Source: [Mycobacterium] crassicus (GTDB taxonomy: Bacteria; Actinomycetota; Actinomycetes; Mycobacteriales; Mycobacteriaceae). From it: a stretch of DNA of 64,000 nucleotides. Positions 1 to 64,000 of the stretch are shown here, in pieces. Each line of letters begins with the position of its first letter. The first letter of the stretch is position 1. Below the pieces are notes generated by a model. The model searched no databases and had not been told where the DNA came from. It was given only the letters and a program-made list of their open reading frames with translations. The position numbers and the translations under genes were made by a program. The stretch lies in NCBI RefSeq assembly GCF_020181615.1, contig NZ_CP084029.1, forward strand, positions 1,859,297-1,923,296. Reading direction: 5' to 3'.

Positions 1-1
1 G

Positions 2-535
2 TCCAAGCACGCGCTGGCACTGGCCGTCATCGAGGGACAACTCGCCCGGGCGGGCGCGGCGGTGCAGGACCTGGTGGATCGCAAGCTCTCCGGACTGGAA
101 ACCCTGATCGACTTCGGTTATCAGATGGCGGTCGAGGACATCAACAGCGATGCCGCCCGCGCGATGCTGCATCTGTTGCCGGTGGTCGGCCGGACCGAGG
201 GTCTGCAGACCAAGGTGCTCGACGACGCTGTGGCAGCGTTGAGCGTGGTGGCCGAGCGTGCCATCGTCGAAGGCGACGTCGTCGACGCCGACCCGCAGGA
301 CGTGACCCGGATGCTGCTGGCGCTGTACCTGGGGTTGCGCCAGGCGGGCGATCTCGATGCGCCCGAACAGTTCCTGCGCCGGTTCGAGCGGGGCTGGGCG
401 GTAGTGCTGCCCGGCGTGGTGCCCATCGATCGGATCGACTATTTCCTCCAGTTCATTCGGCGGCGCACCGCGTTGGCCATCAAGGCCACATCAGGCGCGG
501 AGAGTCCCGACGTAGCCGACGACCGAGTCGGCTGA
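2..535 (+). CDS. TetR-family regulator, 3' part only
   Basis: The frame is open from base 2 to the TGA at 533-535, so the gene starts left of the window. The first visible residues (SKHALALAVIEGQL) look like the stretch just after a TetR helix-turn-helix, where Y-x-H-F-x-S-K-x-A-L is typical. About 177 residues remain and form the helical ligand-binding and dimerisation half. The DNA-binding domain is therefore outside the window. Its stop overlaps the start of the next TetR gene by one base (TGATG), which points to co-transcription and translational coupling. Family assignment is fairly safe given the following paralogue-like gene; the ligand and targets are unknown. Confidence 0.72.
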   Translation, partial: SKHALALAVIEGQLARAGAAVQDLVDRKLSGLETLIDFGYQMAVEDINSDAARAMLHLLPVVGRTEGLQTKVLDDAVAALSVVAERAIVEGDVVDADPQDVTRMLLALYLGLRQAGDLDAPEQFLRRFERGWAVVLPGVVPIDRIDYFLQFIRRRTALAIKATSGAESPDVADDRVG

Positions 536-1215
536 TGGCACGCCAGGTTCGGTCCGAGGCGACCCGGCGAAAGCTGCTCGACGCAGCAATCGAGGTGTTC
601 GGTGAGGCCGGCTACGTCGCGGCCGGGCGAACCGCGATCATCGAGCGCGCCGGAGTCACCAAAGGTGCTCTCTACCATCACTTCGACTCGATGGACGCAT
701 TGGTGGTCGCGATCATCGAAGGCGGATTCGCCACCGTCTTGAGCACCTTCCGCAGCATGTGCCGGCCGTCATCGCCGGCCTTGGAAGGCATGATTCACGG
801 CATGTTCGCCGTCACGGCGGTGCTGGCCGCGGACAAGGAAGCGCGTGCCGCGGGCCACTTGGTCTTCGCGCTGGCCGACTCCAACGATCTGGGAGCCGAC
901 GTCGCCGGCCAATGGATGGACGCGGTGACATCCCAGGCCGGACGTGCGATCGCCGAGGGTGATGTGCGCGCGGACCTCGAACCGGGACAGGTCGCCGAGG
1001 CGATCACCGGGGCCATGCTCGGGACGTGGCTGCTGTCGCCGTCCCGCGGTGACGGCGTCGGCCGGCTGACCCGGATGTGGGAGGCGCTGCTTCCCGCGAT
1101 GGTGGCCGAGGACGCTCTGCCGTACTTCCGGCAGTTCCTGGCTCGCGAGGCGCTGCGACATGATGTCGGCCCCGTGCCGGACGGCAGCGAGGCCGACTCA
1201 GCCGCTGAGGGCTGA
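535..1215 (+). CDS. TetR/AcrR-family transcriptional regulator
   Basis: This is a 226-residue TetR protein. The N-terminal helix-turn-helix (about residues 10-55) has the usual TetR pattern, including T-R-R-K-L-L-D-A-A, F-G-E-A-G-Y and the recognition-helix end K-G-A-L-Y-H-H-F. The remainder is a helical effector-binding domain with no recognisable ligand signature. The ATG overlaps the stop of the upstream TetR fragment by one base, so the two form a tandem pair read from one message. Such pairs may heterodimerise or arise by duplication, but neither is shown here. The C-terminal 15 residues are acidic and probably disordered. The downstream gene is on the opposite strand and convergent. Confidence 0.88.
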   Translation: MARQVRSEATRRKLLDAAIEVFGEAGYVAAGRTAIIERAGVTKGALYHHFDSMDALVVAIIEGGFATVLSTFRSMCRPSSPALEGMIHGMFAVTAVLAADKEARAAGHLVFALADSNDLGADVAGQWMDAVTSQAGRAIAEGDVRADLEPGQVAEAITGAMLGTWLLSPSRGDGVGRLTRMWEALLPAMVAEDALPYFRQFLAREALRHDVGPVPDGSEADSAAEG

Positions 1216-1219
1216 GCGC

Positions 1220-1624
1220 CTACCGCTCATCGAGCCACAGCTGCTCGGTGAGGTCTTGGAATGTAGCCAGGGCGACCCGGTCGTCGGCCCGTTCGAGCGC
1301 CGATTTGCTCATCAGCGCGCGCACCGTTGAGCCATCCCGATGTTCCAGGGACACAACAAGATTAGCCAGTGAGTGCATTACTGAGAGGGCGGACTCCTCA
1401 GCCGGCGGAACCTGGCCGAAGATCTGCCGGAATTCCAGGGCGAGCACCTCGTCCTGGTCGTAGCCCAGCATGGAGGCGAACCCACTGTTGGCGAACAGGA
1501 TGGTGCCGTCGTCGGCGATCGCCAGTACGGGCACCGGGATCCGCTCGAGTGCGACCAGGGCGGGCAACTGCCGCAGGGTGTCCATCGGGTTCTGAGGGGT
1601 TTGTGAGTTCCGCCGTCGCTCCAT
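1220..1624 (-). CDS. PAS-domain protein
   Basis: A single PAS fold spans roughly residues 20-130 of a 134-residue product (counted from the ATG at 1622-1624). The characteristic segment is IPVPVLAIADDGTILFAN followed by GFASMLGYDQDEVLAL, the usual 'prediction of the next input, neighbouring state' PAS start. There is no attached kinase, GGDEF or helix-turn-helix, so it is a free-standing sensor or adaptor. The reading frame runs further upstream to 1753, but no good ribosome binding site precedes either start. I chose the Met closest to the PAS domain; a start at 1585 is also possible. It lies next to a c-di-GMP enzyme on the same strand, so a role in that signalling is conceivable but only inferred. 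Confidence 0.62.
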   Translation of the reverse strand: MERRRNSQTPQNPMDTLRQLPALVALERIPVPVLAIADDGTILFANSGFASMLGYDQDEVLALEFRQIFGQVPPAEESALSVMHSLANLVVSLEHRDGSTVRALMSKSALERADDRVALATFQDLTEQLWLDER

Positions 1625-2001
1625 GCATCGATTATGACGGGCGGTGCCCGTGGGGAGGACACCGTTCGCACTGCAAAGAGCGACGAAGAGGTGGTGGACC
1701 GCCTTCGTTAACCGCCGTTCCTGACGAGCAGTCTTGTAATGATTGGACTGCATCCGAAAAGTATGTATTATCTCCGTTTATGCGAGGGACTGGTTTGCAA
1801 GGCTTGGGTGCGCCGCAGCGCGCGCCATGGTCTGCGCCGTACGCGTCCCTCCCCAAGCTTCGCCCGGGGCACCTCGAGGGGTCCGCATCGCCGATTGCCG
1901 CCGTTCGCAGAGACGCGCAGGTGCACCGCACCTACCGCGGGACTCGCCGGCAGGAAGTCGGGGGTGCGGTTGTGTGCCGCTTGTACCGGGCGTCGTTCTT
2001 T
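1625..2001. other. Intergenic region between PAS gene and c-di-GMP enzyme
   Basis: About 377 bases carry no gene I can support. Bases 1735-1790 are clearly AT-richer than the surroundings and lie upstream of the PAS gene on the minus strand, so this is the likely promoter area. The rest is GC-rich and has open frames on several strands, but none has a protein-like pattern. The region also follows the stop codon of the c-di-GMP enzyme; I did not find a convincing terminator hairpin. Confidence 0.5.
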
Positions 2002-3855
2002 TCAGATGACCAGTGCCTGGCTGTCGGCCAGGAAGGGCATCGCCATCCAGCGTGACGCCAGCATCGCTTCGGCGGCGGCGCCCGGTACCGGGCGGGAGAA
2101 CAGGAAGCCCTGAGCGCGGTGGCAGCCGTGCCGCATCAAAGTGAGTGCGGCCGCTGAGGTTTCCACGCCTTCGGCAACCACCTGCAGGCCGAATGCCTCG
2201 GCGAGGGCGATGATCGCCCGGACGATCGCGAGGTCGCCAGCGTTGACTCCCAATTCACGGACGAACACGGTGTCGATCTTGAGCGTGTCGACCGGCAGAT
2301 CCTTGAGGTGCGACAGCACTGCGTAGCCGGTGCCGAAGTCGTCGATGGCGATCTTGACGCCGGCCTCGCGCAGCTCGGCCAGAGTCCGGCGGGTGGTTTC
2401 GATGTTCTGCACCACCGCGCGCTCGGTGATCTCCAGGCACAACGTGCCGGGGCGCAGGCCGAACTCCTCGACGGTGTCCACCACGTTCTGAACGAAACCG
2501 CGGGCCGCCAACTGGACGGGGGAGACGTTGACCCGCAGGGTGGCGTTGGTGCGAACGCCGTTGGCCTGCCACTGGCTGAATTCGGCGCACGCACTGCGCA
2601 TCACCCAGCGGCCCAGATCATCGGCGAGGTTGGCCGACTCGGCGATGCTGATGAACGAGCCGGGCAGCAACAGTCCCCGGGTCGGATGGCGCCAGCGGAC
2701 CAGCGCCTCGACCGCCACGATCGCGCCACTCCACAGGTCGACCTCGGGCTGGTAGTACAGCAGCAGTGACTCGTCGTCGATCTTGCCCTGCAGGTGCAGC
2801 TCGATGTCCTTGCGGAACAAGCTCTTCAGCGACATGTCGTCGGTGGAGCTGACGGTCTGGTTGCCCCCACCGCGTTTGGCGGCCAGGACGGCCTCGTCGG
2901 CGCGGTGCAGCAGGCCTGCGCTGGTGTCCTCGCCGGGCAATCCGACTGTCACGCCCACGCTGACCGTGCTGGTGACGGTGTGACCCTGGATCTCCACCCG
3001 GTCGCGCAGCGCACCCTGGAGCCGGTCGGCGAAGGTCTCCGCGCTGGCCATCGACATCGGCCAGTCCGGGATGACGACGAACTCGTCGCCGCCGATCCGG
3101 GCCGTCATGGTGCGGTTGCCGGCGTAGGCCCGCAGTCGCCTGGCGAAGTCCTGGATGAACCAGTCGCCGGCGGAGTGCCCGAGGAAGTCGTTGATCGGCT
3201 TGAGCCGGTCCAGGTCTATATAGAAGACGCCGACCGGGCCGGGGTTGCCCGCCACGAGCCGCTCGGACAGGTGGGCGACCAGTGCGCGCCGGTTGTGCAG
3301 ACCGGTCAGGTCGTCGTGATCGGCGAGATAGCGCAGCCGCTCCTCGGCCACCAAGCGGGCCTGCAATTGCGCGAACAGCGACGCGATCGCCTCGATCGTG
3401 TTGAGTTCTTCCGGACGCCACTTCGGCCGGCGGAACTTGACCAGGCCGAGCATGCCGGTGGTGACCGGACCGGAGATCAGCGGGGCGGTGGCCACCGACA
3501 GCGATTCGACGGCGTGGTCCTTCGACATCTCACGCACATAGCCCGAGTCGCCTGGCTCCGGCCGGATGATCGTCACCCGCTTGCCGTGCGCGCAGGTGGT
3601 GAAGACCGGATCGGCGGTGGTGAACGAGACCACGGCTAACGGGTCGGGCTTGGGCGGATCGGCGCGCGGCGGCCACTCCGCCACCAGCTTGGAAGCCCGG
3701 ATCTCATGGTCGTTGTGGCGCAGGAAGCCGGCGTCGACGTTGAGTTGCTCCACGAGAGTCTGCAGCACTCGTTCGGTGACCTCGGGCGCCGTGGACGGTG
3801 TGGTGGCCATCAGCTGGGCGGCGATCGAGGTGACCAACGCCAATCTGTCCGCCAC
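2002..3855 (-). CDS. dcpA: GAF-GGDEF-EAL bifunctional c-di-GMP cyclase/phosphodiesterase
   Basis: This 617-residue protein has a GAF-like sensory domain (about 15-165), a GGDEF domain (about 178-335) and an EAL domain (about 345-600). The active-site motif GGDEF is intact at 255-259. The EAL motif is intact at 383-385 (V-E-A-L-V-R-W), and the later EAL-domain signature D-D-F-G-T-G-Y is present. No RxxD inhibitory I-site precedes GGDEF, so product inhibition by that route is not expected. The architecture and length match mycobacterial DcpA (M. smegmatis) and Rv1354c, which are described as both making and degrading c-di-GMP. No transmembrane segment is seen, so it should be cytoplasmic. The symbol follows the M. 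smegmatis name; orthology was not tested. Confidence 0.9.
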   Translation of the reverse strand: MADRLALVTSIAAQLMATTPSTAPEVTERVLQTLVEQLNVDAGFLRHNDHEIRASKLVAEWPPRADPPKPDPLAVVSFTTADPVFTTCAHGKRVTIIRPEPGDSGYVREMSKDHAVESLSVATAPLISGPVTTGMLGLVKFRRPKWRPEELNTIEAIASLFAQLQARLVAEERLRYLADHDDLTGLHNRRALVAHLSERLVAGNPGPVGVFYIDLDRLKPINDFLGHSAGDWFIQDFARRLRAYAGNRTMTARIGGDEFVVIPDWPMSMASAETFADRLQGALRDRVEIQGHTVTSTVSVGVTVGLPGEDTSAGLLHRADEAVLAAKRGGGNQTVSSTDDMSLKSLFRKDIELHLQGKIDDESLLLYYQPEVDLWSGAIVAVEALVRWRHPTRGLLLPGSFISIAESANLADDLGRWVMRSACAEFSQWQANGVRTNATLRVNVSPVQLAARGFVQNVVDTVEEFGLRPGTLCLEITERAVVQNIETTRRTLAELREAGVKIAIDDFGTGYAVLSHLKDLPVDTLKIDTVFVRELGVNAGDLAIVRAIIALAEAFGLQVVAEGVETSAAALTLMRHGCHRAQGFLFSRPVPGAAAEAMLASRWMAMPFLADSQALVI

Positions 3856-4020
3856 GATGTCCTTCCCCCGAAGACCTCAGCCCGGTGCTGGAGCCGCCGC
3901 GGGCTTGAGATCACTTCGGGCTGATACAGCAGTGAGCATATTCGACAAACCAGCCGGGCGGGAAACTAGTCGGCCGAATTCCTGCTGGTCCGACGGCGCC
4001 GTGCCCCCGGCGCCCGGCGC

Positions 4021-4470
4021 TCAGCGGACCGGTCGCGCCGGGGCGGTGTCGGTCAGAAAACGGCGCAGCACCTCGACGGCCTGGGCCAGGGTGCTGCGGT
4101 CCTCGGGCGCCAGACGGTCCAGCTCCGGATCGATCGCCGCGGCCCGGTCCTGGCGAACCTGGGCCAGGGTGTCCACTCCCTTGTCGGTGATGCGGATCAG
4201 CACCGCGCGGGCATCCTGCGGATCGGTGGCGCGGGTGGTCAGGCCGGCGTCTTCGAGGCGGCGGACCTGGGTGGTCATCGTCGGCTGCGAGCAGTGGTCC
4301 ACCGTTGCCAGCTCGGAGATCCGGGCCTCCTCCAGGTCCTCGATGGTGGACAGCAGCCGGGCCTGAGCGCCCGGGATCGGCAGCGCAACCCGCTGGGTCG
4401 CCAGCCTGTTGAGCCGGGCAACGACGCTGAGCAAGTCGGCACCCAGGCTGGCGTAAACGGGAGCTACCAT
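4021..4470 (-). CDS. MarR-family transcriptional regulator
   Basis: A 149-residue winged-helix protein with MarR features: the recognition region I-S-E-L-A-T-V-D-H-C-S-Q-P-T-M-T-T-Q-V-R-R-L-E (about residues 52-74), followed by the wing T-R-A-T-D-P-Q-D-A-R-A-V-L-I-R-I-T. It is transcribed away from the ECF-type ABC importer starting at 4559 across an 88-base gap that contains an inverted repeat. The pairing recalls Rv2327 next to Rv2326c/Rv2325c in M. tuberculosis (from memory). It is therefore the probable regulator of the importer and of itself. Ligand unknown. Confidence 0.88.
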   Translation of the reverse strand: MVAPVYASLGADLLSVVARLNRLATQRVALPIPGAQARLLSTIEDLEEARISELATVDHCSQPTMTTQVRRLEDAGLTTRATDPQDARAVLIRITDKGVDTLAQVRQDRAAAIDPELDRLAPEDRSTLAQAVEVLRRFLTDTAPARPVR

Positions 4471-4485
4471 CCTGTCAGTATTTCA

Positions 4486-4498
4486 TCAGCTTTGCTGA
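4486..4498. promoter_or_regulatory. Inverted repeat, candidate MarR operator
   Basis: TCAGC-TTT-GCTGA is a perfect inverted repeat with five-base arms. It sits in an AT-richer stretch between the divergent MarR gene (start at 4470) and the importer gene (start at 4559). Position and symmetry suit a MarR dimer controlling both promoters. The short arms make chance occurrence possible. Confidence 0.45.
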
Positions 4499-4558
4499 AT
4501 TCGCGAATGGGTCCGCGGCTCTCGGAGCGCCGTTCCCGGCGGCTGGCAGAATCGACGG

Positions 4559-6607
4559 GTGACGAAGACCGGCCAGGACACCACCCGAGTCCGGGCGCGG
4601 TCGATGCAACCGGTCGAGATCGCGCAGGCTGCGGTCATGGCCGCGCTGTGTGCCGCGACGGCCATCATCGCAGTCGTCGTGCCCTTTGCGGGCGGGTTGG
4701 CGCTGCTCGGCACGGTGCCGATGGGCCTGCTGGCCTACCGATACCGCTTCCGGGTGTTGATTGCCGCCACCGTGGCCGCCGCGACCATCGCATTCCTGAT
4801 CGCCGGAATGGGCGGATTCATGACGGTGGTCAACTGCGCCTACATCGGCGGGCTGACCGGCGTGATCAAACGGCACCGTCGCGGCCTGCCGACCGTGATC
4901 GCAGCCTCGGTGGTCGCCGGCGCCCTCTTCGGTGCCTTCGCGGTGCTGGCGTTGACCATGCTCTCGCGGCTGCGCCACCTCATCTTCGACGCGATCACCG
5001 CCAACGTGAACGGGATCGCAGCGGCCATGAACCAGGTCCCGCTGCCGGAATTCCATCGGGCCGCCGAAGACCTCACCGGTTTCCTCGGCGTGCTGCTGCG
5101 GAACTGGCAGTGGCTCATCCTGGCGCAGTCGATCGTCAGCATCATGCTCGTCTCGTTGCTCGGCTGGTGGGCGTTGTCCCGGGTGCTCTATCGGCTGCGC
5201 GGGGTGCCCGACGTCCACAAACTGGACCTGCTGGCCGAAAGCGGCCCGGTGGCGCCGGTCCCGGTCCGGCTCGACCAGGTGCGATTCCGCTATCCGCAGA
5301 CCAGCCACGACGCCCTGGGGCCGCTGAGCCTGGACGTCCACGCCGGCGAACACGTCGCCGTCACCGGCGCCAACGGATCGGGCAAGACCACGCTGATGCT
5401 GTTGCTCGCCGGGCGAGCACCGACGGCCGGCACCGTCGAACGTCCCGGGGCGGTGGGCCTGGGCGCCCCCGGCGGGACCGCGGTCGTCATGCAACACCCG
5501 GAGAGTCAGGTGCTGGGCACCCGGGTCGCCGACGACGTGGTCTGGGGGCTGCCGGCGGGCACCACCACCGACGTGGACCGGCTTCTGGAGCAGGTCGGCC
5601 TGGGCGGCTTCGCCGAACGCGACACCGGCGGCCTGTCCGGCGGTGAACTGCAGCGCCTGGCGGTGGCCGCGGCCCTGGCCCGCGAGCCGGCACTGCTGAT
5701 CGCCGACGAGGTCACCAGCATGGTCGACCCGCAGGGACGCGATGTCCTGCTGCGGGTGCTGTCGGGACTCGCCGGGTCTTCCGCACGACACTCCACTTCC
5801 TTGGTGCACATCACCCACTACAACGACGAGGTCGGCAGCGCCGACCGGATCATCGACCTGTCCGGCTCGCGGGATAACACCGCCATGGTCGAGACCGCTG
5901 AGGTCCCCGCCGCGTCGTCCGGTGTCGCAACCGGCCGGTCGGGCCCGCCGGTGCTGGAGCTGTCCGGCGTCGGGCACGAATACGCCAGCCGCACGCCGTG
6001 GGCCAAGACCGCGCTGCGCGACATTAGTTTCACGGTCGACCAGGGCGACGGGCTGCTGATCCACGGCGGTAACGGCTCGGGGAAGTCGACGTTGGCGTGG
6101 ATCATGGCCGGCCTGACGACACCCACCGTCGGCACCTGCCTGCTCGGTGGTCGCCCCGCCGACGAGCAGGTGGGGGCGGTGGCCTTGTCGTTCCAGGCGG
6201 CCCGGTTGCAGCTGATGCGCAGCCACGTGGGATTGGAAGTGGCCTCGGCGGCCGGGTTCTCACCGCACGACCGCGCCCGGGTCGACGCCGCGCTGGCTGC
6301 CGTCGGCCTGGATGCGGCCCTGGCCGGCCGGCGTATCGACCAACTCAGTGGCGGTCAGATGCGCCGCCTGGTGCTGGCGGGTCTGTTGGCCCGGTCCCCG
6401 CGGGCGTTGATCCTCGACGAGCCGCTGGCCGGGCTGGACGCCTCCAGCCGGCAGGGGCTGCTGCGACTGCTGGAGGATCTGCGGCGTGACACCGGCCTGA
6501 CCGTCGTGGTCATCTCGCATGACTTCGCCGGGCTGGGGGAACTGTGCCCCAGGACCCTGCACCTGCGCAATGGCGTGTTGGGGCCGGCAGCGGCGGGTGC
6601 GGCATGA
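4559..6607 (+). CDS. Fused ECF-type importer protein: membrane S-like domain plus two ATPase domains
   Basis: The 682-residue protein starts with about 215 residues of hydrophobic segments resembling an ECF S-component-like membrane domain. Two ABC ATPase domains follow. Domain one has Walker [10 protein letters not shown] (about 270-278), signature L-S-G-G-E-L-Q-R and a Walker B ending A-D-E. Domain two has Walker [10 protein letters not shown] (about 503-511), signature L-S-G-G-Q-M-R-R and Walker B ending L-D-E-P. The start is GTG. Four bases overlap with the next gene (ATGA), which encodes the T component. The same fused layout is found in Rv2326c (from memory). It should form a vitamin or metal importer in the inner membrane, but the substrate cannot be read from the sequence. 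Confidence 0.85.
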
Positions 6608-7410
6608 CGGCGACACGTCCGACCCCTCGCCCGGTGGTGCTGCTGCGCCCGGTGCCCGGCGACACCGCCGTGCATCGACTGTGGGCCGGGACCAAACTGA
6701 TCGTGGTCTTCGGCATTTCGGTGCTGCTGACCTTCTACCCGGGCTGGCTGCCGATCGGCGCGGTGGCCCTGCTGGTGTTCGCCGCGGCCAGGATCGCCAG
6801 GATTCCCCGGGGCGCCCTGCCGTCGGTGCCGCGCTGGCTGTGGGTGCTGCTGCTGGTGGGTGGCGGCACCGCGGCCATGGCCGGGGGCGATCCGGCCGGC
6901 CTGGGCGGCCTGCTGAATTTCCTGCGGATCACCGCTTTGTCGATCGTGCTCCTGGGGCTGGGTGCGATGGTGTCGTGGACCACCAATGTCGCGGAGATCG
7001 CGCCCGCGGTGGCCACCCTCGGCCGGCCACTGCGCCTGGTGCGAATCCCGGTGGACGACTGGGCCGTTGCCCTGGCGTTGGCGCTGCGCGCCTTCCCGAT
7101 GCTGATCGGTGAGTTCCGGGTGCTCTACGCCGCCCGTCGGCTGCGGCCCCGGCCGAAGCCGCGCACCCGGCGGGAACGCCGGCGCCGCTGGGCGCGCGAG
7201 GCGATCGACCTCATCACCGCGGCCATCACGGTCACGCTGCGTCGGGCCGACGAGATGGGGGACGCGATCACCGCGCGCGGCGGGGTCGGCCAGATTTCGG
7301 CGTCCCCGGCGCGGCCGGGTGTGGTCGACATGGTGGCCCTGATGCTCGTCGCCGTGGTGTGCGGCGCGGCGCTGGCCCTTGAGCTGACGGTGCTGACGAC
7401 AACCGGCTGA
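6604..7410 (+). CDS. ECF transporter T component (EcfT/CbiQ-like)
   Basis: This 268-residue membrane protein has several hydrophobic segments and the two coupling motifs expected of EcfT proteins: an A-A-R-R-L segment at about residues 177-181 and A-R-G-G near residues 224-227, both in cytoplasmic regions that contact the ATPases. The ATG at 6604 overlaps the stop of the fused ATPase gene (ATGA), so the two are translationally coupled. The open frame extends 60 bases upstream, but the overlap start is preferred. It completes the ECF importer with the preceding gene. It corresponds in position to Rv2325c (from memory). Confidence 0.86.
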
Positions 7411-7412
7411 AA

Positions 7413-7431
7413 ATGCCCTAGCGGGGGGCAT
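7413..7431 (+). terminator. Hairpin after the ECF importer operon
   Basis: ATGCCC and GGGCAT form a six-base stem around a seven-base loop immediately after the EcfT stop. No T-tract follows, so this is at best a weak or factor-assisted terminator. It also lies only 33 bases before the next gene and could instead be part of its leader. Confidence 0.35.
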
Positions 7432-7463
7432 CGGCACGTCCTACAGTTATTTACGAGGACGCC

Positions 7464-7775
7464 ATGTCACCCGCATTCCGCTACCGCTGGATGCCCGCCG
7501 CCGTCGCGGCGTGCGGGGTTGTTGCGGCCGGGATCGTGGCCAGTGGGTCGCCGGCGGGGGCTGTCCCACCGCCGAAGGGTTGCGCCACGGAGCCGTTCGG
7601 CATGTTGTGTGACAGCCCGATCGGGTCCGACAACACCTTCATGCGATGTCGGATCTCGCGCGGAATGCTCGGTGCCCGGGGACTGTATCTGCCGGCAACC
7701 GAGAAGTGCTGGGTGGTTGATCTCGGCAAAGCGGACCCCATCTACGGCAACGACCTGCCGCACCAGCATCTGTGA
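7464..7775 (+). CDS. Small secreted protein with four cysteines
   Basis: The 103-residue product begins with a clear signal peptide: basic residues, a hydrophobic Ala/Val-rich core, then a likely cleavage after A-G-A (about residue 33). The mature part of about 70 residues contains four cysteines (in G-C-A-T, L-C-D-S-P, R-C-R-I and K-C-W-V), suggesting two disulfides. The pattern resembles small mycobacterial exported proteins with a C-D-G-P motif, here C-D-S-P. No enzymatic motif is seen. It follows the ECF operon by 53 bases on the same strand and is convergent with uspC. Function unknown. Confidence 0.7.
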   Translation: MSPAFRYRWMPAAVAACGVVAAGIVASGSPAGAVPPPKGCATEPFGMLCDSPIGSDNTFMRCRISRGMLGARGLYLPATEKCWVVDLGKADPIYGNDLPHQHL

Positions 7776-7816
7776 CGTCTTACCCAGGTCGACGCGTTTC
7801 TGCCACCTGAGCGGTG

Positions 7817-9148
7817 CTACCGGCGGGCCGCCGCGTTGGCGGCGTCCTGAGCCCGGCGCAGCGTGCCGGCGACCTCGGTACGGCCCAGGAACATCTCGTC
7901 GAAATACGGTTTGATGGCCTGATTTCCGGCCGGGAACCCCTCGCCTCCGCCCGGGGCGGGGATGCGCGGTCCGGCGAGCACCGCGAAGAACGGGGTGACA
8001 TCGACCCCGCGGTGCCGCCAGTAGTCGAAATAGACCGATTGTGCGCTGAGCACCGCCGGGATCGCCGCCCCGCGCCGACCCACGTACTGGTTGCCTTCGC
8101 GGCTGCCGAGCCAGGTCAAGACTTCCCGTACCGCCTCGGGGTGGGGTGAGGCGGCGTTGCCGACGGCGGCGATCCCGTTGGTGACGCTGACCCGCCCGGC
8201 CGGGCCGGTCGGCAGCATCGCCACCCCCCACCCGAATGCGGCCTGTTCGGCGACCGCCGCCAGGTTGTAGGTGCCGGACTGGAACAGCGCCATCCTGCCG
8301 GCCAGGAACTGGTTGCGGGAGAAGTCGCCGTTGGTGTTGGTCTCGGACGCCGGCGGTGCCACGTGGTCGTCGTTGATCAATGCGACCAGGTAGCCGAACG
8401 CCTCGTCGGCGGCGGGTCCGGCGAAGGCGAACTCGTCGCCGCGCTGGAACACCCCGCCGGCCGAGCCGAGGTAGTTCAGGTAGATGCCCTGCGGATCGTT
8501 GGCGGCGTTGTAACCCCACTGGCGAACCCGGCGGTCGTCGAAACCCGGTGTGCCCGCGGCGCGCCCGGCCGAATCGCGGGTGAGCTTCGTCAGCAGTGGG
8601 CGCAGGGTGTCGCCGGCGCCGCGCGGATCCCAGCGCAGTCCGGCCAGCGCGGACGGTTCCACGCCCGCCGCGGCCAGCAGGTCGGCGTTGTAATACACGG
8701 CGATACCCGCGTCGGTCAGCTGCGGCACCCCCCACAACGTCCCGCGCCGGGTGAACTGGGTGGTCACCGACGGCTCCCAATCCGCGGACACAGCCTCGAT
8801 CGCCATCAGTCGGTCGTTGTCGGCGTAACCGGCCAGGTAGGCGTTGGAGAGCCAGAAGATGTCATCGGCGCCGCCGCCGGCCACGTCGGTGCGCAGCGTG
8901 TCGAAGTACGTCGCGTAGGCCACCACGTTGGCCCGGACCTCGATGTCGGGGTGGGCGCGGTTGAACGCCGCGAACGACTGGCGGTAGGCGGCCGCGACCT
9001 GCTCGTCCCACAGTCGCACCGTCACCACCGTCCTGCCGCCGGCCGAGCGGGTCGAGGCGTGGTCCAGCAGCACCGCCGCGGCACCGAACAGCGTCGCCAA
9101 CGCGACTACCGCCATGGCGAACAGCGTGGAGAACCGCGGCCGGTTCAT
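7817..9148 (-). CDS. uspC: ABC sugar-importer solute-binding protein (UspC-like)
   Basis: The product of 443 residues has an N-terminal hydrophobic segment (about 10-32) and the fold signature of family 1 carbohydrate-binding proteins, for example V-T-V-R-L-W-D-E-Q followed by A-F-N-R-A-H-P-D-I-E-V and later G-R-M-A-L-F-Q-S-G-T-Y. The ATG at 9148 overlaps the stop of the upstream uspB (ATGA). Position next to uspB and near uspA and tldD/pmbA matches the Usp importer of M. tuberculosis, described as binding amino-sugar type ligands. The N-terminal segment contains no cysteine, so the lipobox expected of a lipoprotein is absent and the protein is probably held by an uncleaved or ordinary signal segment. 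Confidence 0.82.
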   Translation of the reverse strand: MNRPRFSTLFAMAVVALATLFGAAAVLLDHASTRSAGGRTVVTVRLWDEQVAAAYRQSFAAFNRAHPDIEVRANVVAYATYFDTLRTDVAGGGADDIFWLSNAYLAGYADNDRLMAIEAVSADWEPSVTTQFTRRGTLWGVPQLTDAGIAVYYNADLLAAAGVEPSALAGLRWDPRGAGDTLRPLLTKLTRDSAGRAAGTPGFDDRRVRQWGYNAANDPQGIYLNYLGSAGGVFQRGDEFAFAGPAADEAFGYLVALINDDHVAPPASETNTNGDFSRNQFLAGRMALFQSGTYNLAAVAEQAAFGWGVAMLPTGPAGRVSVTNGIAAVGNAASPHPEAVREVLTWLGSREGNQYVGRRGAAIPAVLSAQSVYFDYWRHRGVDVTPFFAVLAGPRIPAPGGGEGFPAGNQAIKPYFDEMFLGRTEVAGTLRRAQDAANAAARR

Positions 9149-9987
9149 TTGATCCCGGTGACCACGATCGAGGCCACGATCCGGCGCTGGAACACCATGA
9201 ACAACACGATCAGCGGGATCATCGCCACCGTCGTCGCCGCCATCACCAGCGTCCACTGCGTGTTGTACCGGGACTGCAGGGCGGCGGTCGCCACGGTGAG
9301 CACCCGCCACTTGTCGCCGCTGGTGATCACCAGCGGCCACATGAAGTTGTTCCACTGCGAAACCACCGTGATCAACCCGAGCGTGACCAGGATCGGCCTG
9401 CTGGCCGGCACCATCACGTGCACGATCACGTCCAGGGTGTTCGCGCCGTCGAGGCGCGCGGCGTTGATCAGGTCGTTGGGGACGGAACGAAAATGCTGAC
9501 GCAGCAAGAAGATCGCATACGGGGACCCGAACACGAAAGGCAACACCAACGCCCAGAACGTATTCCGCAGACCCAGCTGCGCCATCATCAGATACAGCGG
9601 CACCACCGTCACGGTGGCCGGCACCATCAGGGTTGCCACATACATCCAGAACAACTTGTCCCGGCCCGGGAAGTCCAGCCGCGCGAACGCGTAGGCGGCC
9701 AGCACCGAAAAGGTCAGTTGCCCCAGCACGATCACCGCCGTCATCAGCGTGGTGACCACGGCCGCCCGGCCGAAACCGGCGCCCCCCAGATCGCCGTAGT
9801 TGTCCAGGGTGGGCGGGTTCGGCCAGGCCAGCGGGGTGCCGGTCGCAAACTGCCGTGCCGGGGTGAACGACGTCAACAGCCCCAGTCCGAACGGCGCCAG
9901 CGTGATCAGTGCGCCGAGCGTCAGCAGCGCGTAGATCGCCGCGGTGCGAACGTGCCGGTGCGGATTGAGCAATCTGCTGATCAACAT
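9145..9987 (-). CDS. uspB: ABC sugar-importer permease (UspB-like)
   Basis: This 280-residue protein has six predicted membrane helices. It carries the binding-protein-dependent permease loop (A-A-R-L-D-G-A-N-T-L-D-V-I, the EAA motif) in its second half. It matches the MalG-type inner permease of carbohydrate importers. The open frame continues far upstream antisense to the LuxR gene, but M-L-I-S-R-L at 9987 is the natural start, directly before the first basic/hydrophobic segment. The stop overlaps the start of uspC by four bases. It lies 13 bases after the LuxR-type gene and is separated from its expected partner uspA by about 2.1 kb. No ATPase gene is nearby; Usp importers are thought to use a shared ATPase encoded elsewhere. 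Confidence 0.85.
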   Translation of the reverse strand: MLISRLLNPHRHVRTAAIYALLTLGALITLAPFGLGLLTSFTPARQFATGTPLAWPNPPTLDNYGDLGGAGFGRAAVVTTLMTAVIVLGQLTFSVLAAYAFARLDFPGRDKLFWMYVATLMVPATVTVVPLYLMMAQLGLRNTFWALVLPFVFGSPYAIFLLRQHFRSVPNDLINAARLDGANTLDVIVHVMVPASRPILVTLGLITVVSQWNNFMWPLVITSGDKWRVLTVATAALQSRYNTQWTLVMAATTVAMIPLIVLFMVFQRRIVASIVVTGIK

Positions 9988-10000
9988 GACGCGAGGTGGC

Positions 10001-11506
10001 TCACCGGGGCTGGTGGTAGGCGTAGGCGGCGGCCTGGGTGCGGTTGTGGACGCCGAGTTTCGCCATGATGGCGCAGACGTGGGTGTTGGCGGTTTTGATG
10101 CTGATGTATAGGGCGGTGGCGATTTCGGCGTCGCTGTGCCCGGAGGCAAGCAGTTCGAGGACGTCGCGTTGGCGCTTGGTGAGACCGTGGGGGTCAGCGC
10201 TGGTGTCCTTGCGGCGGCGGTCGGGATCGCGGCCGCGCAGGTGGTCGAGGCGTTGCTGGGCACGGCGGGCCGCGCTGCGGGCGCCAAGCTGACGGAAGGT
10301 GCCCAACGCGGCCTCGACGGCGTCGGTGTCGCCGCCGAGTTGAGCGACGGCGGCGTCGTAGGGGCAGCCACGAAGGACCCACTCCTGCGTGGCCGCGCAC
10401 CAATCCCCGTTGATTTCAAGCTCATAGGGAGTGGCAGCGATGACGTCGGTACCGGATCGGCCGCCGGCCAGTAGTGCCCAGCGTCGCAGGGAACCCCCCA
10501 GCCATGCGTACGCGGTGCCGGACACGGTGAGGGCTTCGGCCGCGGAGTGGCGGGCCGACTCGTCGTCGCCGGCCAGCCAGGCGGCCTCGGCCCGCGCGGC
10601 GCACACCGGCAGGCGGAGCAGGCAGCCCCTCGCGCAGTCCAGGGCCTCATCGAGCAGTGGCCAAACGGGTTCCTCACCACGGCGTGCCCGGATCAAGGCG
10701 ATGGTGAGCAACGGCGCGATCCGGTGCTGGGGAGTGAGTCCGGGCCGGGTGAGGATCTGTTCGGCCGCCAGCGCGGCAGGTGTCCAGTCGCAGCGAGACA
10801 GGCCGGTGAGTGCCTGCAGCCCTGCCACCAGGGGCCGGACCATCGCGAGGTCCCGGTGGTCCCGGTCGTGGTGGAAAGCCGCTGCTTCGGCAAGGTAACT
10901 CTCCGCGCGACCGAAATCGCCGCGAACGACCGCGAACATGCCGATCAGGACGCCCAGAATTCCGCCGTGTTCCTCGAGCCCAGGGGTTGCTGCCGCTTCG
11001 CGCCACACCGCCTCGAATTCATCCCAGCCGGTGTCGGTGCAGAACACGGTGGTGAGCGCCGCGTATCCACGGGCGCGGATCACCACGGCAGGGTCCCGGA
11101 ACTGGTCACCGAGGGTTCTCGCGCGGGCCGCGTACCGGGCACAGGCCGGGTCCAGGGCGAGCGCGGCGATGTGAGCCAGGTTGATCAGCGACCACGCCAA
11201 CTGCGGGGACGGGCCCAGTTCTTCGAGCAGCCGCAAAGACGCGTGCGCCGCCTGCATGGCTTCGGCGGGGCGTCCCAGCGGACGCAGATCCTCGGCCTCC
11301 GGGTGCGGATATCCGACCGCGGCGGGATTGGCGACCAGCACCTCGCGTTCGAGCAGACGGCGCCCCACGGCCACCCCCTCCCGGTTCGGGTCCAAGACCG
11401 CGCGTCCCGGAGCAAATATCAGGTAATTACCTGATGCGCCGAGGTCGGCCCGCCCAGCACACTCCCAAGGTGAGCGTGGCGGGTGGCCTGCCACGGGTAT
11501 CAGCAC
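10001..11506 (-). CDS. LuxR-type regulator lacking an ATPase domain
   Basis: The C-terminal 60 residues form a LuxR/GerE helix-turn-helix (L-T-K-R-Q-R-D-V-L-E-L-L-A-S-G-H-S-D-A-E-I-A, then I-K-T-A-N-T-H-V). The preceding 430 residues are Ala/Leu-rich helical hairpins like the TPR-type region of large AAA-LuxR regulators. Those regulators have an N-terminal P-loop ATPase, and none is present here: the frame begins with GTG at 11506 and no Walker motif is seen. It may be a 5'-truncated derivative or a short natural variant. The start is uncertain. It sits between uspA and uspB and is followed by uspB after 13 bases, so it probably drives or heads uspBC transcription. Confidence 0.72.
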   Translation of the reverse strand: MLIPVAGHPPRSPWECAGRADLGASGNYLIFAPGRAVLDPNREGVAVGRRLLEREVLVANPAAVGYPHPEAEDLRPLGRPAEAMQAAHASLRLLEELGPSPQLAWSLINLAHIAALALDPACARYAARARTLGDQFRDPAVVIRARGYAALTTVFCTDTGWDEFEAVWREAAATPGLEEHGGILGVLIGMFAVVRGDFGRAESYLAEAAAFHHDRDHRDLAMVRPLVAGLQALTGLSRCDWTPAALAAEQILTRPGLTPQHRIAPLLTIALIRARRGEEPVWPLLDEALDCARGCLLRLPVCAARAEAAWLAGDDESARHSAAEALTVSGTAYAWLGGSLRRWALLAGGRSGTDVIAATPYELEINGDWCAATQEWVLRGCPYDAAVAQLGGDTDAVEAALGTFRQLGARSAARRAQQRLDHLRGRDPDRRRKDTSADPHGLTKRQRDVLELLASGHSDAEIATALYISIKTANTHVCAIMAKLGVHNRTQAAAYAYHQPR

Positions 11507-11603
11507 ACTGCCATCTGATCAGGATGCGGAGTAAAGCCTAGCCCGGGAGCCCCCGCCCGCGCCCATTAAACAGCACGAAACCAGGCACGTGACCACCTAC
11601 AAC

Positions 11604-11610
11604 AAAGGAG
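11604..11610 (+). promoter_or_regulatory. Ribosome binding site deciding the lpqH start
   Basis: AAAGGAG lies five bases before the GTG at 11616. It shows that translation begins there and not at the upstream in-frame GTG at 11589. The chosen start gives a normal lipoprotein signal peptide. Confidence 0.8.
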
Positions 11611-11615
11611 TACCG

Positions 11616-12119
11616 GTGAAGCGTTCAGTAACGGTTGCCGCAGCGGCGGCAGCAATCGCGGTCGTAGGTCTGTCCGGGTGCTCCAGCGAAAAGAAGACGG
11701 AAAGTGCCCCCGCACCCTCCTCCCACGCCTCCCACTCCTCGAGTGAATCCAGCGCGTCGGTGAACGTCGGGGGCGCTGCCGCAAACACGAAGGTCACTAT
11801 CGACGGCCAGGACCAGAACGTCACCGGCACGACTGTGTGTACGACGATGGCCGGCGATGTCAACATCGCGATCGGCGGAGCGGCCACCGGTATCGCCGCG
11901 GTGCTCAGCGACGCCAACCCGCCGGAGGTCAAGTCGGTCGGCCTGGGCAACGTCAACGGTGTGACACTGGCATACACCGCGGGTACCGGTCAGGGTGACG
12001 CCAAGGCGACCAAGGACGGCAACGAATACAAGATCAGCGGCACCGCGACGGGGGTTGATATGGCCAACCCGATGCAGCCGGTGAACAAGCCCTTCGAAAT
12101 CGATGTGACCTGTTCCTAG
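11616..12119 (+). CDS. lpqH: 19-kDa lipoprotein antigen, LpqH family
   Basis: The 167-residue product has a lipoprotein signal peptide (K-R at residues 2-3, hydrophobic core, lipobox L-S-G-C with the lipidated Cys at 22). A Ser/Ala/Pro-rich linker follows. The globular domain then closely matches remembered Lpq[40 protein letters not shown] and a final D-V-T-C-S. Two cysteines in the domain should form a disulfide. LpqH is a surface lipoglycoprotein that signals through TLR2. In M. tuberculosis the gene is elsewhere (Rv3763), so here it may be an additional copy or a relocated gene. It ends at 12119, directly abutting the convergent uspA stop. Confidence 0.92.
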
Positions 12120-13004
12120 CTACGTGAGGTCGTAGCTGACCCGGCGGCCTAACGAAAGCTGCTGCACCACCGTGACACCGACCAGCACGGCGAACAGCAC
12201 CAGCGCCATCACCGCGGCCCGGCCGATCGCCGCCGCCCCGAACGCCTCGTCGTAGATGCGGTGCGCGATCAGGTCGGTGCGACCGCTCGGTCCGCCCCCG
12301 GTCAAGGCGTACACCGTGTCGAACACCTGCGCCGCGCTGACCACCCCGGTGACCAGGACGAAGAACATGGTGGGCCGCAGCATCGGCAACGTGACCCGCC
12401 AGAATCGCTGCCAGCCGGTCGCGCCGTCGATGCGCGCCGCCGACAGCACCTGGCTGGGGATGGCCAGGATGCCGGCCAGGAAGAACAGGGCGACATAGCC
12501 GACGTTGGTCCAGACCACCACCGCCGAGGTCACCGGCAGCGCCAACCCGGGATCGGTCAGCCATTCGATACGGTGGCCGGCCAGGGTGCTCACCGCGCCG
12601 TCGGTGGGGCTCAGGATCCAGCGCCATAGCACCGCTATCGCCAATGGTGCGCAGATCCACGGCAGCACGTAGATGGTGCGGAACATGCCGCTACCGGGCA
12701 GCTCGCGGGCCAGCAGCACCGCCACCCCCAGCCCCAGCACGGTTTGCAGCGGAACCACGAACGCGACGAAAAGCACGGTCACCACAAGGGAATTGCCGAA
12801 CACCGGATCGGTCAGCACCGACCGCCAGTTATCCGCGCCGACGTAATCGATCGGTCCCAGCAGATCCCAGCGGTGCAGGCTCAACCACACCACCACCAGC
12901 ATCGGCAGCAGCAGGAACGCCACCACGCCGAACAGGCTCGGGGCGAGCAGCGCGTAGCCGAGCGTGGTAGAGCGCCGCTGGCCGGCGCGCGGCGAGTCTG
13001 CCAT
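12120..13004 (-). CDS. uspA: ABC sugar-importer permease (UspA-like)
   Basis: A 294-residue MalF-type permease with six predicted helices and the EAA loop near the end of the second half (S-A-A-R-I-D-G-A-T-G-W-Q-R-F). The ATG at 13004 gives the expected cytoplasmic start (M-A-D-S-P-R). It should pair with UspB in the membrane. It is divergent from tldD with only 33 bases between the starts, so the promoters overlap. Its stop touches that of the convergent lpqH with no gap. Being alone, it cannot share a simple message with uspBC unless readthrough crosses lpqH and LuxR, which is unlikely because lpqH is antisense. Confidence 0.85.
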   Translation of the reverse strand: MADSPRAGQRRSTTLGYALLAPSLFGVVAFLLLPMLVVVWLSLHRWDLLGPIDYVGADNWRSVLTDPVFGNSLVVTVLFVAFVVPLQTVLGLGVAVLLARELPGSGMFRTIYVLPWICAPLAIAVLWRWILSPTDGAVSTLAGHRIEWLTDPGLALPVTSAVVVWTNVGYVALFFLAGILAIPSQVLSAARIDGATGWQRFWRVTLPMLRPTMFFVLVTGVVSAAQVFDTVYALTGGGPSGRTDLIAHRIYDEAFGAAAIGRAAVMALVLFAVLVGVTVVQQLSLGRRVSYDLT

Positions 13005-13037
13005 GCAGGTATTAAAACCGGTCGATACCGTGGACCG

Positions 13038-14552
13038 GTGACAGCGAACCGGGGGATTGATGCCGAATTTGTCGCCCTGCCCCGCCATGAGCTGGCCGAT
13101 GCCGCACTGTCGGCGGCCAGAGCGGCCGGAGCCGACCACGCCGACCTGCGGATTCATCGGATCGCCACGGAAGTCATCCGGCTGCGCGACGGCGAGCTGG
13201 AGACCGCCGTGGTCAACCGTGAGCTTGGGCTGGCCGTAAGGGTGATCGTCGACGGCACCTGGGGCTTCGCCTCGCATGCCGAACTGTCGCCGGGCGTGGC
13301 CGCCGAGACCGCCCGCCGCGCGGTGCAGGTGGCCAAGACGTTGGCCGCCCTCAACGGCGAGCGCGTCGAGCTGGCCGCCGAACCGGTCTACCGCGACGTC
13401 AGCTGGGTCTCGGACTATCGCATCGATCCGTTCGACGTGCCCACCGCCGACAAGATCGACGTACTGGAGGACTACTCGGGGCGGCTGCTGGCAGCCGATG
13501 GAGTGCACCACGTGACCGCATCCCTGACGGCGGTCAAGGAGCAGACCTTCTACGCCGACACCTTCGGGTCGTCGATCACCCAGCAGCGGGTGCGGCTGAT
13601 GCCGGTCTGCGACGCGGTCACCGTCGGGGCCGACGGCTTTGACTCCATGCGAACCCTGGCGCCGCCGACCGCCCGCGGCTGGGAGGCGGTGATCGGCGAC
13701 GACGTGTGGAACTGGACCGAGGAACTGGCGCAGTTGCCGGCGTTGTTGGCCGAGAAGATCAAAGCCCCCAGCGTGACGGCCGGGCCCACCGACCTGGTGA
13801 TCGACCCGACCAACTTGTGGCTGACGATCCACGAGTCCATCGGGCACGCAACCGAATACGACCGGGCCATCGGCTATGAGGCGGCCTACGCCGGCACATC
13901 GTTCGCCACCCCGGACAAGCTGGGCACGCTGCGGTACGGGTCGCCGGTGATGAACGTGACCGCCGACCGCACCGTGCCCTTCGGCCTGGCCAGCATCGGC
14001 TACGACGATGAGGGCGTGGCCGCCCAGAGCTGGGATCTGGTGCGCGACGGGCGATTCGTGGGTTACCAGCTGGACCGGGTGTTCGCGCCGCGCCTGGGTC
14101 AAGCCCGCTCCAATGGCTGTTCGTACGCCGACTCGCCACACCACGTGCCGATCCAGCGAATGGCCAACGTGTCGCTGCAACCGGGCCCCGATGACGTGAG
14201 CACCGCTGACCTGATCTCCCGGGTCGACGACGGCATCTATATCGTGGGCGATCGATCGTGGTCGATCGACATGCAGCGCTACAACTTTCAGTTCACCGGG
14301 CAGCGGTTCTTCCGGATCCGCGACGGGCGCCTCGATGGACAGCTGCGCGACGTCGCCTACCAGGCCACCACCACCGATTTCTGGAATGCGATGGAGGCCG
14401 TCGGCGGCGCTTCGACGTGGCGGCTCGGCGGGGCGTTCAACTGCGGCAAGGCCCAGCCCGGACAGGTCGCCGCGGTCAGCCACGGCTGCCCGTCGGCACT
14501 GTTCCGCGGAATCAACGTGCTCAACACCCGCAGCGAGGGGGGCCGGGAATGA
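13038..14552 (+). CDS. tldD: TldD-family metalloprotease subunit
   Basis: The GTG at 13038 gives 504 residues, the usual TldD length and that remembered for Rv2315c. The metal-binding motif H-E-S-I-G-H (HExxxH, about residues 262-267) is intact and is followed by E-Y-D-R-A. In E. coli TldD and TldE/PmbA form a hetero-dimeric protease that digests unfolded peptides, for example microcin B17 precursor and CcdA. Here the two genes overlap by four bases (ATGA), supporting an obligate pair. The frame is open further upstream, but that part runs antisense over uspA. Confidence 0.9.
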   Translation: MTANRGIDAEFVALPRHELADAALSAARAAGADHADLRIHRIATEVIRLRDGELETAVVNRELGLAVRVIVDGTWGFASHAELSPGVAAETARRAVQVAKTLAALNGERVELAAEPVYRDVSWVSDYRIDPFDVPTADKIDVLEDYSGRLLAADGVHHVTASLTAVKEQTFYADTFGSSITQQRVRLMPVCDAVTVGADGFDSMRTLAPPTARGWEAVIGDDVWNWTEELAQLPALLAEKIKAPSVTAGPTDLVIDPTNLWLTIHESIGHATEYDRAIGYEAAYAGTSFATPDKLGTLRYGSPVMNVTADRTVPFGLASIGYDDEGVAAQSWDLVRDGRFVGYQLDRVFAPRLGQARSNGCSYADSPHHVPIQRMANVSLQPGPDDVSTADLISRVDDGIYIVGDRSWSIDMQRYNFQFTGQRFFRIRDGRLDGQLRDVAYQATTTDFWNAMEAVGGASTWRLGGAFNCGKAQPGQVAAVSHGCPSALFRGINVLNTRSEGGRE

Positions 14553-15925
14553 TCCCAGCACAGCAGGTCATCGACACCGCGTTGGCAGCGAGCCGGCGGA
14601 GCGCCGGCAATAACATCGAGACCATCGTGCTGGTCACCGAACGGGCCGAGGCGTCACTGCGCTGGGCGGGTAACTCGATGACCACCAACGGGGTGTCGAA
14701 CAGCCGCACCACCACCGTGGTCTCGATCGTCCGCGACGACGAGGGCGCGCGGGTGGGCTCGCTGTGCTCGGCGGAGGTGGATCCGGCGCTCATCCCCGAA
14801 CTGGTGGCGGCGTCGGCCGAGGCGGCCGCGGGTGCGCCGGAGGCTCGTGACGCCGCGGACCTGGTGGGCGGCAACGGCGTACCGGAGGACTGGGACGCCG
14901 CGGTGCCGGGCACCGGTGCCGAGGTCTTCGGTGGGCTGGCCGGTTCGCTGAGCCGGGGCTTTCGGGGTGCTGACCAGCTCTACGGGTTCGCCCGGCACGA
15001 GGTGGAGACGACGTTCCTGGCGTCCTCGACCGGGTTGCGGCGACGTTTCACCCAGCCGACCGGGACTGTGGAGATCAACGCCAAACGCGACGGCGCCAGC
15101 GCCTGGGCTGGGATCAGCACACCGGACTTCGTTGATGTGCAGGCGGATTCGCTGTTGGAGCAGCTCTCCACCCGGCTGGGGTGGGCGGAGCGCAGCGTCG
15201 AGCTGCCGGCCGGCCGCTACGAGACGCTGATGCCGCCCTCGACGGTGGCCGACATGATGATCTATCTGGGGTGGACGATGAGCGGCCGCGGCGCGCAGGA
15301 GGGCCGCACCGCGCTGTCGGCGCCCGGCGGTGGCACCCGGGTGGGGGAGCGGCTCACCGAGTTGCCGTTGACCCTGTACTCCGACCCGCACGCGTTCGAG
15401 CTCGAATGTGCGCCGTTCGTGGCGACCGGCACCTCCTCGGAGACGGCGTCGGTGTTCGACAACGGCCTGGACATCGGCTGCGTGGACTGGATCCGCGGCG
15501 GGGTGATCAATGCGCTGGCCTACCCGCGGGCCGCCGCTGCGGAGTTCGGGGTTCCGGTCGCACTGGCCGCAGACAACCTGTTGATGACCGGCGGCACGGC
15601 GAGCATGGACGAGATGATCGCCTCCACCGAGCGTGGGCTGCTGCTGACCACGTTGTGGTACATCCGCGAGGTCGACCCGACCACGCTGCTACTGACCGGG
15701 CTGACCCGCGACGGCGTCTACCTGGTCGAGGACGGCAAGGTGAGCGCGGCGGTGAACAACTTCCGGTTCAACGAGAGCCCGCTGGACCTGCTGCGCCGGG
15801 CCGCTCAGGCCGGCGTCGCCGAGCCGACACTCCCACGGGAATGGGGCGACTGGGCCACCCGCGCGGTGATGCCGTCATTGCGGATCCCGGACTTCCACAT
15901 GTCGTCGGTCAGTCAGGCGCAGTGA
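14549..15925 (+). CDS. pmbA: PmbA/TldE-family protease partner
   Basis: This 458-residue protein belongs to the same fold as TldD but lacks the HExxxH motif, as expected of the TldE/PmbA subunit. Recognisable segments are the N-terminal region (A-E-A-S-L-R-W-A-G-N) and the C-terminal domain with D-N-G-L-D-I-G-C, T-G-G-T-A-S-M-D-E-M-I and the ending N-N-F-R-F-N-E-S-P. It is translationally coupled to tldD. The last 17 bases overlap the 3' end of the convergent giant regulator gene. Confidence 0.9.
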   Translation: MIPAQQVIDTALAASRRSAGNNIETIVLVTERAEASLRWAGNSMTTNGVSNSRTTTVVSIVRDDEGARVGSLCSAEVDPALIPELVAASAEAAAGAPEARDAADLVGGNGVPEDWDAAVPGTGAEVFGGLAGSLSRGFRGADQLYGFARHEVETTFLASSTGLRRRFTQPTGTVEINAKRDGASAWAGISTPDFVDVQADSLLEQLSTRLGWAERSVELPAGRYETLMPPSTVADMMIYLGWTMSGRGAQEGRTALSAPGGGTRVGERLTELPLTLYSDPHAFELECAPFVATGTSSETASVFDNGLDIGCVDWIRGGVINALAYPRAAAAEFGVPVALAADNLLMTGGTASMDEMIASTERGLLLTTLWYIREVDPTTLLLTGLTRDGVYLVEDGKVSAAVNNFRFNESPLDLLRRAAQAGVAEPTLPREWGDWATRAVMPSLRIPDFHMSSVSQAQ

Positions 15926-18900
15926 GCTCGTCGAACCTGGCAAGCGCGGCGTCGAGGTCCGTCTCGTCGAACAGCTCGCAGCGGTTGATCACATCGCCGT
16001 CGACGGTCAGGAGATTGATATCGCGCCACTCCGCGTCGAAGCCCTCTTGGGAAATCCCCTGCGCCACATGGGTGACGGTCGCTCCGATGGTGCTGAGCCG
16101 ATGCACCGCTGCGATGTAGATCCTGGTATCCGGTGAATCATCCCATGCTGCTTGGAGGTACGCGATCATGTCACCGGAGGCGAAACCCGCCCCGCGGCGG
16201 TGGTCAATACTTACCCAGTCCGGCGTTGTCGCGGCGAGGTCGCGCCGGTTGAAACCCGCGTAACCGTCCGCGACGAGCGACCAGGTGTGCGCATAGGCGG
16301 CGGCCTCACCGGCGAGGTAGCGGGCATCGAGCTCTTCGAGGGCGGCGTCAAGATCGCCGAGGTCGAACATGACCCCCGAGGTGATTCGTTGGTTGCTGTC
16401 GATCTCGAGGACGCCGAGCACGTCGGTGCGGAACGCCTCGGGCTGCTGGTCGTGCCCGCAGAATCGGTAGCGATGCAGCACGAGCCGCTCTCCGCGGATC
16501 GCGATCACGGTCGCCGTGATGGTCTGGACTCCGATCTGGGCGGTTGCCTGCCAGTCGGCGAGGACGGTGTCTCTACCACACCGGACCCCGACACCCACCA
16601 ACGGACGGCGATCGTCGGTGGTGACGTCGTCTGCCATCAGCCCGGCCACCGTGTTCCAGTGACGGGCCGCGAACGACGCCTCGAATCGCGCCCCGACTCG
16701 GCTTGCTGTGTTCTCCGGTCGCAGCGCGGGCCGACCGAGTTCCTCGAACCGCGCGATCGCGGCATCGAGATCTGCCTCGTTGTAGATTTCGCAGCGGTTG
16801 ACCAGGTCGCCTTCGAAGGTGATCACGCCGACCGCTCGCCACTCGGAGTGGAATCCGTCTTGGGAGATCTCCTGAGCCATGTACGTGTAGACCGCTCCGA
16901 GGTCGTTGAGTCGATGAACCGATTCGATGATGTGGCTCAGGTCAGACCTGGAAGTCCATGCGGCGTGTAGCAACGCGGGAATCTCGCCGGATGCGATCGG
17001 GGTTCCTCGCCGGTGATCGACGTTCACCCAACCCGGCGTGGTCCCGAAGAGCTCGCGCCGGTTGAGCGAAGCGAAAGCCTGCATGAGGAGTGACCACGTG
17101 CGCGAGTTCTCGGCCGCCTCACCGGCGAGGTAGCGGGCATCGAGTTCTGCGATCGCGGCACCGATGTCGTCAACATCGAACACTACGGCCGCCACGACCT
17201 TCTCGTCGGAGTCGATCTCGACGATGTTGAGCGCTTCGTTTTGAACTGACCCGGGGTCGTTTCCGGAGGCGCGAACGCGGGTGAGGACAAGGCGCTCGCC
17301 GCGGGTTGCCACCGTGCCCAGCAGGATCATCCCGAAGCCGACTTCAGCGGTGGCCTGCAGCTCTTTGATCCCCGCATCGCGACCGTACCGAACGCCGACG
17401 TTCACCATCCGTCGGCGATCGTCGAGGACATAGTTGTCGGCCGCGGCTTGAGCGATGGCATCCCAGTCCCGCGCCGCGAACTGCGGATAGAACCGTTCGA
17501 TCACCAGTGCCGCCGTGTTCTCCGGGCGCCGAGTCGGTGAGCGCTCCTGCTCGTATCGTGCGTGCAGGGCATCGAGTTCGGCGATCGCGGCGACGACGTC
17601 GTCGACGTCGAACCAGACCTGGAACGCGACCCGACCGTCCTCGTCAATGCCGTACACATCGAGGAATTCGTCGTTCGGTGCGCCGGGGCTCGCGTCGGCG
17701 GTGCCCACGCTCACTCGAGAGAGAGCCAGACGCTCGCCTCGCACAGCGATGAACACATAGTCGATCCGGACCTCGCCCGTCTCGAGAATATTCTTGTTCC
17801 GACGTTGCCAGTCATCGAATGAGATGTCGCTGGACGTGAAGCCGACGATCTTGCGACGACTCTCAATGGCGGATTCGGCTGCATACAATTGCTCGAACTC
17901 GTCCCAGTCGCCTCGGTTGGTTGCGGCCACCACGCGTTCAGCCACTCGCACGCATGTGGTGTCGAAACCGACGGCCGGTTCCTCGGGTGGCGCAGCGGCG
18001 GGAGACGCGACGCGCTCGCCAAGTATGAGCCGCGCTTTCTCCGCAAGCGCCGCAGCGCCTTTCCGTTCGTACAGGTCCACCGCCTGCGCCGCGGCGGCTC
18101 GCGCGCCCATGGAGTCCCCGCCGCCATCCAACACTCTCGCCAGCACCAGACAGGCATCACCGTGGTCGACCAGGCCGTCGGTCTGCTCCGCCAGCGCGAC
18201 CGCGTCCTCGGCCGTTCGCCGGGCGCCGTCAAAATCACCGCGACGCGCTGACAGCAGCGCCCGAAGCGTCCGCCAGGCGATCGATGCCTTCAGCGCATGG
18301 CCGGCCAGACGTTCACTCTCCGAACATAATTCATCGGCCTCGGGATCTCGGTCCAGCGCCAGACAAGCACGACCCAGCAGCGCCGCGGTCTCGGCGGTGT
18401 CCGCGTCGAGGCCCATCCGACGAAAGCCCCGGTAGGCCCGACGGAGCTGTGGCTCGGCCTGGCCGGGATCGTCCAGGACCAGCTCGACGATCCCGGCGAA
18501 CTGCTCGACCTCGAGCAGGGCATGGCGCAGGCCTAGCTCGGTGACCGTGCGCCGGGCCGACTCGATCATGCGTCGGGCTGCCGGGGCGCGGCCGCGGAAG
18601 GCCTCCAACACGGCTTGGCATCGCGTCGATGTCGCCTCGACCGCCGGGGAATCCGTGGTGATTCGCAACAGCCGCACCACGTCCAGGCACCGTCCGCCCG
18701 CCCGGGGCACCGGGCTGGGGCCCCACAGCGCCGCGACCGGTGCGCCGGCCAGCACCGCATTGACCCGACGGTGTTCACGTGCGCGCCGCGCCGCCGTCAG
18801 CGCCTTGTCCAACGCGATCTCGCAATCGCCGATTCGCCCCAATCGGGCGAGACACCCGGCGCGCACGGTATGCGCCTTGGCTTCGCCTGCGGCATCGCCC

Positions 18901-21782
18901 AATCCGGCCAGCGAGTCGGCCGCCGCGCCCAGCGCCACCTCGATCTCGTCCAGCCGTTCGGGATGGGTCAGCATCGACAGCTGGCCATCGAAGCACGTCG
19001 CCCATGCCGCCAACCGGGCCGAATCGACGGTCGCGGCGTGCAATTGCGCAACCGCACCCGCTGCCGAGGCCACATCACCCGCGGCCAGCAGCGCTTCGCA
19101 GCGCGCGACCAACAGCTCGGCGACCTGGTCGGCGCGGTCGGGCAGCTCCCCATCGAGCTCCTCCAGCGCATGTAGGGCCCGGTCGTACAGGTCGGCGGCG
19201 CCTTCGTAGGCCAGGCGGGACATCGCCTGCTCCGCGGCCCTGCGGCAGTAGTCGACGGCCTTGGCCGCGTTTCCCGCCCACGCACATTCGAAATAGTGGT
19301 GCGCCAGTTCCGCCAGCAGCTCGTCGTCTGCGCCGGGGGCGCTTTCCATTGTCGCGGCGATGCGCTGGTGCAGCCGCATGCGTCGTACCGATGACAGCTC
19401 GGCAAGCAGGGAATGTCGGACAATGGCGTGGTTGAACCGGTATCGTCCGCCGGGTTCTTCGATGACGATGCCGGCCTTGCAGGCCTCGTCGAACGCGTCG
19501 ACCAGGTCTTGGTCGACCACCTGCTCGACGAGGTTCAACGCGAAGCGACTGCCGACGACCGCGGCCGCCGCCAGGGCGTTGTTGGTATCGGCCGGAAGAC
19601 GCGAGAGCCTGCGGCCCACGGCCTCACGAACGCCCTGCGGCAAGGTACCCGGATCCCACACGCCACCGCTCTCGTCCACATGGCGCAGCGCCTCGATCAG
19701 AAAGAACGGGTTGCCCCCGGTGACCGACGCCAACGCCCGGGCGAGCTCTTCGTCGTCGTACCCGGCCTCGGCGAGATAGGCGGTCACGTCGTCCTCATTG
19801 AGGCCGCCCAGCGCAAGGCGGTTCGCGGTGCCGTCCCGGTGCAGGTCGGCCAGCATCGCCGCCAGCGGATGGGAGCGGTCGAGGTCGGTGCTGCGGTAGG
19901 TCGCGACGACCTGTACGCGGGTGTGGTCCCCGAAGCGCAGCAGATGCCGCAGCAGCAACAGCGTGGGTTTGGCGGCCCAGTGCAGGTCGTCGAGAACCAG
20001 GACGACGGGCGCGTCCGTGGAAGCGAGTTCCAATACCGCGACCACGGCGTCGAACAGTGCGTAACGTTCGGTGTCCGGGTCGGCGCGGGGTGGCGCGGAC
20101 AGGTCGGGCAGCACGTCGGTCAGTCCGCGAACCAGCGGCAGCAGGGCTTCGATGCCGCGCACTGCGCGCAGCCGGGCGGCGTCGATACACGGCACCAGCG
20201 AACGCAGCGCTTCGGCGAACGGTTGATAGGGCGCCCCGAGGTCCTCGTCGGAACGGCCGTACAAGACGACGGCGCCTTGCTCGAAGGCCAGTCGAGACCA
20301 TTCGCCGGCCAACCGCGTCTTGCCCACACCTGGTTCACCGGCGATCAACACCGCGTGCATGCCACCGGTCCGCCACACCGATGCCAGCCGCTCCAGCTCG
20401 CGGCCGCGTCCCACGAACGGCCCGGGGCCGGTCAATACCTCGGGGAGCCCGGGCCGCTCCAGCGGCTCTTCGCGGGTCGCCTCGAGGAGTTCGGCGGTCC
20501 GTAGGCGAAGTTCGAAGACATGCTCGGGGCGCGGCAGGTTGCGCAGCGTACGCATGCCGAGGTCGGCGAGCACCACGTCGTCGGGCAGGGTGTCGATGAC
20601 GAGTTCGGCGGTTGCGCCGGAGCACAGGATCTGACCTCCGGCGGCCAGCGATCGCAGGCGGGCAACGCGGTTGACCGCGCGGCCGAAGTAGTCGCCGTCG
20701 CGGAGCTCGACTTCGCCGGTGTGCAGGGCCACCCGGACACGCATGGGATCGCGTAGGAGCCAGGGCTCGCACCGGATGGCGTCCTGTAACTCGATGGCAG
20801 CCGCGGCGGCCCCTGACGGCCGCTCGAAGACCGAGAACGTGGCATCGCCCTCGCCGCGCGTCTTGATCAGCCGTCCGCCCCGGGATGTAACGACCTGTTC
20901 GACCAACTCATCGTGACGCGCCAGCGCCGCCGCCATGGCCTTGGCATCGGCTTCCCAGGCGGCGGTCGACCCCTCGATGTCGGTGAGCAGGAAGGTCACG
21001 GCGCGTGTCACCGACGGAAGATGCTGTGTCACCAGGTGATCCAATGCGGAATCCTGCACGACGACAGCGGCCTCGAGTCGCCGAAGTTCCGGACCGGGGT
21101 CGACTCCGAGCTCATCGGCCAGCAGCGACCGGACCCGCTGATACGCGCCGAGGGCTTCACCCTGTCTGCCGGCGCGGTAGAGGGCGAGCATCAGCTGGGC
21201 CCATCGCCTTTCCCGCAGCGGCGCGTCGGCCACCGCCGCCTCGAGTTCGCCGATGATCTCGGCGGCTCGGCCCGCCGCCAGCAGCGCATCGGCTCGATCC
21301 TCGACGAGCGCGGCATGGCCTTCGATCCAGCGGGTCCTCTCGGAGATTCCCCGGCGGGAATCGGGCAGTTCGGGAGTTCCGCGCCAGAGGGCCATCGCCT
21401 CCTCGAAGCAGACCACCGCCTGGGTGGTGTTGCCGACGGCCGCGGCCGCCCGGCCCAGTTTGGTGGCCAGTTTGTAGCGCGGGGCGTCCACCTCGGTCGT
21501 GCTGAGTATCCAGCCCAGTCCGTCGGTGACGACGAAGCCGTCGCCCAACACCCGACGCAGTGAGGAGATATGGGTCTGCAGGGCCTTGGCGGCGGTGCGC
21601 GGCGGATCGTCGCCCCAGAGCAGGTCGGTCAGCGTGTCGGCCGATACCACCGAACCGCCGTACAGCCCGAGCATGGTGAGGATGGCGCGCGGTTTGGCCC
21701 CCGGAATAGTGACCGGGGCGCTGTCCCGCCGGGCCTGGAGAGGTCCCAAAACCCCCAGCTCCACGGCTTGAATGGTAGTCAT
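15909..21782 (-). CDS. Giant BTAD-cyclase-AAA-TPR regulator with five C-terminal NTF2/SnoaL-like modules
   Basis: From the ATG at 21782 this protein has 1957 residues. Order: SARP-type winged helix (about 10-95) and BTAD domain (about 98-245); class III nucleotidyl cyclase domain (about 258-410) with L-T-D-I-E-G-S-T, K-T-R-G-E-G-D and the V-N-R-V-A-R-L catalytic Asn/Arg segment; AAA ATPase with Walker A G-E-P-G-V-G-K-T (about 482-489) and Walker B-like V-V-L-V-L-D-D-L-H-W; a long TPR-like helical region to about 1265; then five NTF2/SnoaL-like modules (about 1275-1410, 1420-1550, 1555-1675, 1688-1815, 1825-1950). Modules 1, 2 and 4 resemble each other (G-E-R-L-V-L, V-F-D-V-D-D), and 3 and 5 resemble each other (T-W-S-L, W-V-x-x-D-H-R-R-G). 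SARP/cyclase/AAA proteins are known in mycobacteria; this tail is the unusual part. A GTG at 21812 is an alternative start. Confidence 0.88.
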   Translation of the reverse strand: MTTIQAVELGVLGPLQARRDSAPVTIPGAKPRAILTMLGLYGGSVVSADTLTDLLWGDDPPRTAAKALQTHISSLRRVLGDGFVVTDGLGWILSTTEVDAPRYKLATKLGRAAAAVGNTTQAVVCFEEAMALWRGTPELPDSRRGISERTRWIEGHAALVEDRADALLAAGRAAEIIGELEAAVADAPLRERRWAQLMLALYRAGRQGEALGAYQRVRSLLADELGVDPGPELRRLEAAVVVQDSALDHLVTQHLPSVTRAVTFLLTDIEGSTAAWEADAKAMAAALARHDELVEQVVTSRGGRLIKTRGEGDATFSVFERPSGAAAAAIELQDAIRCEPWLLRDPMRVRVALHTGEVELRDGDYFGRAVNRVARLRSLAAGGQILCSGATAELVIDTLPDDVVLADLGMRTLRNLPRPEHVFELRLRTAELLEATREEPLERPGLPEVLTGPGPFVGRGRELERLASVWRTGGMHAVLIAGEPGVGKTRLAGEWSRLAFEQGAVVLYGRSDEDLGAPYQPFAEALRSLVPCIDAARLRAVRGIEALLPLVRGLTDVLPDLSAPPRADPDTERYALFDAVVAVLELASTDAPVVLVLDDLHWAAKPTLLLLRHLLRFGDHTRVQVVATYRSTDLDRSHPLAAMLADLHRDGTANRLALGGLNEDDVTAYLAEAGYDDEELARALASVTGGNPFFLIEALRHVDESGGVWDPGTLPQGVREAVGRRLSRLPADTNNALAAAAVVGSRFALNLVEQVVDQDLVDAFDEACKAGIVIEEPGGRYRFNHAIVRHSLLAELSSVRRMRLHQRIAATMESAPGADDELLAELAHHYFECAWAGNAAKAVDYCRRAAEQAMSRLAYEGAADLYDRALHALEELDGELPDRADQVAELLVARCEALLAAGDVASAAGAVAQLHAATVDSARLAAWATCFDGQLSMLTHPERLDEIEVALGAAADSLAGLGDAAGEAKAHTVRAGCLARLGRIGDCEIALDKALTAARRAREHRRVNAVLAGAPVAALWGPSPVPRAGGRCLDVVRLLRITTDSPAVEATSTRCQAVLEAFRGRAPAARRMIESARRTVTELGLRHALLEVEQFAGIVELVLDDPGQAEPQLRRAYRGFRRMGLDADTAETAALLGRACLALDRDPEADELCSESERLAGHALKASIAWRTLRALLSARRGDFDGARRTAEDAVALAEQTDGLVDHGDACLVLARVLDGGGDSMGARAAAAQAVDLYERKGAAALAEKARLILGERVASPAAAPPEEPAVGFDTTCVRVAERVVAATNRGDWDEFEQLYAAESAIESRRKIVGFTSSDISFDDWQRRNKNILETGEVRIDYVFIAVRGERLALSRVSVGTADASPGAPNDEFLDVYGIDEDGRVAFQVWFDVDDVVAAIAELDALHARYEQERSPTRRPENTAALVIERFYPQFAARDWDAIAQAAADNYVLDDRRRMVNVGVRYGRDAGIKELQATAEVGFGMILLGTVATRGERLVLTRVRASGNDPGSVQNEALNIVEIDSDEKVVAAVVFDVDDIGAAIAELDARYLAGEAAENSRTWSLLMQAFASLNRRELFGTTPGWVNVDHRRGTPIASGEIPALLHAAWTSRSDLSHIIESVHRLNDLGAVYTYMAQEISQDGFHSEWRAVGVITFEGDLVNRCEIYNEADLDAAIARFEELGRPALRPENTASRVGARFEASFAARHWNTVAGLMADDVTTDDRRPLVGVGVRCGRDTVLADWQATAQIGVQTITATVIAIRGERLVLHRYRFCGHDQQPEAFRTDVLGVLEIDSNQRITSGVMFDLGDLDAALEELDARYLAGEAAAYAHTWSLVADGYAGFNRRDLAATTPDWVSIDHRRGAGFASGDMIAYLQAAWDDSPDTRIYIAAVHRLSTIGATVTHVAQGISQEGFDAEWRDINLLTVDGDVINRCELFDETDLDAALARFDELTAPD

Positions 21783-21935
21783 GTCGCCATCGTCGGTGGG
21801 GCGATTCAACACGCGGTCAAGATCGAGTAAAGACGGTTCCCGGGTTCACCCCCCGAGGAGCCGCATGAAGCCGACAGTAAATTCGACCCCCACCGGCGGA
21901 GCCGTTGGAGTTTCAGGTGCTGTGACGGCGCGGGT

Positions 21936-22406
21936 TCAGACCAGCTCGGTGGCGTCGAATATCCAGGACATGTCCTCGGTCGCGAGGTTCTCGAGGTAGT
22001 TGGGCGGTGCGAAGGCCAGCACACTGGAGTAGTCCCAATAGTCCTTCCACACCGTGATTTTCCCGTCGACAACTCGGTGCGCGGTGGCGAACCTCAGGGT
22101 GCCCTGCTCGCCGGTGGGGAATACCCACGTCTCGGAGTGTTCGTACATGACGTTCGGGCCGTTGGACACCAGTTGGCCTCCGTGGTGCCGGTATTCGGCC
22201 AACCGGTCGAACAACAACCGAAGCCGTTTGACGATGTCCTCGGGCCCGCGGGCCGCGGCTGCCGGCATCGGCATGTCCACGTAGAGGCAATCCGGCGCCA
22301 AGAAGGTCTTGAGTGCGTCCCAATCAAATCGGGCCAGCGCGTGCCACATGCCCAGGACAATGTCGTCGGTTGCGGTGGTTGAATCGGTCGTAGAGGCGTC
22401 CATCAT
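21936..22406 (-). CDS. NTF2/SnoaL-fold protein, limonene-epoxide-hydrolase-like
   Basis: The 156-residue product is a single alpha+beta-barrel domain of the NTF2-like superfamily. Typical pieces are M-W-H-A-L-A-R-F-D-W-D-A-L-K-T-F-L-A-P-D-C near the start and H-R-V-V-D-G-K-I-T-V-W-K-D-Y-W-D-Y in the second half, as in limonene-1,2-epoxide hydrolase-like proteins. Two ATG codons at 22406 and 22403 are plausible starts; an upstream TTG is less likely. It is on the same strand as the giant regulator, 153 bases before it, and shares its fold with that protein's tail. Substrate is unknown. It is divergent from htpG. Confidence 0.78.
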   Translation of the reverse strand: MMDASTTDSTTATDDIVLGMWHALARFDWDALKTFLAPDCLYVDMPMPAAAARGPEDIVKRLRLLFDRLAEYRHHGGQLVSNGPNVMYEHSETWVFPTGEQGTLRFATAHRVVDGKITVWKDYWDYSSVLAFAPPNYLENLATEDMSWIFDATELV

Positions 22407-22464
22407 GATGGTCACTGAAGCGGGTTGCGAAGCCGGTGTCAATCATCGAGGAGGGAGATCGCAA

Positions 22465-24405
22465 ATGAGCGCGCGTGTGGAGCAGCTGGAGTTTCAGGCT
22501 GAGGCCCGTCAGCTGCTGGATTTGATGATCCACTCGGTCTACTCCAACAAGGACGCGTTCCTGCGGGAGCTGATCTCCAATGCTTCTGACGCGCTGGACA
22601 AGCTGCGGCTTGAGGCATTCCGCAACAAGGACCTCGAGGTCGACACCTCCGACCTGCACATCGAGATCATGGTGGACAAGGCCGCGCGCACTCTGACCGT
22701 CCGCGACAACGGAATCGGGATGTCGCGTGATGAGGTGGTGGACCTGATCGGCACCCTGGCCCGCTCCGGCACCGCCGAGCTGCGCCAGCAACTGCGTGAA
22801 GCGCAGAACGCCAAGAACGAAGCGGCCTCCGAAGAGCTGATCGGGCAGTTCGGGATCGGGTTCTACTCGGTGTTCATGGTCGCCGACCGAGTCGAGATGG
22901 TCACCCACAAGGCCGGCCAGAGCGAGGCCATCCGTTGGCAATCCGGTGGTGACGGCACCTACACCATCGAACCGGTGGAGGACGCGCCGCAGGGTACGTC
23001 GATCACCCTGCATCTCAAGCCCGAAGACGTCGAAGACGCGCTGCACGACTACACCGCCGACGGGACGATCCGGGGGCTGATCAAGAAGTACTCCGACTTC
23101 ATCGCCTGGCCGGTCCGGATGCAGGTCGAGCTCCGGACCCCGCCGACCGAAGACGGCGGTGAAGAGACCGTCACGCTTTCGACCGAAACCCTGAACTCGA
23201 TGCAGGCGCTGTGGGCGCGTCCCAAAGACGAAGTCTCGCAAGAGGAGTACCAGGACTTCTACAAACACATCGCGCACGCCTGGGACGACCCGCTCGAGGT
23301 CATCGCGATGAAGGCCGAGGGCACCTTCGAATACCAGGCGTTGTTGTTCATTCCGTCGCACGCCCCGTTCGACCTGTTCAACCGGGACGCGCAGGTCGGG
23401 ATTCAGCTGTACGTCAAACGCGTGTTCATCATGGGCGACTGCGACCAGCTGATGCCCGAGTACCTGCGCTTCGTCAAGGGTGTCGTCGACGCAGCGGATA
23501 TGTCGCTCAATGTCTCTCGGGAGATCTTGCAGCAGGATCGGCAGATCAACGCGATTCGCCGGCGGCTGACCAAGAAGGTGCTGTCCACCATCAAGGAGTT
23601 GCAGTCGCAGCGGCCCGAGGACTACCGCACCTTCTGGACCGAGTTCGGCCGCGTCGTCAAGGAAGGGTTGCTCTCCGACTTCGACAATCAGGAGGCGCTG
23701 CTGGGCATCTGTTCGTTCGCCTCCACGCACAGCGACTCCGAGGCCACCACCCTGGCGGAGTACGTCGACCGCATGAAAGACGGCCAGGAGCAGATCTTCT
23801 ACGCCACCGGCGAATCTCGCCAGCAACTCTTGAAGTCACCGCACCTGGAGGCGTTCAAAGCCAAGGGCTACGAGGTGCTGTTGCTGACCGATCCGGTCGA
23901 CGAGGTGTGGGTGAGCGCCGTCGCCGAATTCGCCGGCAAGCCTCTGCAATCGACGGCCAAGGGCGAGGTGGACCTGGACTCCGAGGAGGACAAGGCTGCG
24001 CACGAGGCCGAGCGCAAGGAACAGCAGAAGGATTTCGCCGACCTGATCGCCTGGCTGGCGCAGAAGCTGACCGAGCATGTCAAAGAGGTGCGGCTGTCCA
24101 CTCGGCTGACCGAGTCGCCGGCCTGCCTGATCACCGACACCTTCGAGATGACCCCGGCGCTGGCGCGCATCTACCGCGCCAACGGTCAGGAGGTCCCGGT
24201 CGGCAAGCGGATCCTCGAGCTGAATCCGGGCCATCCGCTGATCACTGGCCTGCGCCAGGCGCACGCACAGCGCGGCGACGACGCCGGATTGGCCGAGACC
24301 GCGGAATTGCTCTACGGCACAGCGCTGTTGGCCGAGGGTGGCGCGCTGGAGGATCCGGCGCGGTTCGCCGAGCTGCTGGCGGATCGGCTGGCCCGAACCG
24401 TCTGA
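22465..24405 (+). CDS. htpG: Chaperone protein HtpG (bacterial Hsp90)
   Basis: The ATG at 22465, preceded by a strong GGAGGGAGA ribosome binding site, gives 646 residues, the normal HtpG length. The N-terminal GHKL ATPase domain is intact: E-L-I-S-N-A-S-D-A-L, D-N-G-I-G-M (about 84-89), G-T-L-A-R-S-G-T and G-Q-F-G-I-G-F-Y-S. The middle domain contains the conserved L-N-V-S-R-E-I-L-Q-Q segment with the ATPase-activating Arg. The C-terminal dimerisation domain follows and lacks the eukaryotic MEEVD tail, as usual in bacteria. It is a cytoplasmic ATP-dependent chaperone. It corresponds to Rv2299c (from memory). Confidence 0.97.
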   Translation: MSARVEQLEFQAEARQLLDLMIHSVYSNKDAFLRELISNASDALDKLRLEAFRNKDLEVDTSDLHIEIMVDKAARTLTVRDNGIGMSRDEVVDLIGTLARSGTAELRQQLREAQNAKNEAASEELIGQFGIGFYSVFMVADRVEMVTHKAGQSEAIRWQSGGDGTYTIEPVEDAPQGTSITLHLKPEDVEDALHDYTADGTIRGLIKKYSDFIAWPVRMQVELRTPPTEDGGEETVTLSTETLNSMQALWARPKDEVSQEEYQDFYKHIAHAWDDPLEVIAMKAEGTFEYQALLFIPSHAPFDLFNRDAQVGIQLYVKRVFIMGDCDQLMPEYLRFVKGVVDAADMSLNVSREILQQDRQINAIRRRLTKKVLSTIKELQSQRPEDYRTFWTEFGRVVKEGLLSDFDNQEALLGICSFASTHSDSEATTLAEYVDRMKDGQEQIFYATGESRQQLLKSPHLEAFKAKGYEVLLLTDPVDEVWVSAVAEFAGKPLQSTAKGEVDLDSEEDKAAHEAERKEQQKDFADLIAWLAQKLTEHVKEVRLSTRLTESPACLITDTFEMTPALARIYRANGQEVPVGKRILELNPGHPLITGLRQAHAQRGDDAGLAETAELLYGTALLAEGGALEDPARFAELLADRLARTV

Positions 24406-24413
24406 GCCGGCCC

Positions 24414-25418
24414 TTAGGGCACCAGCACCACCTTGCCGACGTTTTCCCGCGCCGCCAAAATGCGATGGGCCTCCGGGGCATTCGCGAACGGCACCGCCGC
24501 ATGCACCACCGGGGCTGCAACCCCGCTGGACAATGCCTCGGACAGCGGGGTGATCCAGGGTCCGAGTGTGCCGCGGTCGTCCCACAGCCGCAGCATGTTC
24601 AGGCCGATGACGGTCTTGGACTGCTCCATCTGGGTGATCAGACTGAAGCCGCGCAGCATCGCCAGCGCCTGCGGAGCCGCCCGTAGCAGCGACCGCTTCT
24701 CGCCCTGCTGCAGTGACGAAAGGCCGTAGGCGACAAGGCGTCCGCCGGGACGCAACAACTTCAGCGAGCGCCGCAGCGAGGTCCCGCCGAGCCCGTCCAT
24801 CACGATGTCATAGGGCGGCAGGCCTTTCCACCAGTCGTTGCGGCGGTAGTCGATGGCGCGATCGATACCCAGTGCCTCGAGCTGGGCGTGTTTGCCCGGT
24901 GACGCAGTGCCGTGCACGACCGCCCCGGCGGCCTTGGCGAGCTGGATCGCCGCGATGCCGACACCGCCGGCCGCGGCGTGCACCAGCACCTGCTCGCCGG
25001 CCTGCAGCGACCCGTAACCGTGCAGCGCGGCCCACGCCGTCGCGTAGTTCACCGGGACCGCGGCGCCCTGCTCGAAGCTCATTGACGGCGGCAGCGCGAC
25101 GGTGTCAGCGGCGTTCGCATTGACGATCTCGGCGTAGCCGCCGAAACGGGTGCCGGCCAGCACCCGCTCGCCGATGCGGGCCGGGTCGACACCGGCACCG
25201 ACGGCTTCGATGGTCCCGGCCACCTCGTAGCCGACCACGGCGGGCAGCTTGGGCGCGTCGGGATACAGCCCGACCCGGGCCAGGTGGTCGGCGAAGTTCA
25301 CCCCCGCTGCCCGCACCCCGATCCGTACCTGCCCGCCGGCGGGAGGTGGAGGGTCGGGGCGGTCTTGCACCTGCAGCACCGATGGGGGCCCGGTCTTGGT
25401 GATGACGACGACGCGCAT
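24414..25418 (-). CDS. NADPH:quinone oxidoreductase, medium-chain dehydrogenase family
   Basis: This 334-residue zinc-free MDR protein has the N-terminal GroES-like domain ([16 protein letters not shown]) and the Rossmann motif [15 protein letters not shown] in the middle. It resembles quinone oxidoreductases and VAT-1-like proteins, which reduce quinones or alpha,beta-unsaturated carbonyls with NADPH. No structural zinc cysteines are seen. It is convergent with htpG with eight bases between the stops, and divergent from the AhpD-like gene by 12 bases, so the promoters there overlap. Confidence 0.85.
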
Positions 25419-25430
25419 GGGTTTCAGCCT

Positions 25431-26333
25431 ATGACTATTGCCGTCATGATCGGCGGTTTAGCGAGCCTCGACGAAGGAGAGGCGAAGCTGGAACCGCCGC
25501 ATAAACTCGTTGGGATGGACGTTCTCGTTGAGCTGAACCGGTTGGCGGCGCTGTCGGAGGGCCGGGTGGGCGCCCTGGTCCGCGGAGTGTGCGCCCGGAC
25601 GCTGGGCCTGCCGCCGTTGCCGACCGACCCGAGCGCCGACCTGCCTGATGCCGATCCGGCGGTGGTCGAGTTCGCCGAGCAGTTCAGTGTCGATGTCTCG
25701 ATGATCACCGATGCGCAGCGGGAACGTCTGCGGGAGGCGTTGGGGGATAGGGCTTTCGGTGCCGTCGTGCAGATGTTCATCGGGGATTTCGTTCCGCGGG
25801 TGCGTGCCGGCCTCGAAGCGGTGGGCGTCGCCGTTTCATGGCCGGACACCTCCGCGCAGGAGCACTCGGGCAACGCGGCCGACGTGCTGTTCAACGGGTT
25901 CATTCCCGCCGTCGCCCGGCTGCGGTCCCTGGACCCGGTGACCTCCGAGGTGGTGCGACTGCGTGGCGCCGCCCAGCACAACTGCCGGCTGTGCAAGTCG
26001 CTGCGCGAGACGACCGCCCTGGACGCCGGCGGATCCGAGTCGCTCTATGACGACATCGAGCGATTCGAGGATTCCGAATCGCTCAGCGAGGCACAGAAGG
26101 CGGCACTGCGCTACGTCGACGCGCTGATCTGGACACCGGCGCGTATCGACGCCGATGTGGCCGCCGGGGTACGCCGGCATTTCACCGATGAGCAGGCCGT
26201 CGAGCTGACATTGGACGTGATGCGCAACGCCGGCAACAAGATCGCGGTGGCACTGGATGCCGACGCGCCGCGAGTGACCGAGGGCACCGAGCCCTACCTG
26301 CTCAACGCCGACGGGCACACCGTCTTCAGCTGA
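25431..26333 (+). CDS. Carboxymuconolactone decarboxylase/AhpD-like protein
   Basis: The product of 300 residues is mainly helical. It carries a C-x-x-C pair (C185-R-L-C188) inside the segment [14 protein letters not shown], as in AhpD-type alkylhydroperoxidases and related CMD proteins. The last part ([18 protein letters not shown]) also fits this fold. I took the ATG at 25431, 12 bases from the divergent oxidoreductase start; Met at 25446 or 25515 is possible. A role in peroxide or thiol redox chemistry is likely, but the substrate is unknown. Confidence 0.74.
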
Positions 26334-26336
26334 TGG

Positions 26337-27200
26337 TCAGCCCGAGTGGCGGGTTAAGAAGCCCAGAATGGCGTCGGCGAAGATGTCGTTGTGGTCACCG
26401 GCGACCATGTGGCCGGCCCCGGCGACGTCGACGAACTCCACCTGAGGAAACCGGCCGAGGAACTCCTCGGCGCGTTCCCCGCTGACCAGGTCGCTGAGTT
26501 GGCCGCGTACCAGCAGCATCGGCACGCCGCCGTCGAGGATGGTCTGCACCGCGGCGTTGAGCCAGTCGACATCGTAGATCTCCATCGGCCCCTGGTGCTC
26601 GGGGCCGCTGATGAACTGCGGATCCCAGTGCCAATACCAGCGATCACCGCGTCGGCGCAGGTTGGAACTGAGGCCGTTGAGGTCGGTCGGACGGGGCCGG
26701 TGCGGGTTGTAGGCGGCGATGGCATCGGCGACCTCATCCAGGGAGTCGAAGCCGGTCTCCATCTTCTCGGCCATGAACGCGAGCACCCGGTCGGCCCCGG
26801 CGACCTCCATGTTCGGCACGATGTCGACCAGCACCACCGCTCCGGCAGCCTCCGGGGCGAGCTCGCCGGCCAGCATCATCGCGGTGAAGCCACCCAGTGA
26901 TGCGCCCACCACCAGCGGGTTCGGCGGCAGCGTGCGCAGCACCTCATGGACATCGGCGGCGAAACTGACCAACCGGTAGTCGCCTTCGTCCGCCCAGTCC
27001 GACTCGCCGTGGCCGCGTAGGTCGACGGTGACGGCCTGCCAGCCGCGGGCTGCGACCGCAGCGGCCGCCCGGCCCCAGGAGCGCCGGGTCTGTCCGCCGC
27101 CGTGCAGGAACACCACCGCCCGGGCGTCGGGGTCACCGTGACGGTCGGCGATGATTCGCACATCGTCGGGGGCGCGGGTGACGAACGTTTCAGCGGCCAT
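26337..27200 (-). CDS. Alpha/beta hydrolase
   Basis: This 287-residue protein has the oxyanion loop H-G-G-G (33-36), the nucleophile elbow G-A-S101-L-G-G, an Asp-containing strand near residue 240 and the terminal G-A-G-H264. The D-L-R-G-H-G-E-S-D segment after strand 4 is typical of epoxide-hydrolase/lactonase-like hydrolases. No signal peptide is present, so it is cytoplasmic. The stop is three bases from that of the convergent AhpD-like gene. Substrate cannot be assigned. Confidence 0.88.
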   Translation of the reverse strand: MAAETFVTRAPDDVRIIADRHGDPDARAVVFLHGGGQTRRSWGRAAAAVAARGWQAVTVDLRGHGESDWADEGDYRLVSFAADVHEVLRTLPPNPLVVGASLGGFTAMMLAGELAPEAAGAVVLVDIVPNMEVAGADRVLAFMAEKMETGFDSLDEVADAIAAYNPHRPRPTDLNGLSSNLRRRGDRWYWHWDPQFISGPEHQGPMEIYDVDWLNAAVQTILDGGVPMLLVRGQLSDLVSGERAEEFLGRFPQVEFVDVAGAGHMVAGDHNDIFADAILGFLTRHSG

Positions 27201-27313
27201 CCCCAGATAGTAAGCCTGTCTCGATAACTGATGATCAATTACCCGGTAAAACCCCTGGTGACCTGGGGGTTGTGGGGATTACGATACCGGGGTCGTCACT
27301 TCGGGAGGGCGCC

Positions 27314-28099
27314 ATGGCTCGCTATCTGGCCCTGGTCTACGGGGCACTCAACTATCTCGGCTTCCTCGCTGTGTTCCTCTATCTGATCGGCTTCGTCGGC
27401 AATTTCGTGGTGCCGCGCAGCGTCGACCACGGCCCGCCCGCGCCGGTGGGGTTGGCGATCGTCATCGATGTCGCGCTGGTGGCGCTGTTCGGGGTGCAGC
27501 ACAGCGTGATGGCGCGGCCGGGGTTCAAGCGATGGTTGACGCGCGTGCTGCCTGAGAGCATCGAACGCAGCACATATGTACTGGCGTCGAATCTGGTTCT
27601 GGCCCTGTTATTTTGGCAGTGGCGGCCCATCCCGACGACCATCTGGAATCTGACGATGCCGGCGGAGCGGACGGTGTTGTGGGGACTGTTCTGGATCGGC
27701 TGGGCGGTAGCACTGGCGTCGACGTTCATGATCAGCCATGTGGATCTGGTCGGGCTGCGCCAGGTGTACCTCGCGTGGCAGGGGCGGGCCTACTCCCATG
27801 TCGGTTTTCACGCCCGGGCGCTGTACCGGGTGGTGCGGCACCCGCTCATGCTGGGGTTCGTGTTCGCGTTCTGGGCGACGCCTACCATGACCGCCGGCCA
27901 CCTGCTGTTCGCGGTCGCGGCCACCGGGTACATCCTGATCGCGGTGCAGTTCGAGGAGCGCGACCTGATCGCCGCGCTCGGCGACGAGTACCTGCGCTAC
28001 CGGCGCCAGGTGCCGATGATCGTGCCCGTGCGGCGGCGCGGTGCGCTCAGGCGAACGGTTGCAGGGCGAATCGGCCCCAGGCCAGGAATGCGAACATAG
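27314..28099 (+). CDS. NnrU/MddA-like membrane methyltransferase
   Basis: The ATG at 27314 follows a GGGAGG ribosome binding site and gives 261 residues with about six membrane segments. The C-terminal part has the isoprenylcysteine-methyltransferase-like signature: A-L-Y-R-V-V-R-H-P-L-M-L-G, then F-E-E-R-D-L, then a Y-L-R-Y-R-R-Q-V-P motif. This combination is found in NnrU-like proteins and in methanethiol S-methyltransferase (MddA), which makes dimethyl sulfide from methanethiol. I favour an MddA-like activity, but this is inference. Its last 53 bases overlap the convergent DoxX gene. Confidence 0.75.
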   Translation: MARYLALVYGALNYLGFLAVFLYLIGFVGNFVVPRSVDHGPPAPVGLAIVIDVALVALFGVQHSVMARPGFKRWLTRVLPESIERSTYVLASNLVLALLFWQWRPIPTTIWNLTMPAERTVLWGLFWIGWAVALASTFMISHVDLVGLRQVYLAWQGRAYSHVGFHARALYRVVRHPLMLGFVFAFWATPTMTAGHLLFAVAATGYILIAVQFEERDLIAALGDEYLRYRRQVPMIVPVRRRGALRRTVAGRIGPRPGMRT

Positions 28100-28430
28100 C
28101 GATAAAGACGATGTCGCCGGCCATGTAGCCCCATTCGCTGCGGCGCAACCTCGTGGTGGCGGCTCCGGCCATGAACAGCATCAGGCCGCAGGCGGCGATC
28201 GGCGCCAGCAGTGGTGCCACACCGACGGCCGCGGGAAGCGCCAGGCCGATCGCCCCGAGCAGTTTGATGGTGCCGATGGCCTTGAGATGGCCGCGGCCGA
28301 AGTCGTCGACCCAGTGCTGATTGGCGCCCAGTGCCCGGTATTTCTCCTTCGGCATCAGCAGCAGGGCGGCGCCGCCGGCGAAAAACCCGGCGGCGACGAT
28401 GCCGGCGATGATCCACAAAGTGGTGTTCAT
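28047..28430 (-). CDS. DoxX-like small membrane protein
   Basis: The ATG at 28430 with AGGAG six bases upstream gives 127 residues with four hydrophobic segments. The motif G-R-G-H-L-K-A-I-G-T-I-K-L-L-G-A-I-G-L fits the DoxX family. DoxX-like proteins form membrane complexes with oxidoreductases or thiol-handling enzymes in mycobacteria, but this short version has no proven role. It is divergent from the ECF sigma gene, and the shared 85-base gap contains two nested inverted repeats, so regulation by that sigma factor is likely. The 3' end overlaps the methyltransferase gene by 53 bases. Confidence 0.78.
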   Translation of the reverse strand: MNTTLWIIAGIVAAGFFAGGAALLLMPKEKYRALGANQHWVDDFGRGHLKAIGTIKLLGAIGLALPAAVGVAPLLAPIAACGLMLFMAGAATTRLRRSEWGYMAGDIVFIAMFAFLAWGRFALQPFA

Positions 28431-28451
28431 GGCGTACTCCTGGGTGTTCGT

Positions 28452-28514
28452 GGTTACCTCGGTCGGGTGGGGTCCGTCATTACCTATGACGGGCCGACAC
28501 CACGAGAGGTAACC
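28452..28514. promoter_or_regulatory. Nested inverted repeats between doxX-like and ECF sigma genes
   Basis: An outer pair of perfect nine-base arms (GGTTACCTC at 28452-28460, GAGGTAACC at 28506-28514) encloses an inner perfect pair (CCGTCAT at 28474-28480, ATGACGG at 28486-28492, five-base loop). The right outer arm runs up to the sigma gene's ATG and includes its ribosome binding site. The arrangement is symmetric for the two divergent genes. It may be a regulator operator, a sigma-dependent divergent promoter or an RNA structure that hides the ribosome binding site. Confidence 0.6.
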
Positions 28515-28515
28515 G

Positions 28516-29388
28516 ATGATCTCCGAGTCGCAGCTGGCAGATACCTTCGAACAGCAGCGCCATCGCATGCTGGCGCTGGCCCATCGGGTGTTGGGCTCGC
28601 GGTCAGATGCCGAAGATGCGGTTCAGGAGGCGTGGCTGCGGCTGTCCCGCCAGGACGCCGACGGGATCGACAACCTGCCCGGGTGGTTGACGACCGTGAT
28701 CAGCCGCATCTGCATCGACACCCTGCGTTCGCGCGCCGCGCGGCCCGAGGTCTCGATCGATCAAGGCCTTCCCGAACTCGTGGTGGCCGATGACCGCGAC
28801 ATCCCGGAAGACGCTGCGGTGCTGTCTGATTCGGTCGGCCTGGCTCTGTTGGTGGTGCTGGGGTCGCTGTGTCCTGACGAACGCCTGGCATTCGTGCTGC
28901 ACGACATGTTCGCGGTCCCGTTCGCTGAGATCGGGCCGATTATCGGCAAATCGGCCGATGCCGCCAAGATGCTGGCCAGCCGGGCGCGCCGCAAAGTCCA
29001 GGACGTACCCAGGCCGGCGGGAGACCGGCGGGAGCAGCGCCAGGTCGTCGACGCCTTCCTGTCGGCCGCCCAGTCGGGCGACTTCGAGGCCCTGCTGCGG
29101 GTGCTCGATCCCGACATCACCTGGCGGCAGCACACGGCCCGCGGTGTCACCGTCACGACCGGATCCGGCGAGGTCGTCGAGGCGGTCCGCCGGGGTCAGG
29201 GGGCGCGCATCACCGCACGCCGCGTGCTGGTCAACGGCGAGCCCGGAATCCTGGGCTGGGGCCCTTCTGGCCGGCCGCTGAGCCTGATGGCGTGCACGGT
29301 GCGCAATGGCCGTCTGGTGGGCATCGTGTCGATCGCAGACCCGGTCCGGTTGGCCGGGCTCGATCTGCCTGAGCCTCCCGATGCGTAG
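28516..29388 (+). CDS. ECF sigma factor with SnoaL-like C-terminal domain
   Basis: This 290-residue protein has sigma region 2 (about 10-75; A-L-A-H-R-V-L-G-S-R-S-D-A-E-D-A-V-Q-E-A), region 4 (about 105-160; D-E-R-L-A-F-V-L-H-D-M-F and I-G-K-S-A-D-A-A-K-M-L-A-S-R-A-R-R-K) and a C-terminal NTF2/SnoaL-like domain (about 172-285). Such SigJ/SigI/ECF41-type factors are controlled by their own C-terminal domain instead of a separate anti-sigma factor, and no anti-sigma gene is adjacent here. Length and order recall SigI/SigJ of M. tuberculosis, but identity is not clear enough for a symbol. The likely targets are itself and the divergent DoxX-like gene. Confidence 0.86.
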   Translation: MISESQLADTFEQQRHRMLALAHRVLGSRSDAEDAVQEAWLRLSRQDADGIDNLPGWLTTVISRICIDTLRSRAARPEVSIDQGLPELVVADDRDIPEDAAVLSDSVGLALLVVLGSLCPDERLAFVLHDMFAVPFAEIGPIIGKSADAAKMLASRARRKVQDVPRPAGDRREQRQVVDAFLSAAQSGDFEALLRVLDPDITWRQHTARGVTVTTGSGEVVEAVRRGQGARITARRVLVNGEPGILGWGPSGRPLSLMACTVRNGRLVGIVSIADPVRLAGLDLPEPPDA

Positions 29389-29512
29389 CCGCTGACTCTT
29401 AATCAGCGGGTCCGAAGGACGATCGTTTCTTTGGTCCGGGGTGCACCGAGCGCACCACCGTGTCGTCTGTGGGTCGCGCGGGCGCTAATGTCATGGTCGC
29501 CAGTTGGCGCCG

Positions 29513-29586
29513 GGGGCGGTAGCTCAGTCGGTTAGAGCCGCGGACTCATAATCCGTTGGTCGCGGGTTCGAGCCCCGCCCGCCCCA
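29513..29586 (+). tRNA. tRNA with CAU anticodon (Met or Ile2)
   Basis: A full cloverleaf can be drawn: acceptor stem GGGGCGG/CCGCCCC (29513-29519 with 29579-29585), D arm GCTC/GAGC, anticodon stem GCGGA/TCCGT around the loop CTCATAA with anticodon CAT at 29547-29549, and T stem GCGGG/CCCGC with loop TTCGAGC. The discriminator is A at 29586. The 3' CCA is not encoded (CCC follows). The D loop and acceptor do not fit an initiator tRNA well (perfect first pair), so it is elongator Met or lysidine-modified Ile2. Confidence 0.95.
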
Positions 29587-29733
29587 CCCATGTGCTGTGT
29601 TGCCTCGGTTGATGCTTGACACTCCCTGGACGAGGCCGTTGAGCGCGGTCGAGCTGCGGTATCAGGCCGTGTTCGCGGTGATGGGTGATGGATCGTCGAC
29701 ATGTCAGGTGGCCGGCAAGGCCTCATCAGCCCA

Positions 29734-30495
29734 TCACGTGGCAAAGAACGAGTTGAACAGCGCTTGGAACAGCTCGGGCATGGTGAGCTCGGGAATCTCG
29801 TTGAATGTGGTCATCCCGACGGTTTCCGCTGTGGCCGAGGCGATCTGGTCTGCCGTTAACCCGAGGTAGGCATTATGGACTGCCATCCCGAACAGCACGT
29901 CCTGCCAACTTGTGTTCCCGAACAGCAGGTCTATCCAACTTGTGGTTAGGGAGTGCGTCGCGTAGATGTCGCCTTGGATGTTGAACACTTCGGTGGGATA
30001 CATGGTGGTGGGGACGGCGCCGGGGGTGGCGCCGAGCATCACGAAACGTAAGGCATTGGCGGGGACGCCGGCCTCGATGAGGTCATTTTGGGCGTTGGCC
30101 GCCACCAGGCTGCTTTGGGAGTAGGTGAAAATAGTCAGCGGGTCGGTACACACGCCGAGGTTGTTGCAGCCCATGTCGCCGTTCTGGAAGTCGGTGAGGA
30201 TCGCGTCGACGAGGATCTTTTCGCCCTGCGGGACGCTCGTCAGGAAGTTATAGGTGTTGGGGGTGGTCAGCGCCACTGTCGACGCGGCGGTGCCCTCATA
30301 CCCCAGCGGATCGAGGTACAGGTCCATCCCGTGGCTGATGTAGTTGGCGCTCGGTGTTGGGATTCCGGTCGGGCCCAGGACCAACGCGTCGGTTGAGCCG
30401 TAGAGGAAGTCGTAGTTCTGGTTGGCGGCGTTGGCTCCAGCGGCCAACGCCAGCGCGGCGCCACACAGCGCAGCTCCGAGGATTACTCGCTTCAT
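29734..30495 (-). CDS. Secreted PE-PPE-domain protein (putative serine esterase), copy A
   Basis: The ATG at 30495, preceded by AAGGGGGG, gives 253 residues with a signal peptide (K-R then Ala/Leu core, cleavage near A-N-A at 23-24). The mature part matches the PE-PPE hydrolase domain without any PE or PPE N-terminus. A Ser-Asp-His triad can be proposed: S126 in T-Y-S-Q-S, D176 in Q-G-D-I-Y-A and H207 in V-H-N-A-Y. The usual Gly before the nucleophile is Thr here. One cysteine pair (C110, C116) may form a disulfide. A close paralogue lies 266 bases upstream on the same strand, with its own copy of the same upstream DNA. Confidence 0.82.
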   Translation of the reverse strand: MKRVILGAALCGAALALAAGANAANQNYDFLYGSTDALVLGPTGIPTPSANYISHGMDLYLDPLGYEGTAASTVALTTPNTYNFLTSVPQGEKILVDAILTDFQNGDMGCNNLGVCTDPLTIFTYSQSSLVAANAQNDLIEAGVPANALRFVMLGATPGAVPTTMYPTEVFNIQGDIYATHSLTTSWIDLLFGNTSWQDVLFGMAVHNAYLGLTADQIASATAETVGMTTFNEIPELTMPELFQALFNSFFAT

Positions 30496-30690
30496 CGGGT
30501 CCCCCCTTGTTCGCAAAGGTCACAGAGGATTTCGCCCAGTTGAGTTGCTGGGCACGTGATTACATTGATCGACACCGCCCCCACGGTGGATGTCGATCGT
30601 GTGCTGTGGTACCGGTTGTCGACACACGAAGTATTGCCGGTGACGTTAAATTTATCTCCGGAACCGAGAAACTCGGCGAACGAAATCGGC
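30496..30690 (-). repeat. Upstream region of PE-PPE copy A, duplicated
   Basis: This non-coding stretch aligns by eye along about 180 bases with 31497-31685, the region upstream of copy B. Shared blocks include the ribosome-binding-site area (GGGTCCCCCC), TCACAGA, GCTGGGC and a perfect ACCGGTTGTCGAC at 30611-30623. Conservation in a promoter region implies that the duplication carried its control DNA, and the best conserved blocks may be regulator sites. I see no gene in it. Confidence 0.7.
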
Positions 30691-30761
30691 GAGAGGCTAA
30701 ACCGGACTAGCTGGGACGCGCTGTTGTGGTGGCTGCCCGGGTCCGGTACGGCCGCTAGGCA

Positions 30762-31496
30762 TCACGCGGCGCGGAGCGCGTTGAGTAGCGCATCCCAGAG
30801 CTCGGTGGAGGTAAGTGTCGGAATGTCGTTAATTGTGGTCATCCCGTCGACCACCGTTGTGGCCGAGTCGACTTCGGCGGGAGTCAGTCCGAGGTAGGCC
30901 TCGTGGAGTTCGAGCCCGAGTATGAAGTTCTGCCAACTTGCGCCCAGGGAACCGGGTTCGGCGTAGATGTCACCGTGAATGTTGTAGATGTCGGTCGGGT
31001 AGAGGTCGTTGGGGACGACGCTGTTGTTGGCGCCGAGCATGACGAAACGTAAGGCGTCGGTCGGGATGTGGTGGGCGGCGAGTTGCTGTTCGGCGAGAGC
31101 TGCGTCGAGGCTGCTCTGCGAGTAGGTGAAAATGGTCAGCGGGTCGCTGCACGCGCCGGAGGCGTCGCAGCCCATGTCGCCGGCGTTGTAGTCGGCGAGA
31201 ACCGCGTTGACGAGGATTGCTTCGCCCTGCGGGACGCTCGAAAGGAAGTCGCTGGTTTCGGGGGTGGTCAGTGCCACCGTCGTCGCGGTGGTTCCGCCAT
31301 ACCCGTTCGGTTCGAGGTACAGGTTGAGCACGTCGCTGATGTAGGCGGCATTCGGTGTCGGGATGCCAGTCGGGCCCAACACCAACGCGTTTGTTGAGCC
31401 GTAGAGGAAGTCGTAGGTGCCGGCGTCGGCGTTGGCTGCGGTGGCCGCCGCCAGCGCGGCCCCGCACAGCGCGGCGCCGAAGATCACTTGCTTCAT
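30762..31496 (-). CDS. Secreted PE-PPE-domain protein (putative serine esterase), copy B
   Basis: A 244-residue paralogue of the downstream gene, sharing the signal peptide (F-G-A-A-L-C-G-A-A-L), the D-F-L-Y-G-S-T-N-A-L-V-L-G-P-T-G-I-P-T-P block, S-V-P-Q-G-E, N-A-G-D-M-G-C and the nucleophile region F-T-Y-S-Q-S-S. The Asp (H-G-D-I-Y-A) and His (L-H-E-A-Y-L-G-L) of the proposed triad are also kept, so both copies should be active. The start at 31496 gives the same signal peptide start as copy A. It is transcribed toward copy A. Confidence 0.82.
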   Translation of the reverse strand: MKQVIFGAALCGAALAAATAANADAGTYDFLYGSTNALVLGPTGIPTPNAAYISDVLNLYLEPNGYGGTTATTVALTTPETSDFLSSVPQGEAILVNAVLADYNAGDMGCDASGACSDPLTIFTYSQSSLDAALAEQQLAAHHIPTDALRFVMLGANNSVVPNDLYPTDIYNIHGDIYAEPGSLGASWQNFILGLELHEAYLGLTPAEVDSATTVVDGMTTINDIPTLTSTELWDALLNALRAA

Positions 31497-31685
31497 GGGT
31501 CCCCCCGTAGGTCGCAAGCTCACAGATGATGTCGCCGAGCCACTCTGCTGGGCGCGTCATTATGTTGGCCGACATGTCCCCCCCGGGAGATGCCGAGCGA
31601 GCTCTGGCACCGGTTGTCGACGGCAGAATTATCGCAGTTGACGTCCATTTGTTCTACGGAATCAAGGTGAACGCCGAGTGAAACT
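31497..31685 (-). repeat. Upstream region of PE-PPE copy B, duplicated
   Basis: This is the second copy of the duplicated upstream DNA described for 30496-30690, with the conserved ACCGGTTGTCGAC block around 31609-31622. On its far side lies a methyltransferase remnant, which may mark the edge of the rearrangement. Confidence 0.68.
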
Positions 31686-31736
31686 GACGGCTGCAGGCCT
31701 CGCGAGATGCCGGGCCGATCGGCCGCCGAACGCAGT

Positions 31737-31952
31737 GAGATCGGTCTGGGTCGCCACGCGATGTCAGAGCTGGATGCAATACCGGACGGGTTCGTCGGAT
31801 GACGACAGCGGCACCGCCATCAGTGGGGATTTCTCGTATCCCAGGTTTAGGAACACCACGTCATCGGTGCCGTGACGGGTGATGAACGGGCAGTAGTACT
31901 TGGCGAAGACCTTCCAGGCCGGGGTGGAAACCAAGCGGCTCATCAGGCTCAT
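31737..31952 (-). pseudogene. 5' remnant of a Rv2952-like methyltransferase gene
   Basis: From the ATG at 31952 the frame encodes about 62 residues resembling the N-terminus of glycolipid methyltransferases such as Rv2952: W-K-V-F-A-K-Y-Y-C-P-F-I-T-R, then V-V-F-L-N-L-G-Y-E, P-L-M-A-V-P-L and S-S-D-E-P. Frame ends with TGA at 31764-31766, where the family has L-Y-H. After that stop the same frame continues with H-R-V-A-T-Q-T-D-L, matching the family's H-R-T-A-T-Q-V-D-L, and then similarity is lost at about 31737. So there is a nonsense mutation plus loss of the entire SAM-binding part. It is a decayed gene, not a small functional one. Confidence 0.75.
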
Positions 31953-32030
31953 GGGGAAGGTATGCCCCGGATGGGGGCGCCGTAAAACGGTGACGTCCAC
32001 CCACCGACCAACGCCGACATCGTTAACTGT

Positions 32031-32046
32031 GCCATTGACAAATGGC
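32031..32046. promoter_or_regulatory. Inverted repeat upstream of the monooxygenase run
   Basis: GCCATT-gaca-AATGGC is a perfect inverted repeat with six-base arms. It lies about 90-150 bases upstream of the possible starts of the alpha/beta hydrolase that heads the run 32.1-38.8 kb. It may be an operator for the MerR protein encoded in the run or for another regulator; nothing else supports this. Confidence 0.4.
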
Positions 32047-32130
32047 GCGATCGCTGGTGTTGTGTGTGCCGTGGTAGAACCTGCTGACTCAGAGTTCCCG
32101 GCCGTACCCACCCGCGCAACGTTGCGTGCC

Positions 32131-33057
32131 GTGGTGGCGGCCACTTCCACACGCTGGACTTTGCGCCTCCTTAACAACGCCGTTCCGATGAATCGGCCGG
32201 GTGTCGCCTTCGCGCGCGGATTGATCGCGACCATCATGGGCAGCCTGGGCTCGATGCCGTCCGGCACTCAGGTCATTCCGGTGCACGAGGCGGGCGTTCG
32301 CGGCGAATGGGTGCTGGGACCGGGTGTCGAGTTCGGCCTGCGGGCCGGCTACTACGTGCACGGCAGTGGATACGTGCTGTGCTCGACGCGGACGCACCGC
32401 AAGCTGGTCGCCAGGTTGTCCGAGGCGACCGGTCTGCCGTTCTTCTCCGTGGACTACCGATTGGCGCCCGAAGACCGGTTCCCCGCGGCGGCCGACGATG
32501 TCGAAGCCGGCTACCGGTGGCTGCTGGCCCAGGGGTACGCCGCCTCCGACATCGTGATCGGTGCGGACTCCGCGGGTGGTCACCTGACCTGTGACATGTT
32601 GCTCGCACATGCCGACGAACCGGACTTTCAGCCGGCCGGTGTCGTGCTGTTCTCCCCGCTGATCGACCTGACCCTGGGCTTGGCCGAACAACAGGAGAAG
32701 GTGCGGCGCGACCCCGCGATCTCGGCGGCCGGGGCCCGGGCACTGGTGGCGCTCTACGTGCAGGGCGACGACCACGACAACGTGCGCTTGCGCCTGGACT
32801 TCGCCCGGGCGGATCGGTTGCCGCCGGTGTTCACCCAGGTCGGTGGGTTCGAGATGCTCAGTGCCGACTCGCGGTACCTGGACGCCGAGATCCGCCGGCA
32901 CGGTGGCGTCAGCACCCTGGAGGTGTGGCCGGGAATGGTCCATGTCTTCCAGGCCCTGCCGCGGCTGGCCCCGGAGGCCAAACCCGCGCTGCGCCGCGCG
33001 GCGGCTTTCATCGCCCAGGCCTATGACGGCCAGTGCGAACTCAAGGAGACCTGCTGA
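32131..33057 (+). CDS. HSL-family esterase/lipase
   Basis: The product belongs to the hormone-sensitive-lipase family of alpha/beta hydrolases. It has an oxyanion motif H-G-S-G-Y (usual form HGGG), the V-D-Y-R-L-A-P-E-D-R-F-P-A-A segment, the nucleophile elbow G-A-D-S-A-G-G and a C-terminal M-V-H-V-F catalytic His region. It resembles LipR-type enzymes of mycobacteria. The start is uncertain: I took GTG at 32131; ATG at 32188 or a GTG at 32071 are possible, and no clear ribosome binding site decides. The stop overlaps the SDR start by one base (TGATG). In the run it would fit hydrolysis of the ester made by the monooxygenase. Confidence 0.82.
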   Translation: MVAATSTRWTLRLLNNAVPMNRPGVAFARGLIATIMGSLGSMPSGTQVIPVHEAGVRGEWVLGPGVEFGLRAGYYVHGSGYVLCSTRTHRKLVARLSEATGLPFFSVDYRLAPEDRFPAAADDVEAGYRWLLAQGYAASDIVIGADSAGGHLTCDMLLAHADEPDFQPAGVVLFSPLIDLTLGLAEQQEKVRRDPAISAAGARALVALYVQGDDHDNVRLRLDFARADRLPPVFTQVGGFEMLSADSRYLDAEIRRHGGVSTLEVWPGMVHVFQALPRLAPEAKPALRRAAAFIAQAYDGQCELKETC

Positions 33058-33914
33058 TGTTCGGACTCGACACGGTGCTCGCGCTGTTTCGCGGCGAGCA
33101 GCGGACGGCCAACGCCAAGGCGGTGGTCACCGGCGCCGGCAGCGGCATCGGACGCTCCTTCGCACTCGAATTGGCCCGGCGCGGCGGCGACGTCATCTGC
33201 GCGGATATCGATGCCGAACGGGCCGCCGAGACGGTGGCGCTCATCGAACAGCTGCCCACCGGCACGGGGCATGCCGCGCAGTGCGACGTGTCCGACCGCG
33301 CCGCGATCGAACAACTGGCCACGCAGGCCCAGGAGATCTTCGGCGGCGCACCGACCCTGGTGATCAACAATGCCGGTGTCGGAATCGGGGGAAAGTCCGT
33401 CGGCGACATCGGTTTCGACGACTGGAACTGGGCGCTCGGGATCAACCTGTGGGGAGTCGTGTACGGCTGCGAGGTCTTCACACCGCTCCTGCGCGATGCC
33501 GGCCGCGGCGGAATCATCAACGTGGCATCGGCGGCCGGATTCGCCGCCGCACCGTCGATGGCGGCCTACAACGTGTCGAAGGCCGGGGTGATGTCACTGT
33601 CGGAGACCCTGGCCGCCGAACTGGACGGCACCGACATCGCCGTCACAGTCCTGTGCCCGACCTTTGTGAAAACCAACGTCTTCACCGACGGCCGGATCAC
33701 GCCGGGGTCGATGAACCTCAGTCAGCAGCTGGCCCGCTGGACCGGGCTGTCCGCCGACAATGTCGCGGCCCGCACCCTGGACGCGCACGACGACGGCCGG
33801 CTGTACGTGGTGCCGCAGTTCGACGCCACCGTCATCTGGCACCTGAAGAGGCACTTCCCCGAGCTGTACACCCGGGGAGCCGGATTGCTCGGCCGCATCC
33901 TTCCCCAGAACTGA
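33057..33914 (+). CDS. Short-chain dehydrogenase/reductase
   Basis: A 285-residue classical SDR with cofactor motif T-G-A-G-S-G-I-G (25-32), N-N-A-G (104-107), catalytic S158 and Y171-N-V-S-K175. D50 at the end of strand 2 (I-C-A-D-I-D) suggests NAD(H) preference. The ATG at 33057 has AAGGAG eight bases upstream inside the end of the esterase gene. It resembles SadH-like proteins of the mymA locus. Likely role: oxidation of a secondary alcohol to the ketone used by the monooxygenase downstream (inference). Confidence 0.86.
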   Translation: MFGLDTVLALFRGEQRTANAKAVVTGAGSGIGRSFALELARRGGDVICADIDAERAAETVALIEQLPTGTGHAAQCDVSDRAAIEQLATQAQEIFGGAPTLVINNAGVGIGGKSVGDIGFDDWNWALGINLWGVVYGCEVFTPLLRDAGRGGIINVASAAGFAAAPSMAAYNVSKAGVMSLSETLAAELDGTDIAVTVLCPTFVKTNVFTDGRITPGSMNLSQQLARWTGLSADNVAARTLDAHDDGRLYVVPQFDATVIWHLKRHFPELYTRGAGLLGRILPQN

Positions 33915-33952
33915 ACGCGCACGAACCGACTCGCGAGAGGGACCAGACGATC

Positions 33953-34873
33953 ATGGCGATGGACCTGGACGACATGCTGCAGAAGATCAAGGACAAGCAG
34001 TGGGCTCTGGTCGACATCGACTGGGATGCACCGGGAGCCGAGCTCATCGAGCCGGAGCTGTGGGCCAAGCTCAAGCCGTTCATGACCGACCTGATGTGGA
34101 TCGAGAACGTCGGCGCCCGCGGTTTCGCCGCGCTGGCGAAGAAGGCTCCGAACCCGACCCTGAAGAGCATCTACGAGCACTTCCACGCCGAGGAGCAGAA
34201 GCACGCGAACGCCGAACTGGCCTTGATGCGCCGGTGGGGAATGCTTGAAGACGACGAGATCCCGCCCCCGAGTGTCAACGTGCAACTGGTGATCACCTGG
34301 CTCGACAAGTTCTCCGACAGTATGTCGCTGTCGATTCTGGGGACCGTCATCCCGATGCTGGAGGTGGCGCTGGACGGTGCGCTGATCAAGTTCATCACCG
34401 ATGAGGTCAAAGACCCGGTGGCGCAAGAAGTGTTCAAGCGGATCAACTCCGACGAGTCGCGCCACCTGGCGGTCGACTTCGAGGTGATGGACATTCTGGG
34501 CCATGCGGACCTGCGCAAGCTGGCGGTCGAATTCGTCGGCAGTTGGATGAACCCCGCACTGCTGATCGGCACGCTGAGCTACTTCCCGCTGCTGAACAAG
34601 ATGCGCGACAACATCGTGGCGATGGGCGTCAACGAAGAACGCCTCTACCAGGCCATGCGGCGTTTCCGGAACGTCGGTGAGCGAAGCGCTTTCGTCCGCC
34701 GGGTGCCGATGTACCAGTTCATCTCCTGGCACAGCAAGAAGGTGATCGACCGCAGCTCCAAGTACCACTGGCTGGCCGACTCCCTGGTCGCGGTCACCAG
34801 CGTCATCCCCAAATCCCTGGTGGAGTACACCCCGTCCTGGTCGGACGAACTGACCTACGAGCCGGTCGCGTGA
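33953..34873 (+). CDS. Ferritin-like diiron protein
   Basis: This 306-residue helical protein shows a complete diiron set in ferritin-like order: E51, E81-Q-K-H84, E137 and E168-S-R-H171. The two ExxH motifs lie in H-A-E-E-Q-K-H and D-E-S-R-H. The remainder (about 180-306) is helical with a hydrophobic stretch near 195-210. Diiron proteins of this fold may be oxygenases, oxidases or metal-handling proteins, and the sequence does not tell which. It lies between the SDR (38-base gap) and the monooxygenase (four-base GTGA overlap), so it should act in the same pathway. Confidence 0.78.
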   Translation: MAMDLDDMLQKIKDKQWALVDIDWDAPGAELIEPELWAKLKPFMTDLMWIENVGARGFAALAKKAPNPTLKSIYEHFHAEEQKHANAELALMRRWGMLEDDEIPPPSVNVQLVITWLDKFSDSMSLSILGTVIPMLEVALDGALIKFITDEVKDPVAQEVFKRINSDESRHLAVDFEVMDILGHADLRKLAVEFVGSWMNPALLIGTLSYFPLLNKMRDNIVAMGVNEERLYQAMRRFRNVGERSAFVRRVPMYQFISWHSKKVIDRSSKYHWLADSLVAVTSVIPKSLVEYTPSWSDELTYEPVA

Positions 34874-36369
34874 AGCAGCAGCACATGACGACCTCGGTAG
34901 CCATCATCGGCGCCGGCTTCGCCGGTATCGGCGCCGCCATGCGCCTCAAAGATCAGGGCATCACCGACTTCGTGATCCTCGAACGCGATTCGCGGGTCGG
35001 GGGCACCTGGCGGGACAACACCTATCCCGGTGCGGAATGCGACATTCCGTCGCGGCTGTACTCCTACAGTTTTGCGCGCAACCCGGAGTGGTCACAGACC
35101 TATTCGGGCAGTGCGGAGATCCTCGGATACATCGACGGCATGGTCGAGTCCGCCGGAATCGCAGCTCATATCCGGTTCGAACACAATGTGACCGGTGTCG
35201 AGTACGACGCCGAGGCAGGGGAGTGGACCGTCGGCCTTTCCGGCCGGGAGCCGCTACGGGCCCGCGCCGTGATCGTGGCCTCCGGCCCGCTGGCCAATCA
35301 CAGCTTCCCGAACATCCCGGGTATCGAGACCTACGAGGGACACAAGATCCACAGTGCCCGTTGGGATCACGACTACGACTTCGCCGGCAAAAAGGTCGCC
35401 GTCATCGGCACCGGATCCAGTGGTGTGCAGATCATCCCGGAACTGGTCAAGGTCGCCAAGTCGGTCAAGGTGTTCCAGCGGACACCGGGCTGGGTGTTGC
35501 CGAAGCTCAACACGTCGACCGGCGATCGGCTCAAGCAGATCTACAAGCACGTACCGCTGGCCGAGAAGCTGATGCGGTCCGCCTGGTACTGGGGGCACGA
35601 GTCGGTCGCCCTCGGCGTGGTGTGGGACACCCCGCTCACCCGCCTGGTGGAAGCTCTCAGTACCGCCAACCTGCGTCTGCAGGTCAAGGATCCCTGGATG
35701 CGTCGCCAGCTGACACCGGACTTCTCGGCCGGCTGCAAGCGACTGCTGATGACCAGCGACTACTACCCGGCGCTACAGGCGGACAACTGCACCCTGGTGA
35801 CCTGGCCCATCGCCAGGCTGTCCCCCAAGGGAATCCGCACCGTCGAGGGTATCGAGCATCAGTTCGACGCCATCGTGTTCGCCACCGGCTTCGAGGTGTC
35901 CAAGGCAGGCACCCCCTTCCCGGTCACCGGACTCGAGGGCCGCGACCTGGCGTCGGAGTGGAGCCGCGGCGCCTACGCCTATCGCAGTGTGGCGGTATCG
36001 GGTTATCCGAACCTGTACTTCACCTTCGGTCCGAACTCGGGGCCCGGCCACAACTCGGCGCTGGTCTACATGGAAGCCCAGATCGACTACATCGCCGAGG
36101 CGATTGCCAAGCTGCTGCAGTTCGGGTGGAAGTCGCTCGACGTGCGGCCCGAGGTTCAGGCCCGCTACAACCGGGACATCCAGCGGCGCCTGCAGTCCAC
36201 CACGTGGAACTCCGGGTGCCAGAGTTGGTATCTGACCGAAGACGGCTTCAACGCCACCATGTTCCCGGGATTCGCCACCCAGTATGTCAACCAGCTCAAG
36301 ACAGTGGATCTGCACGACTTCACGATCACCGAGGCGACGACGGTCGGTGACCCCGTGCTGACTGCCTAG
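34870..36369 (+). CDS. Flavin monooxygenase, Baeyer-Villiger type
   Basis: The 499-residue protein has the FAD-binding G-A-G-F-A-G (14-19), a second Rossmann motif G-T-G-S-S-G (180-185) for NADPH and, between them, the Baeyer-Villiger fingerprint as Y-E-G-H-K-I-H-S-A-R-W-D-H-D (155-168; consensus F-x-G-x-x-x-H-x-x-x-W). It should insert oxygen next to a ketone carbonyl to make an ester, using NADPH and O2, as proposed for EthA and MymA. The GTG at 34870 overlaps the upstream stop (GTGA); the ATG at 34885 is an equally good start. The surrounding esterase and SDR genes fit an alcohol-ketone-ester-acid route. Confidence 0.88.
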   Translation: MKQQHMTTSVAIIGAGFAGIGAAMRLKDQGITDFVILERDSRVGGTWRDNTYPGAECDIPSRLYSYSFARNPEWSQTYSGSAEILGYIDGMVESAGIAAHIRFEHNVTGVEYDAEAGEWTVGLSGREPLRARAVIVASGPLANHSFPNIPGIETYEGHKIHSARWDHDYDFAGKKVAVIGTGSSGVQIIPELVKVAKSVKVFQRTPGWVLPKLNTSTGDRLKQIYKHVPLAEKLMRSAWYWGHESVALGVVWDTPLTRLVEALSTANLRLQVKDPWMRRQLTPDFSAGCKRLLMTSDYYPALQADNCTLVTWPIARLSPKGIRTVEGIEHQFDAIVFATGFEVSKAGTPFPVTGLEGRDLASEWSRGAYAYRSVAVSGYPNLYFTFGPNSGPGHNSALVYMEAQIDYIAEAIAKLLQFGWKSLDVRPEVQARYNRDIQRRLQSTTWNSGCQSWYLTEDGFNATMFPGFATQYVNQLKTVDLHDFTITEATTVGDPVLTA

Positions 36370-36379
36370 GATTGCGCTG

Positions 36380-37123
36380 GTGACCGAGTACCGGATCGAC
36401 GACCTCGCGCGGGAGGCGGGCACGACCACTCGGAACGTGCGCGTCTACCAGGAGAGCGGCCTGCTGCCCCGGCCGCAGCGCCGGGGCCGGGTGGCCATCT
36501 ACACCGACCGGCACCTGCGTCAGCTGCAGGCGATAATCCGTTTGCTCAGCGAAGGTTTCACGGTCAAGCACATCCTGAAGTTCCTGGCCGGGCTGCAGCG
36601 CGGGGAGGCGCTGGTCGAGGTGCTGGATCTGTCCGACCTGGGCGAGTTGGTGACCGCGCCGTGGTCGAGTCCGATACCGCAGACCATGACCCGGGAACAG
36701 CTGGAGGCGCGACTGGGCCGGCTCGACGCCGCGATGCTGCGCCGATTGACCACCAGCGGAGTCATCGAGGCGACCGACACCGACAACGTCTACCGGGTGA
36801 CCGATGCGCCTCAGATCGAGGACTTCGCCACCTTGATCGCACGCGGGATGCCCTTGGCGGTGCTGCTGAAGACGGTGACCGCCGTCGACAAGAAGCTGGA
36901 CGAGGCGGCCGGCTTGCTGACCCGCAGCGGACACGCCGAGGTGGTCCGGCAGCGCGGGCCTGGATGGTTACCGGCCACAGAGGACGAACTGAGCTGGGCC
37001 GCCGACCTGGTCGGCGCCATGCGCCGGGTGGCGAGGCGGTCGGCGCACGCGAGCCTGGACCGTGCGTTCGACGCGGCGGTGCGCGCCGAGTTGCGGGAGT
37101 ACCGGCAGGCGGGCCAGGTTTGA
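36380..37123 (+). CDS. MerR-family regulator
   Basis: A 247-residue protein with an N-terminal MerR winged helix (about 1-75): Y-R-I-D-D-L-A-R-E-A-G, T-T-R-N-V-R-V-Y-Q-E-S-G-L-L-P-x-P and R-R-G-R-V-A-I-Y. The start is GTG, 10 bases after the monooxygenase stop, so it is within the run. The C-terminal 170 residues are helical without metal-binding cysteines, suggesting an organic ligand. It is the obvious candidate regulator of the monooxygenase run. Confidence 0.87.
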   Translation: MTEYRIDDLAREAGTTTRNVRVYQESGLLPRPQRRGRVAIYTDRHLRQLQAIIRLLSEGFTVKHILKFLAGLQRGEALVEVLDLSDLGELVTAPWSSPIPQTMTREQLEARLGRLDAAMLRRLTTSGVIEATDTDNVYRVTDAPQIEDFATLIARGMPLAVLLKTVTAVDKKLDEAAGLLTRSGHAEVVRQRGPGWLPATEDELSWAADLVGAMRRVARRSAHASLDRAFDAAVRAELREYRQAGQV

Positions 37124-37154
37124 CGGCGGTAGTGGCTCGGGTACTGCGAAACCC

Positions 37155-37469
37155 ATGTCTGACATCACCGAACCGCATCGCGCACTGCTAGACCGCATTC
37201 TCGGCGGCGACGCGACGGCGCCGCTGAAAATGCGCCGCGCCGCCTTCGACAACACCGGGCTCGACGAACCGATGGCCACCTTGATCGACAAGGTCGCCCA
37301 CCGCTCCTACCGGGTGACCGACGAGGACATCGCCGCTTCCCGCGCCGCCGGCCTGAGCGAAGACCAGATCTTCGAGATCGTGGTGTGCGCCGCGGTCGGC
37401 CAGGCGACCCGGCAGTACACCGGCGCGATGGACGTCCTGGCCGGCCTCGCTGAAGGCCAGGAACGATGA
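37155..37469 (+). CDS. Carboxymuconolactone-decarboxylase-like small protein without C-x-x-C
   Basis: A 104-residue helical protein with CMD-like segments (L-I-D-K-V-A-H-R-S-Y, G-L-S-E-D-Q-I-F-E-I-V-V-C-A-A-V-G). It has a single cysteine and no C-x-x-C pair, unlike its neighbour. Its stop overlaps the start of the next CMD-like gene (ATGA), so the two proteins may form a mixed complex in which only the partner carries the redox cysteines. Confidence 0.68.
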   Translation: MSDITEPHRALLDRILGGDATAPLKMRRAAFDNTGLDEPMATLIDKVAHRSYRVTDEDIAASRAAGLSEDQIFEIVVCAAVGQATRQYTGAMDVLAGLAEGQER

Positions 37470-38041
37470 GGCTCGCGATTCTCGACCACGGACACCGCCT
37501 GGGCACCAAGGCCCTGTTGGGGATGATCCGGCTGGTGTCGCGCCAGCCCGTCGTGGATGCGGTGAAGCTGGCGTTCTACCGGCCGGAGTTCTACGGCGGC
37601 GGTCCGCTCACGAACGAGGCGATGCGCGGGCCGTCGGCGTGGTCGATCGGGGAGCGGGAACTGATGGCCGCGTACGTGTCCAAGGTGAACGCCTGCCCGT
37701 TCTGCATCGCCGCGCATACCGCCACCTCCAACCTCTGCTACGGCGATGACGCGACAGCTGCCGCCACACTCGCCGATCTGGAGACCGCCCCGATCGCCGA
37801 ACCGCTGCGGACGACGCTTCGCCTGCTCGGCAAGCTCGCCCGGGAGCACCGCGTCGGCGCCGAGGACGTGCGGGCGGTACTGGCCGGCGGCGTCACTCCC
37901 GAACAGATCGAAGACGCGTTGGCGGTGAGCCTGGTGTTCAACATCACCGACCGATTGGCCAACGCCTTCGGCTTCGAGGTGGCCGGTCCGGAGGCGATGG
38001 CGGCCGGTGCCCGCCATCTGGTGAAGCGTGGCTACGGCTGA
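37466..38041 (+). CDS. AhpD-like CMD-family protein with C-P-F-C
   Basis: This 191-residue protein carries the AhpD-type motif N-A-C-P-F-C-I-A-A-H (about residues 74-83) with the two redox cysteines and the following His. Preceding S-I-G-E-R-E-L-M-A-A-Y-V-S-K-V-N is also typical. It should be a thiol-dependent peroxidase-like or related enzyme. It is translationally coupled to the preceding small CMD protein by a four-base overlap. Confidence 0.82.
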   Translation: MRLAILDHGHRLGTKALLGMIRLVSRQPVVDAVKLAFYRPEFYGGGPLTNEAMRGPSAWSIGERELMAAYVSKVNACPFCIAAHTATSNLCYGDDATAAATLADLETAPIAEPLRTTLRLLGKLAREHRVGAEDVRAVLAGGVTPEQIEDALAVSLVFNITDRLANAFGFEVAGPEAMAAGARHLVKRGYG

Positions 38042-38065
38042 CAACCGGACTAGAATCTTGAGTTC

Positions 38066-38785
38066 ATGGCCATCCGGCGGGCGGTGCTGGTCATAGCCGA
38101 CATCGGCGGCTACACCGCCTACATGAACTGGGCGCGGAGCGATCTGGTGCACGCCCAGCTGGCGGTGGCCACGCTTCTGGAGTCGGTCATCGACGCCGCC
38201 AAGGGAATGAAGCTGGCGAAGCTCGAGGGTGACGCCGCCTTCTTCTGGGCCCCCGACGGTGATGCCCAGATGTTGGTCAGCGAGCGGTTGTCGCGGATGC
38301 ATCAAGCATTCCTGGACAAGCGGGCGCGGATCGAGAACAGCCGCAAGTGTCCCTGCGGGCCCTGTGAGCAACTGAAGAACCTGTCGCTCAAGTTCGTCGC
38401 GCACCAGGGTGAGGTGGCCGAGCAGAAGGTGAAGCGGCACACCGAACTCGCCGGTGTCGACGTCATTCTGGTGCACCGGATGCTGAAGAACCGGGTGCCG
38501 GTGCCGGAATACGTGTTGATGACCGATGCCGTCGAGAAGTGTCTCGACGAGCCGATCCGTCGGCATTGCACCCGATTGGTGCACGATTTCGAAGGCCTCG
38601 GGCAAACCTCTACCTACTACCTGAACCTCATCGGTTCGTCAGCGCAACCGCCTGACAAGGCCCTGGGATTCGCCGGGAAGATGAAACTTCGCCTCAACGC
38701 GCTGCCGTTCGTGGTCGGCGCCAAGCAACCCTGTGTGGGCTTCCGCAGCCTGGACCGCGGCGCGGTCGAATCGGCCGCGGGGTAG
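38066..38785 (+). CDS. DUF2652 protein with degenerate nucleotidyl-cyclase fold
   Basis: The 239-residue protein aligns by eye with class III cyclase domains: [11 protein letters not shown] at the start, [15 protein letters not shown], and [11 protein letters not shown] where cyclases have the V-N-x-A-A-R-L segment. The catalytic Asn of that segment is Ile here, so cyclase activity is unlikely. A tight cysteine cluster C-P-C-G-P-C (about 94-99) interrupts the domain and could bind metal or form disulfides. It ends the run, 24 bases after the AhpD-like gene, and is convergent with a TetR gene. Confidence 0.75.
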
Positions 38786-38789
38786 GGGC

Positions 38790-39335
38790 TCAGCGATACA
38801 CCGGGCCGAGGAAGCGCTCCACCATGGTGCGTTGGGCAGCGGGATCGCTTAGCGGCCAACACCATAACGCCAGAAACACCCGGATCAGCCACTGCGCGGC
38901 CAAGGGGTCGTCGGCGTCGAGGCCCAGCATCTCCGCGGCGAACCCGGTGACCGCCGGGGAATCGGTGATCCAATCGCTGACCGGACCGGTGTGCATCGGG
39001 CGCATGTACTGCGCCAGGGGATCGGACTGCAGGCGCCGCAGAGCGACCAGGGTGGCAGTGACCACCCGCTCCGGTCCGCTGAGGTCTTCAATGGCCTCGC
39101 GCGCCGACGCCACGATGCGTGCCGCGTGAATGCCGACGACAGCGTCCCGGATTGCCGCCTTACCGCCGGCATGGCGGTAGATCGTCGCCGGCGAACAGTG
39201 CACCGCGGCCGCCAGATCCTCGATCGTGAAGGCCTCATACCCGCGGCGGGCGATGAGATCGGCTGCCGCGGCGTGGATCCGCTCGACGGCTGCGCTGCGA
39301 CGGTCCCCTCCCACCAGCCAGTCGGTGCGTGCCAT
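38790..39335 (-). CDS. TetR-family regulator
   Basis: A 181-residue TetR protein with helix-turn-helix at about 17-62 (A-A-A-D-L-I-A-R-R-G-Y-E-A-F, I-E-D-L-A-A-A-V-H-C-S-P-A-T-I-Y-R-H). The start at 39335 is set by AGGAAGGA seven bases upstream; the in-frame start at 39359 would lie before that site. It is divergent from the P450 gene at 39535, and the gap contains a palindrome, so it probably represses itself and perhaps the P450. Confidence 0.86.
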   Translation of the reverse strand: MARTDWLVGGDRRSAAVERIHAAAADLIARRGYEAFTIEDLAAAVHCSPATIYRHAGGKAAIRDAVVGIHAARIVASAREAIEDLSGPERVVTATLVALRRLQSDPLAQYMRPMHTGPVSDWITDSPAVTGFAAEMLGLDADDPLAAQWLIRVFLALWCWPLSDPAAQRTMVERFLGPVYR

Positions 39336-39387
39336 GGGTGTTCCTTCCTCCAAGCGCACGAAAGCAAGAATCGATCTTCTCGCAGGA

Positions 39388-39413
39388 TGAGAATATTCTG
39401 AGTGAAATTCTCA
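39388..39413. promoter_or_regulatory. Candidate TetR operator upstream of TetR/P450 pair
   Basis: TGAGAAT at 39388-39394 and ATTCTCA at 39407-39413 are perfect inverted arms. The left arm is also part of the perfect ten-base palindrome AGAATATTCT (39390-39399). The site is in an AT-richer stretch about 55-80 bases upstream of the TetR start and about 120 bases upstream of the P450 start, a normal place for a TetR operator. Confidence 0.5.
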
Positions 39414-39534
39414 CCACAAGGCGCTGGTAGTTCGCCGTGCCGGGTTTCGACGGCCGCCCGTACGGGTCTGACCTGCTCATCAACTTCCTGATAACCCGTT
39501 GACGGGGCGGCTGGAACGTCGTCAGCCTGACTCC

Positions 39535-40743
39535 ATGACGGTTGACCCGGCCCGGTTCTTCGGTGCGGACACGATTCAAGACCCGTACCCGCTGTATGAC
39601 CGGATGCGTTCACAGGCACCGGTACACAGGGTGGGAGATTCGGTGTTCTACGCCGTGTGCACCTGGGACGCCTTGGTCGAAGCCGTCGATCGAGTCGATG
39701 ATTTCTCCTCGAACCTCACCGCGACCATGGTTTACCACCCCGATGGCACCGTCACCCCGTTCGACATGGGCCCTCCCGGTGGGCCGATTCATACCCTGGC
39801 TACCGCTGACGACCCGGTGCACGCGCAGCATCGCAAGCTCCTGCTGCCGCATCTGTCGGCCAAACGCGTGCGCGCCATCGAGGAATTCGCTGCGCACACC
39901 GCCGACCGGTTGTGGGCGGAGAACCTGCGCGACGGCCATATTGAATGGCTGGGCGCGGTGGCCAATCGGCTACCCATGATGGTGGTTACCGAGCTGTTGG
40001 GACTTCCCGGCGACGACGTCGACAGACTCATCCGCCTCGGCTATGCCACAACCACGCTGCTGGACGGCATCGTCACCTCCGAACAGCTCGAAGCGGCCGG
40101 GATGTCGGCGATGGAGCTCTCCGGCTATGTGCTGGAGCATTTCGAAAAAGCTGATACAGCAACGGAGTCCGGTCTGATAGCCGAACTGGCCGCGCGCTGC
40201 GCTTCGGGAGAGCTGGGGCAGTTGCCCGCTTTGGCGATGATGCTGACCCTGTTCAGCGCTGCCGGCGAGTCGACGGCGTCACTACTGGGAAGCGCGGCAT
40301 GGATACTGTCCGACCGCCCCGATATTCAACGTCGACTACGCGAAAATCCTGAACTGCTGACCCCGTTCATCGAAGAGACGCTGCGCTTTGAATCACCGTT
40401 CCGCGGTCACTACCGGCACGTGTGGCGGGACACCACGTTGGCAGGCGTCGACGTGCCCGCCAACTCACGGCTGCTGCTGTTGTGGGGAGCGGCGAACCGC
40501 GACCCGCAGCAGGTCGCCGTGCCCGACGAGTTCTGCCTCGACCGCAGCAGCGCCAAGAATCACCTGGCGTTCGGCAGGGGTGTGCATTTCTGCGTCGGGG
40601 CCGCGCTGGCACGTCTGGAAGCACGGCTGGTACTGCGGATGCTGTTGGATCGCACCAACTGGATCGAGGCCGTCGACGTTGGTGAATGGCTGCCCAGCAT
40701 CCTGGTCCGCCGGCGGCGGCACCTGCGGCTCGCCGTCAGCTGA
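39535..40743 (+). CDS. Cytochrome P450
   Basis: This 402-residue soluble P450 is complete. The heme loop is F-G-R-G-V-H-F-C353-V-G; the I-helix oxygen-activation motif is A-G-E-S-T (243-247); the K-helix E-T-L-R (E281, R284) is present. It has no membrane anchor, as usual for bacterial P450s, and needs a ferredoxin and reductase that are not encoded nearby. The CYP family cannot be named from reading alone. It starts at 39535 and is divergent from a TetR gene. Confidence 0.92.
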   Translation: MTVDPARFFGADTIQDPYPLYDRMRSQAPVHRVGDSVFYAVCTWDALVEAVDRVDDFSSNLTATMVYHPDGTVTPFDMGPPGGPIHTLATADDPVHAQHRKLLLPHLSAKRVRAIEEFAAHTADRLWAENLRDGHIEWLGAVANRLPMMVVTELLGLPGDDVDRLIRLGYATTTLLDGIVTSEQLEAAGMSAMELSGYVLEHFEKADTATESGLIAELAARCASGELGQLPALAMMLTLFSAAGESTASLLGSAAWILSDRPDIQRRLRENPELLTPFIEETLRFESPFRGHYRHVWRDTTLAGVDVPANSRLLLLWGAANRDPQQVAVPDEFCLDRSSAKNHLAFGRGVHFCVGAALARLEARLVLRMLLDRTNWIEAVDVGEWLPSILVRRRRHLRLAVS

Positions 40744-40786
40744 CCCGGCTCCTTCGAGGCGGGCCACCAGCGGGCGGTAATCGCAG

Positions 40787-41473
40787 CTACAGCCTTGCGG
40801 CGACGAAGTCAGCTGCTTGGCTGACCATGCCTGACGAGACATAAGCGCTGGCCAGGTGTTGAGGCCAGTTCTCTTCCCAGGTGTTCGGGTCGGCGGGGTT
40901 GCAGACCGGGTCGGCGCCATGACACTGCTCGATGGTCCGATCGTTGTAGACCGGGCTGAAGTTCGTGATGGGGCCGACCCATTGACTTCCGTTGCCGAAC
41001 AACGCAACCGCGGCGATGTGCTCATCGGCGCCCGGTGGCAGAGGATTGGTGAAGCCCCATGCCTGGAACGGCACCGCAAGCACCACATCGGTGACTGCGG
41101 CGCCCAGCGAGTAGCCCCCCGGCACGATCCGGGTGTTCGGGCAGCCGTTGATCGTGTTCTGGATGTGGGCACTCATGTCGTTGGCGCCCTGGTCGATCTG
41201 ATTGTCAGCGGGGTAATTCACCGCATACACACTGACGTATTTGGAGGTCTTGGAGCGCAATGCGCTGACGAACGCGTTGCCGACCGCGCCTACCCCGGGC
41301 GATTCCAGACGCCCTCGGGCGAATACCACTTCGACGTCGGGGCAGGCCGCGCTGGCCGGGGCAACAGCACCGGGCGCCCCGGCGGGAATCACGACGGGGG
41401 CGGTCAGCAAGACTGCCGCCAGCACAGTGCCTCGACTTGTGAGTCTCAATCGGCGGGCCGAGGAATTGCTCAC
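40787..41473 (-). CDS. Secreted cutinase-family esterase
   Basis: The GTG at 41473 gives 228 residues with a signal peptide ending near A-S-A-A (about residue 43). The mature enzyme starts with C-P-D-V-E-V-V-F-A-R-G and has the nucleophile motif G-Y-S-L-G, an Asp in C-H-G-A-D-P-V-C and a C-terminal catalytic His in Q-H-L-A-S-A-Y. Cysteines flanking the domain and the Asp give the two standard cutinase disulfides. Mycobacterial cutinases are lipid or polyester esterases. A longer GTG start at 41533 is possible. It is convergent with the P450. Confidence 0.88.
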   Translation of the reverse strand: MSNSSARRLRLTSRGTVLAAVLLTAPVVIPAGAPGAVAPASAACPDVEVVFARGRLESPGVGAVGNAFVSALRSKTSKYVSVYAVNYPADNQIDQGANDMSAHIQNTINGCPNTRIVPGGYSLGAAVTDVVLAVPFQAWGFTNPLPPGADEHIAAVALFGNGSQWVGPITNFSPVYNDRTIEQCHGADPVCNPADPNTWEENWPQHLASAYVSSGMVSQAADFVAARL

Positions 41474-41560
41474 GGAGTGGATCGTAGTGGTCCGCAGCCC
41501 CCTTGTCGCCCCGGCCCGGAACCGGGTCAACACACTGCGTCGACGGCCGTCGGCTGGGCG

Positions 41561-42193
41561 TCAGCCCATTCGGGACTGTTCGAGGTATGCCGCGAGCGCA
41601 TTGGTCAGGCCGCGGCGGGCCTCGTCGAGATCGGCGTACGAGCCCAGCTGACGCTCCGAGACCAGTCCGCGCATCGCGCCCGGGATGAGCGCGGCCACCT
41701 CCCGCACCCGCTGCGGGTCTACGCCGAGATCGGCGAACGCGTTATGGCAGGTCTGCAGCCAGCTTCTGCCCCAGGAGAACAACTCGGCGGCGGTGCGCGG
41801 ATACATGCGCTCGAGCTCGAGGTGATCGCGGGGGAGCGCAGCCCGCAGGTTCTCGATTGCGCGGGAATCCTGGGACGCCAGCCCGTCATAGAGCGTGTCG
41901 ATGATCGCCGCAACCCGGTCCCGCAGCGGCGCATCCGATTTCACGCCGGCGAACGCCGACATCGCCGCGTCGCGGCGCTCGGCGGTGCGGTGCAGCACCG
42001 CCGCCCAGAAGCCGTCGACGTCGCCGAATTGGTACTGCACCGCGCCCCAGGTGGCACCGCTCTCCCTGGCGATCCGGCTTGCCGACACCGCGCCCGGGTC
42101 GCCGGTGGCCAGTGAGCGCACCGCCGCATCCAGCATCGCCTCGCGGGTCGCCTGACCCCGTTTGTTGCTGCGCCGCGACGCCGGTTGAGTCAT
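41561..42193 (-). CDS. TetR-family regulator
   Basis: A 210-residue TetR protein: helix-turn-helix at about 18-62 (A-M-L-D-A-A-V-R-S-L, A-S-R-I-A-R-E-S-G-A-T-W-G-A-V-Q-Y-Q-F). It is divergent from the Rieske/dehydrogenase pair across 106 bases containing an inverted repeat and is the likely repressor of that pair. Confidence 0.87.
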   Translation of the reverse strand: MTQPASRRSNKRGQATREAMLDAAVRSLATGDPGAVSASRIARESGATWGAVQYQFGDVDGFWAAVLHRTAERRDAAMSAFAGVKSDAPLRDRVAAIIDTLYDGLASQDSRAIENLRAALPRDHLELERMYPRTAAELFSWGRSWLQTCHNAFADLGVDPQRVREVAALIPGAMRGLVSERQLGSYADLDEARRGLTNALAAYLEQSRMG

Positions 42194-42215
42194 CCCCGGA
42201 AGCCTAGCAATTTTT

Positions 42216-42233
42216 TCATAGCACCCCCTATGA
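42216..42233. promoter_or_regulatory. Inverted repeat, candidate TetR operator at the Rieske operon
   Basis: TCATAG (42216-42221) and CTATGA (42228-42233) are perfect inverted arms around a six-base spacer. They sit 23 bases upstream of the TetR start and 67 bases upstream of the Rieske oxygenase start, in an otherwise AT-rich stretch. This suits a shared operator for both directions. Confidence 0.5.
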
Positions 42234-42299
42234 TTCGGGGATCGGGCGAACTATGCTGCCGGAATCGGTCCCGTCAACACCACCGAGAGGACGCGCCGA

Positions 42300-43334
42300 A
42301 TGGCCAAACCGCCGCTGTCGATGAAGCCGACCGGCTGGTTCCAGGTCGCCTGGTCCGACGAGATCGGGATCGGCGACGTGCACACCATGAAGTACTTCGG
42401 CCAGGAGATGGTCGCCTGGCGCGCCGAGTCCGGTCAGCTCACCGTGATGAACGCCTACTGCGAGCACCTCGGTGCGCACCTGGGCTACGGCGGCACGGTC
42501 CACGGCGAGGTGCTGCAGTGCCCGTTTCACGGCTGGCAGTGGAATGCCCAGGGCCGCAACGTCTGTATCCCGTATCAGGACAAACCCAATCGCGGCCGGC
42601 GCATCGGCACCTATCCCGTCGTCGAACGCAACGAATCGGTCTACATCTGGCACGACGCACACGGCCGCCAGCCGTACTTCGACCCGCCCGATGTGTTCGC
42701 CGGCTTCGACGACCGCAGCGCCGCGGACTACTACCCGCAGCAGCGGCTGTACCGGCCAACCCTGGAACTGCACCCGCAGTACGTCCTGGAGAACGGCGTG
42801 GACTTCGCCCACTTCAAGTACGTGCACCGCACCCCGATCGTGCCGGTCTTCACCCGCCACGACTTCGCCGAACCGGTGTCCTACGTCGACTTCACCATCA
42901 CCTTCGAAGGCGATGACGGCCAGAAGATCGAAGACGTCAACAGCGGGGTGGAGGCCATCAACGGCGGCTTGGGCATTGCGGTGACCAAGAGCTGGGGCAT
43001 GATCGACAACCGCACCATCTCGGCGATCACCCCTGTCGACGACTCCACCTCCGATGTCCGGTTCATGGTCTACATCGGCCGCACACCGGGCGGCGATCCC
43101 GCCCGCGCCGAAGCCCGGGCCGCCGAATTCGGGCGTGAGGTGATCCGCCAGTTCGAGCAGGACATCCACATCTGGTCCCATCAGCGCTATTCGGATCCGC
43201 CGGCCCTGGCAACCGCTGAATACGAGGGTTTCACCGCAATCCGCCAGTGGGCCAAACAGTTCTATCCCGACGGTATCGGAGGCAGCGCCGCCGAGGTCGC
43301 TGAACTCACTGCCCAGAAAGGCTCACCCGCATGA
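42300..43334 (+). CDS. Rieske non-heme iron oxygenase, terminal component (KshA-like)
   Basis: A 344-residue oxygenase with Rieske ligands C54-x-H56 and C74-x-x-H77 and a mononuclear iron site suggested by D168, H171 and H176 in V-D-F-A-H-F-K-Y-V-H. The layout resembles 3-ketosteroid 9-alpha-hydroxylase KshA, but the protein is shorter than the KshA I remember (386 residues) and the substrate is not shown. It needs a reductase partner not present here. GAGAGGA lies ten bases before the ATG. Its stop overlaps the start of the dehydrogenase (ATGA). Confidence 0.88.
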   Translation: MAKPPLSMKPTGWFQVAWSDEIGIGDVHTMKYFGQEMVAWRAESGQLTVMNAYCEHLGAHLGYGGTVHGEVLQCPFHGWQWNAQGRNVCIPYQDKPNRGRRIGTYPVVERNESVYIWHDAHGRQPYFDPPDVFAGFDDRSAADYYPQQRLYRPTLELHPQYVLENGVDFAHFKYVHRTPIVPVFTRHDFAEPVSYVDFTITFEGDDGQKIEDVNSGVEAINGGLGIAVTKSWGMIDNRTISAITPVDDSTSDVRFMVYIGRTPGGDPARAEARAAEFGREVIRQFEQDIHIWSHQRYSDPPALATAEYEGFTAIRQWAKQFYPDGIGGSAAEVAELTAQKGSPA

Positions 43335-44419
43335 GCGCATCCACCACTCCCATCCGCGTCTTCCAGGTCGCCACCGGCAACGTCGGCAAGGAGATGATCA
43401 AACGGATCGCCGCCCGTCCCGACCTCGAACTGATCGGTGTGCACTGCTATTCGCCGGACAAGATCGGTAAGGACACCGGCGAATTGGCGGGTATCGCGCC
43501 CAACGGGGTGATCGCGACCGGCAGTGTCGATGAGATCATCGCGGCCAAGCCGGACGTGGTGACCTTTCACGGCGTGTTCCCCGACGAGGACCTCTATGTG
43601 CAGGTGCTGGAGGCGGGGATCAATATCGTCACCACCGCCGACTGGATCACCGGCTGGCACCGCGACCGCAACCACCCCCACCCGTCGGGAAAGCCGGTGA
43701 CACAACTGCTTTCCGAGGCCTGCGAAAAGGGTGGGGCGACCTTCTACGGCACTGGGATGAACCCGGGCCTCAACCAGATCCTGGGCGTGGTCTGCGCGGC
43801 GGATGTCGCCGAGATCGAGAACATCACCACCATCGAATCCGTGGACGTGTCGTGCCATCATTCCAAGGAGACCTGGATCGAAGTCGGCTACGGACAGCCG
43901 GCCGACGATCCCGAGATCCCGGCCAAGCTGGAGAAGTTCACCCGGGTCTTCGCCGACAGTGTCCTGATGATGGCCGACTGTTTTGACCTGACCCTGGACG
44001 AGGTCACGTTCGGCTACGAGCTGGGTGTCTGCACCAGGGATGTCGACCTGGGCTGGTACACCCTGCCCAAGGGATCATTGGGCGGCAACTACATCAAGTA
44101 CCAGGGCATGGTGGACGGCGTCCCGCGCATCGAGACCCATCTCGAGTGGCAGATGACTCCGTTCACGCAGCCGAACTGGAACATCAAGGGCTGCTACATC
44201 ACTCGGGTCAGCGGGGATCCGTGCGTCTACAACAAGCACATGATCTTCCCCAAGCCCGGGGTGGACCTGTCCGACCCGGACAACTTCGCCTCGATCGGCA
44301 TGACGGTGACCGGCCTGCCCGCTCTCAACGCGATCAGGTCGGTGGTGGCAGCCCGCCCGGGGCTGCTGACCAGTGCCGACCTGCCGCTGCGCGGATTCGC
44401 CGGGCGCTTCAAGCTCTGA
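43331..44419 (+). CDS. DapB-like NAD(P)-dependent dehydrogenase
   Basis: This 362-residue protein starts with a Rossmann fold of the dihydrodipicolinate-reductase/2,4-diaminopentanoate-dehydrogenase type (R-V-F-Q-V-A-T-G-N-V-G-K, then L-E-L-I-G-V-H-C-Y-S). The middle contains Y-G-T-G-M-N-P-G-L-N-Q-I-L. In mycobacteria such proteins are often next to degradation genes, but their reactions are poorly known. It is translationally coupled to the Rieske oxygenase, so the two probably act on the same compound. Confidence 0.8.
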   Translation: MSASTTPIRVFQVATGNVGKEMIKRIAARPDLELIGVHCYSPDKIGKDTGELAGIAPNGVIATGSVDEIIAAKPDVVTFHGVFPDEDLYVQVLEAGINIVTTADWITGWHRDRNHPHPSGKPVTQLLSEACEKGGATFYGTGMNPGLNQILGVVCAADVAEIENITTIESVDVSCHHSKETWIEVGYGQPADDPEIPAKLEKFTRVFADSVLMMADCFDLTLDEVTFGYELGVCTRDVDLGWYTLPKGSLGGNYIKYQGMVDGVPRIETHLEWQMTPFTQPNWNIKGCYITRVSGDPCVYNKHMIFPKPGVDLSDPDNFASIGMTVTGLPALNAIRSVVAARPGLLTSADLPLRGFAGRFKL

Positions 44420-44481
44420 TCGGGTTCGGCCGGCGGCCGGTCAGCGCGCCTATCCACCCGAACCGCTCGACGAGGACGGCG

Positions 44482-45183
44482 TTACGGGGCCTCGGCGGGC
44501 AGCGGCGTGCCCGAGCTGCCTTCGGGTATTGGCGTGCCGGAGCTACCGGACGGCGGAGGTGTCGCGGGACGCGCCGGGCGCTGTGCCGGAGCCTGCGGTG
44601 CCGCAGGGGCCCGATGGTTTCCGCCGGACGCCGGTGGATGCGACCCCGACCCGGCGGACGGAGCCTGCGGTTGGGGGGCGACGGGCGGGGCCTGTGGTGC
44701 CGGGGCCGGCGTCACCCATCGAATTAGATCCGCGCCGCCGCCCTGGTACACCATGCTGTTCGGAGCGTCACCGGTGACGTCGAAGTAAACCTTGCCGCTG
44801 GTCTTCTGGCCCTGAGTGAGCGCGGTCGGCACCAGACCCTGCGGAGTGGGCACGGTGAACAGCGATTGATAGTTCTGGCCGCTGGGGGAGCGGGCGCTGA
44901 GGTTGGCCACGATCGGGAACACCGTGCCCTGGATCGCTTCGTCGGTGGCGGTGGCCTCCCACAGAGTGCCGCGCGGCTGGTAGGGGATGGCATCGGAGCT
45001 GGGCCGCAGGTCGTTGATCGTCCAGCCGTGCACACCGGGGCCCTCGGCCAGGGTGCCCTGGGTGCCGATCGGCTGAGTGGGGGGTGCCGGTGCCGGGTCC
45101 GGGTCCGCGCCGGCGATCCCGGTGCTCAGGGATACGAAGGCGGCCAGGGCTCCCGCGGCCAGGGCGGTCGAGATGGACTTCAT
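44482..45183 (-). CDS. MPT63-like secreted protein with Pro/Gly-rich tail, copy 1
   Basis: The ATG at 45183 gives 233 residues: signal peptide (about 1-27, ending A-G-A), an MPT63-like immunoglobulin-type beta-sandwich (about 35-160) and a disordered Pro/Ala/Gly-rich tail (about 161-233). The match to MPT63 (Rv1926c) is clear: G-W-T-I-N-D-L, W-E-A-T-A-T, A-I-Q-G-T-V, S-G-K-V-Y-F-D-V-T-G and a final D-L-I-R-W. MPT63 ends there; the tail is additional. The last residues contain two S-G-T-P-(I/L)-P repeats also found in copy 2. MPT63 is a secreted antigen of unknown activity. Confidence 0.83.
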   Translation of the reverse strand: MKSISTALAAGALAAFVSLSTGIAGADPDPAPAPPTQPIGTQGTLAEGPGVHGWTINDLRPSSDAIPYQPRGTLWEATATDEAIQGTVFPIVANLSARSPSGQNYQSLFTVPTPQGLVPTALTQGQKTSGKVYFDVTGDAPNSMVYQGGGADLIRWVTPAPAPQAPPVAPQPQAPSAGSGSHPPASGGNHRAPAAPQAPAQRPARPATPPPSGSSGTPIPEGSSGTPLPAEAP

Positions 45184-45275
45184 GGGTCTCACTCCTCAAT
45201 TCGGCTGCATCCCGGGGGCGTTGGCATTCAAGTGCTGAATCGTAGCGGGCTACCAGCCAGGCTACCCAGAAATGA

Positions 45276-45315
45276 GTCCGGCCCGGCGCCCGCGTTGGCG
45301 GAGGCCGGGCCGGAC
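45276..45315 (-). terminator. Strong intrinsic terminator after MPT63-like copy 2
   Basis: GTCCGGCCCGGC (45276-45287) and GCCGGGCCGGAC (45304-45315) form a perfect 12-base stem with a 16-base loop, 22 bases after the stop of copy 2 on the minus strand. The sequence beyond the stem in that direction is TCATTTCT, moderately T-rich. It should separate transcription of the two MPT63-like genes. Confidence 0.78.
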
Positions 45316-45337
45316 TGATGATCTAGGGCGCGGCTAC

Positions 45338-46357
45338 TTACGAACCGGTGGTGCTGCCGGCACCGCTGGCCGTCGGTGCCCCTGGGGTGGCGGGGATCGG
45401 CGTGCCCTGGTTGCCGGCCGCAGCCGTGACCTCACTACCCGCCGCCGAAGCGCTGGGGGCCTCCGCCGGGAGGGGGGTGCCGGAGCTGCCGGCCGCGGCC
45501 GGTGTTTCGGGCTTGGCCGGAGCGCCGGGCGTCTGTGCCGCGTCCGGCGCCGATGCGACCGGGGTGCCTGCCGAAGCCGGGGTCTCCGAGCTGGCCGCCG
45601 TCGGGGTGCTCTCCGAGCCGGCCGCCGATGCGGGCGTGCCGTCGGCCTCGGCCGGCAGCGGGGTGCCTGAGCTGCCCGAGGCCAGCGGGGTGCCCTGGCT
45701 GCCGGCGGCAGGCGTGGTGCTCTGGCTGCCGGCGCTCTGGCTGTCGCCGCTGTGGCCCTCGGCGGTTGCCGGGGTCGTCTGGGTGCCGGACTGGGCGGGC
45801 TTCGGGGCGGTGGCCGCCGGCGCGGACGAGTGCTGCGAGCCGGTGGCCGGAGCCGAGTAGCCGCTGCCGCCGCCGGTCGGCGCCGCCGGGGTCCACACCA
45901 GCAGGTCCTTACCGGAGCCCTGGTAGACCGCGCTGTGCGGGGCGTCGCCGGTGACGTCGAAGTAGACCTTGCCGCTGGTCTTCTGGCCCTGTGCCAGGTT
46001 GGAGGGGTTCACGCCCTGCGCGGTCGCCACGGTGAACAGGGCCGGGTAGGTCTGCCCGCTCGCGGAGCGCGCGCCGAGGTTGGCGACGACCGGGGTGACG
46101 GTGCCTTGGATGGCGACGTCGGTGGCGGTGGCCTCCCACAGCGTGCCGCGGGGCTGGTAGGGGATCGCGTCGGAGCTGGGCCGCAGGTCGCTGACCGTCC
46201 AGCCCTGGATGACTCCGCCGTTCTCCACCGTGCCCTGGGTGCCGATCGGCTGGGTGGTGGGGGCAACGTCACCGGCTTCCGCGCCGGCAGTCGCGGCGAG
46301 TGCTCCGGCAGCGGCCAACGCTCCGGCTGCGACCATGGCTGTGGTGATCAACTTCAT
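45338..46357 (-). CDS. MPT63-like secreted protein with long repetitive tail, copy 2
   Basis: A 339-residue protein with a signal peptide (about 1-26), an MPT63-like domain (about 35-155) nearly collinear with copy 1 (L-R-P-S-S-D-A-I-P-Y-Q-P-R-G-T-L-W-E-A-T-A-T is shared in segments) and a tail of about 175 residues made almost only of G, S, T, A, P, Q and E. The tail contains S-G-S-S-G-T-P-L-P-A-E-A twice (with a one-residue difference before it) and related Q-G-T-P units. Such tails may span the cell wall or be O-mannosylated (Ser/Thr/Pro-rich), as in other mycobacterial exported proteins (inference). The ATG at 46357 has AGGAG at ten bases. Confidence 0.82.
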   Translation of the reverse strand: MKLITTAMVAAGALAAAGALAATAGAEAGDVAPTTQPIGTQGTVENGGVIQGWTVSDLRPSSDAIPYQPRGTLWEATATDVAIQGTVTPVVANLGARSASGQTYPALFTVATAQGVNPSNLAQGQKTSGKVYFDVTGDAPHSAVYQGSGKDLLVWTPAAPTGGGSGYSAPATGSQHSSAPAATAPKPAQSGTQTTPATAEGHSGDSQSAGSQSTTPAAGSQGTPLASGSSGTPLPAEADGTPASAAGSESTPTAASSETPASAGTPVASAPDAAQTPGAPAKPETPAAAGSSGTPLPAEAPSASAAGSEVTAAAGNQGTPIPATPGAPTASGAGSTTGS

Positions 46358-46499
46358 CGTGAAAGGACTCCTAGGTTCGACTGGATCTCGGGGGTTGATG
46401 CAGTGACTCAGGTCGCAAATCTTAACGGATAGGTCACTATCATTTGTCCATGTCTAAGGTTTGACCGCGCCGATATGGGCGCGCCGGTGGACAGCCTTA

Positions 46500-48299
46500 T
46501 CAGGAATGTGAACTCCACCAGGTGTAGAGCTGGTCCAGGGTGGGCGTGCTGTGGTCGCTGCGCAGGGAGCCGATCACCAGGTCGGCATCGTTGGTCCAGG
46601 CAAGCGCAGGGGAGCCCTGCCGCATGCCGCAGAGCAGCATTCCGCTCGGCTTGTCCGGGGTGGCGGTTCGGTGCCAGGCGCCCGGCGACTGGATTCTGTT
46701 CGGGCAGTTGACGACGGTGGTGGACTGCACCGTGTTGTCGAAGCTCAGGTGCATGGCGCCGGCGTCCGGGAACAGCGAGTATGTCGCCGAGGGCGGTCCG
46801 TCCACGTCGACATTGCGTCCGCAGGTCACTTCCGCCACGGCGCCACCCATCGGAGTGGTCGACTTGCACGTCTCCTGCGGGTAGCCGGAGGGCAGCAGCT
46901 TGAGCAGCCGGGCCTGGGCTTCGGCGGCCGACATCGACGTGGTGGGCGCACTGGCCCCGGCCGCCGAGCCCGGCCCGTCGGAGTCGGCGGCGAAGTCGTC
47001 GGAGCTCGACCGGTTCATCAGCCAGGTGATCAGCGCGACGACCACGGCCACGGCGGCCCCAAGACGGATCAGCTGCTTGCGCTTGGCGGGATCGCGATAG
47101 GCGGGTACCGGGGGGCGCGGAGTGCTGAACCAGTCGTCTTCGTTTGCCGAGACGCGGGAGACGCGGGGAACGCCGGGGCTTGCGGCCGGTCGGACGGTCG
47201 GGGCGGCCGGCTCCGGCAGCGAGATGAACTCGCCTTCCGGCGGAGCTGGTGGGACCGGTGGAGCCGGCGGGACCAGCGGAGGCGGCGGTGCCGTCGGCAC
47301 GGGTGCTGGTGGCGGAGCCGTCGGCACGGGTGCTGGTGGCTGCACCTCGGCCGGCTGCACGTTGGTCGGCTGCACGTCGGCGGGCTTCAACGCCGGGGGC
47401 TCCATCAACGGGGGAGTGGCCTGCTGGCTGGCCTCGTAGATATGCACCGCCCGGTGCTGATCGGGGGCGCTCAGCGCCTGATAGGCCGCGGTCGCGAGCT
47501 CGGCGGCGCTGGCGTAGCGCTCCGCGGGATCCTTGGCCATCCCCTTGGCGATCACCGCATCGAAGCCGGGCGGGATCGTCGAGCCGGCGTGGCTGGGGCG
47601 CGGAATCGGCTTGGTCTGGTGTGCATTCGCCAGCATCTTGACGCTGTCGGCCCGGTACGGTGGCGAACCCGTCAGGCACTGGTAGAGCACACACGCCAGC
47701 GAGTAGACGTCTACGGCGGGACCGAAGTCACCACCGCCGAACAGTTCGGGCGCAGAGTACTTCCAGCGGGCGCCGGCATGGTCGGCGTCAGCCGCGCTCG
47801 CACCCGGCGCGCCGGCGAGCCCGAAGTCCACCAGGTAGACGAAGTCGTCGTCGGTCAGCAGGATGTTGCGGGGTTTGACGCCCCGATGAATCACCCCGGC
47901 GCTGTGCGCGGCGTCCAGCGCCGACGCAACCTGCCACATGATGTTCACCGCGCGGGGAGGGGGCAGCACGCCGGTCCGCTTCAGCAATGCGGACAGGTCG
48001 GCGCCGTGGACCAGTGGCATGTCGATGAACACTTCGCCGTCCAGTTCGCCGTAGTCGCGAACCGGGACCACATGCGGCTCCTGCACTCGCCCGACGGTCA
48101 GTGCCTCACGCTGCAGCCACTCCCGAAACGCCGGGTCGCGGCCCAACGCCGGCGAGACCAGCTTGAGCGCGGCCGTGCGGTTCTTCTGGATGTCGACGGC
48201 GTCGTACACCTCGCCGGTGGGACCGTGGCCCAACAGTCGGATGAGGAGGTAGCGCCCAATACGTGACCCGGCCCGCGAACCCGACGCGGTCTCGCTCAT
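46500..48299 (-). CDS. Membrane Ser/Thr kinase-like protein, predicted pseudokinase
   Basis: The ATG at 48299 (GGAGGAG six bases upstream) gives 599 residues. The kinase domain (about 16-275) has a glycine loop G-H-G-P-T-G, K46 in T-A-A-L-K, D-F-G (158-160) and A-P-E (183-185). The catalytic loop reads H138-R-G140-V-K-P-R-N, with Gly in place of the catalytic Asp of HRD. A Pro-rich linker (about 296-402), one membrane helix (about 411-428) and an extracytoplasmic domain with four cysteines follow (C-K-S-T, T-C-G-R, N-C-P-N, L-C-G-M). The layout matches PknD/E/H-type receptors. Phosphotransfer is doubtful; ATP binding is still possible. A membrane pseudokinase could act as a scaffold or allosteric partner. 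Confidence 0.88.
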   Translation of the reverse strand: MSETASGSRAGSRIGRYLLIRLLGHGPTGEVYDAVDIQKNRTAALKLVSPALGRDPAFREWLQREALTVGRVQEPHVVPVRDYGELDGEVFIDMPLVHGADLSALLKRTGVLPPPRAVNIMWQVASALDAAHSAGVIHRGVKPRNILLTDDDFVYLVDFGLAGAPGASAADADHAGARWKYSAPELFGGGDFGPAVDVYSLACVLYQCLTGSPPYRADSVKMLANAHQTKPIPRPSHAGSTIPPGFDAVIAKGMAKDPAERYASAAELATAAYQALSAPDQHRAVHIYEASQQATPPLMEPPALKPADVQPTNVQPAEVQPPAPVPTAPPPAPVPTAPPPPLVPPAPPVPPAPPEGEFISLPEPAAPTVRPAASPGVPRVSRVSANEDDWFSTPRPPVPAYRDPAKRKQLIRLGAAVAVVVALITWLMNRSSSDDFAADSDGPGSAAGASAPTTSMSAAEAQARLLKLLPSGYPQETCKSTTPMGGAVAEVTCGRNVDVDGPPSATYSLFPDAGAMHLSFDNTVQSTTVVNCPNRIQSPGAWHRTATPDKPSGMLLCGMRQGSPALAWTNDADLVIGSLRSDHSTPTLDQLYTWWSSHS

Positions 48300-48422
48300 C
48301 ACCGACTCCTCCAGAAAACGCATGAACCCGATCATCGAAGCGGTGGCCCGATGACATCGCCGCTAATGATTTCATCACTGAACCCGTCGGGTATCAGCCG
48401 GTCACGTCAACTTCTACTGAAT

Positions 48423-48447
48423 CCGGTGAGGGCTCCCTGGTCACCGG
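48423..48447 (-). terminator. Hairpin at the end of the glycosidase gene
   Basis: CCGGTGA (48423-48429) and TCACCGG (48441-48447) are perfect seven-base arms with an eleven-base loop. The stem includes the stop codon of the glycosidase gene, which lies on the minus strand. A T-tract is not obvious, so termination strength is uncertain. Confidence 0.42.
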
Positions 48448-49553
48448 CCGGTCAGATTGCTGATCGTCATGATCTCAAGATTGCGGTAGGCCCGTCCGGT
48501 CGGCTGCACCAGATCGTGGAACCAGGGCTCGGGAGCAGACGTATAGGGCCTGTCCCAGGAATCCCACGGCAGATAGGTCTGCGTTCGCCCGGCGACGAAT
48601 CCCCAATTATACGCGCCGACGTTGTGGCGCTTCATGATCGGCAGGATCTCGTCGATCGTGTTGCCGCGGGTCCGGGCCAGGTACTCGGTGCACATTATCG
48701 GCCGGCCCAGCGGCGCGAGCTCGGCGATCTTGGCACTGAACGTCGCCGGCCTGTCGTAGGAGTGGAACGTGATGAAGTCCGAGCTGCCCAGCTGGGTGTT
48801 GACGATCGAGCTGCCTTGCCGGGAACCCTCCCAGACCCCACTGGTCAGCGGCTGACGGGCGTCCACCGAGCGCGCCCAGCTGAACACCTGGGGCAACAGG
48901 TCGCTGATGAGGTCGAGCTTGTCGGACCGCTCGACGGCACTGTACTCACGCGCCATGTTGTCCGGCTCGTTCCACAGGTCCCAGCCCAAAACCCTTTCGT
49001 CGTAGCGGAATTGGGACATCACACCGGTGACGTAGTCATACAGGGTGCGGTAGTAGTTGCGATCGCCGAGCCGTTCGGCGCCCGGGCTCTGCACCCAACG
49101 CGAGTTGTGAATACCGGGCCGCGGCGCCGGCTGGGGTCCCGACTTGGGGTGCGGATCCCAACACGAGTCGAAAAACACGAACATCGGCTTGATGCGCTGG
49201 CGGGCGGCGACCGAGACGAACTGGGCCAGCCGGTACTGGAAGCCCTTGCGGTCCTGCGCCCACAGCTGGTCGTGCAGGAACACTCGCATGGTGTTGAAGC
49301 CCGCGGTACGCGCCCAGCCCAACTCGGCGTCGATGCGTCGCAGGTCGAAGGTCCCGGGCTGGAACATCTCGAGCTGGTTGACCGCGGTCGAGGTGATGTA
49401 GTTGGAGCCGACCGGCCAGCTCTGCGCCGCATACCAGCGGTTGACCCGGTCGATCGACCACCGGCCGGGGTCCGCGCCGGCGCGCGGGAGCCGGCTCAAG
49501 GTGGGACCCGCCGCCAACAGGAGGGGGAGCCCCAGTGCCGTTCGACGTTTCAC
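48441..49553 (-). CDS. Secreted GH5-like glycoside hydrolase
   Basis: The GTG at 49553 gives 370 residues starting V-K-R-R-T-A-L-G-L-P, a twin-arginine-like signal segment (probably Tat export), with the mature start near A-D-P-G. The TIM-barrel has the acid/base Glu in W-D-L-W-N-E-P-D-N and the nucleophile Glu in M-C-T-E-Y, as in GH5/GH-A endo-mannanase or cellulase-like enzymes. Both catalytic residues are present. A longer ATG start at 49595 exists but gives a poorer signal peptide. Substrate unknown; a host or self cell-envelope glycan is possible. Confidence 0.83.
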   Translation of the reverse strand: MKRRTALGLPLLLAAGPTLSRLPRAGADPGRWSIDRVNRWYAAQSWPVGSNYITSTAVNQLEMFQPGTFDLRRIDAELGWARTAGFNTMRVFLHDQLWAQDRKGFQYRLAQFVSVAARQRIKPMFVFFDSCWDPHPKSGPQPAPRPGIHNSRWVQSPGAERLGDRNYYRTLYDYVTGVMSQFRYDERVLGWDLWNEPDNMAREYSAVERSDKLDLISDLLPQVFSWARSVDARQPLTSGVWEGSRQGSSIVNTQLGSSDFITFHSYDRPATFSAKIAELAPLGRPIMCTEYLARTRGNTIDEILPIMKRHNVGAYNWGFVAGRTQTYLPWDSWDRPYTSAPEPWFHDLVQPTGRAYRNLEIMTISNLTGR

Positions 49554-49713
49554 GAAGTGACCATAGCGTCCGCACCCGTGGCGTGAGGTCTCCATGTCCG
49601 GCCTGTCGCCGAGCAAATCAGCCAGGCGCAACAGTGGCCTCAGCAGCCACCTAGACTGCGCAGAATACCTGCTGAAAACCCTCAACCTGAATCGCGTCGT
49701 CGGGAGGCTTGCC

Positions 49714-50550
49714 ATGTCACAGCACCTGCAGGACAAGGTTGTCCTCGTCACCGGCGCCGGGGGCGGATTCGGCAAACTGATCGCGGAGAAGTGTGCCGCC
49801 GGCGGGGCCCGGGTGGTGGGCGTGGACATCAGTGCTGAGGGTCTCGAGGCCGTGTTCGACGGAATCCGGGCGGCGGGACTGTCCGGTAGTCATCAGGTCG
49901 CCGACGTCACCGACATGGACCAGATGCAGGCCGCGGTGCAGCACGCGGTGCAGACCTTCGGCGCGGTGGACGTCATCGTCAACAATGCCGGCGTGATGCC
50001 CTTGGCCTATTTCGCCGACCACGAGAAGGCGTGGCGGCAATGGCACCGGGCGATCGACATCAATATCAAGGGCGTGGTGAACGGAATTTCGGCCGTCTAC
50101 GACCAGATGATCGAGCAGGGCCGCGGCCATGTCGTCAACATCTCGTCGATCTACGGCAATGCCGGCGTGGCGGGCTCGGGGGTCTACAGCGCCACCAAGG
50201 CCGCGGTCGCCGTGTTGTCGGACTCGTTGCGCACCGAGGCAAAGGGAAAGATCAAGGTGACCACGGTCAAACCGACCGGCGTGCTGGGCACCAATCTCGG
50301 CAGTGGGGTGGTCAACGGTGCGGCGATCATGGGCATCGTCGGCCCGCGCGCCCAGGACTACATGCAGTCGATGACCGCATTCGCCGACGGCACCCTGGCC
50401 GCCGAGAAGTCCGACGTCGACTCGGTCCAGTACTGGCTGATCACCCCCGATGACCTCGCCGAGGCGGTGGTTCATGTCATCGATCAGCCGTGGGGGATCA
50501 GCATCAGCGACATCACCGTGCGGGCAAGCGGCGAAGACTACATCTACTGA
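49714..50550 (+). CDS. Short-chain dehydrogenase/reductase
   Basis: A 278-residue SDR with T-G-A-G-G-G-F-G (13-20), N-N-A-G (90-93), catalytic Ser in I-S-S and Y158-S-A-T-K162. The GGGAGG ribosome binding site lies seven bases before the ATG. It is followed after 29 bases by an acyl-CoA synthetase on the same strand, so the pair may oxidise an alcohol or hydroxyacyl compound and activate the acid (inference). Confidence 0.87.
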   Translation: MSQHLQDKVVLVTGAGGGFGKLIAEKCAAGGARVVGVDISAEGLEAVFDGIRAAGLSGSHQVADVTDMDQMQAAVQHAVQTFGAVDVIVNNAGVMPLAYFADHEKAWRQWHRAIDINIKGVVNGISAVYDQMIEQGRGHVVNISSIYGNAGVAGSGVYSATKAAVAVLSDSLRTEAKGKIKVTTVKPTGVLGTNLGSGVVNGAAIMGIVGPRAQDYMQSMTAFADGTLAAEKSDVDSVQYWLITPDDLAEAVVHVIDQPWGISISDITVRASGEDYIY

Positions 50551-50579
50551 CCGGAGGTAGCGTGTGAGCGGGTGCGGCC

Positions 50580-52136
50580 ATGCCTGACTGGACTTCGCCG
50601 GCGTACACCGCGGCAGAGATGGACCGCTATCACGCCGCCGGCTGGTGGTCGCAGACCACGCTGTCGGATGCGGTCCGCCGCAACGCCCAACGCTCACCGG
50701 ACAAGGTCGGCTATCGCGATTACCTCGGCTCGACGGCGCTGACCTGGCGCGAATTCGATACCGCCGCAGACGAACTGGCGGGCCGGCTGGCCGGTGCCGG
50801 AGTGTCGCCCGGCGACCGGATCGCGGTGTGGCACCGGGACTCCGCAGCCATCCATGTGCTGTTCGTCGCGCTGGAACGCTGCGGGGCGGTGGTGGTGGGT
50901 ATCGGCGCCCGCGCCGGGCTCCGTGAGGTGAACGCGATACTGACCGCGTCGCAGTCCAAGCTGCTGATCACCGACCAACAGCACCACGCCGGTGCCGGCG
51001 GCCTCGGGATCGAGGTCTTGAGCATCGAGGCGCTCGGTGCCGAAATCGGTGTGCCGGGGCCGCAACTCGGCCCCGACGATGTGTTCCTGATCAACTCGAC
51101 CTCGGGAACCACCGGCCTGCCCAAGTGCGTGGTGCACACCCAGAATCGCTGGCACTATTTCCATCAGTTGGCCGTCGCCAACGGACGGTTGAGCGCCGAC
51201 GACGTCTTCCTGCCGATCATTCCCACCCCGTTCGGGTTCGGCCTGTGGACCAGCCACACCACCCCGATCCACCTCGGGGTGACCGCGGTGCTGCTGGATC
51301 GCTTCTCGGCAGCGGCGACCTGCGCGGCGATAGCCGAACACCGGGTAACAGTATTGTGCTGCGTCAGCACACAATTGACCATGATGATGGCCGATCCGGC
51401 CAGCCGTGAATACGATCTGAGCTCGCTGCGGGTGGTCTTCACCGGCGGGGAGGCGCTGCCGTACCGGCCCGCCGCCGAATTCGAGGAGCTGACCGGTGCC
51501 ACCATCCTGCAGTTCTACGGCTCAAATGAGACCGGCGTCCTGAGTGGAACCACCCTCGACGACCCGCTGGAGCGGCGGCTGCGCACCGGCGGGCGCATCG
51601 TCGGCGACATGGCGGTCCGGCTGTTCGACGGGGATGCGGAGGTGACCGACACCGGACGTGGCCAGCCCGCCTGCCGCGGCCCGGCCACCAGCCTCGGGTA
51701 TCTGGGCGGCACCGACCACGACAAGCTGTTCACCGCGGACGGCTGGATGCGGATGGGCGACATCTGCGAGATCGACGCCGAGGGCTATCTCAGCGTCACC
51801 GGACGGACCTCGGACTTTATCCTGCGGGGCGGCAAGAACATCAGCGCCGCCCAGGTGGAGGACGCCGTGATGACCCACCCGGCGATCGCGGTGGCCGCCG
51901 CGGTCGCGATGCCCGATGAGGTGTTCGGCGAGAAGGTCTGCGTCTTTGTTGAATTGGCGGACGTCGAACTCGTCGGGAATGGCACCCTCGAGCTGTCCGA
52001 CCTTGTCGAGTATCTGCTGGGGCTCGGGGTGTCCAAGGAACTGCTGCCCGAGCGCCTCGTCGTCGTAGACGAGCTGCCGCGCTCCTCCGGCGGGAAGATC
52101 GCCAAAGGGCAGCTGCGCGAACAGGTCAGCCGCTGA
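50580..52136 (+). CDS. AMP-forming acyl-CoA synthetase
   Basis: A 518-residue ANL-superfamily enzyme. The P-loop S-T-S-G-T-T-G-L-P-K is at 173-182; the adenylate motif Y-G-S-N-E-T-G, the hinge-type G-R-T-S-D-F-I-L-R-G-G-K-N-I-S and the catalytic Lys in S-S-G-G-K-I-A-K near the C-terminus are all present. It should convert a carboxylic acid, ATP and CoA to acyl-CoA. The acid is not identifiable; the position after an SDR suggests a shared pathway. Confidence 0.88.
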   Translation: MPDWTSPAYTAAEMDRYHAAGWWSQTTLSDAVRRNAQRSPDKVGYRDYLGSTALTWREFDTAADELAGRLAGAGVSPGDRIAVWHRDSAAIHVLFVALERCGAVVVGIGARAGLREVNAILTASQSKLLITDQQHHAGAGGLGIEVLSIEALGAEIGVPGPQLGPDDVFLINSTSGTTGLPKCVVHTQNRWHYFHQLAVANGRLSADDVFLPIIPTPFGFGLWTSHTTPIHLGVTAVLLDRFSAAATCAAIAEHRVTVLCCVSTQLTMMMADPASREYDLSSLRVVFTGGEALPYRPAAEFEELTGATILQFYGSNETGVLSGTTLDDPLERRLRTGGRIVGDMAVRLFDGDAEVTDTGRGQPACRGPATSLGYLGGTDHDKLFTADGWMRMGDICEIDAEGYLSVTGRTSDFILRGGKNISAAQVEDAVMTHPAIAVAAAVAMPDEVFGEKVCVFVELADVELVGNGTLELSDLVEYLLGLGVSKELLPERLVVVDELPRSSGGKIAKGQLREQVSR

Positions 52137-52149
52137 CGGCTCGGCGGCT

Positions 52150-52875
52150 CTACTCGTAGCCCTCGTAGACCTGGGTGGGTCCGTCGGGCGTGATGAGATA
52201 TCCCACCGTCGCGATGTGCACCTCGCCGAGCGGGTCGAGTTCCCGGTAGCCGCCGAACAACTCGACGTCGCTGTTGTCGACCAGGCCTACCCGGAACCCG
52301 CCCCACAGATAGGGCACCGGGAACCACAGTTGTTTTCCCGGCAGCTCGTGCAGCGCCTCGACCGGCGGATAGCGGAACATCTTGCGCAGGTCGACATCAC
52401 GAAACAGCTGCTGGATCAGATCGTCGATGACCGTGGCCAACTGGGCGTTGAGTGCGGTGATCCGGTCGCGGTCCAGCACCGCCGCCGGCGGCTTGAGCAC
52501 GTCCAACAACTCCGCGGGCCGGTTGTGCTCGACGGCGATGTCGTAGGCGGTGCGTCCGGCGGCGTCCGGCTGCGCACGCAGCGCGCCTCGCTCGATCAGC
52601 CACGACGCCACATCCGGGGGAGCCCCGTGCCAGCCGGCCTGATGCAGCACCGTCAGCCAGGTCTTGCCGCCGGGCCGCCAGGCCTTGACGTCGACGACAT
52701 GGTCGCCCCGGTCGAGTTCGCGCACCACGTGGCGCCACTTGCCGCGTTTGGCCGCGTCGGCCAGATACAGCGAGGCCTGAGCCTGCCGGTTGCCCAACAG
52801 CGAGCGGTCCATGACGCCCGGCCACAGCGGCGCGTTGTTGCGGATCTCGTTGTAGGTCGTCACGGCTGCCATCAT
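52150..52875 (-). CDS. Ankyrin-repeat-like protein
   Basis: The ATG at 52875 gives 241 residues. Residues about 55-130 look like two ankyrin-type repeats (L-T-V-L-H-Q-A-G-W-H-G, V-A-S-W-L-I-E-R-G-A, then G-R-T-A-Y-D-I-A-V-E-H-N). The last 90 residues have Trp/Tyr-rich strands (L-W-F-P-V-P-Y-L-W-G-G-F) without a known motif. It is divergent from tex with 66 bases between starts. No function is assigned; protein-protein binding is the usual role of ankyrin repeats. Confidence 0.75.
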   Translation of the reverse strand: MMAAVTTYNEIRNNAPLWPGVMDRSLLGNRQAQASLYLADAAKRGKWRHVVRELDRGDHVVDVKAWRPGGKTWLTVLHQAGWHGAPPDVASWLIERGALRAQPDAAGRTAYDIAVEHNRPAELLDVLKPPAAVLDRDRITALNAQLATVIDDLIQQLFRDVDLRKMFRYPPVEALHELPGKQLWFPVPYLWGGFRVGLVDNSDVELFGGYRELDPLGEVHIATVGYLITPDGPTQVYEGYE

Positions 52876-52941
52876 GCCTTGTGACGCGGCCGCCACGTCG
52901 GTTCCGGCTGTCGTCACAGTGATTCGGTAGGGTCCCTCCGC

Positions 52942-55308
52942 GTGACTGCCAACGTAACGCTCAAACCGGTGAACGCCCGCCTTGCAGAGGAACTGGCAGT
53001 GGCCGAACGGCAGGTCGCGGCCGCCGTCGCACTGCTCGACGAGGGGGCGACGGTGCCGTTCATCGCCCGGTACCGCAAGGAGATCACCGGCAGCCTCGAC
53101 GACGGCCAGCTGCGTACTCTCGAGGAGCGGCTGCGCTACCTGCGTGAACTCGACGACCGCCGGGCGGCCGTGCTGGCCTCGATCGAGGAGCAGGGCAAGC
53201 TCACCGATCAACTGCGGGCCGCGCTGCTGTCCGCCGACACCAAGGCCCGCGTCGAGGACATCTATCTGCCCTACAAGCCCAAGCGCCGCACCAAGGCGCA
53301 GATCGCCCGCGAAGCCGGTCTGGAACCGCTGGCCGAGCGACTGTTGGCCGACCCGACGATCAACCCGCAGCAACTCGCGACCGAGTTCACCGGCGAAGAG
53401 GTGGCCGACACCGCGGCAGCGCTGGAAGGGGCGCGCGCCATCCTGGTCGAAAGGGCCGCCGAGGACGCCGAGCTGGTAGGCGCTGTCCGAGAGCGGTTCT
53501 GGTCGGCCGGTGCACTGCAGACCGCACCGCGGTCGAAAGAGGCTGCCAATAATGCCGCGGCGCAGAAGTTCCGGGACTATTTCGAGTTCAGTGAACCGCT
53601 CGATGCGATGCCGTCGCACCGGGTGCTCGCCGTGTTGCGCGGCGAGAAGGAGGACGCCCTGGCCCTGTCCTTCGGCGGCGGCGACGACGAGCCCTACCAG
53701 GCGATGGTCGCGCAATCCCTCGGGGTGGACATGACCGGCTCCGGCGCGGCCACGCCGTGGCTGGCCGAGACTGTGCGCTGGGCATGGGACACCCGGCTGG
53801 CGTTCTCGGCGGCCGTCGAGGCCCGGATGCGGCTCAAGCAGCGCGCCGAGCAGGATGCGGTGGCGGTGTTCGCCAAGAACCTCAAGGACCTGCTGTTGGC
53901 CGCTCCTGCGGGCAATCGCACCACGCTCGGGCTGGACCCGGGCTTTCGTACCGGCGTGAAGGTGGCCGTGGTGGACGGCACCGGAAAGGTCGTCGACACC
54001 TGCGCGATCTTCCCGCATCAGCCGCAGCGGCAATGGGATACGGCCAAGGCGACGCTGGCGGCTCTAGTCGCCCGCCACGGGGTGGATCTGATCGCCGTCG
54101 GCAATGGCACCGCATCGCGGGAGACCGACGCCCTGGCCGCTGAACTGATCGCCGACATCAAGGCCGCGGGCGCTGCCGCACCGGCCAAGGCGATGGTCAG
54201 CGAGGCCGGCGCCTCGGTGTATTCGGCGTCGGCGTACGCCGCACACGAACTTCCCGACCTGGACGTCACGCTGCGCGGGGCGGTGTCGATCGCCCGGCGA
54301 CTGCAGGATCCACTGGCCGAGCTGGTCAAGATCGAGCCGAAGTCGATCGGGGTGGGCCAGTATCAGCACGACGTGACGCCGGGAATCCTGGCGCGCAGCC
54401 TCGATGCGGTGGTCGAAGACGCGGTGAACGCCGTCGGCGTCGACCTCAACACCGCCTCAGCGCCGTTGCTGGCCAAGGTGTCGGGGGTGTCGGAATCCCT
54501 GGCCGAAGCCATCGTGTCCCACCGGGACCAGACCGGACCGTTCCGCAATCGGGGAGCGCTGCTCGACGTGCCCCGCTTGGGGCCCAAGGCATTCGAGCAG
54601 TGCGCCGGGTTCCTGCGCATCCGCGACGGCGACGACCCGCTGGACTCCTCGGGAGTACATCCGGAGGCCTACCCGGTGGTCCGGCGCATCCTGGATCGCT
54701 CCGGTGTGGCTCTCGCCGAGATCATCGGCGACGAACGGCTACTGCGGTCGCTGCAACCCGGCGACTTCGCCGACGACCGATTCGGGATCCCGACCGTGAG
54801 CGACATCCTCGCCGAGTTGGAGAAGCCCGGACGTGACCCGCGGCCGGCGTTCTCCACGGCCACCTTCGCCGCGGGCGTGGAGAAGGTCGCTGACCTCAAG
54901 GTGGGCATGGTTCTGGAGGGAGTGGTGACCAATGTTGCCGCCTTCGGTGCGTTCGTTGATGTCGGCGTGCATCAGGACGGATTGGTGCACGTCTCGGCGA
55001 TGTCGGACCGCTTTGTCTCCGATCCGCACGAGGTGGTGAAATCCGGCCAGGTCGTCAAGGTCAAGGTGCTCGAGGTCGACGTCGAACGCCAACGGATCGG
55101 GCTGAGCCTGCGGCTTGAGGACAAGCCGGGCGGTAAGCCCGGCAAACCCGCCCGAGGCCCGGCCGCCCAACCGGCTGCGCGCCGCGATCCCGGCAAGCAG
55201 AATCGGGGGGAGCGACGGCGTCCCGGCAACAGTGCCGGTGGCCGGGACGCGAGCCCGGCAGGCGGGTCGATGGCCCAGGCGCTGCGGGACGCCGGATTCG
55301 GAAGGTGA
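52942..55308 (+). CDS. tex: Tex-family RNA-binding transcription accessory protein
   Basis: A 788-residue protein with the full Tex order: N-terminal helical domain (including A-T-V-P-F-I-A-R-Y-R-K-E and Y-L-P-Y-K-P-K-R-R-T), a YqgF/RNase H-like domain (about 330-450; L-G-L-D-P-G-F-R-T-G), helix-hairpin-helix repeats (about 490-565) and a C-terminal S1 domain (about 650-720; V-T-N-V-A-A-F-G-A-F-V-D). A basic tail of 60 residues rich in Pro/Arg follows. Tex is a bacterial relative of Spt6 that binds nucleic acid at transcribed genes. The start is GTG. Confidence 0.93.
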   Translation: MTANVTLKPVNARLAEELAVAERQVAAAVALLDEGATVPFIARYRKEITGSLDDGQLRTLEERLRYLRELDDRRAAVLASIEEQGKLTDQLRAALLSADTKARVEDIYLPYKPKRRTKAQIAREAGLEPLAERLLADPTINPQQLATEFTGEEVADTAAALEGARAILVERAAEDAELVGAVRERFWSAGALQTAPRSKEAANNAAAQKFRDYFEFSEPLDAMPSHRVLAVLRGEKEDALALSFGGGDDEPYQAMVAQSLGVDMTGSGAATPWLAETVRWAWDTRLAFSAAVEARMRLKQRAEQDAVAVFAKNLKDLLLAAPAGNRTTLGLDPGFRTGVKVAVVDGTGKVVDTCAIFPHQPQRQWDTAKATLAALVARHGVDLIAVGNGTASRETDALAAELIADIKAAGAAAPAKAMVSEAGASVYSASAYAAHELPDLDVTLRGAVSIARRLQDPLAELVKIEPKSIGVGQYQHDVTPGILARSLDAVVEDAVNAVGVDLNTASAPLLAKVSGVSESLAEAIVSHRDQTGPFRNRGALLDVPRLGPKAFEQCAGFLRIRDGDDPLDSSGVHPEAYPVVRRILDRSGVALAEIIGDERLLRSLQPGDFADDRFGIPTVSDILAELEKPGRDPRPAFSTATFAAGVEKVADLKVGMVLEGVVTNVAAFGAFVDVGVHQDGLVHVSAMSDRFVSDPHEVVKSGQVVKVKVLEVDVERQRIGLSLRLEDKPGGKPGKPARGPAAQPAARRDPGKQNRGERRRPGNSAGGRDASPAGGSMAQALRDAGFGR

Positions 55309-55315
55309 GGACCAC

Positions 55316-56698
55316 ATGGGGACGGTAGATACCGGCGTCGCAGCACAATTCGCCGACATTGTCGGTGTAGGCGACCTGCTGACCGGCGAACAGATCGGCC
55401 CCGACTACTCCCACGACGAGGCGCTGGTGGGCGCACCGGTGGCACCGGGTTACCTGGCTCGCCCGCAGACCGCCGAGCAGGTGGCGGCGCTGTTGGCCGC
55501 CGCCACCGCGGCCAAGATTCCGGTCACCGCACGCGGTTCGGGCACCGGACTGTCGGCGGGTGCGCGGCCGTGTCCGGACGGACTGCTGATCTCCTTCGAG
55601 CGGATGAACGCGGTCCTGGAGATCGACACCGACAACCAGGTCGCGGTGGTGCAGCCCGGGGTGACGCTGGCCGACCTCGACGCCGCGACCGCCGACGCGG
55701 GCCTGATGTACACCGTTTTCCCCGGGGAGTTGTCAGCCAGCATCGGCGGCAACGTCGGCACCAACGCCGGCGGCATGCGCGCGGTCAAATACGGGGTGAC
55801 CCGGCACAACGTGCTCGGGCTGCAGGCCGCGCTGCCCACCGGCGAGCTGATCCGCACCGGCGGCCGGATCACCAAGATGTCCACCGGCTACGACCTGACC
55901 CAGCTGATCATCGGCTCCGAGGGCACCTGCGCGCTGGCCACCGAGGTCACCGTCCGGCTCTACCCGCGGTTGGCGCACTCGGCCACCCTGTTGGCTCCGT
56001 TCCCCGGCCTGCCGGCGGTGATGCGCGCGGTACCTGCCGTGGTGCGCAGCGGCGTGGACCCGGTGATTCTCGAATACGTCGACAAGCTCACGCTGGCCGC
56101 GATCAGTTACTCGCAGAACCTGAACCTGGGCATCCCCGACGCGATCCGCGACACCGCCGAGGCACACCTGGTGATCGGCTTGGAGAACCGCGACCACGAC
56201 CGGCTCGAGGACGACGTGGCCATGCTGGGCGAATTGCTGGCCTCCATGGGCGCGGTCGACGTCTATGTGCTGGAGGGAAATTCGGCGCACGCCCTGATCG
56301 AAGCCCGCGAGAAGGCGTTCTGGACAGCCAAGGCCGCCGGCGCCCACGACGTGCTCGACGTGGTGGTACCGCGGGCAGCCATGCACCAATTCTTCACCCG
56401 GGCACAGGGATTCGCCCAGGAGGCCGGCGCCGGGGTGGTCGGCTGTGGGCACGCCGGCGACGGCAATGTCCACCTGGCCGTGTTCTGCGCCGACGACGAC
56501 GTCCGGCACCGGCTGCTGCATGACATCTTCGCGGCGGCCATGGCGCTGGGCGGTGCGATCTCCGGTGAGCACGGCTTGGGCCGGGTGAAGACACAACATT
56601 TCCTGGAGCTGGAGGATCCGGTCAAGGTCGCGCTGATGCGACGGATCAAAGACGCTTTCGACCCGGCCGGGATTCTGAACCCCGGCGTGCTTCTATAG
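55316..56698 (+). CDS. FAD-linked 2-hydroxyacid oxidase (GlcD-like)
   Basis: A 460-residue flavoprotein of the vanillyl-alcohol-oxidase fold: PCMH FAD domain with A-R-G-S-G-T-G-L-S-A-G-A (near residue 70) and G-T-N-A-G-G-M-R-A-V-K-Y-G, and a C-terminal FAD-oxidase domain with C-G-H-A-G-D-G-N-V-H-L and S-G-E-H-G-L-G. This fits glycolate/lactate oxidase subunits that oxidise 2-hydroxyacids to 2-oxoacids. The ATG at 55316 is eight bases after the tex stop, so they are co-transcribed. The following TPP enzyme may use the 2-oxoacid product (inference). Confidence 0.88.
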   Translation: MGTVDTGVAAQFADIVGVGDLLTGEQIGPDYSHDEALVGAPVAPGYLARPQTAEQVAALLAAATAAKIPVTARGSGTGLSAGARPCPDGLLISFERMNAVLEIDTDNQVAVVQPGVTLADLDAATADAGLMYTVFPGELSASIGGNVGTNAGGMRAVKYGVTRHNVLGLQAALPTGELIRTGGRITKMSTGYDLTQLIIGSEGTCALATEVTVRLYPRLAHSATLLAPFPGLPAVMRAVPAVVRSGVDPVILEYVDKLTLAAISYSQNLNLGIPDAIRDTAEAHLVIGLENRDHDRLEDDVAMLGELLASMGAVDVYVLEGNSAHALIEAREKAFWTAKAAGAHDVLDVVVPRAAMHQFFTRAQGFAQEAGAGVVGCGHAGDGNVHLAVFCADDDVRHRLLHDIFAAAMALGGAISGEHGLGRVKTQHFLELEDPVKVALMRRIKDAFDPAGILNPGVLL

Positions 56699-56789
56699 GA
56701 CAAGCCCCGCGAGCGGGAAACCTCCGACGCCCCGCACAGCATGTCGCGGCGGGCAATTCCCACTCGGTAGGAAGAGGAAAGGCAGCCAG
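56699..56789 (+). other. Leader between the FAD oxidase and TPP enzyme genes
   Basis: This 91-base stretch is GC-rich with several complementary pieces (for example GCCCCGC near 56704 and again near 56731, and GCGGCGGGC near 56748). A folded leader is possible, but I could not match it to a known riboswitch. The end (GGAAGAGGAAAGG) provides the ribosome binding site for the downstream gene. Confidence 0.3.
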
Positions 56790-58358
56790 ATGACCAACGG
56801 AGCGCAGGCCCTCATCACCACCCTGGTCGACAGCGGTGTCCAGGTCTGCTTCGCCAACCCGGGTACATCGGAGATGCACTTTGTGGCCGCGCTGGACTCG
56901 GTGCCGCAGATGCGCGGGGTGCTGTGCCTGTTCGAAGGCGTGGTGACCGGCGCTGCCGACGGCTATGCCCGGATTGCCGGAAAGCCGGCCGCCACCCTGC
57001 TGCACCTGGGGCCCGGCCTGGGCAACGGCCTGGCCAACCTGCACAACGCCCGGCGCGCTCACGTGCCGGTGGTCAATGTCATCGGCGATCACGCCACCTA
57101 CCACAAGAAGTACGACGCACCGCTGGAATCCGACATCGAACCGTTGACCGACTGGACCCACGGCTGGGTACGTCGCACCGGCGCCGGCGCCGATATCGGC
57201 AACGACGCCGCCGAAGCCGTTGCCGCTTCGATGGCCAGCCCTGCGCAGGTCGCCAACCTGATCCTGCCCGCTGACATCTCCTGGGACGACGGCGCGAAGG
57301 CGGCCCAGCCGATCGAGCCGGTGCCCGCAGGCGCCCCCGACGAGCATGCCGTCGCCGAGATCGCCGAGGTACTGCGCCGCGGCGAGCCGGCTGGGCTGCT
57401 GATCGGCGGACCGGCCGCCGGTGATGTGCGCGCGCTGGAGGCCATCGACCGGATCGCCGCCGCCACCGGAGTCGTCACACTGGTCGAGACCTTCCCAGCC
57501 CGGCTGACGCGCGGTGCCGGGGTGCCGGCGATCGCCAGGCTCGGCTACCTGGCCGAGCAGGCCACCTTCCAGCTCAACGGGATCAAACACCTGGTGGTCG
57601 CCGGTACCCGTGCTCCGGTGTCGTTCTTCGCCTATCCCGGCAAGCCCAGTGACCTGGTTCCCGAGGGCTGCGCCGTCCACAATCTGGCCGGCCTGGAGAT
57701 CGATGTGGTCGCGGCGCTGGAACAGTTGGCCGACCTGGTGGCGCCGGATGTACAGGCCCGCCCCGCGCCCGCCGCCGTCCCCGAGCTGCCGACCGGGGAG
57801 CTGACCGCACAGAACTGGGTGCAGGTGATCGGGGCGCTGCTGCCCGACAACGCGATCATCTCCGATGAGTCCAACACGGCCGGACTGATGCTGCCGGCGG
57901 CCACCGCAGGCTCACCGCGCCACGACGTGCTCACGCTGACCGGCGGGGCGATCGGGCAGGGCCTGCCGGTCGCACTCGGTGCTGCCGTCGCCGCGCCCGA
58001 TCGGCCGGTGATCGCGTTGCAGGCCGACGGCAGTGCGGCCTACACCATCTCCGCACTGTGGACCATGGCGCGGGAGAACGCCGACGTCACCATTGTGCTG
58101 ATCAACAACAGCGCGTACGCGATCCTGCGTCTGGAGCTTGCCCGGGTGGGCGCCGAGAGCGAAGGGGGCCACGGCCCGAAGGCGGAAGCCCTGCTCGACC
58201 TGTCGCGACCGAATATGGATTTCGCCAAGATCGCCGAGGGCTTCGGGGTACCGGCCACCGTCGCGACCACCTGCGAGGAGCTCGCCGAGCAGTTCAGCCG
58301 GGCTCTGGCCGAACCGGGTCCGCACCTGATCGACGCGCGGGTCCCGGCTGCGTTTTGA
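56790..58358 (+). CDS. ilvX: TPP-dependent enzyme, acetolactate-synthase large-subunit-like (IlvX-like)
   Basis: The 522-residue protein has the three ThDP domains. The N-terminal part has F-A-N-P-G-T-S-E-M-H-F and the catalytic Glu in L-F-E-G-V. The C-terminal part has a TPP motif (A-D-G-S-A-A-Y ... I-N-N-S-A-Y). It closely recalls M. tuberculosis IlvX (Rv3509c, 515 residues), a divergent acetohydroxyacid-synthase-like protein whose own activity is doubtful. No small regulatory subunit gene is nearby. It may instead decarboxylate a 2-oxoacid from the adjacent FAD oxidase, as in benzoylformate decarboxylases. Symbol by recollection only. Confidence 0.8.
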   Translation: MTNGAQALITTLVDSGVQVCFANPGTSEMHFVAALDSVPQMRGVLCLFEGVVTGAADGYARIAGKPAATLLHLGPGLGNGLANLHNARRAHVPVVNVIGDHATYHKKYDAPLESDIEPLTDWTHGWVRRTGAGADIGNDAAEAVAASMASPAQVANLILPADISWDDGAKAAQPIEPVPAGAPDEHAVAEIAEVLRRGEPAGLLIGGPAAGDVRALEAIDRIAAATGVVTLVETFPARLTRGAGVPAIARLGYLAEQATFQLNGIKHLVVAGTRAPVSFFAYPGKPSDLVPEGCAVHNLAGLEIDVVAALEQLADLVAPDVQARPAPAAVPELPTGELTAQNWVQVIGALLPDNAIISDESNTAGLMLPAATAGSPRHDVLTLTGGAIGQGLPVALGAAVAAPDRPVIALQADGSAAYTISALWTMARENADVTIVLINNSAYAILRLELARVGAESEGGHGPKAEALLDLSRPNMDFAKIAEGFGVPATVATTCEELAEQFSRALAEPGPHLIDARVPAAF

Positions 58359-58368
58359 GCGAGTCGCT

Positions 58369-59016
58369 CTAACTGATGGTCAACCGCTGCGCGGCGAACG
58401 TGGCGGCTTCGATGGCCTTACCGTCCTGCACGTACATCAGGTGCGGAACCACACTGCCGCTGTCTTCGCAGTAGATGTCGCCGGCCAGGCAGAAGTCGAT
58501 GCTCTTCGGGCGGTAGGCCGAGGCCAGCACCGGCAACGGGCCGCCCCACAGCGAGGTGGAGTACGGGCTCGACGGCGGGCCGAACAGCGCCACCGCGACG
58601 ACATGGTTGGCGACCGGGGCCGGCAGCGAGTGGCTGGACATCTCGATGACGCTGGCGCCCTGGGAGTAGCCGCCGAGCACCAGTTTGGTCTTGGGGCAGT
58701 TGGCGACCGTGGCCTGGATGTGGGCGATGGCGTCGCTCTCACCGAGCAGTGCGCTGTTGCGGTAGTCGGTGCTCGCCGGGTACTCGACCGGGTAGACCTG
58801 GACGTCCCGGCCGGGCAGCTGTTCGAGCAGCGAGGCGACGAACGCCTCGCCGACGTCACCGAGCCCGACAGGCTGACCGGAGCCCCGGGCGAAGACCACT
58901 TCGGTGTCCGGGCAGGACTCGGCCGCGGCCACCGGCATGGCTGCGGGCGCGCCCACCAGCATTCCGGTCAACATCACCGCGGCGGCGACGGGGCGAAAAC
59001 TGTCACGCGAGATCAT
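58369..59016 (-). CDS. Secreted cutinase-family esterase
   Basis: The ATG at 59016 gives 215 residues: signal peptide to about A-A-A-E (31), then C-P-D-T-E-V-V-F-A-R-G-S-G, nucleophile motif G-G-Y-S-Q-G-A, an Asp in F-C-L-A-G-D-I-Y-C and the expected disulfide cysteines. The C-terminal His is probably in V-P-H-L-M-Y. It is the first of two cutinase genes in tandem on the minus strand and is convergent with the TPP enzyme. Confidence 0.88.
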   Translation of the reverse strand: MISRDSFRPVAAAVMLTGMLVGAPAAMPVAAAESCPDTEVVFARGSGQPVGLGDVGEAFVASLLEQLPGRDVQVYPVEYPASTDYRNSALLGESDAIAHIQATVANCPKTKLVLGGYSQGASVIEMSSHSLPAPVANHVVAVALFGPPSSPYSTSLWGGPLPVLASAYRPKSIDFCLAGDIYCEDSGSVVPHLMYVQDGKAIEAATFAAQRLTIS

Positions 59017-59129
59017 CCCTAAATGCTGACATGACCCGCTCCGATGACTGGCTCGCGGGTCGGGATTCAGCGTCGTCAGCAGGGCTGACAGCAAACCACC
59101 CCGACCGTGCCGCACAGCGAACAAGGTGG

Positions 59130-59804
59130 TTAGAGCCTGTTTGCCGCGTACGCCGCACCCTCGTCGGCGATCCCGCCGTAGGCACCGGGTGCGTGCGCCG
59201 AGAAATTCAGCCCCTCGGAGCAGACCGGGTCCTCGGGCGCGCACAGCTGGATCGTCTTGCCCGTGTAGGCGGGACCGATGACGACGGCCGGCTGGCCCAG
59301 GAAGTTCATCGCCCGCTCGTTGGGGGTCCCGAACAGCACCACGGCGGCGACGTGGTCGGCCACCTCGGGGGGCATCGGCCGTGGTACATCGGTGCCGTCC
59401 ACTCCGTCCGGGATGACATCGGCGGTGGTGAAACCCATGACCGCGGCGCCCTGCGAGAAGCCGCTGAGCACCATCTTGGTCTTGGGGCAGGACGCCGCGG
59501 TGGCCTCGATGTGGTTGGCGGCGTCCCGGATGCCCTGGACCCCGGTCGGCCAGTCATTGGTGGCCGGATAGTCGACCGCGTAGACGTCCAGCGGCCGCTC
59601 CGGAAGCCGGGCCCGCAGGGCGTCGGCGAAAGCTTGCCCGGTCTCGCCGAGACCGGGTGCCTCATCGGTGCCTCTAGCAAACAAAACCTGGACATCGGGA
59701 CACGGCTCGGCGGAGGCGGACGGAGATGTGATGGCGGTGCTCTGCAGCAGCCAGGTCAATGCCAGCGCAACACCGAGGGGACGAAGAATCCGACGTGCGT
59801 TCAC
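59130..59804 (-). CDS. Secreted cutinase-family esterase
   Basis: The GTG at 59804 gives 224 residues with a signal peptide (N-A-R-R, hydrophobic core, cleavage near A-S-A at 34-36), then C-P-D-V-Q-V-L-F-A-R-G-T-D, nucleophile motif G-F-S-Q-G-A, Asp in C-A-P-E-D-P-V-C and a catalytic His in S-A-H-A-P-G-A-Y. An upstream ATG at 59831 is possible but lengthens the region before the basic residues. It lies 113 bases upstream of the other cutinase gene; they may be transcribed together. Confidence 0.87.
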   Translation of the reverse strand: MNARRILRPLGVALALTWLLQSTAITSPSASAEPCPDVQVLFARGTDEAPGLGETGQAFADALRARLPERPLDVYAVDYPATNDWPTGVQGIRDAANHIEATAASCPKTKMVLSGFSQGAAVMGFTTADVIPDGVDGTDVPRPMPPEVADHVAAVVLFGTPNERAMNFLGQPAVVIGPAYTGKTIQLCAPEDPVCSEGLNFSAHAPGAYGGIADEGAAYAANRL

Positions 59805-59958
59805 CCGCTCATGGTGGCACACGACAGCCATTCGCGCAGGCCGACACTCATAGAGAATGAACAGTTTCGACGACCGGCTACCGACGGCGCCAGCCGACCC
59901 GCAGCGCGTCCTATGGAAGACCTGAGTCGCGGCTGAGCCCAGCGGCGCGCGCATCTGC

Positions 59959-61212
59959 TTACCTGGACGTGTCCACCGGGTATCGACTCGGTGACATCCC
60001 ATCGTCGACCTGCTCTGAGCAAACTCGGAAGGTCATCGCAACGACGAGTGCGAGCACCTGGATCCCGACCACCGCGACGACCAGAACACCGACGGAAACG
60101 TCGTAGAGCCATCCGGTGAGTGCACCGCCGGCGGCGGCCGCCGCGCCCAGCCCGGCAGCGAACACCCCGTAGGCGCCGGCCCGGCGCCCCGGGGCGACCA
60201 TGCCGGCGACCACGGCGCGCAGCGTCGACTCCTGAATTCCCACCGCCGCACCCCACACCAGGGCGCCGGCCACCGCGGCGACGGCACTGCCGGAGAAGGC
60301 CAACACCGCGACTCCCGCCGACAGGATCGGCAGTGTGAGCAGGACTTTTCCGCCGAAACGGTCATAACACCAGCCCGACGCGAGTGCGGCCACGGCATCG
60401 GCGCCCATAGCGGCCGCGTACAGCACCGGAACCAGTGCGGCCGGCAGCAGACCGCGGATGACCAGGTGAAACGACATCAGCCCGAAGGTCGCGAAGCCGG
60501 TCATGGTCAGCGCGACGAATCCGCAGTACCGCCAGAACGCCGCCGGCAACCGCCCGGCGTCGCCGGCGGCCGCCGATGGCGCTGGTGCCGTGTCGCGTTC
60601 GTAGTCGGCCGGATCGGGCACTCGCAGCCGCAGCCAAACCAGCAGTGCCAGCGTCGCCACACCGGGCAGGGCCAGCACACCCAGCGCCGGGGCATAGTCA
60701 CCGCCGGTGACGGCCAGCATCCCGGCGACCGTCAACGGTCCGATCACCGCGCCGATCTGGTCAAGCGCCTCGTGCACGGCGAACCCCCGGCCGCGACCGG
60801 TGACACTGGCTGCGTGTGACAACAGGGTGTCCTTGGCGGGGCTGCGAACCGCTTTTCCGACCCGCTCGGCGATCACCAGGGACACCGCCGCCCACAGGGT
60901 GCCGACCACACCGAGCAGGGGCACGGTGACCACGGTCAGCGCATAACCGGCGATCGTCCACGACCAGAACCGTTTCGTGCGGTCGGCCAACGGACCCGAC
61001 ACCAGCCGCAAACCCAGCGCGGCGGCCTCCCCGACCCCGGTCACGGTGCCCACCACCAGGCCGGTCGCCCCCAGTGAGGCCAGCAGGGGTCCGGTGATGG
61101 ACCGGGCGCCCTCGTAGACGAAGTCGGCCAGCAGGCTGACCGTGCCGAACACGGTGACGAACCGCCATGCACTCAATGCCGGGCGGGATGCATCGCGGTT
61201 CACCGCTCGCAT
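59959..61212 (-). CDS. Major facilitator superfamily transporter
   Basis: From the ATG at 61212 the product has 417 residues and about 12 membrane segments. The MFS A-motif-like loop appears as G-P-L-A-D-R-T-K-R-F between helices 2 and 3, and the second half repeats it (G-W-C-Y-D-R-F-G-G-K). The frame continues upstream antisense to the next gene, but that part is not hydrophobic and is a shadow. Substrate unknown. It is divergent from the Hsp70-like gene, as Rv2265 is near Rv2264c in M. tuberculosis (from memory). Confidence 0.86.
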   Translation of the reverse strand: MRAVNRDASRPALSAWRFVTVFGTVSLLADFVYEGARSITGPLLASLGATGLVVGTVTGVGEAAALGLRLVSGPLADRTKRFWSWTIAGYALTVVTVPLLGVVGTLWAAVSLVIAERVGKAVRSPAKDTLLSHAASVTGRGRGFAVHEALDQIGAVIGPLTVAGMLAVTGGDYAPALGVLALPGVATLALLVWLRLRVPDPADYERDTAPAPSAAAGDAGRLPAAFWRYCGFVALTMTGFATFGLMSFHLVIRGLLPAALVPVLYAAAMGADAVAALASGWCYDRFGGKVLLTLPILSAGVAVLAFSGSAVAAVAGALVWGAAVGIQESTLRAVVAGMVAPGRRAGAYGVFAAGLGAAAAAGGALTGWLYDVSVGVLVVAVVGIQVLALVVAMTFRVCSEQVDDGMSPSRYPVDTSR

Positions 61213-61365
61213 GGGATCTGATGGTAAACGCGTGCCGAAAAGACCGTTGCGAGTTTTCCGCCGCACCAAAGGCACTTCAATACCGGGTAAACAAGGCACT
61301 CGTCGATAAAATTGCGACGACCGATGCTTTTCTGATCGCCGGTAGGCAAGCGTGGATGGGGCAGC

Positions 61366-62922
61366 ATGGCGCATGACACAGGCCCCGCGATGGGCATGTC
61401 CGTCGGGGCGACCGCCTTGGCAGCGGTCACCGCCGATCGCGCGATCACCCGTCGACCGGTACTGACGCTGTTCCGGGATCGACCGTCGCAGATCGGCATG
61501 CCGTCGGAGAAGTCCACCGGGAACCCAGATCTCGACGAACGCGGCCTGGTGGTCACCGACTTCGTGGACCGCGTCGGCGGCGGACCGCCGGTGGTGGCCG
61601 GCGACGGATCCACGCACCGCGCCGACCAATTGCTCGGCGATGGACTGCATGCACTGGCCTACGCTGCGACCGAGGGACGCCCGATACCGCCCGCGGTGGC
61701 GGTCACCCACCCCGCGCACTGGACGCGGGAGGCCGTCAGCGCGCTGCGCACCGCCTTGGGCCGGGTGTCGGAGTGGGCGCAGCACCCGGTGACGCTGATG
61801 TCCGACACCACCGCCGTACTGACTGCGCTGCAAGCCAATCCGGGCCTGCCGGACCATGGGATCATTGCGGTCTGCGACTTCGGCGGCAGCGGAACCAACA
61901 TCACCCTCGTCGACGCCAGGCGCGGATTCGAGCCGATCGGCGCCACGCTGCGCAACACCACGTTCAGCGGTGACGTGATCGACCAGGCGCTGCTGGACCA
62001 CGTGGTCGCCGATCTGGGCGGCAACGGCGACGGGCCTCCGACGGTGGGGTCGCTGACCAGACTGCGCGGGCAGTGTCGTGACGCCAAGGAGCAGCTGTCG
62101 ACCGAGACGGTGGCTGAGCTGGCCGGATTCCACGGCGGGGTCTGGCTGACCAGGGTCGAACTCGACGAGGCACTGCGCCAACCGCTCGAAGGTTTCTTCA
62201 CGGTGTTGCAGGGCGTCCTGGACGAGCACGAGGTGCTGGCGGACGATCTGTCGGCGATCGTCTCGGTCGGCGGCGGGGCGAATATGCCTGCCGTTACGAC
62301 CGGACTGTCGCAACGATTCGGGACGCCGGTCATCAGCTCGCCGCGGCCGCAGCTGACCGCGGCCATCGGTGCCGCGCTGAGCGTCGCCGGCAACGTGGTG
62401 GCCATGCCCAAGAAGGCGTCGCCGCCGGCCGAGCCGCCGCCCTTCCCGGAGACACTGCCGCCGCCCGAACATGCTCCACCGCCGGCGGAGAGCGCGCCGG
62501 ACGTGCCGCCGCAGCCCCTGATGACACCCCCACCGCCACCGCCGCCACCCCGGCCTGCTCCGGTACCGCCGCGGCCGCCCGCCGCACCGGAACCGGACGA
62601 GAGCCGCGAGCGGACCGAGGTCGAGTGGTACCGGCGACCGATTCCGGTGGTCATCCTGGCGGGTGTCGTCGCGATGCTGTTGGGCACCGTCGCGGTGTTG
62701 GTGCTGCGCCGCGCCGCCGACAGTGACCAGGACTCCGTCCCGACGCCGGGGTCGACGACCACCACCGTGTCGTCCACCGTCGAGCCGCCGCCGGCGTTCG
62801 CGCCGCACACCGAACCGGCACCGCCGGCCCTGCCGGAGCATCCCGAACAGCAGGAGGGTCCGTCTTACCCGGAGACCCCGACGCACATCCCGGAAACCAC
62901 TGAGACGCCGCTCGCTCCCTAG
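61366..62922 (+). CDS. Hsp70-like membrane protein with proline-rich linker
   Basis: A 518-residue protein. Residues about 10-340 form an actin/Hsp70-type ATPase: C-D-F-G-G-S-G-T-N-I-T (phosphate loop, 170-180), S-G-D-V-I-D-Q (201-207), and S-V-G-G-G-A-N-M-P (adenosine loop). The loops are altered from standard DnaK (D-F-G-G-S-G-T-N for D-L-G-G-G-T-F-D). There is no substrate-binding domain. A proline-rich stretch (about 350-420), one membrane helix (about 427-446) and an exported Pro/Thr/Glu-rich tail follow. It fits the proline-rich Hsp70-like proteins such as Rv2264c. Possible roles are envelope assembly or sensing; no activity is known. Confidence 0.8.
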   Translation: MAHDTGPAMGMSVGATALAAVTADRAITRRPVLTLFRDRPSQIGMPSEKSTGNPDLDERGLVVTDFVDRVGGGPPVVAGDGSTHRADQLLGDGLHALAYAATEGRPIPPAVAVTHPAHWTREAVSALRTALGRVSEWAQHPVTLMSDTTAVLTALQANPGLPDHGIIAVCDFGGSGTNITLVDARRGFEPIGATLRNTTFSGDVIDQALLDHVVADLGGNGDGPPTVGSLTRLRGQCRDAKEQLSTETVAELAGFHGGVWLTRVELDEALRQPLEGFFTVLQGVLDEHEVLADDLSAIVSVGGGANMPAVTTGLSQRFGTPVISSPRPQLTAAIGAALSVAGNVVAMPKKASPPAEPPPFPETLPPPEHAPPPAESAPDVPPQPLMTPPPPPPPPRPAPVPPRPPAAPEPDESRERTEVEWYRRPIPVVILAGVVAMLLGTVAVLVLRRAADSDQDSVPTPGSTTTTVSSTVEPPPAFAPHTEPAPPALPEHPEQQEGPSYPETPTHIPETTETPLAP

Positions 62923-62942
62923 CGCTTCGCGGCGCCAGTCTC

Positions 62943-63677
62943 GTGAGCAGCCGTGGCACACTTCCGAAGGTGAGCGCTGCGCGGGCGAGTGGACGCCTTC
63001 CGGTACTGATCTCGGCAGTCCTGATGTTGATCGGGGCCGTCGGGTTTGTGGTTGCACTGACACTCAATGCGTTCCTGCTCGACCGCTACAACGCCTACGG
63101 TGAGGTGCCGATCCCGGGTTCGGGCAGCGTGCACCTGCCGGCCGGCGAGGTGACGGTCAGCCTGCACACCCGGGTCATCTCCAGTCCCACCGGTGGCGGA
63201 CTGCCGGTGCCGCCGCTGAGCATGCGGGTGCAATCGCCGGACGGGGCGGTCCAACCCGTGATCGAGGAGAGTATCGGGGTCACCACGACGGTCAACAACG
63301 ACTCACGGCGGCGGCTGTGGCGGATGCAGGTCGTCGAGGCGGGCGAGTATCGGATCACCACCGACGGCGAGGTCGGCGGATTCATCGCCCCGCGGTTGGC
63401 CTTCGGCCACTCCAGTGCCTACGGATCGCTGGTCTGGCTGTTCCCGGCGGTATTCGGGTTCGGAGTGCTGGGCCTGATCGGGGCGAGGTGGTGGCGGCGC
63501 AGGCGGCGTGCTCGGCCGTGGGCGACAAACGGTCACGACCAGGGCACGGTGCTCAGCCCCGATGGCGAGGGTGTCCGTATCGAGCAGCTCAAAACGATTA
63601 CAGCGCTGCGTGATTCCGGGGCATTGACCCAGCAGGAGTTCGAAGCCGAGAAGCGGCGGATTCTCGCCGGACGCTGA
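62943..63677 (+). CDS. Membrane protein with C-terminal SHOCT motif
   Basis: A 244-residue protein with two membrane helices (about 20-42 and 155-180), between them an exported beta-rich region, and a cytoplasmic C-terminus ending in a SHOCT motif (L-K-T-I-T-A-L-R-D-S-G-A-L-T-Q-Q-E-F-E-A-E-K-R-R-I-L). SHOCT motifs often end small membrane or oligomerising proteins. The GTG at 62943 is 20 bases after the Hsp70-like gene, so they are probably one operon; a GTG at 62970 is possible. Confidence 0.78.
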   Translation: MSSRGTLPKVSAARASGRLPVLISAVLMLIGAVGFVVALTLNAFLLDRYNAYGEVPIPGSGSVHLPAGEVTVSLHTRVISSPTGGGLPVPPLSMRVQSPDGAVQPVIEESIGVTTTVNNDSRRRLWRMQVVEAGEYRITTDGEVGGFIAPRLAFGHSSAYGSLVWLFPAVFGFGVLGLIGARWWRRRRRARPWATNGHDQGTVLSPDGEGVRIEQLKTITALRDSGALTQQEFEAEKRRILAGR

Positions 63678-63679
63678 CC

Positions 63680-63891
63680 CGCCGCTCGTTCCTCGCGGCG
63701 CTTCGTCAGTGGCGGGGTTGGTTGGGCCGCTTCCTCTTCGCCGCTCGTTCCTCGCGGCGCATCGTCAGTGGCGGGGTTGGTTGGGCCGCTTCCTTTTCGC
63801 CGCTCGTTCCTCGCGGCGCATCGTCAGTGGCGGGGTTGGTTGGGCCGCTTCCTTTTCGCCGCTCGTTCCTCGCGGCGCATCGTCAGTGGCC
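63680..63891. repeat. 59-bp tandem repeat, 3.6 copies
   Basis: Units at 63680-63738, 63739-63797, 63798-63856 and a partial one at 63857-63891 are almost identical. Each starts CGCCGCTCGTTCCTCGCGGCG, wherein CGCCGC and GCGGCG form a six-base stem. The array lies between the SHOCT gene and the convergent metallo-beta-lactamase-fold gene, and its last unit contains the stop codon of the latter. Such arrays are typical VNTR-like loci. Confidence 0.95.
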
Positions 63892-64000
63892 GCGTGCCAC
63901 CCAGTGGTCGTAGTTGACGAGTTCGTCGCCGATGCGGGTGCTGTCGCCGTGTCCGGTGTAGACGACGGTGTCGGCGGGTAGTTTGCCCAGTCGCCCGGAG
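63883..64000 (-). CDS. Metallo-beta-lactamase-fold hydrolase, 3' end only
   Basis: The reverse strand from 64000 encodes S-G-R-L-G-K-L-P-A-D-T-V-V-Y-T-G-H-G-D-S-T-R-I-G and ends with a TGA at 63883-63885. T-G-H-G-D-S-T is the last metal-binding-loop region of glyoxalase II-like metallo-hydrolases. The rest lies outside the window. The stop is within the last copy of the 59-bp repeat. Confidence 0.75.
   Translation of the reverse strand, partial: SGRLGKLPADTVVYTGHGDSTRIGDELVNYDHWVARGH

Follow-up and report, generated by a model that had tools for sequence, protein, structure and literature searches.

This locus raises the question of why a putative transcriptional regulator should carry a nucleotide cyclase, an ATPase and a C-terminal tail of five NTF2/SnoaL-like modules, and of how such a tail has come about. 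The gene lies in a stretch of 64,000 nucleotides from [Mycobacterium] crassicus, which we call the window, and its source name, "BTAD domain-containing putative transcriptional regulator", conveys little of this architecture (Table 1). The original prediction had described one continuous polypeptide. The frame is indeed continuous and has no internal stop, but it is read from the minus strand; a plus-strand reading of the same interval is ruled out by 16 in-frame stops. The start codon is an ATG at position 21782, and a GTG 10 codons upstream is likewise in the open frame.

Table 1. Features of the array gene, with positions in the window.
Feature	Position	Strand	Basis
Whole gene, 1957 aa, stop included	15909..21782	-	Open-frame list and translation
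Trans_reg_C winged-helix DNA-binding domain, residues 30-81	21540..21695	-	Pfam, above curated cut-off
BTAD domain, residues 98-240	21063..21491	-	Pfam, E 1e-36, above cut-off
Class III cyclase (Guanylate_cyc), residues 260-394	20601..21005	-	Pfam, above cut-off
AAA_16 ATPase, residues 455-623	19914..20420	-	Pfam, above cut-off
TPR_12 match, residues 1097-1152, before the tail	18327..18494	-	Pfam, E 3e-4, below family cut-off
NTF2 module 1, type A, ESRR replacing DxRR, residues 1273-1419	17526..17966	-	Motif cut, identity, AlphaFold2
NTF2 module 2, type A, residues 1420-1559	17106..17525	-	Motif cut, identity, AlphaFold2
NTF2 module 3, type B, residues 1560-1688	16719..17105	-	Motif cut, identity, AlphaFold2
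NTF2 module 4, type A, residues 1689-1830	16293..16718	-	Motif cut, identity, AlphaFold2
NTF2 module 5, type B, residues 1831-1957	15912..16292	-	Motif cut, identity, AlphaFold2
A2-to-B3 linker, crossover relative to L015 (approximate)	17109..17168	-	DNA comparison with L015
29-nt exact repeat, copy 1, A2-B3 linker	17116..17144	-	Repeat search of the tail
29-nt exact repeat, copy 2, A4-B5 linker	16303..16331	-	Repeat search of the tail

Looking for the same array elsewhere, we found a widespread mycobacterial family in which the arrays are usually longer than the one in the window. A genome scan gave 205 related stretches, from which we retained the best 79 distinct loci. By name, all of these belong to Mycobacterium, Mycolicibacter, Mycolicibacterium or unclassified Mycobacteriaceae. 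Most of our comparisons use 80 genes with a near-complete head, namely the window gene and those of 78 of the 79 loci (L038 was left out, as its head is partial, and L053 contributes two genes). These loci also bear on the concern that the tail might be a separate gene joined to the head by a sequencing error. For the window gene no obvious error of this kind is seen, as the stop-free frame sits on one 4.87 Mb contig, no exact repeat in the tail is longer than 29 nt, and the same single-frame fusion recurs in most of the 79 loci. The gene is the sole full-length match within its genome. At G000:C1:1267486-1282172 the same genome holds four clustered cyclase/AAA relatives (frames of 1051-1186 aa), which match the query over the cyclase/ATPase part only.

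The order of the SARP/BTAD, cyclase and AAA parts was borne out by Pfam, with the TPR part below its cut-off. An OmpR-type winged helix followed by a BTAD domain, both above the Pfam cut-off, makes the protein a member of the SARP/BTAD group, and residues 5-248 match EmbR (2fez, E 8e-35) and AfsR (8hvr) among PDB sequences. Both EmbR and AfsR likewise have a winged helix and a BTAD domain at the N-terminus, and AfsR continues into an ATPase after the BTAD. On the other hand, neither of them is known to have a cyclase or an NTF2 array, and the NCBIfam AfsR model scores the window protein at 151, against a cut-off of 1430. The heads closest to that of the window come from loci named Mycolicibacter.

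The active sites of the head, whose cyclase Asn/Arg and Walker motifs had been predicted to be intact, are not only present in the window but invariant across the family. The nearest PDB sequence to the cyclase domain is Ma1120, and the alignment to it has a two-residue gap beside D313. D268, K307, D313, D364, N371 and R375, which by their class III positions we take to be the two metal-binding Asp, the substrate Lys/Asp and the transition-state Asn/Arg, are present in all 80 genes. The same is true of the lysine of Walker A (GEPGVGKT, residues 482-489) and of both Walker B aspartates (598-599). An AAA-type NTPase with Walker A and B motifs thus stands between an effector and a C-terminal tail, which is the plan of STAND ATPases; the tail would then take the place of the sensor.

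The tail itself (residues 1273-1957) was divided into modules at recurring motifs; all those quoted in the original prediction are found in the translation. The predicted module order A-A-B-A-B is correct, as the identities are 33-50% between A modules and 51% between the B modules, compared with 13-22% between A and B. That the modules have the NTF2 fold follows from three kinds of evidence. Firstly, Pfam SnoaL_2 matches three stretches of the tail above the cut-off. Secondly, an AlphaFold2 model of the whole tail (from a 63-row alignment that left out one L046 reference running off its locus) has a mean pLDDT of 85 and consists of five alpha-alpha-beta-alpha-4beta units, that is, NTF2/SnoaL cones; its pTM of 0.48 leaves the unit-to-unit geometry and the overall shape of the array uncertain. 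Thirdly, the structures matched in the PDB are ketosteroid isomerases, Rv0760c (including a complex with an estradiol derivative), limonene epoxide hydrolase, Lsd19 and designed steroid or vitamin binders; 6p3l is the ketosteroid isomerase (KSI) of M. hassiacum. When PDB sequences were searched with the AB-unit profile, nothing significant was found (the best hit, at E 0.11, was an unrelated GTPase). A single AB unit, modelled from the unit of the window and 45 units drawn at random from 515 (46 rows), reached a pLDDT of 92.9 and a pTM of 0.90, and we therefore predict that A and B form one defined two-domain body.

In Foldseek, the AB unit matched best to Lsd19 and MonB (both domains, E 3e-12 to 3e-9), polyether epoxide hydrolases that also have two NTF2 domains in one chain. 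Potentially, then, the modules could be working enzymes of the isomerase, cyclase or epoxide hydrolase type carried by a regulator, so that the head would control the expression or activity of a multi-enzyme, although we consider this rather unlikely. Lsd19-type epoxide hydrolases have Asp/Glu pairs and two NTF2 domains in the Lsd19 arrangement. The AB unit matches both domains, in a different orientation (rmsd about 11-12 for Lsd19 and MonB; 11.6 over 218 for Lsd19). Lsd19 and MonB are enzymes that are not known to be linked to a regulator. Genes for a SnoaL/LEH-like protein, a zinc-type alcohol dehydrogenase and an alpha/beta hydrolase near the array gene fit an enzymatic role, but no polyketide or peptide synthase is encoded by the eight neighbouring frames that were tested.

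A similar ambivalence is seen in the pocket residues. The catalytic residues of KSI are Asp38, Tyr14 and Asp99 (tKSI numbering). The alignment that places them on the modules is weak (E 0.21) and the register of strand 4 is ambiguous, and for this reason we confine ourselves to these three sites. On this weak alignment, the Asp38 position is acidic in 532 of the 557 non-initial A modules, whereas the Tyr14 position is Tyr in only 53 of 556 and the Asp99 position Asp in only 50 of 556, so that the KSI triad as a whole is mostly absent. In the B modules, the position of D1860 is Asp in 97% of 531. The kept acid could mean catalysis, but in the first modules the Asp is replaced by Ser (96% of 81), and this module may act as a cap. 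The residues at the Asp99 position of A modules, mainly G, S, N, Q, D, E and T, would fit cups that have different polar contacts; the idea of a variable pocket draws on this single site of the weak KSI alignment. On balance, we infer that a multi-site sensor is the best reading of the tail.

Next, we asked how the array varies within the family. By the A and B profiles, the number of modules per frame ranges from 2 to 37 in the 80 genes, with a median of 12, and relatives bear from two to at least seventeen AB pairs. These counts are minima where the frame is cut by the end of the locus or contig (L019, L065, L068, L075, L081) or where the array continues in a second frame (L010, L028, L062, L067, L071). 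The longest frame, that of L081, measures 6253 aa with 17 B modules and runs off its locus, while the shortest arrays that are neither cut nor split are those of the window and L082, with five modules each. The order of modules is exactly A(AB)n in 54 of the 80 genes and A(AB)nA in 10; 14 of the other 16 begin with three or more A modules. As the collection has one genome per species, all this variation in length is between loci and species.

Such a regular order could be expected if the array were a scaffold for protein interaction or oligomerisation, in which valency or size, and not the range of ligands, would depend on how many pairs there are. NTF2 folds often dimerise, A and B together make a well-defined predicted unit, and the linkers are conserved. 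However, modules of the same family are about 70-95% identical between loci while array neighbours share about 50%, and a pure spacer needs no such identities. We regard a scaffold as unlikely.

The family is narrowly distributed. In the order, the AB profile matches 26 of 397 genomes that are at least 90% complete; all 26 are in the genus of the window, for which 45 genomes were listed. Among 396 genomes of the phylum it matches 8, two of them outside the genus, and one of these two (G464) has an array; both searches score only part of the first-pass candidates. The G464 array protein and a divergent protein from the genus of the window (G159) have, by eye, a cysteine-rich, zinc-ribbon-like start and a cyclase-ATPase-TPR-NTF2 plan without BTAD. 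In the two distant relatives of this kind, L129 and L130 (1757 and 2448 aa), we saw no BTAD when the translations were read by eye, and the NTF2 modules are only distantly related (best E of the AB profile about 1e-25). Since these two distant relatives do without a BTAD, DNA binding is dispensable to the plan.

To what extent do head and tail evolve together? Genes with heads that are 96.3, 95.8 and 95.5% identical carry 9 and 12, 13 and 21, and 15 and 21 modules, respectively. The closest pair, L084 and L011 (heads 99.6% identical), shares all 13 modules in unchanged order. When the modules of close pairs are compared, the result is a patchwork in which shared modules of 80-98% identity are broken by modules whose best partner reaches about 50%, and module families recur in other loci in different orders. 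For 1171 modules, the best match has a median identity of 72.6% in another locus (which may be the second gene of the same genome), compared with 52.8% in the module's own array. Eight modules are at least 80% identical to another in their own array, and none of the 1171 reaches 90%; recent tandem duplication was therefore rejected as the source of the arrays. The view that the array grew by duplication stands for the remote past, as homology unites the A modules among themselves and likewise the B modules, but not for recent times.

The sites at which modules are exchanged were located by halving each module and tracing each half to its source module in another gene. With unordered pairs of the 80 genes, 75% half-module identity and a lead of 10 points, the source switched in 30 of 113 cases across module boundaries and in none of 332 cases inside modules; as the pairs share genes, the Fisher value cannot be read as a true probability. 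The result was the same with ordered pairs (21/121 at boundaries, 0/216 inside) and under stricter settings with the closest pairs only (11/61 and 0/107). Switching is thus confined to boundaries. At the DNA level, AB units (150 drawn at random from 515) have an identity of 0.67-0.75 at the A-to-B linker and at the end of B, compared with 0.48-0.66 elsewhere.

The synonymous distances of one pair of loci, L040 and L047, are what one would expect from recent exchange between lineages: dS is 0.25 for the head, 0.02-0.06 for modules 12-15 and up to 0.65 for others. The array gene is present twice in some genomes (L027 and L052; both copies in L053), so that exchange inside one genome may be as important as that from species to species. 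In L053 (1678-20954), the two array genes, with 12 and 16 modules, are arranged in tandem with a slight overlap.

As the linker DNA is the most similar part of any two units, recombination there is expected even without selection. The length and order of the arrays could then simply drift, with linkers recombining by chance and any number of pairs being tolerated. Against such neutral drift, dN/dS of shared modules is 0.08-0.63, mostly 0.1-0.4, in ten of eleven close pairs, the heads of which have 0.075-0.14 (the eleventh pair, L084 and L011, is too close for measurement). The shared modules are under purifying selection. Furthermore, the frames stay open up to the full length of L081, and the arrays are not homogenised. 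We find neutral drift hard to believe. A more specific account is that of a receptor family with exchangeable cassettes, in which NTF2 cups are traded singly between genes and species, the linkers being both structural joints and recombination targets, and each mycobacterium having its own combination of chemical sensors on one conserved cAMP/DNA-binding switch. It would be a small-molecule counterpart to the repeat-variable NLR receptors; we offer it tentatively, as a possibility about which we remain more doubtful than convinced.

The array of the window illustrates this history. It matches positions 2, 9, 10 and 11 of a 13-module array from M. heraklionensis (L015). Up to the linker DIGAAIAELDARYLAGEAAE, window A2 tracks module 2 of L015 with a DNA identity of about 80% (68-86% per 20-residue stretch), and past this linker window B3 tracks L015 module 9, again at about 80% (68-83%). 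By this comparison, we take the A2-B3 junction to be a recombinant that crossed at the conserved linker. The longest exact repeat within the tail measures 29 nt. Since dS between the modules of the window and L015 (0.52-0.66) is close to that of the heads (0.60), the modules look like vertical relatives. The other loci that have both A2-like and A4-like families (L009, L015 and L059) all keep at least three modules between the two, and loss in the lineage of the window would therefore be a simpler account than insertion elsewhere. The array has probably shrunk, and its present form seems best explained by loss and recombination.

Not all arrays are attached to a head. In six of the 79 loci (L010, L028, L038, L062, L067 and L071) the array is split over two frames, as would be expected under neutral drift if losses were tolerated. 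Of 120 proteins listed in a search with the tail, 46 are headless arrays with 12-25 modules each, which counts in favour of modules as enzymes; some of these frames are at contig ends and others on long contigs (100 kb to 1 Mb). The headless and split arrays could be explained by decay, by errors of sequencing, by contig ends or by truly separate tail genes, and some tails may work without a head. When a single AB unit served as the query, 1258 proteins were obtained, of which the 120 listed measure 336-472 aa. Many of these AB-only proteins are on contigs of 1-3 kb and their names, where given, are mostly Mycobacterium, which would suggest fragments of arrays rather than free-living ancestors, but others are on long contigs (for example P0146, M. 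kiyosense, 6.3 Mb).

The genomic neighbourhood of the array gene was also inspected. A SnoaL/limonene-epoxide-hydrolase-like gene (P0122, 21936-22442, minus strand) lies 153 bp upstream on the same strand; similar genes (87-97% identical) occupy the same place in L009, L011, L059 and L084, and none was found in the other 75 of the 79 loci searched. Two TldD/PmbA metallopeptidase frames (12744-15925, plus strand) converge on the 3' end of the array gene, and the second one overlaps its stop. At a distance of 6.7 kb there is an ECF sigma factor (28516-29388, plus strand) that is ECF41/SigJ-like, with a C-terminal SnoaL_2 match just below the cut-off. Further on, two similar predicted proteins in tandem (29734-31523, minus strand) have signal-peptide-like starts, with YDFLYGST and ALVLGPTGIPTP present in each. 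An Hsp90 (HtpG-type) gene (22468-24405, plus strand) is divergent to the array gene. Eukaryotic NLRs use Hsp90. Hsp90 as a conserved partner was nevertheless rejected, because it is found near the array gene in 10 of the 79 loci, all named Mycolicibacter (a DNA-level search found only six), and looks like a chromosomal address.

A STAND-like plan with a changing tail is also found in the fungal NLRs HET-D and HET-E, in which a signalling ATPase carries variable C-terminal repeats whose combinations differ between alleles (PMC12222747), and bacterial conflict systems with STAND ATPases are described in PMC7159879. By analogy, the array could recognise proteins of phages or of other cells, making the gene a receptor for conflict, defence or self-recognition. 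The repeat number on the ATPase does vary as in HET-D/E, from 2 to 37 modules in the 80 genes, but the concerted homogenisation of repeats is not seen (median best match in the own array 53%); the HET-D/E sensors are WD40 repeats kept near-identical by concerted evolution, whereas here whole NTF2 domains have diverged. PADLOC gives one weak match only (mad8 over the ATPase region, E 0.0032), the Mycolicibacter array gene sits among Hsp90 and TldD/PmbA genes, and the output is a cyclase and not a toxic effector. Besides, NTF2 cups usually bind small molecules. A role in defence therefore seems very improbable to us.

Other known systems share single parts of the architecture. The mycobacterial cyclase-LuxR regulators of the Rv0386 and Rv1358 type combine a class III cyclase with a DNA-binding part and are, within Actinobacteria, restricted to Mycobacterium; their DNA-binding domain is LuxR and not BTAD, and the portions of PMC3466318 that cover them do not mention an NTF2 array. 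In ECF41 sigma factors (SigJ, SigI), a C-terminal SnoaL/NTF2-like domain regulates the transcription factor (PMC8999054). Though this is one SnoaL-like domain on a sigma factor and the window protein has an array of five modules, ECF41 is, by analogy, the best precedent for NTF2-like domains that regulate transcription. Among the titles and opening lines of abstracts that our searches of the open-licence PMC literature listed, none describes a recombining NTF2-domain array on a STAND-like cyclase/BTAD head. In summary, the parts are known, and the combination of a recombining array of whole NTF2 domains with such a head is a real and unusual feature.

We therefore favour a STAND-type switch with the AB array as its sensor for small molecules and with cAMP synthesis and DNA binding as the outputs that the array drives, and give this reading a probability of roughly one half. 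The constant head (winged helix and BTAD, class III cyclase, AAA_16, TPR) would be regulated by C-terminal pairs of NTF2 sensors, with A and B predicted to pack as a pseudo-heterodimer and the first A module linking the TPR region with the array. The cups would bind small molecules, probably hydrophobic or polyketide-, steroid- or lipid-like ones. Because the order of effector, ATPase, TPR and array resembles that of STAND proteins (PMC7159879), the switch may be held off until the array is occupied; occupancy of the cups would then move the ATPase between closed and open states, and this shift would raise cAMP synthesis and alter DNA binding. Ligand binding, its coupling to the head and the promoter targets are what we infer here. 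Whole modules would be added, removed or swapped in frame when the conserved linkers undergo homologous recombination, either unequal or between genomes, so that the ligand set of the receptor could change quickly while the engine stays conserved.

If this is true, many mycobacteria carry a modular receptor for chemical recognition, the repertoire of which is re-assorted by recombination and the arrays of which can be read from sequence. It would be a testable model of how bacteria evolve specificities for new ligands while the signalling output stays fixed. Biosensor work could draw on more than a thousand natural NTF2 modules of the family (1171 of them in our loci), and the family would bear on the many mycobacterial cyclases that lack known inputs.
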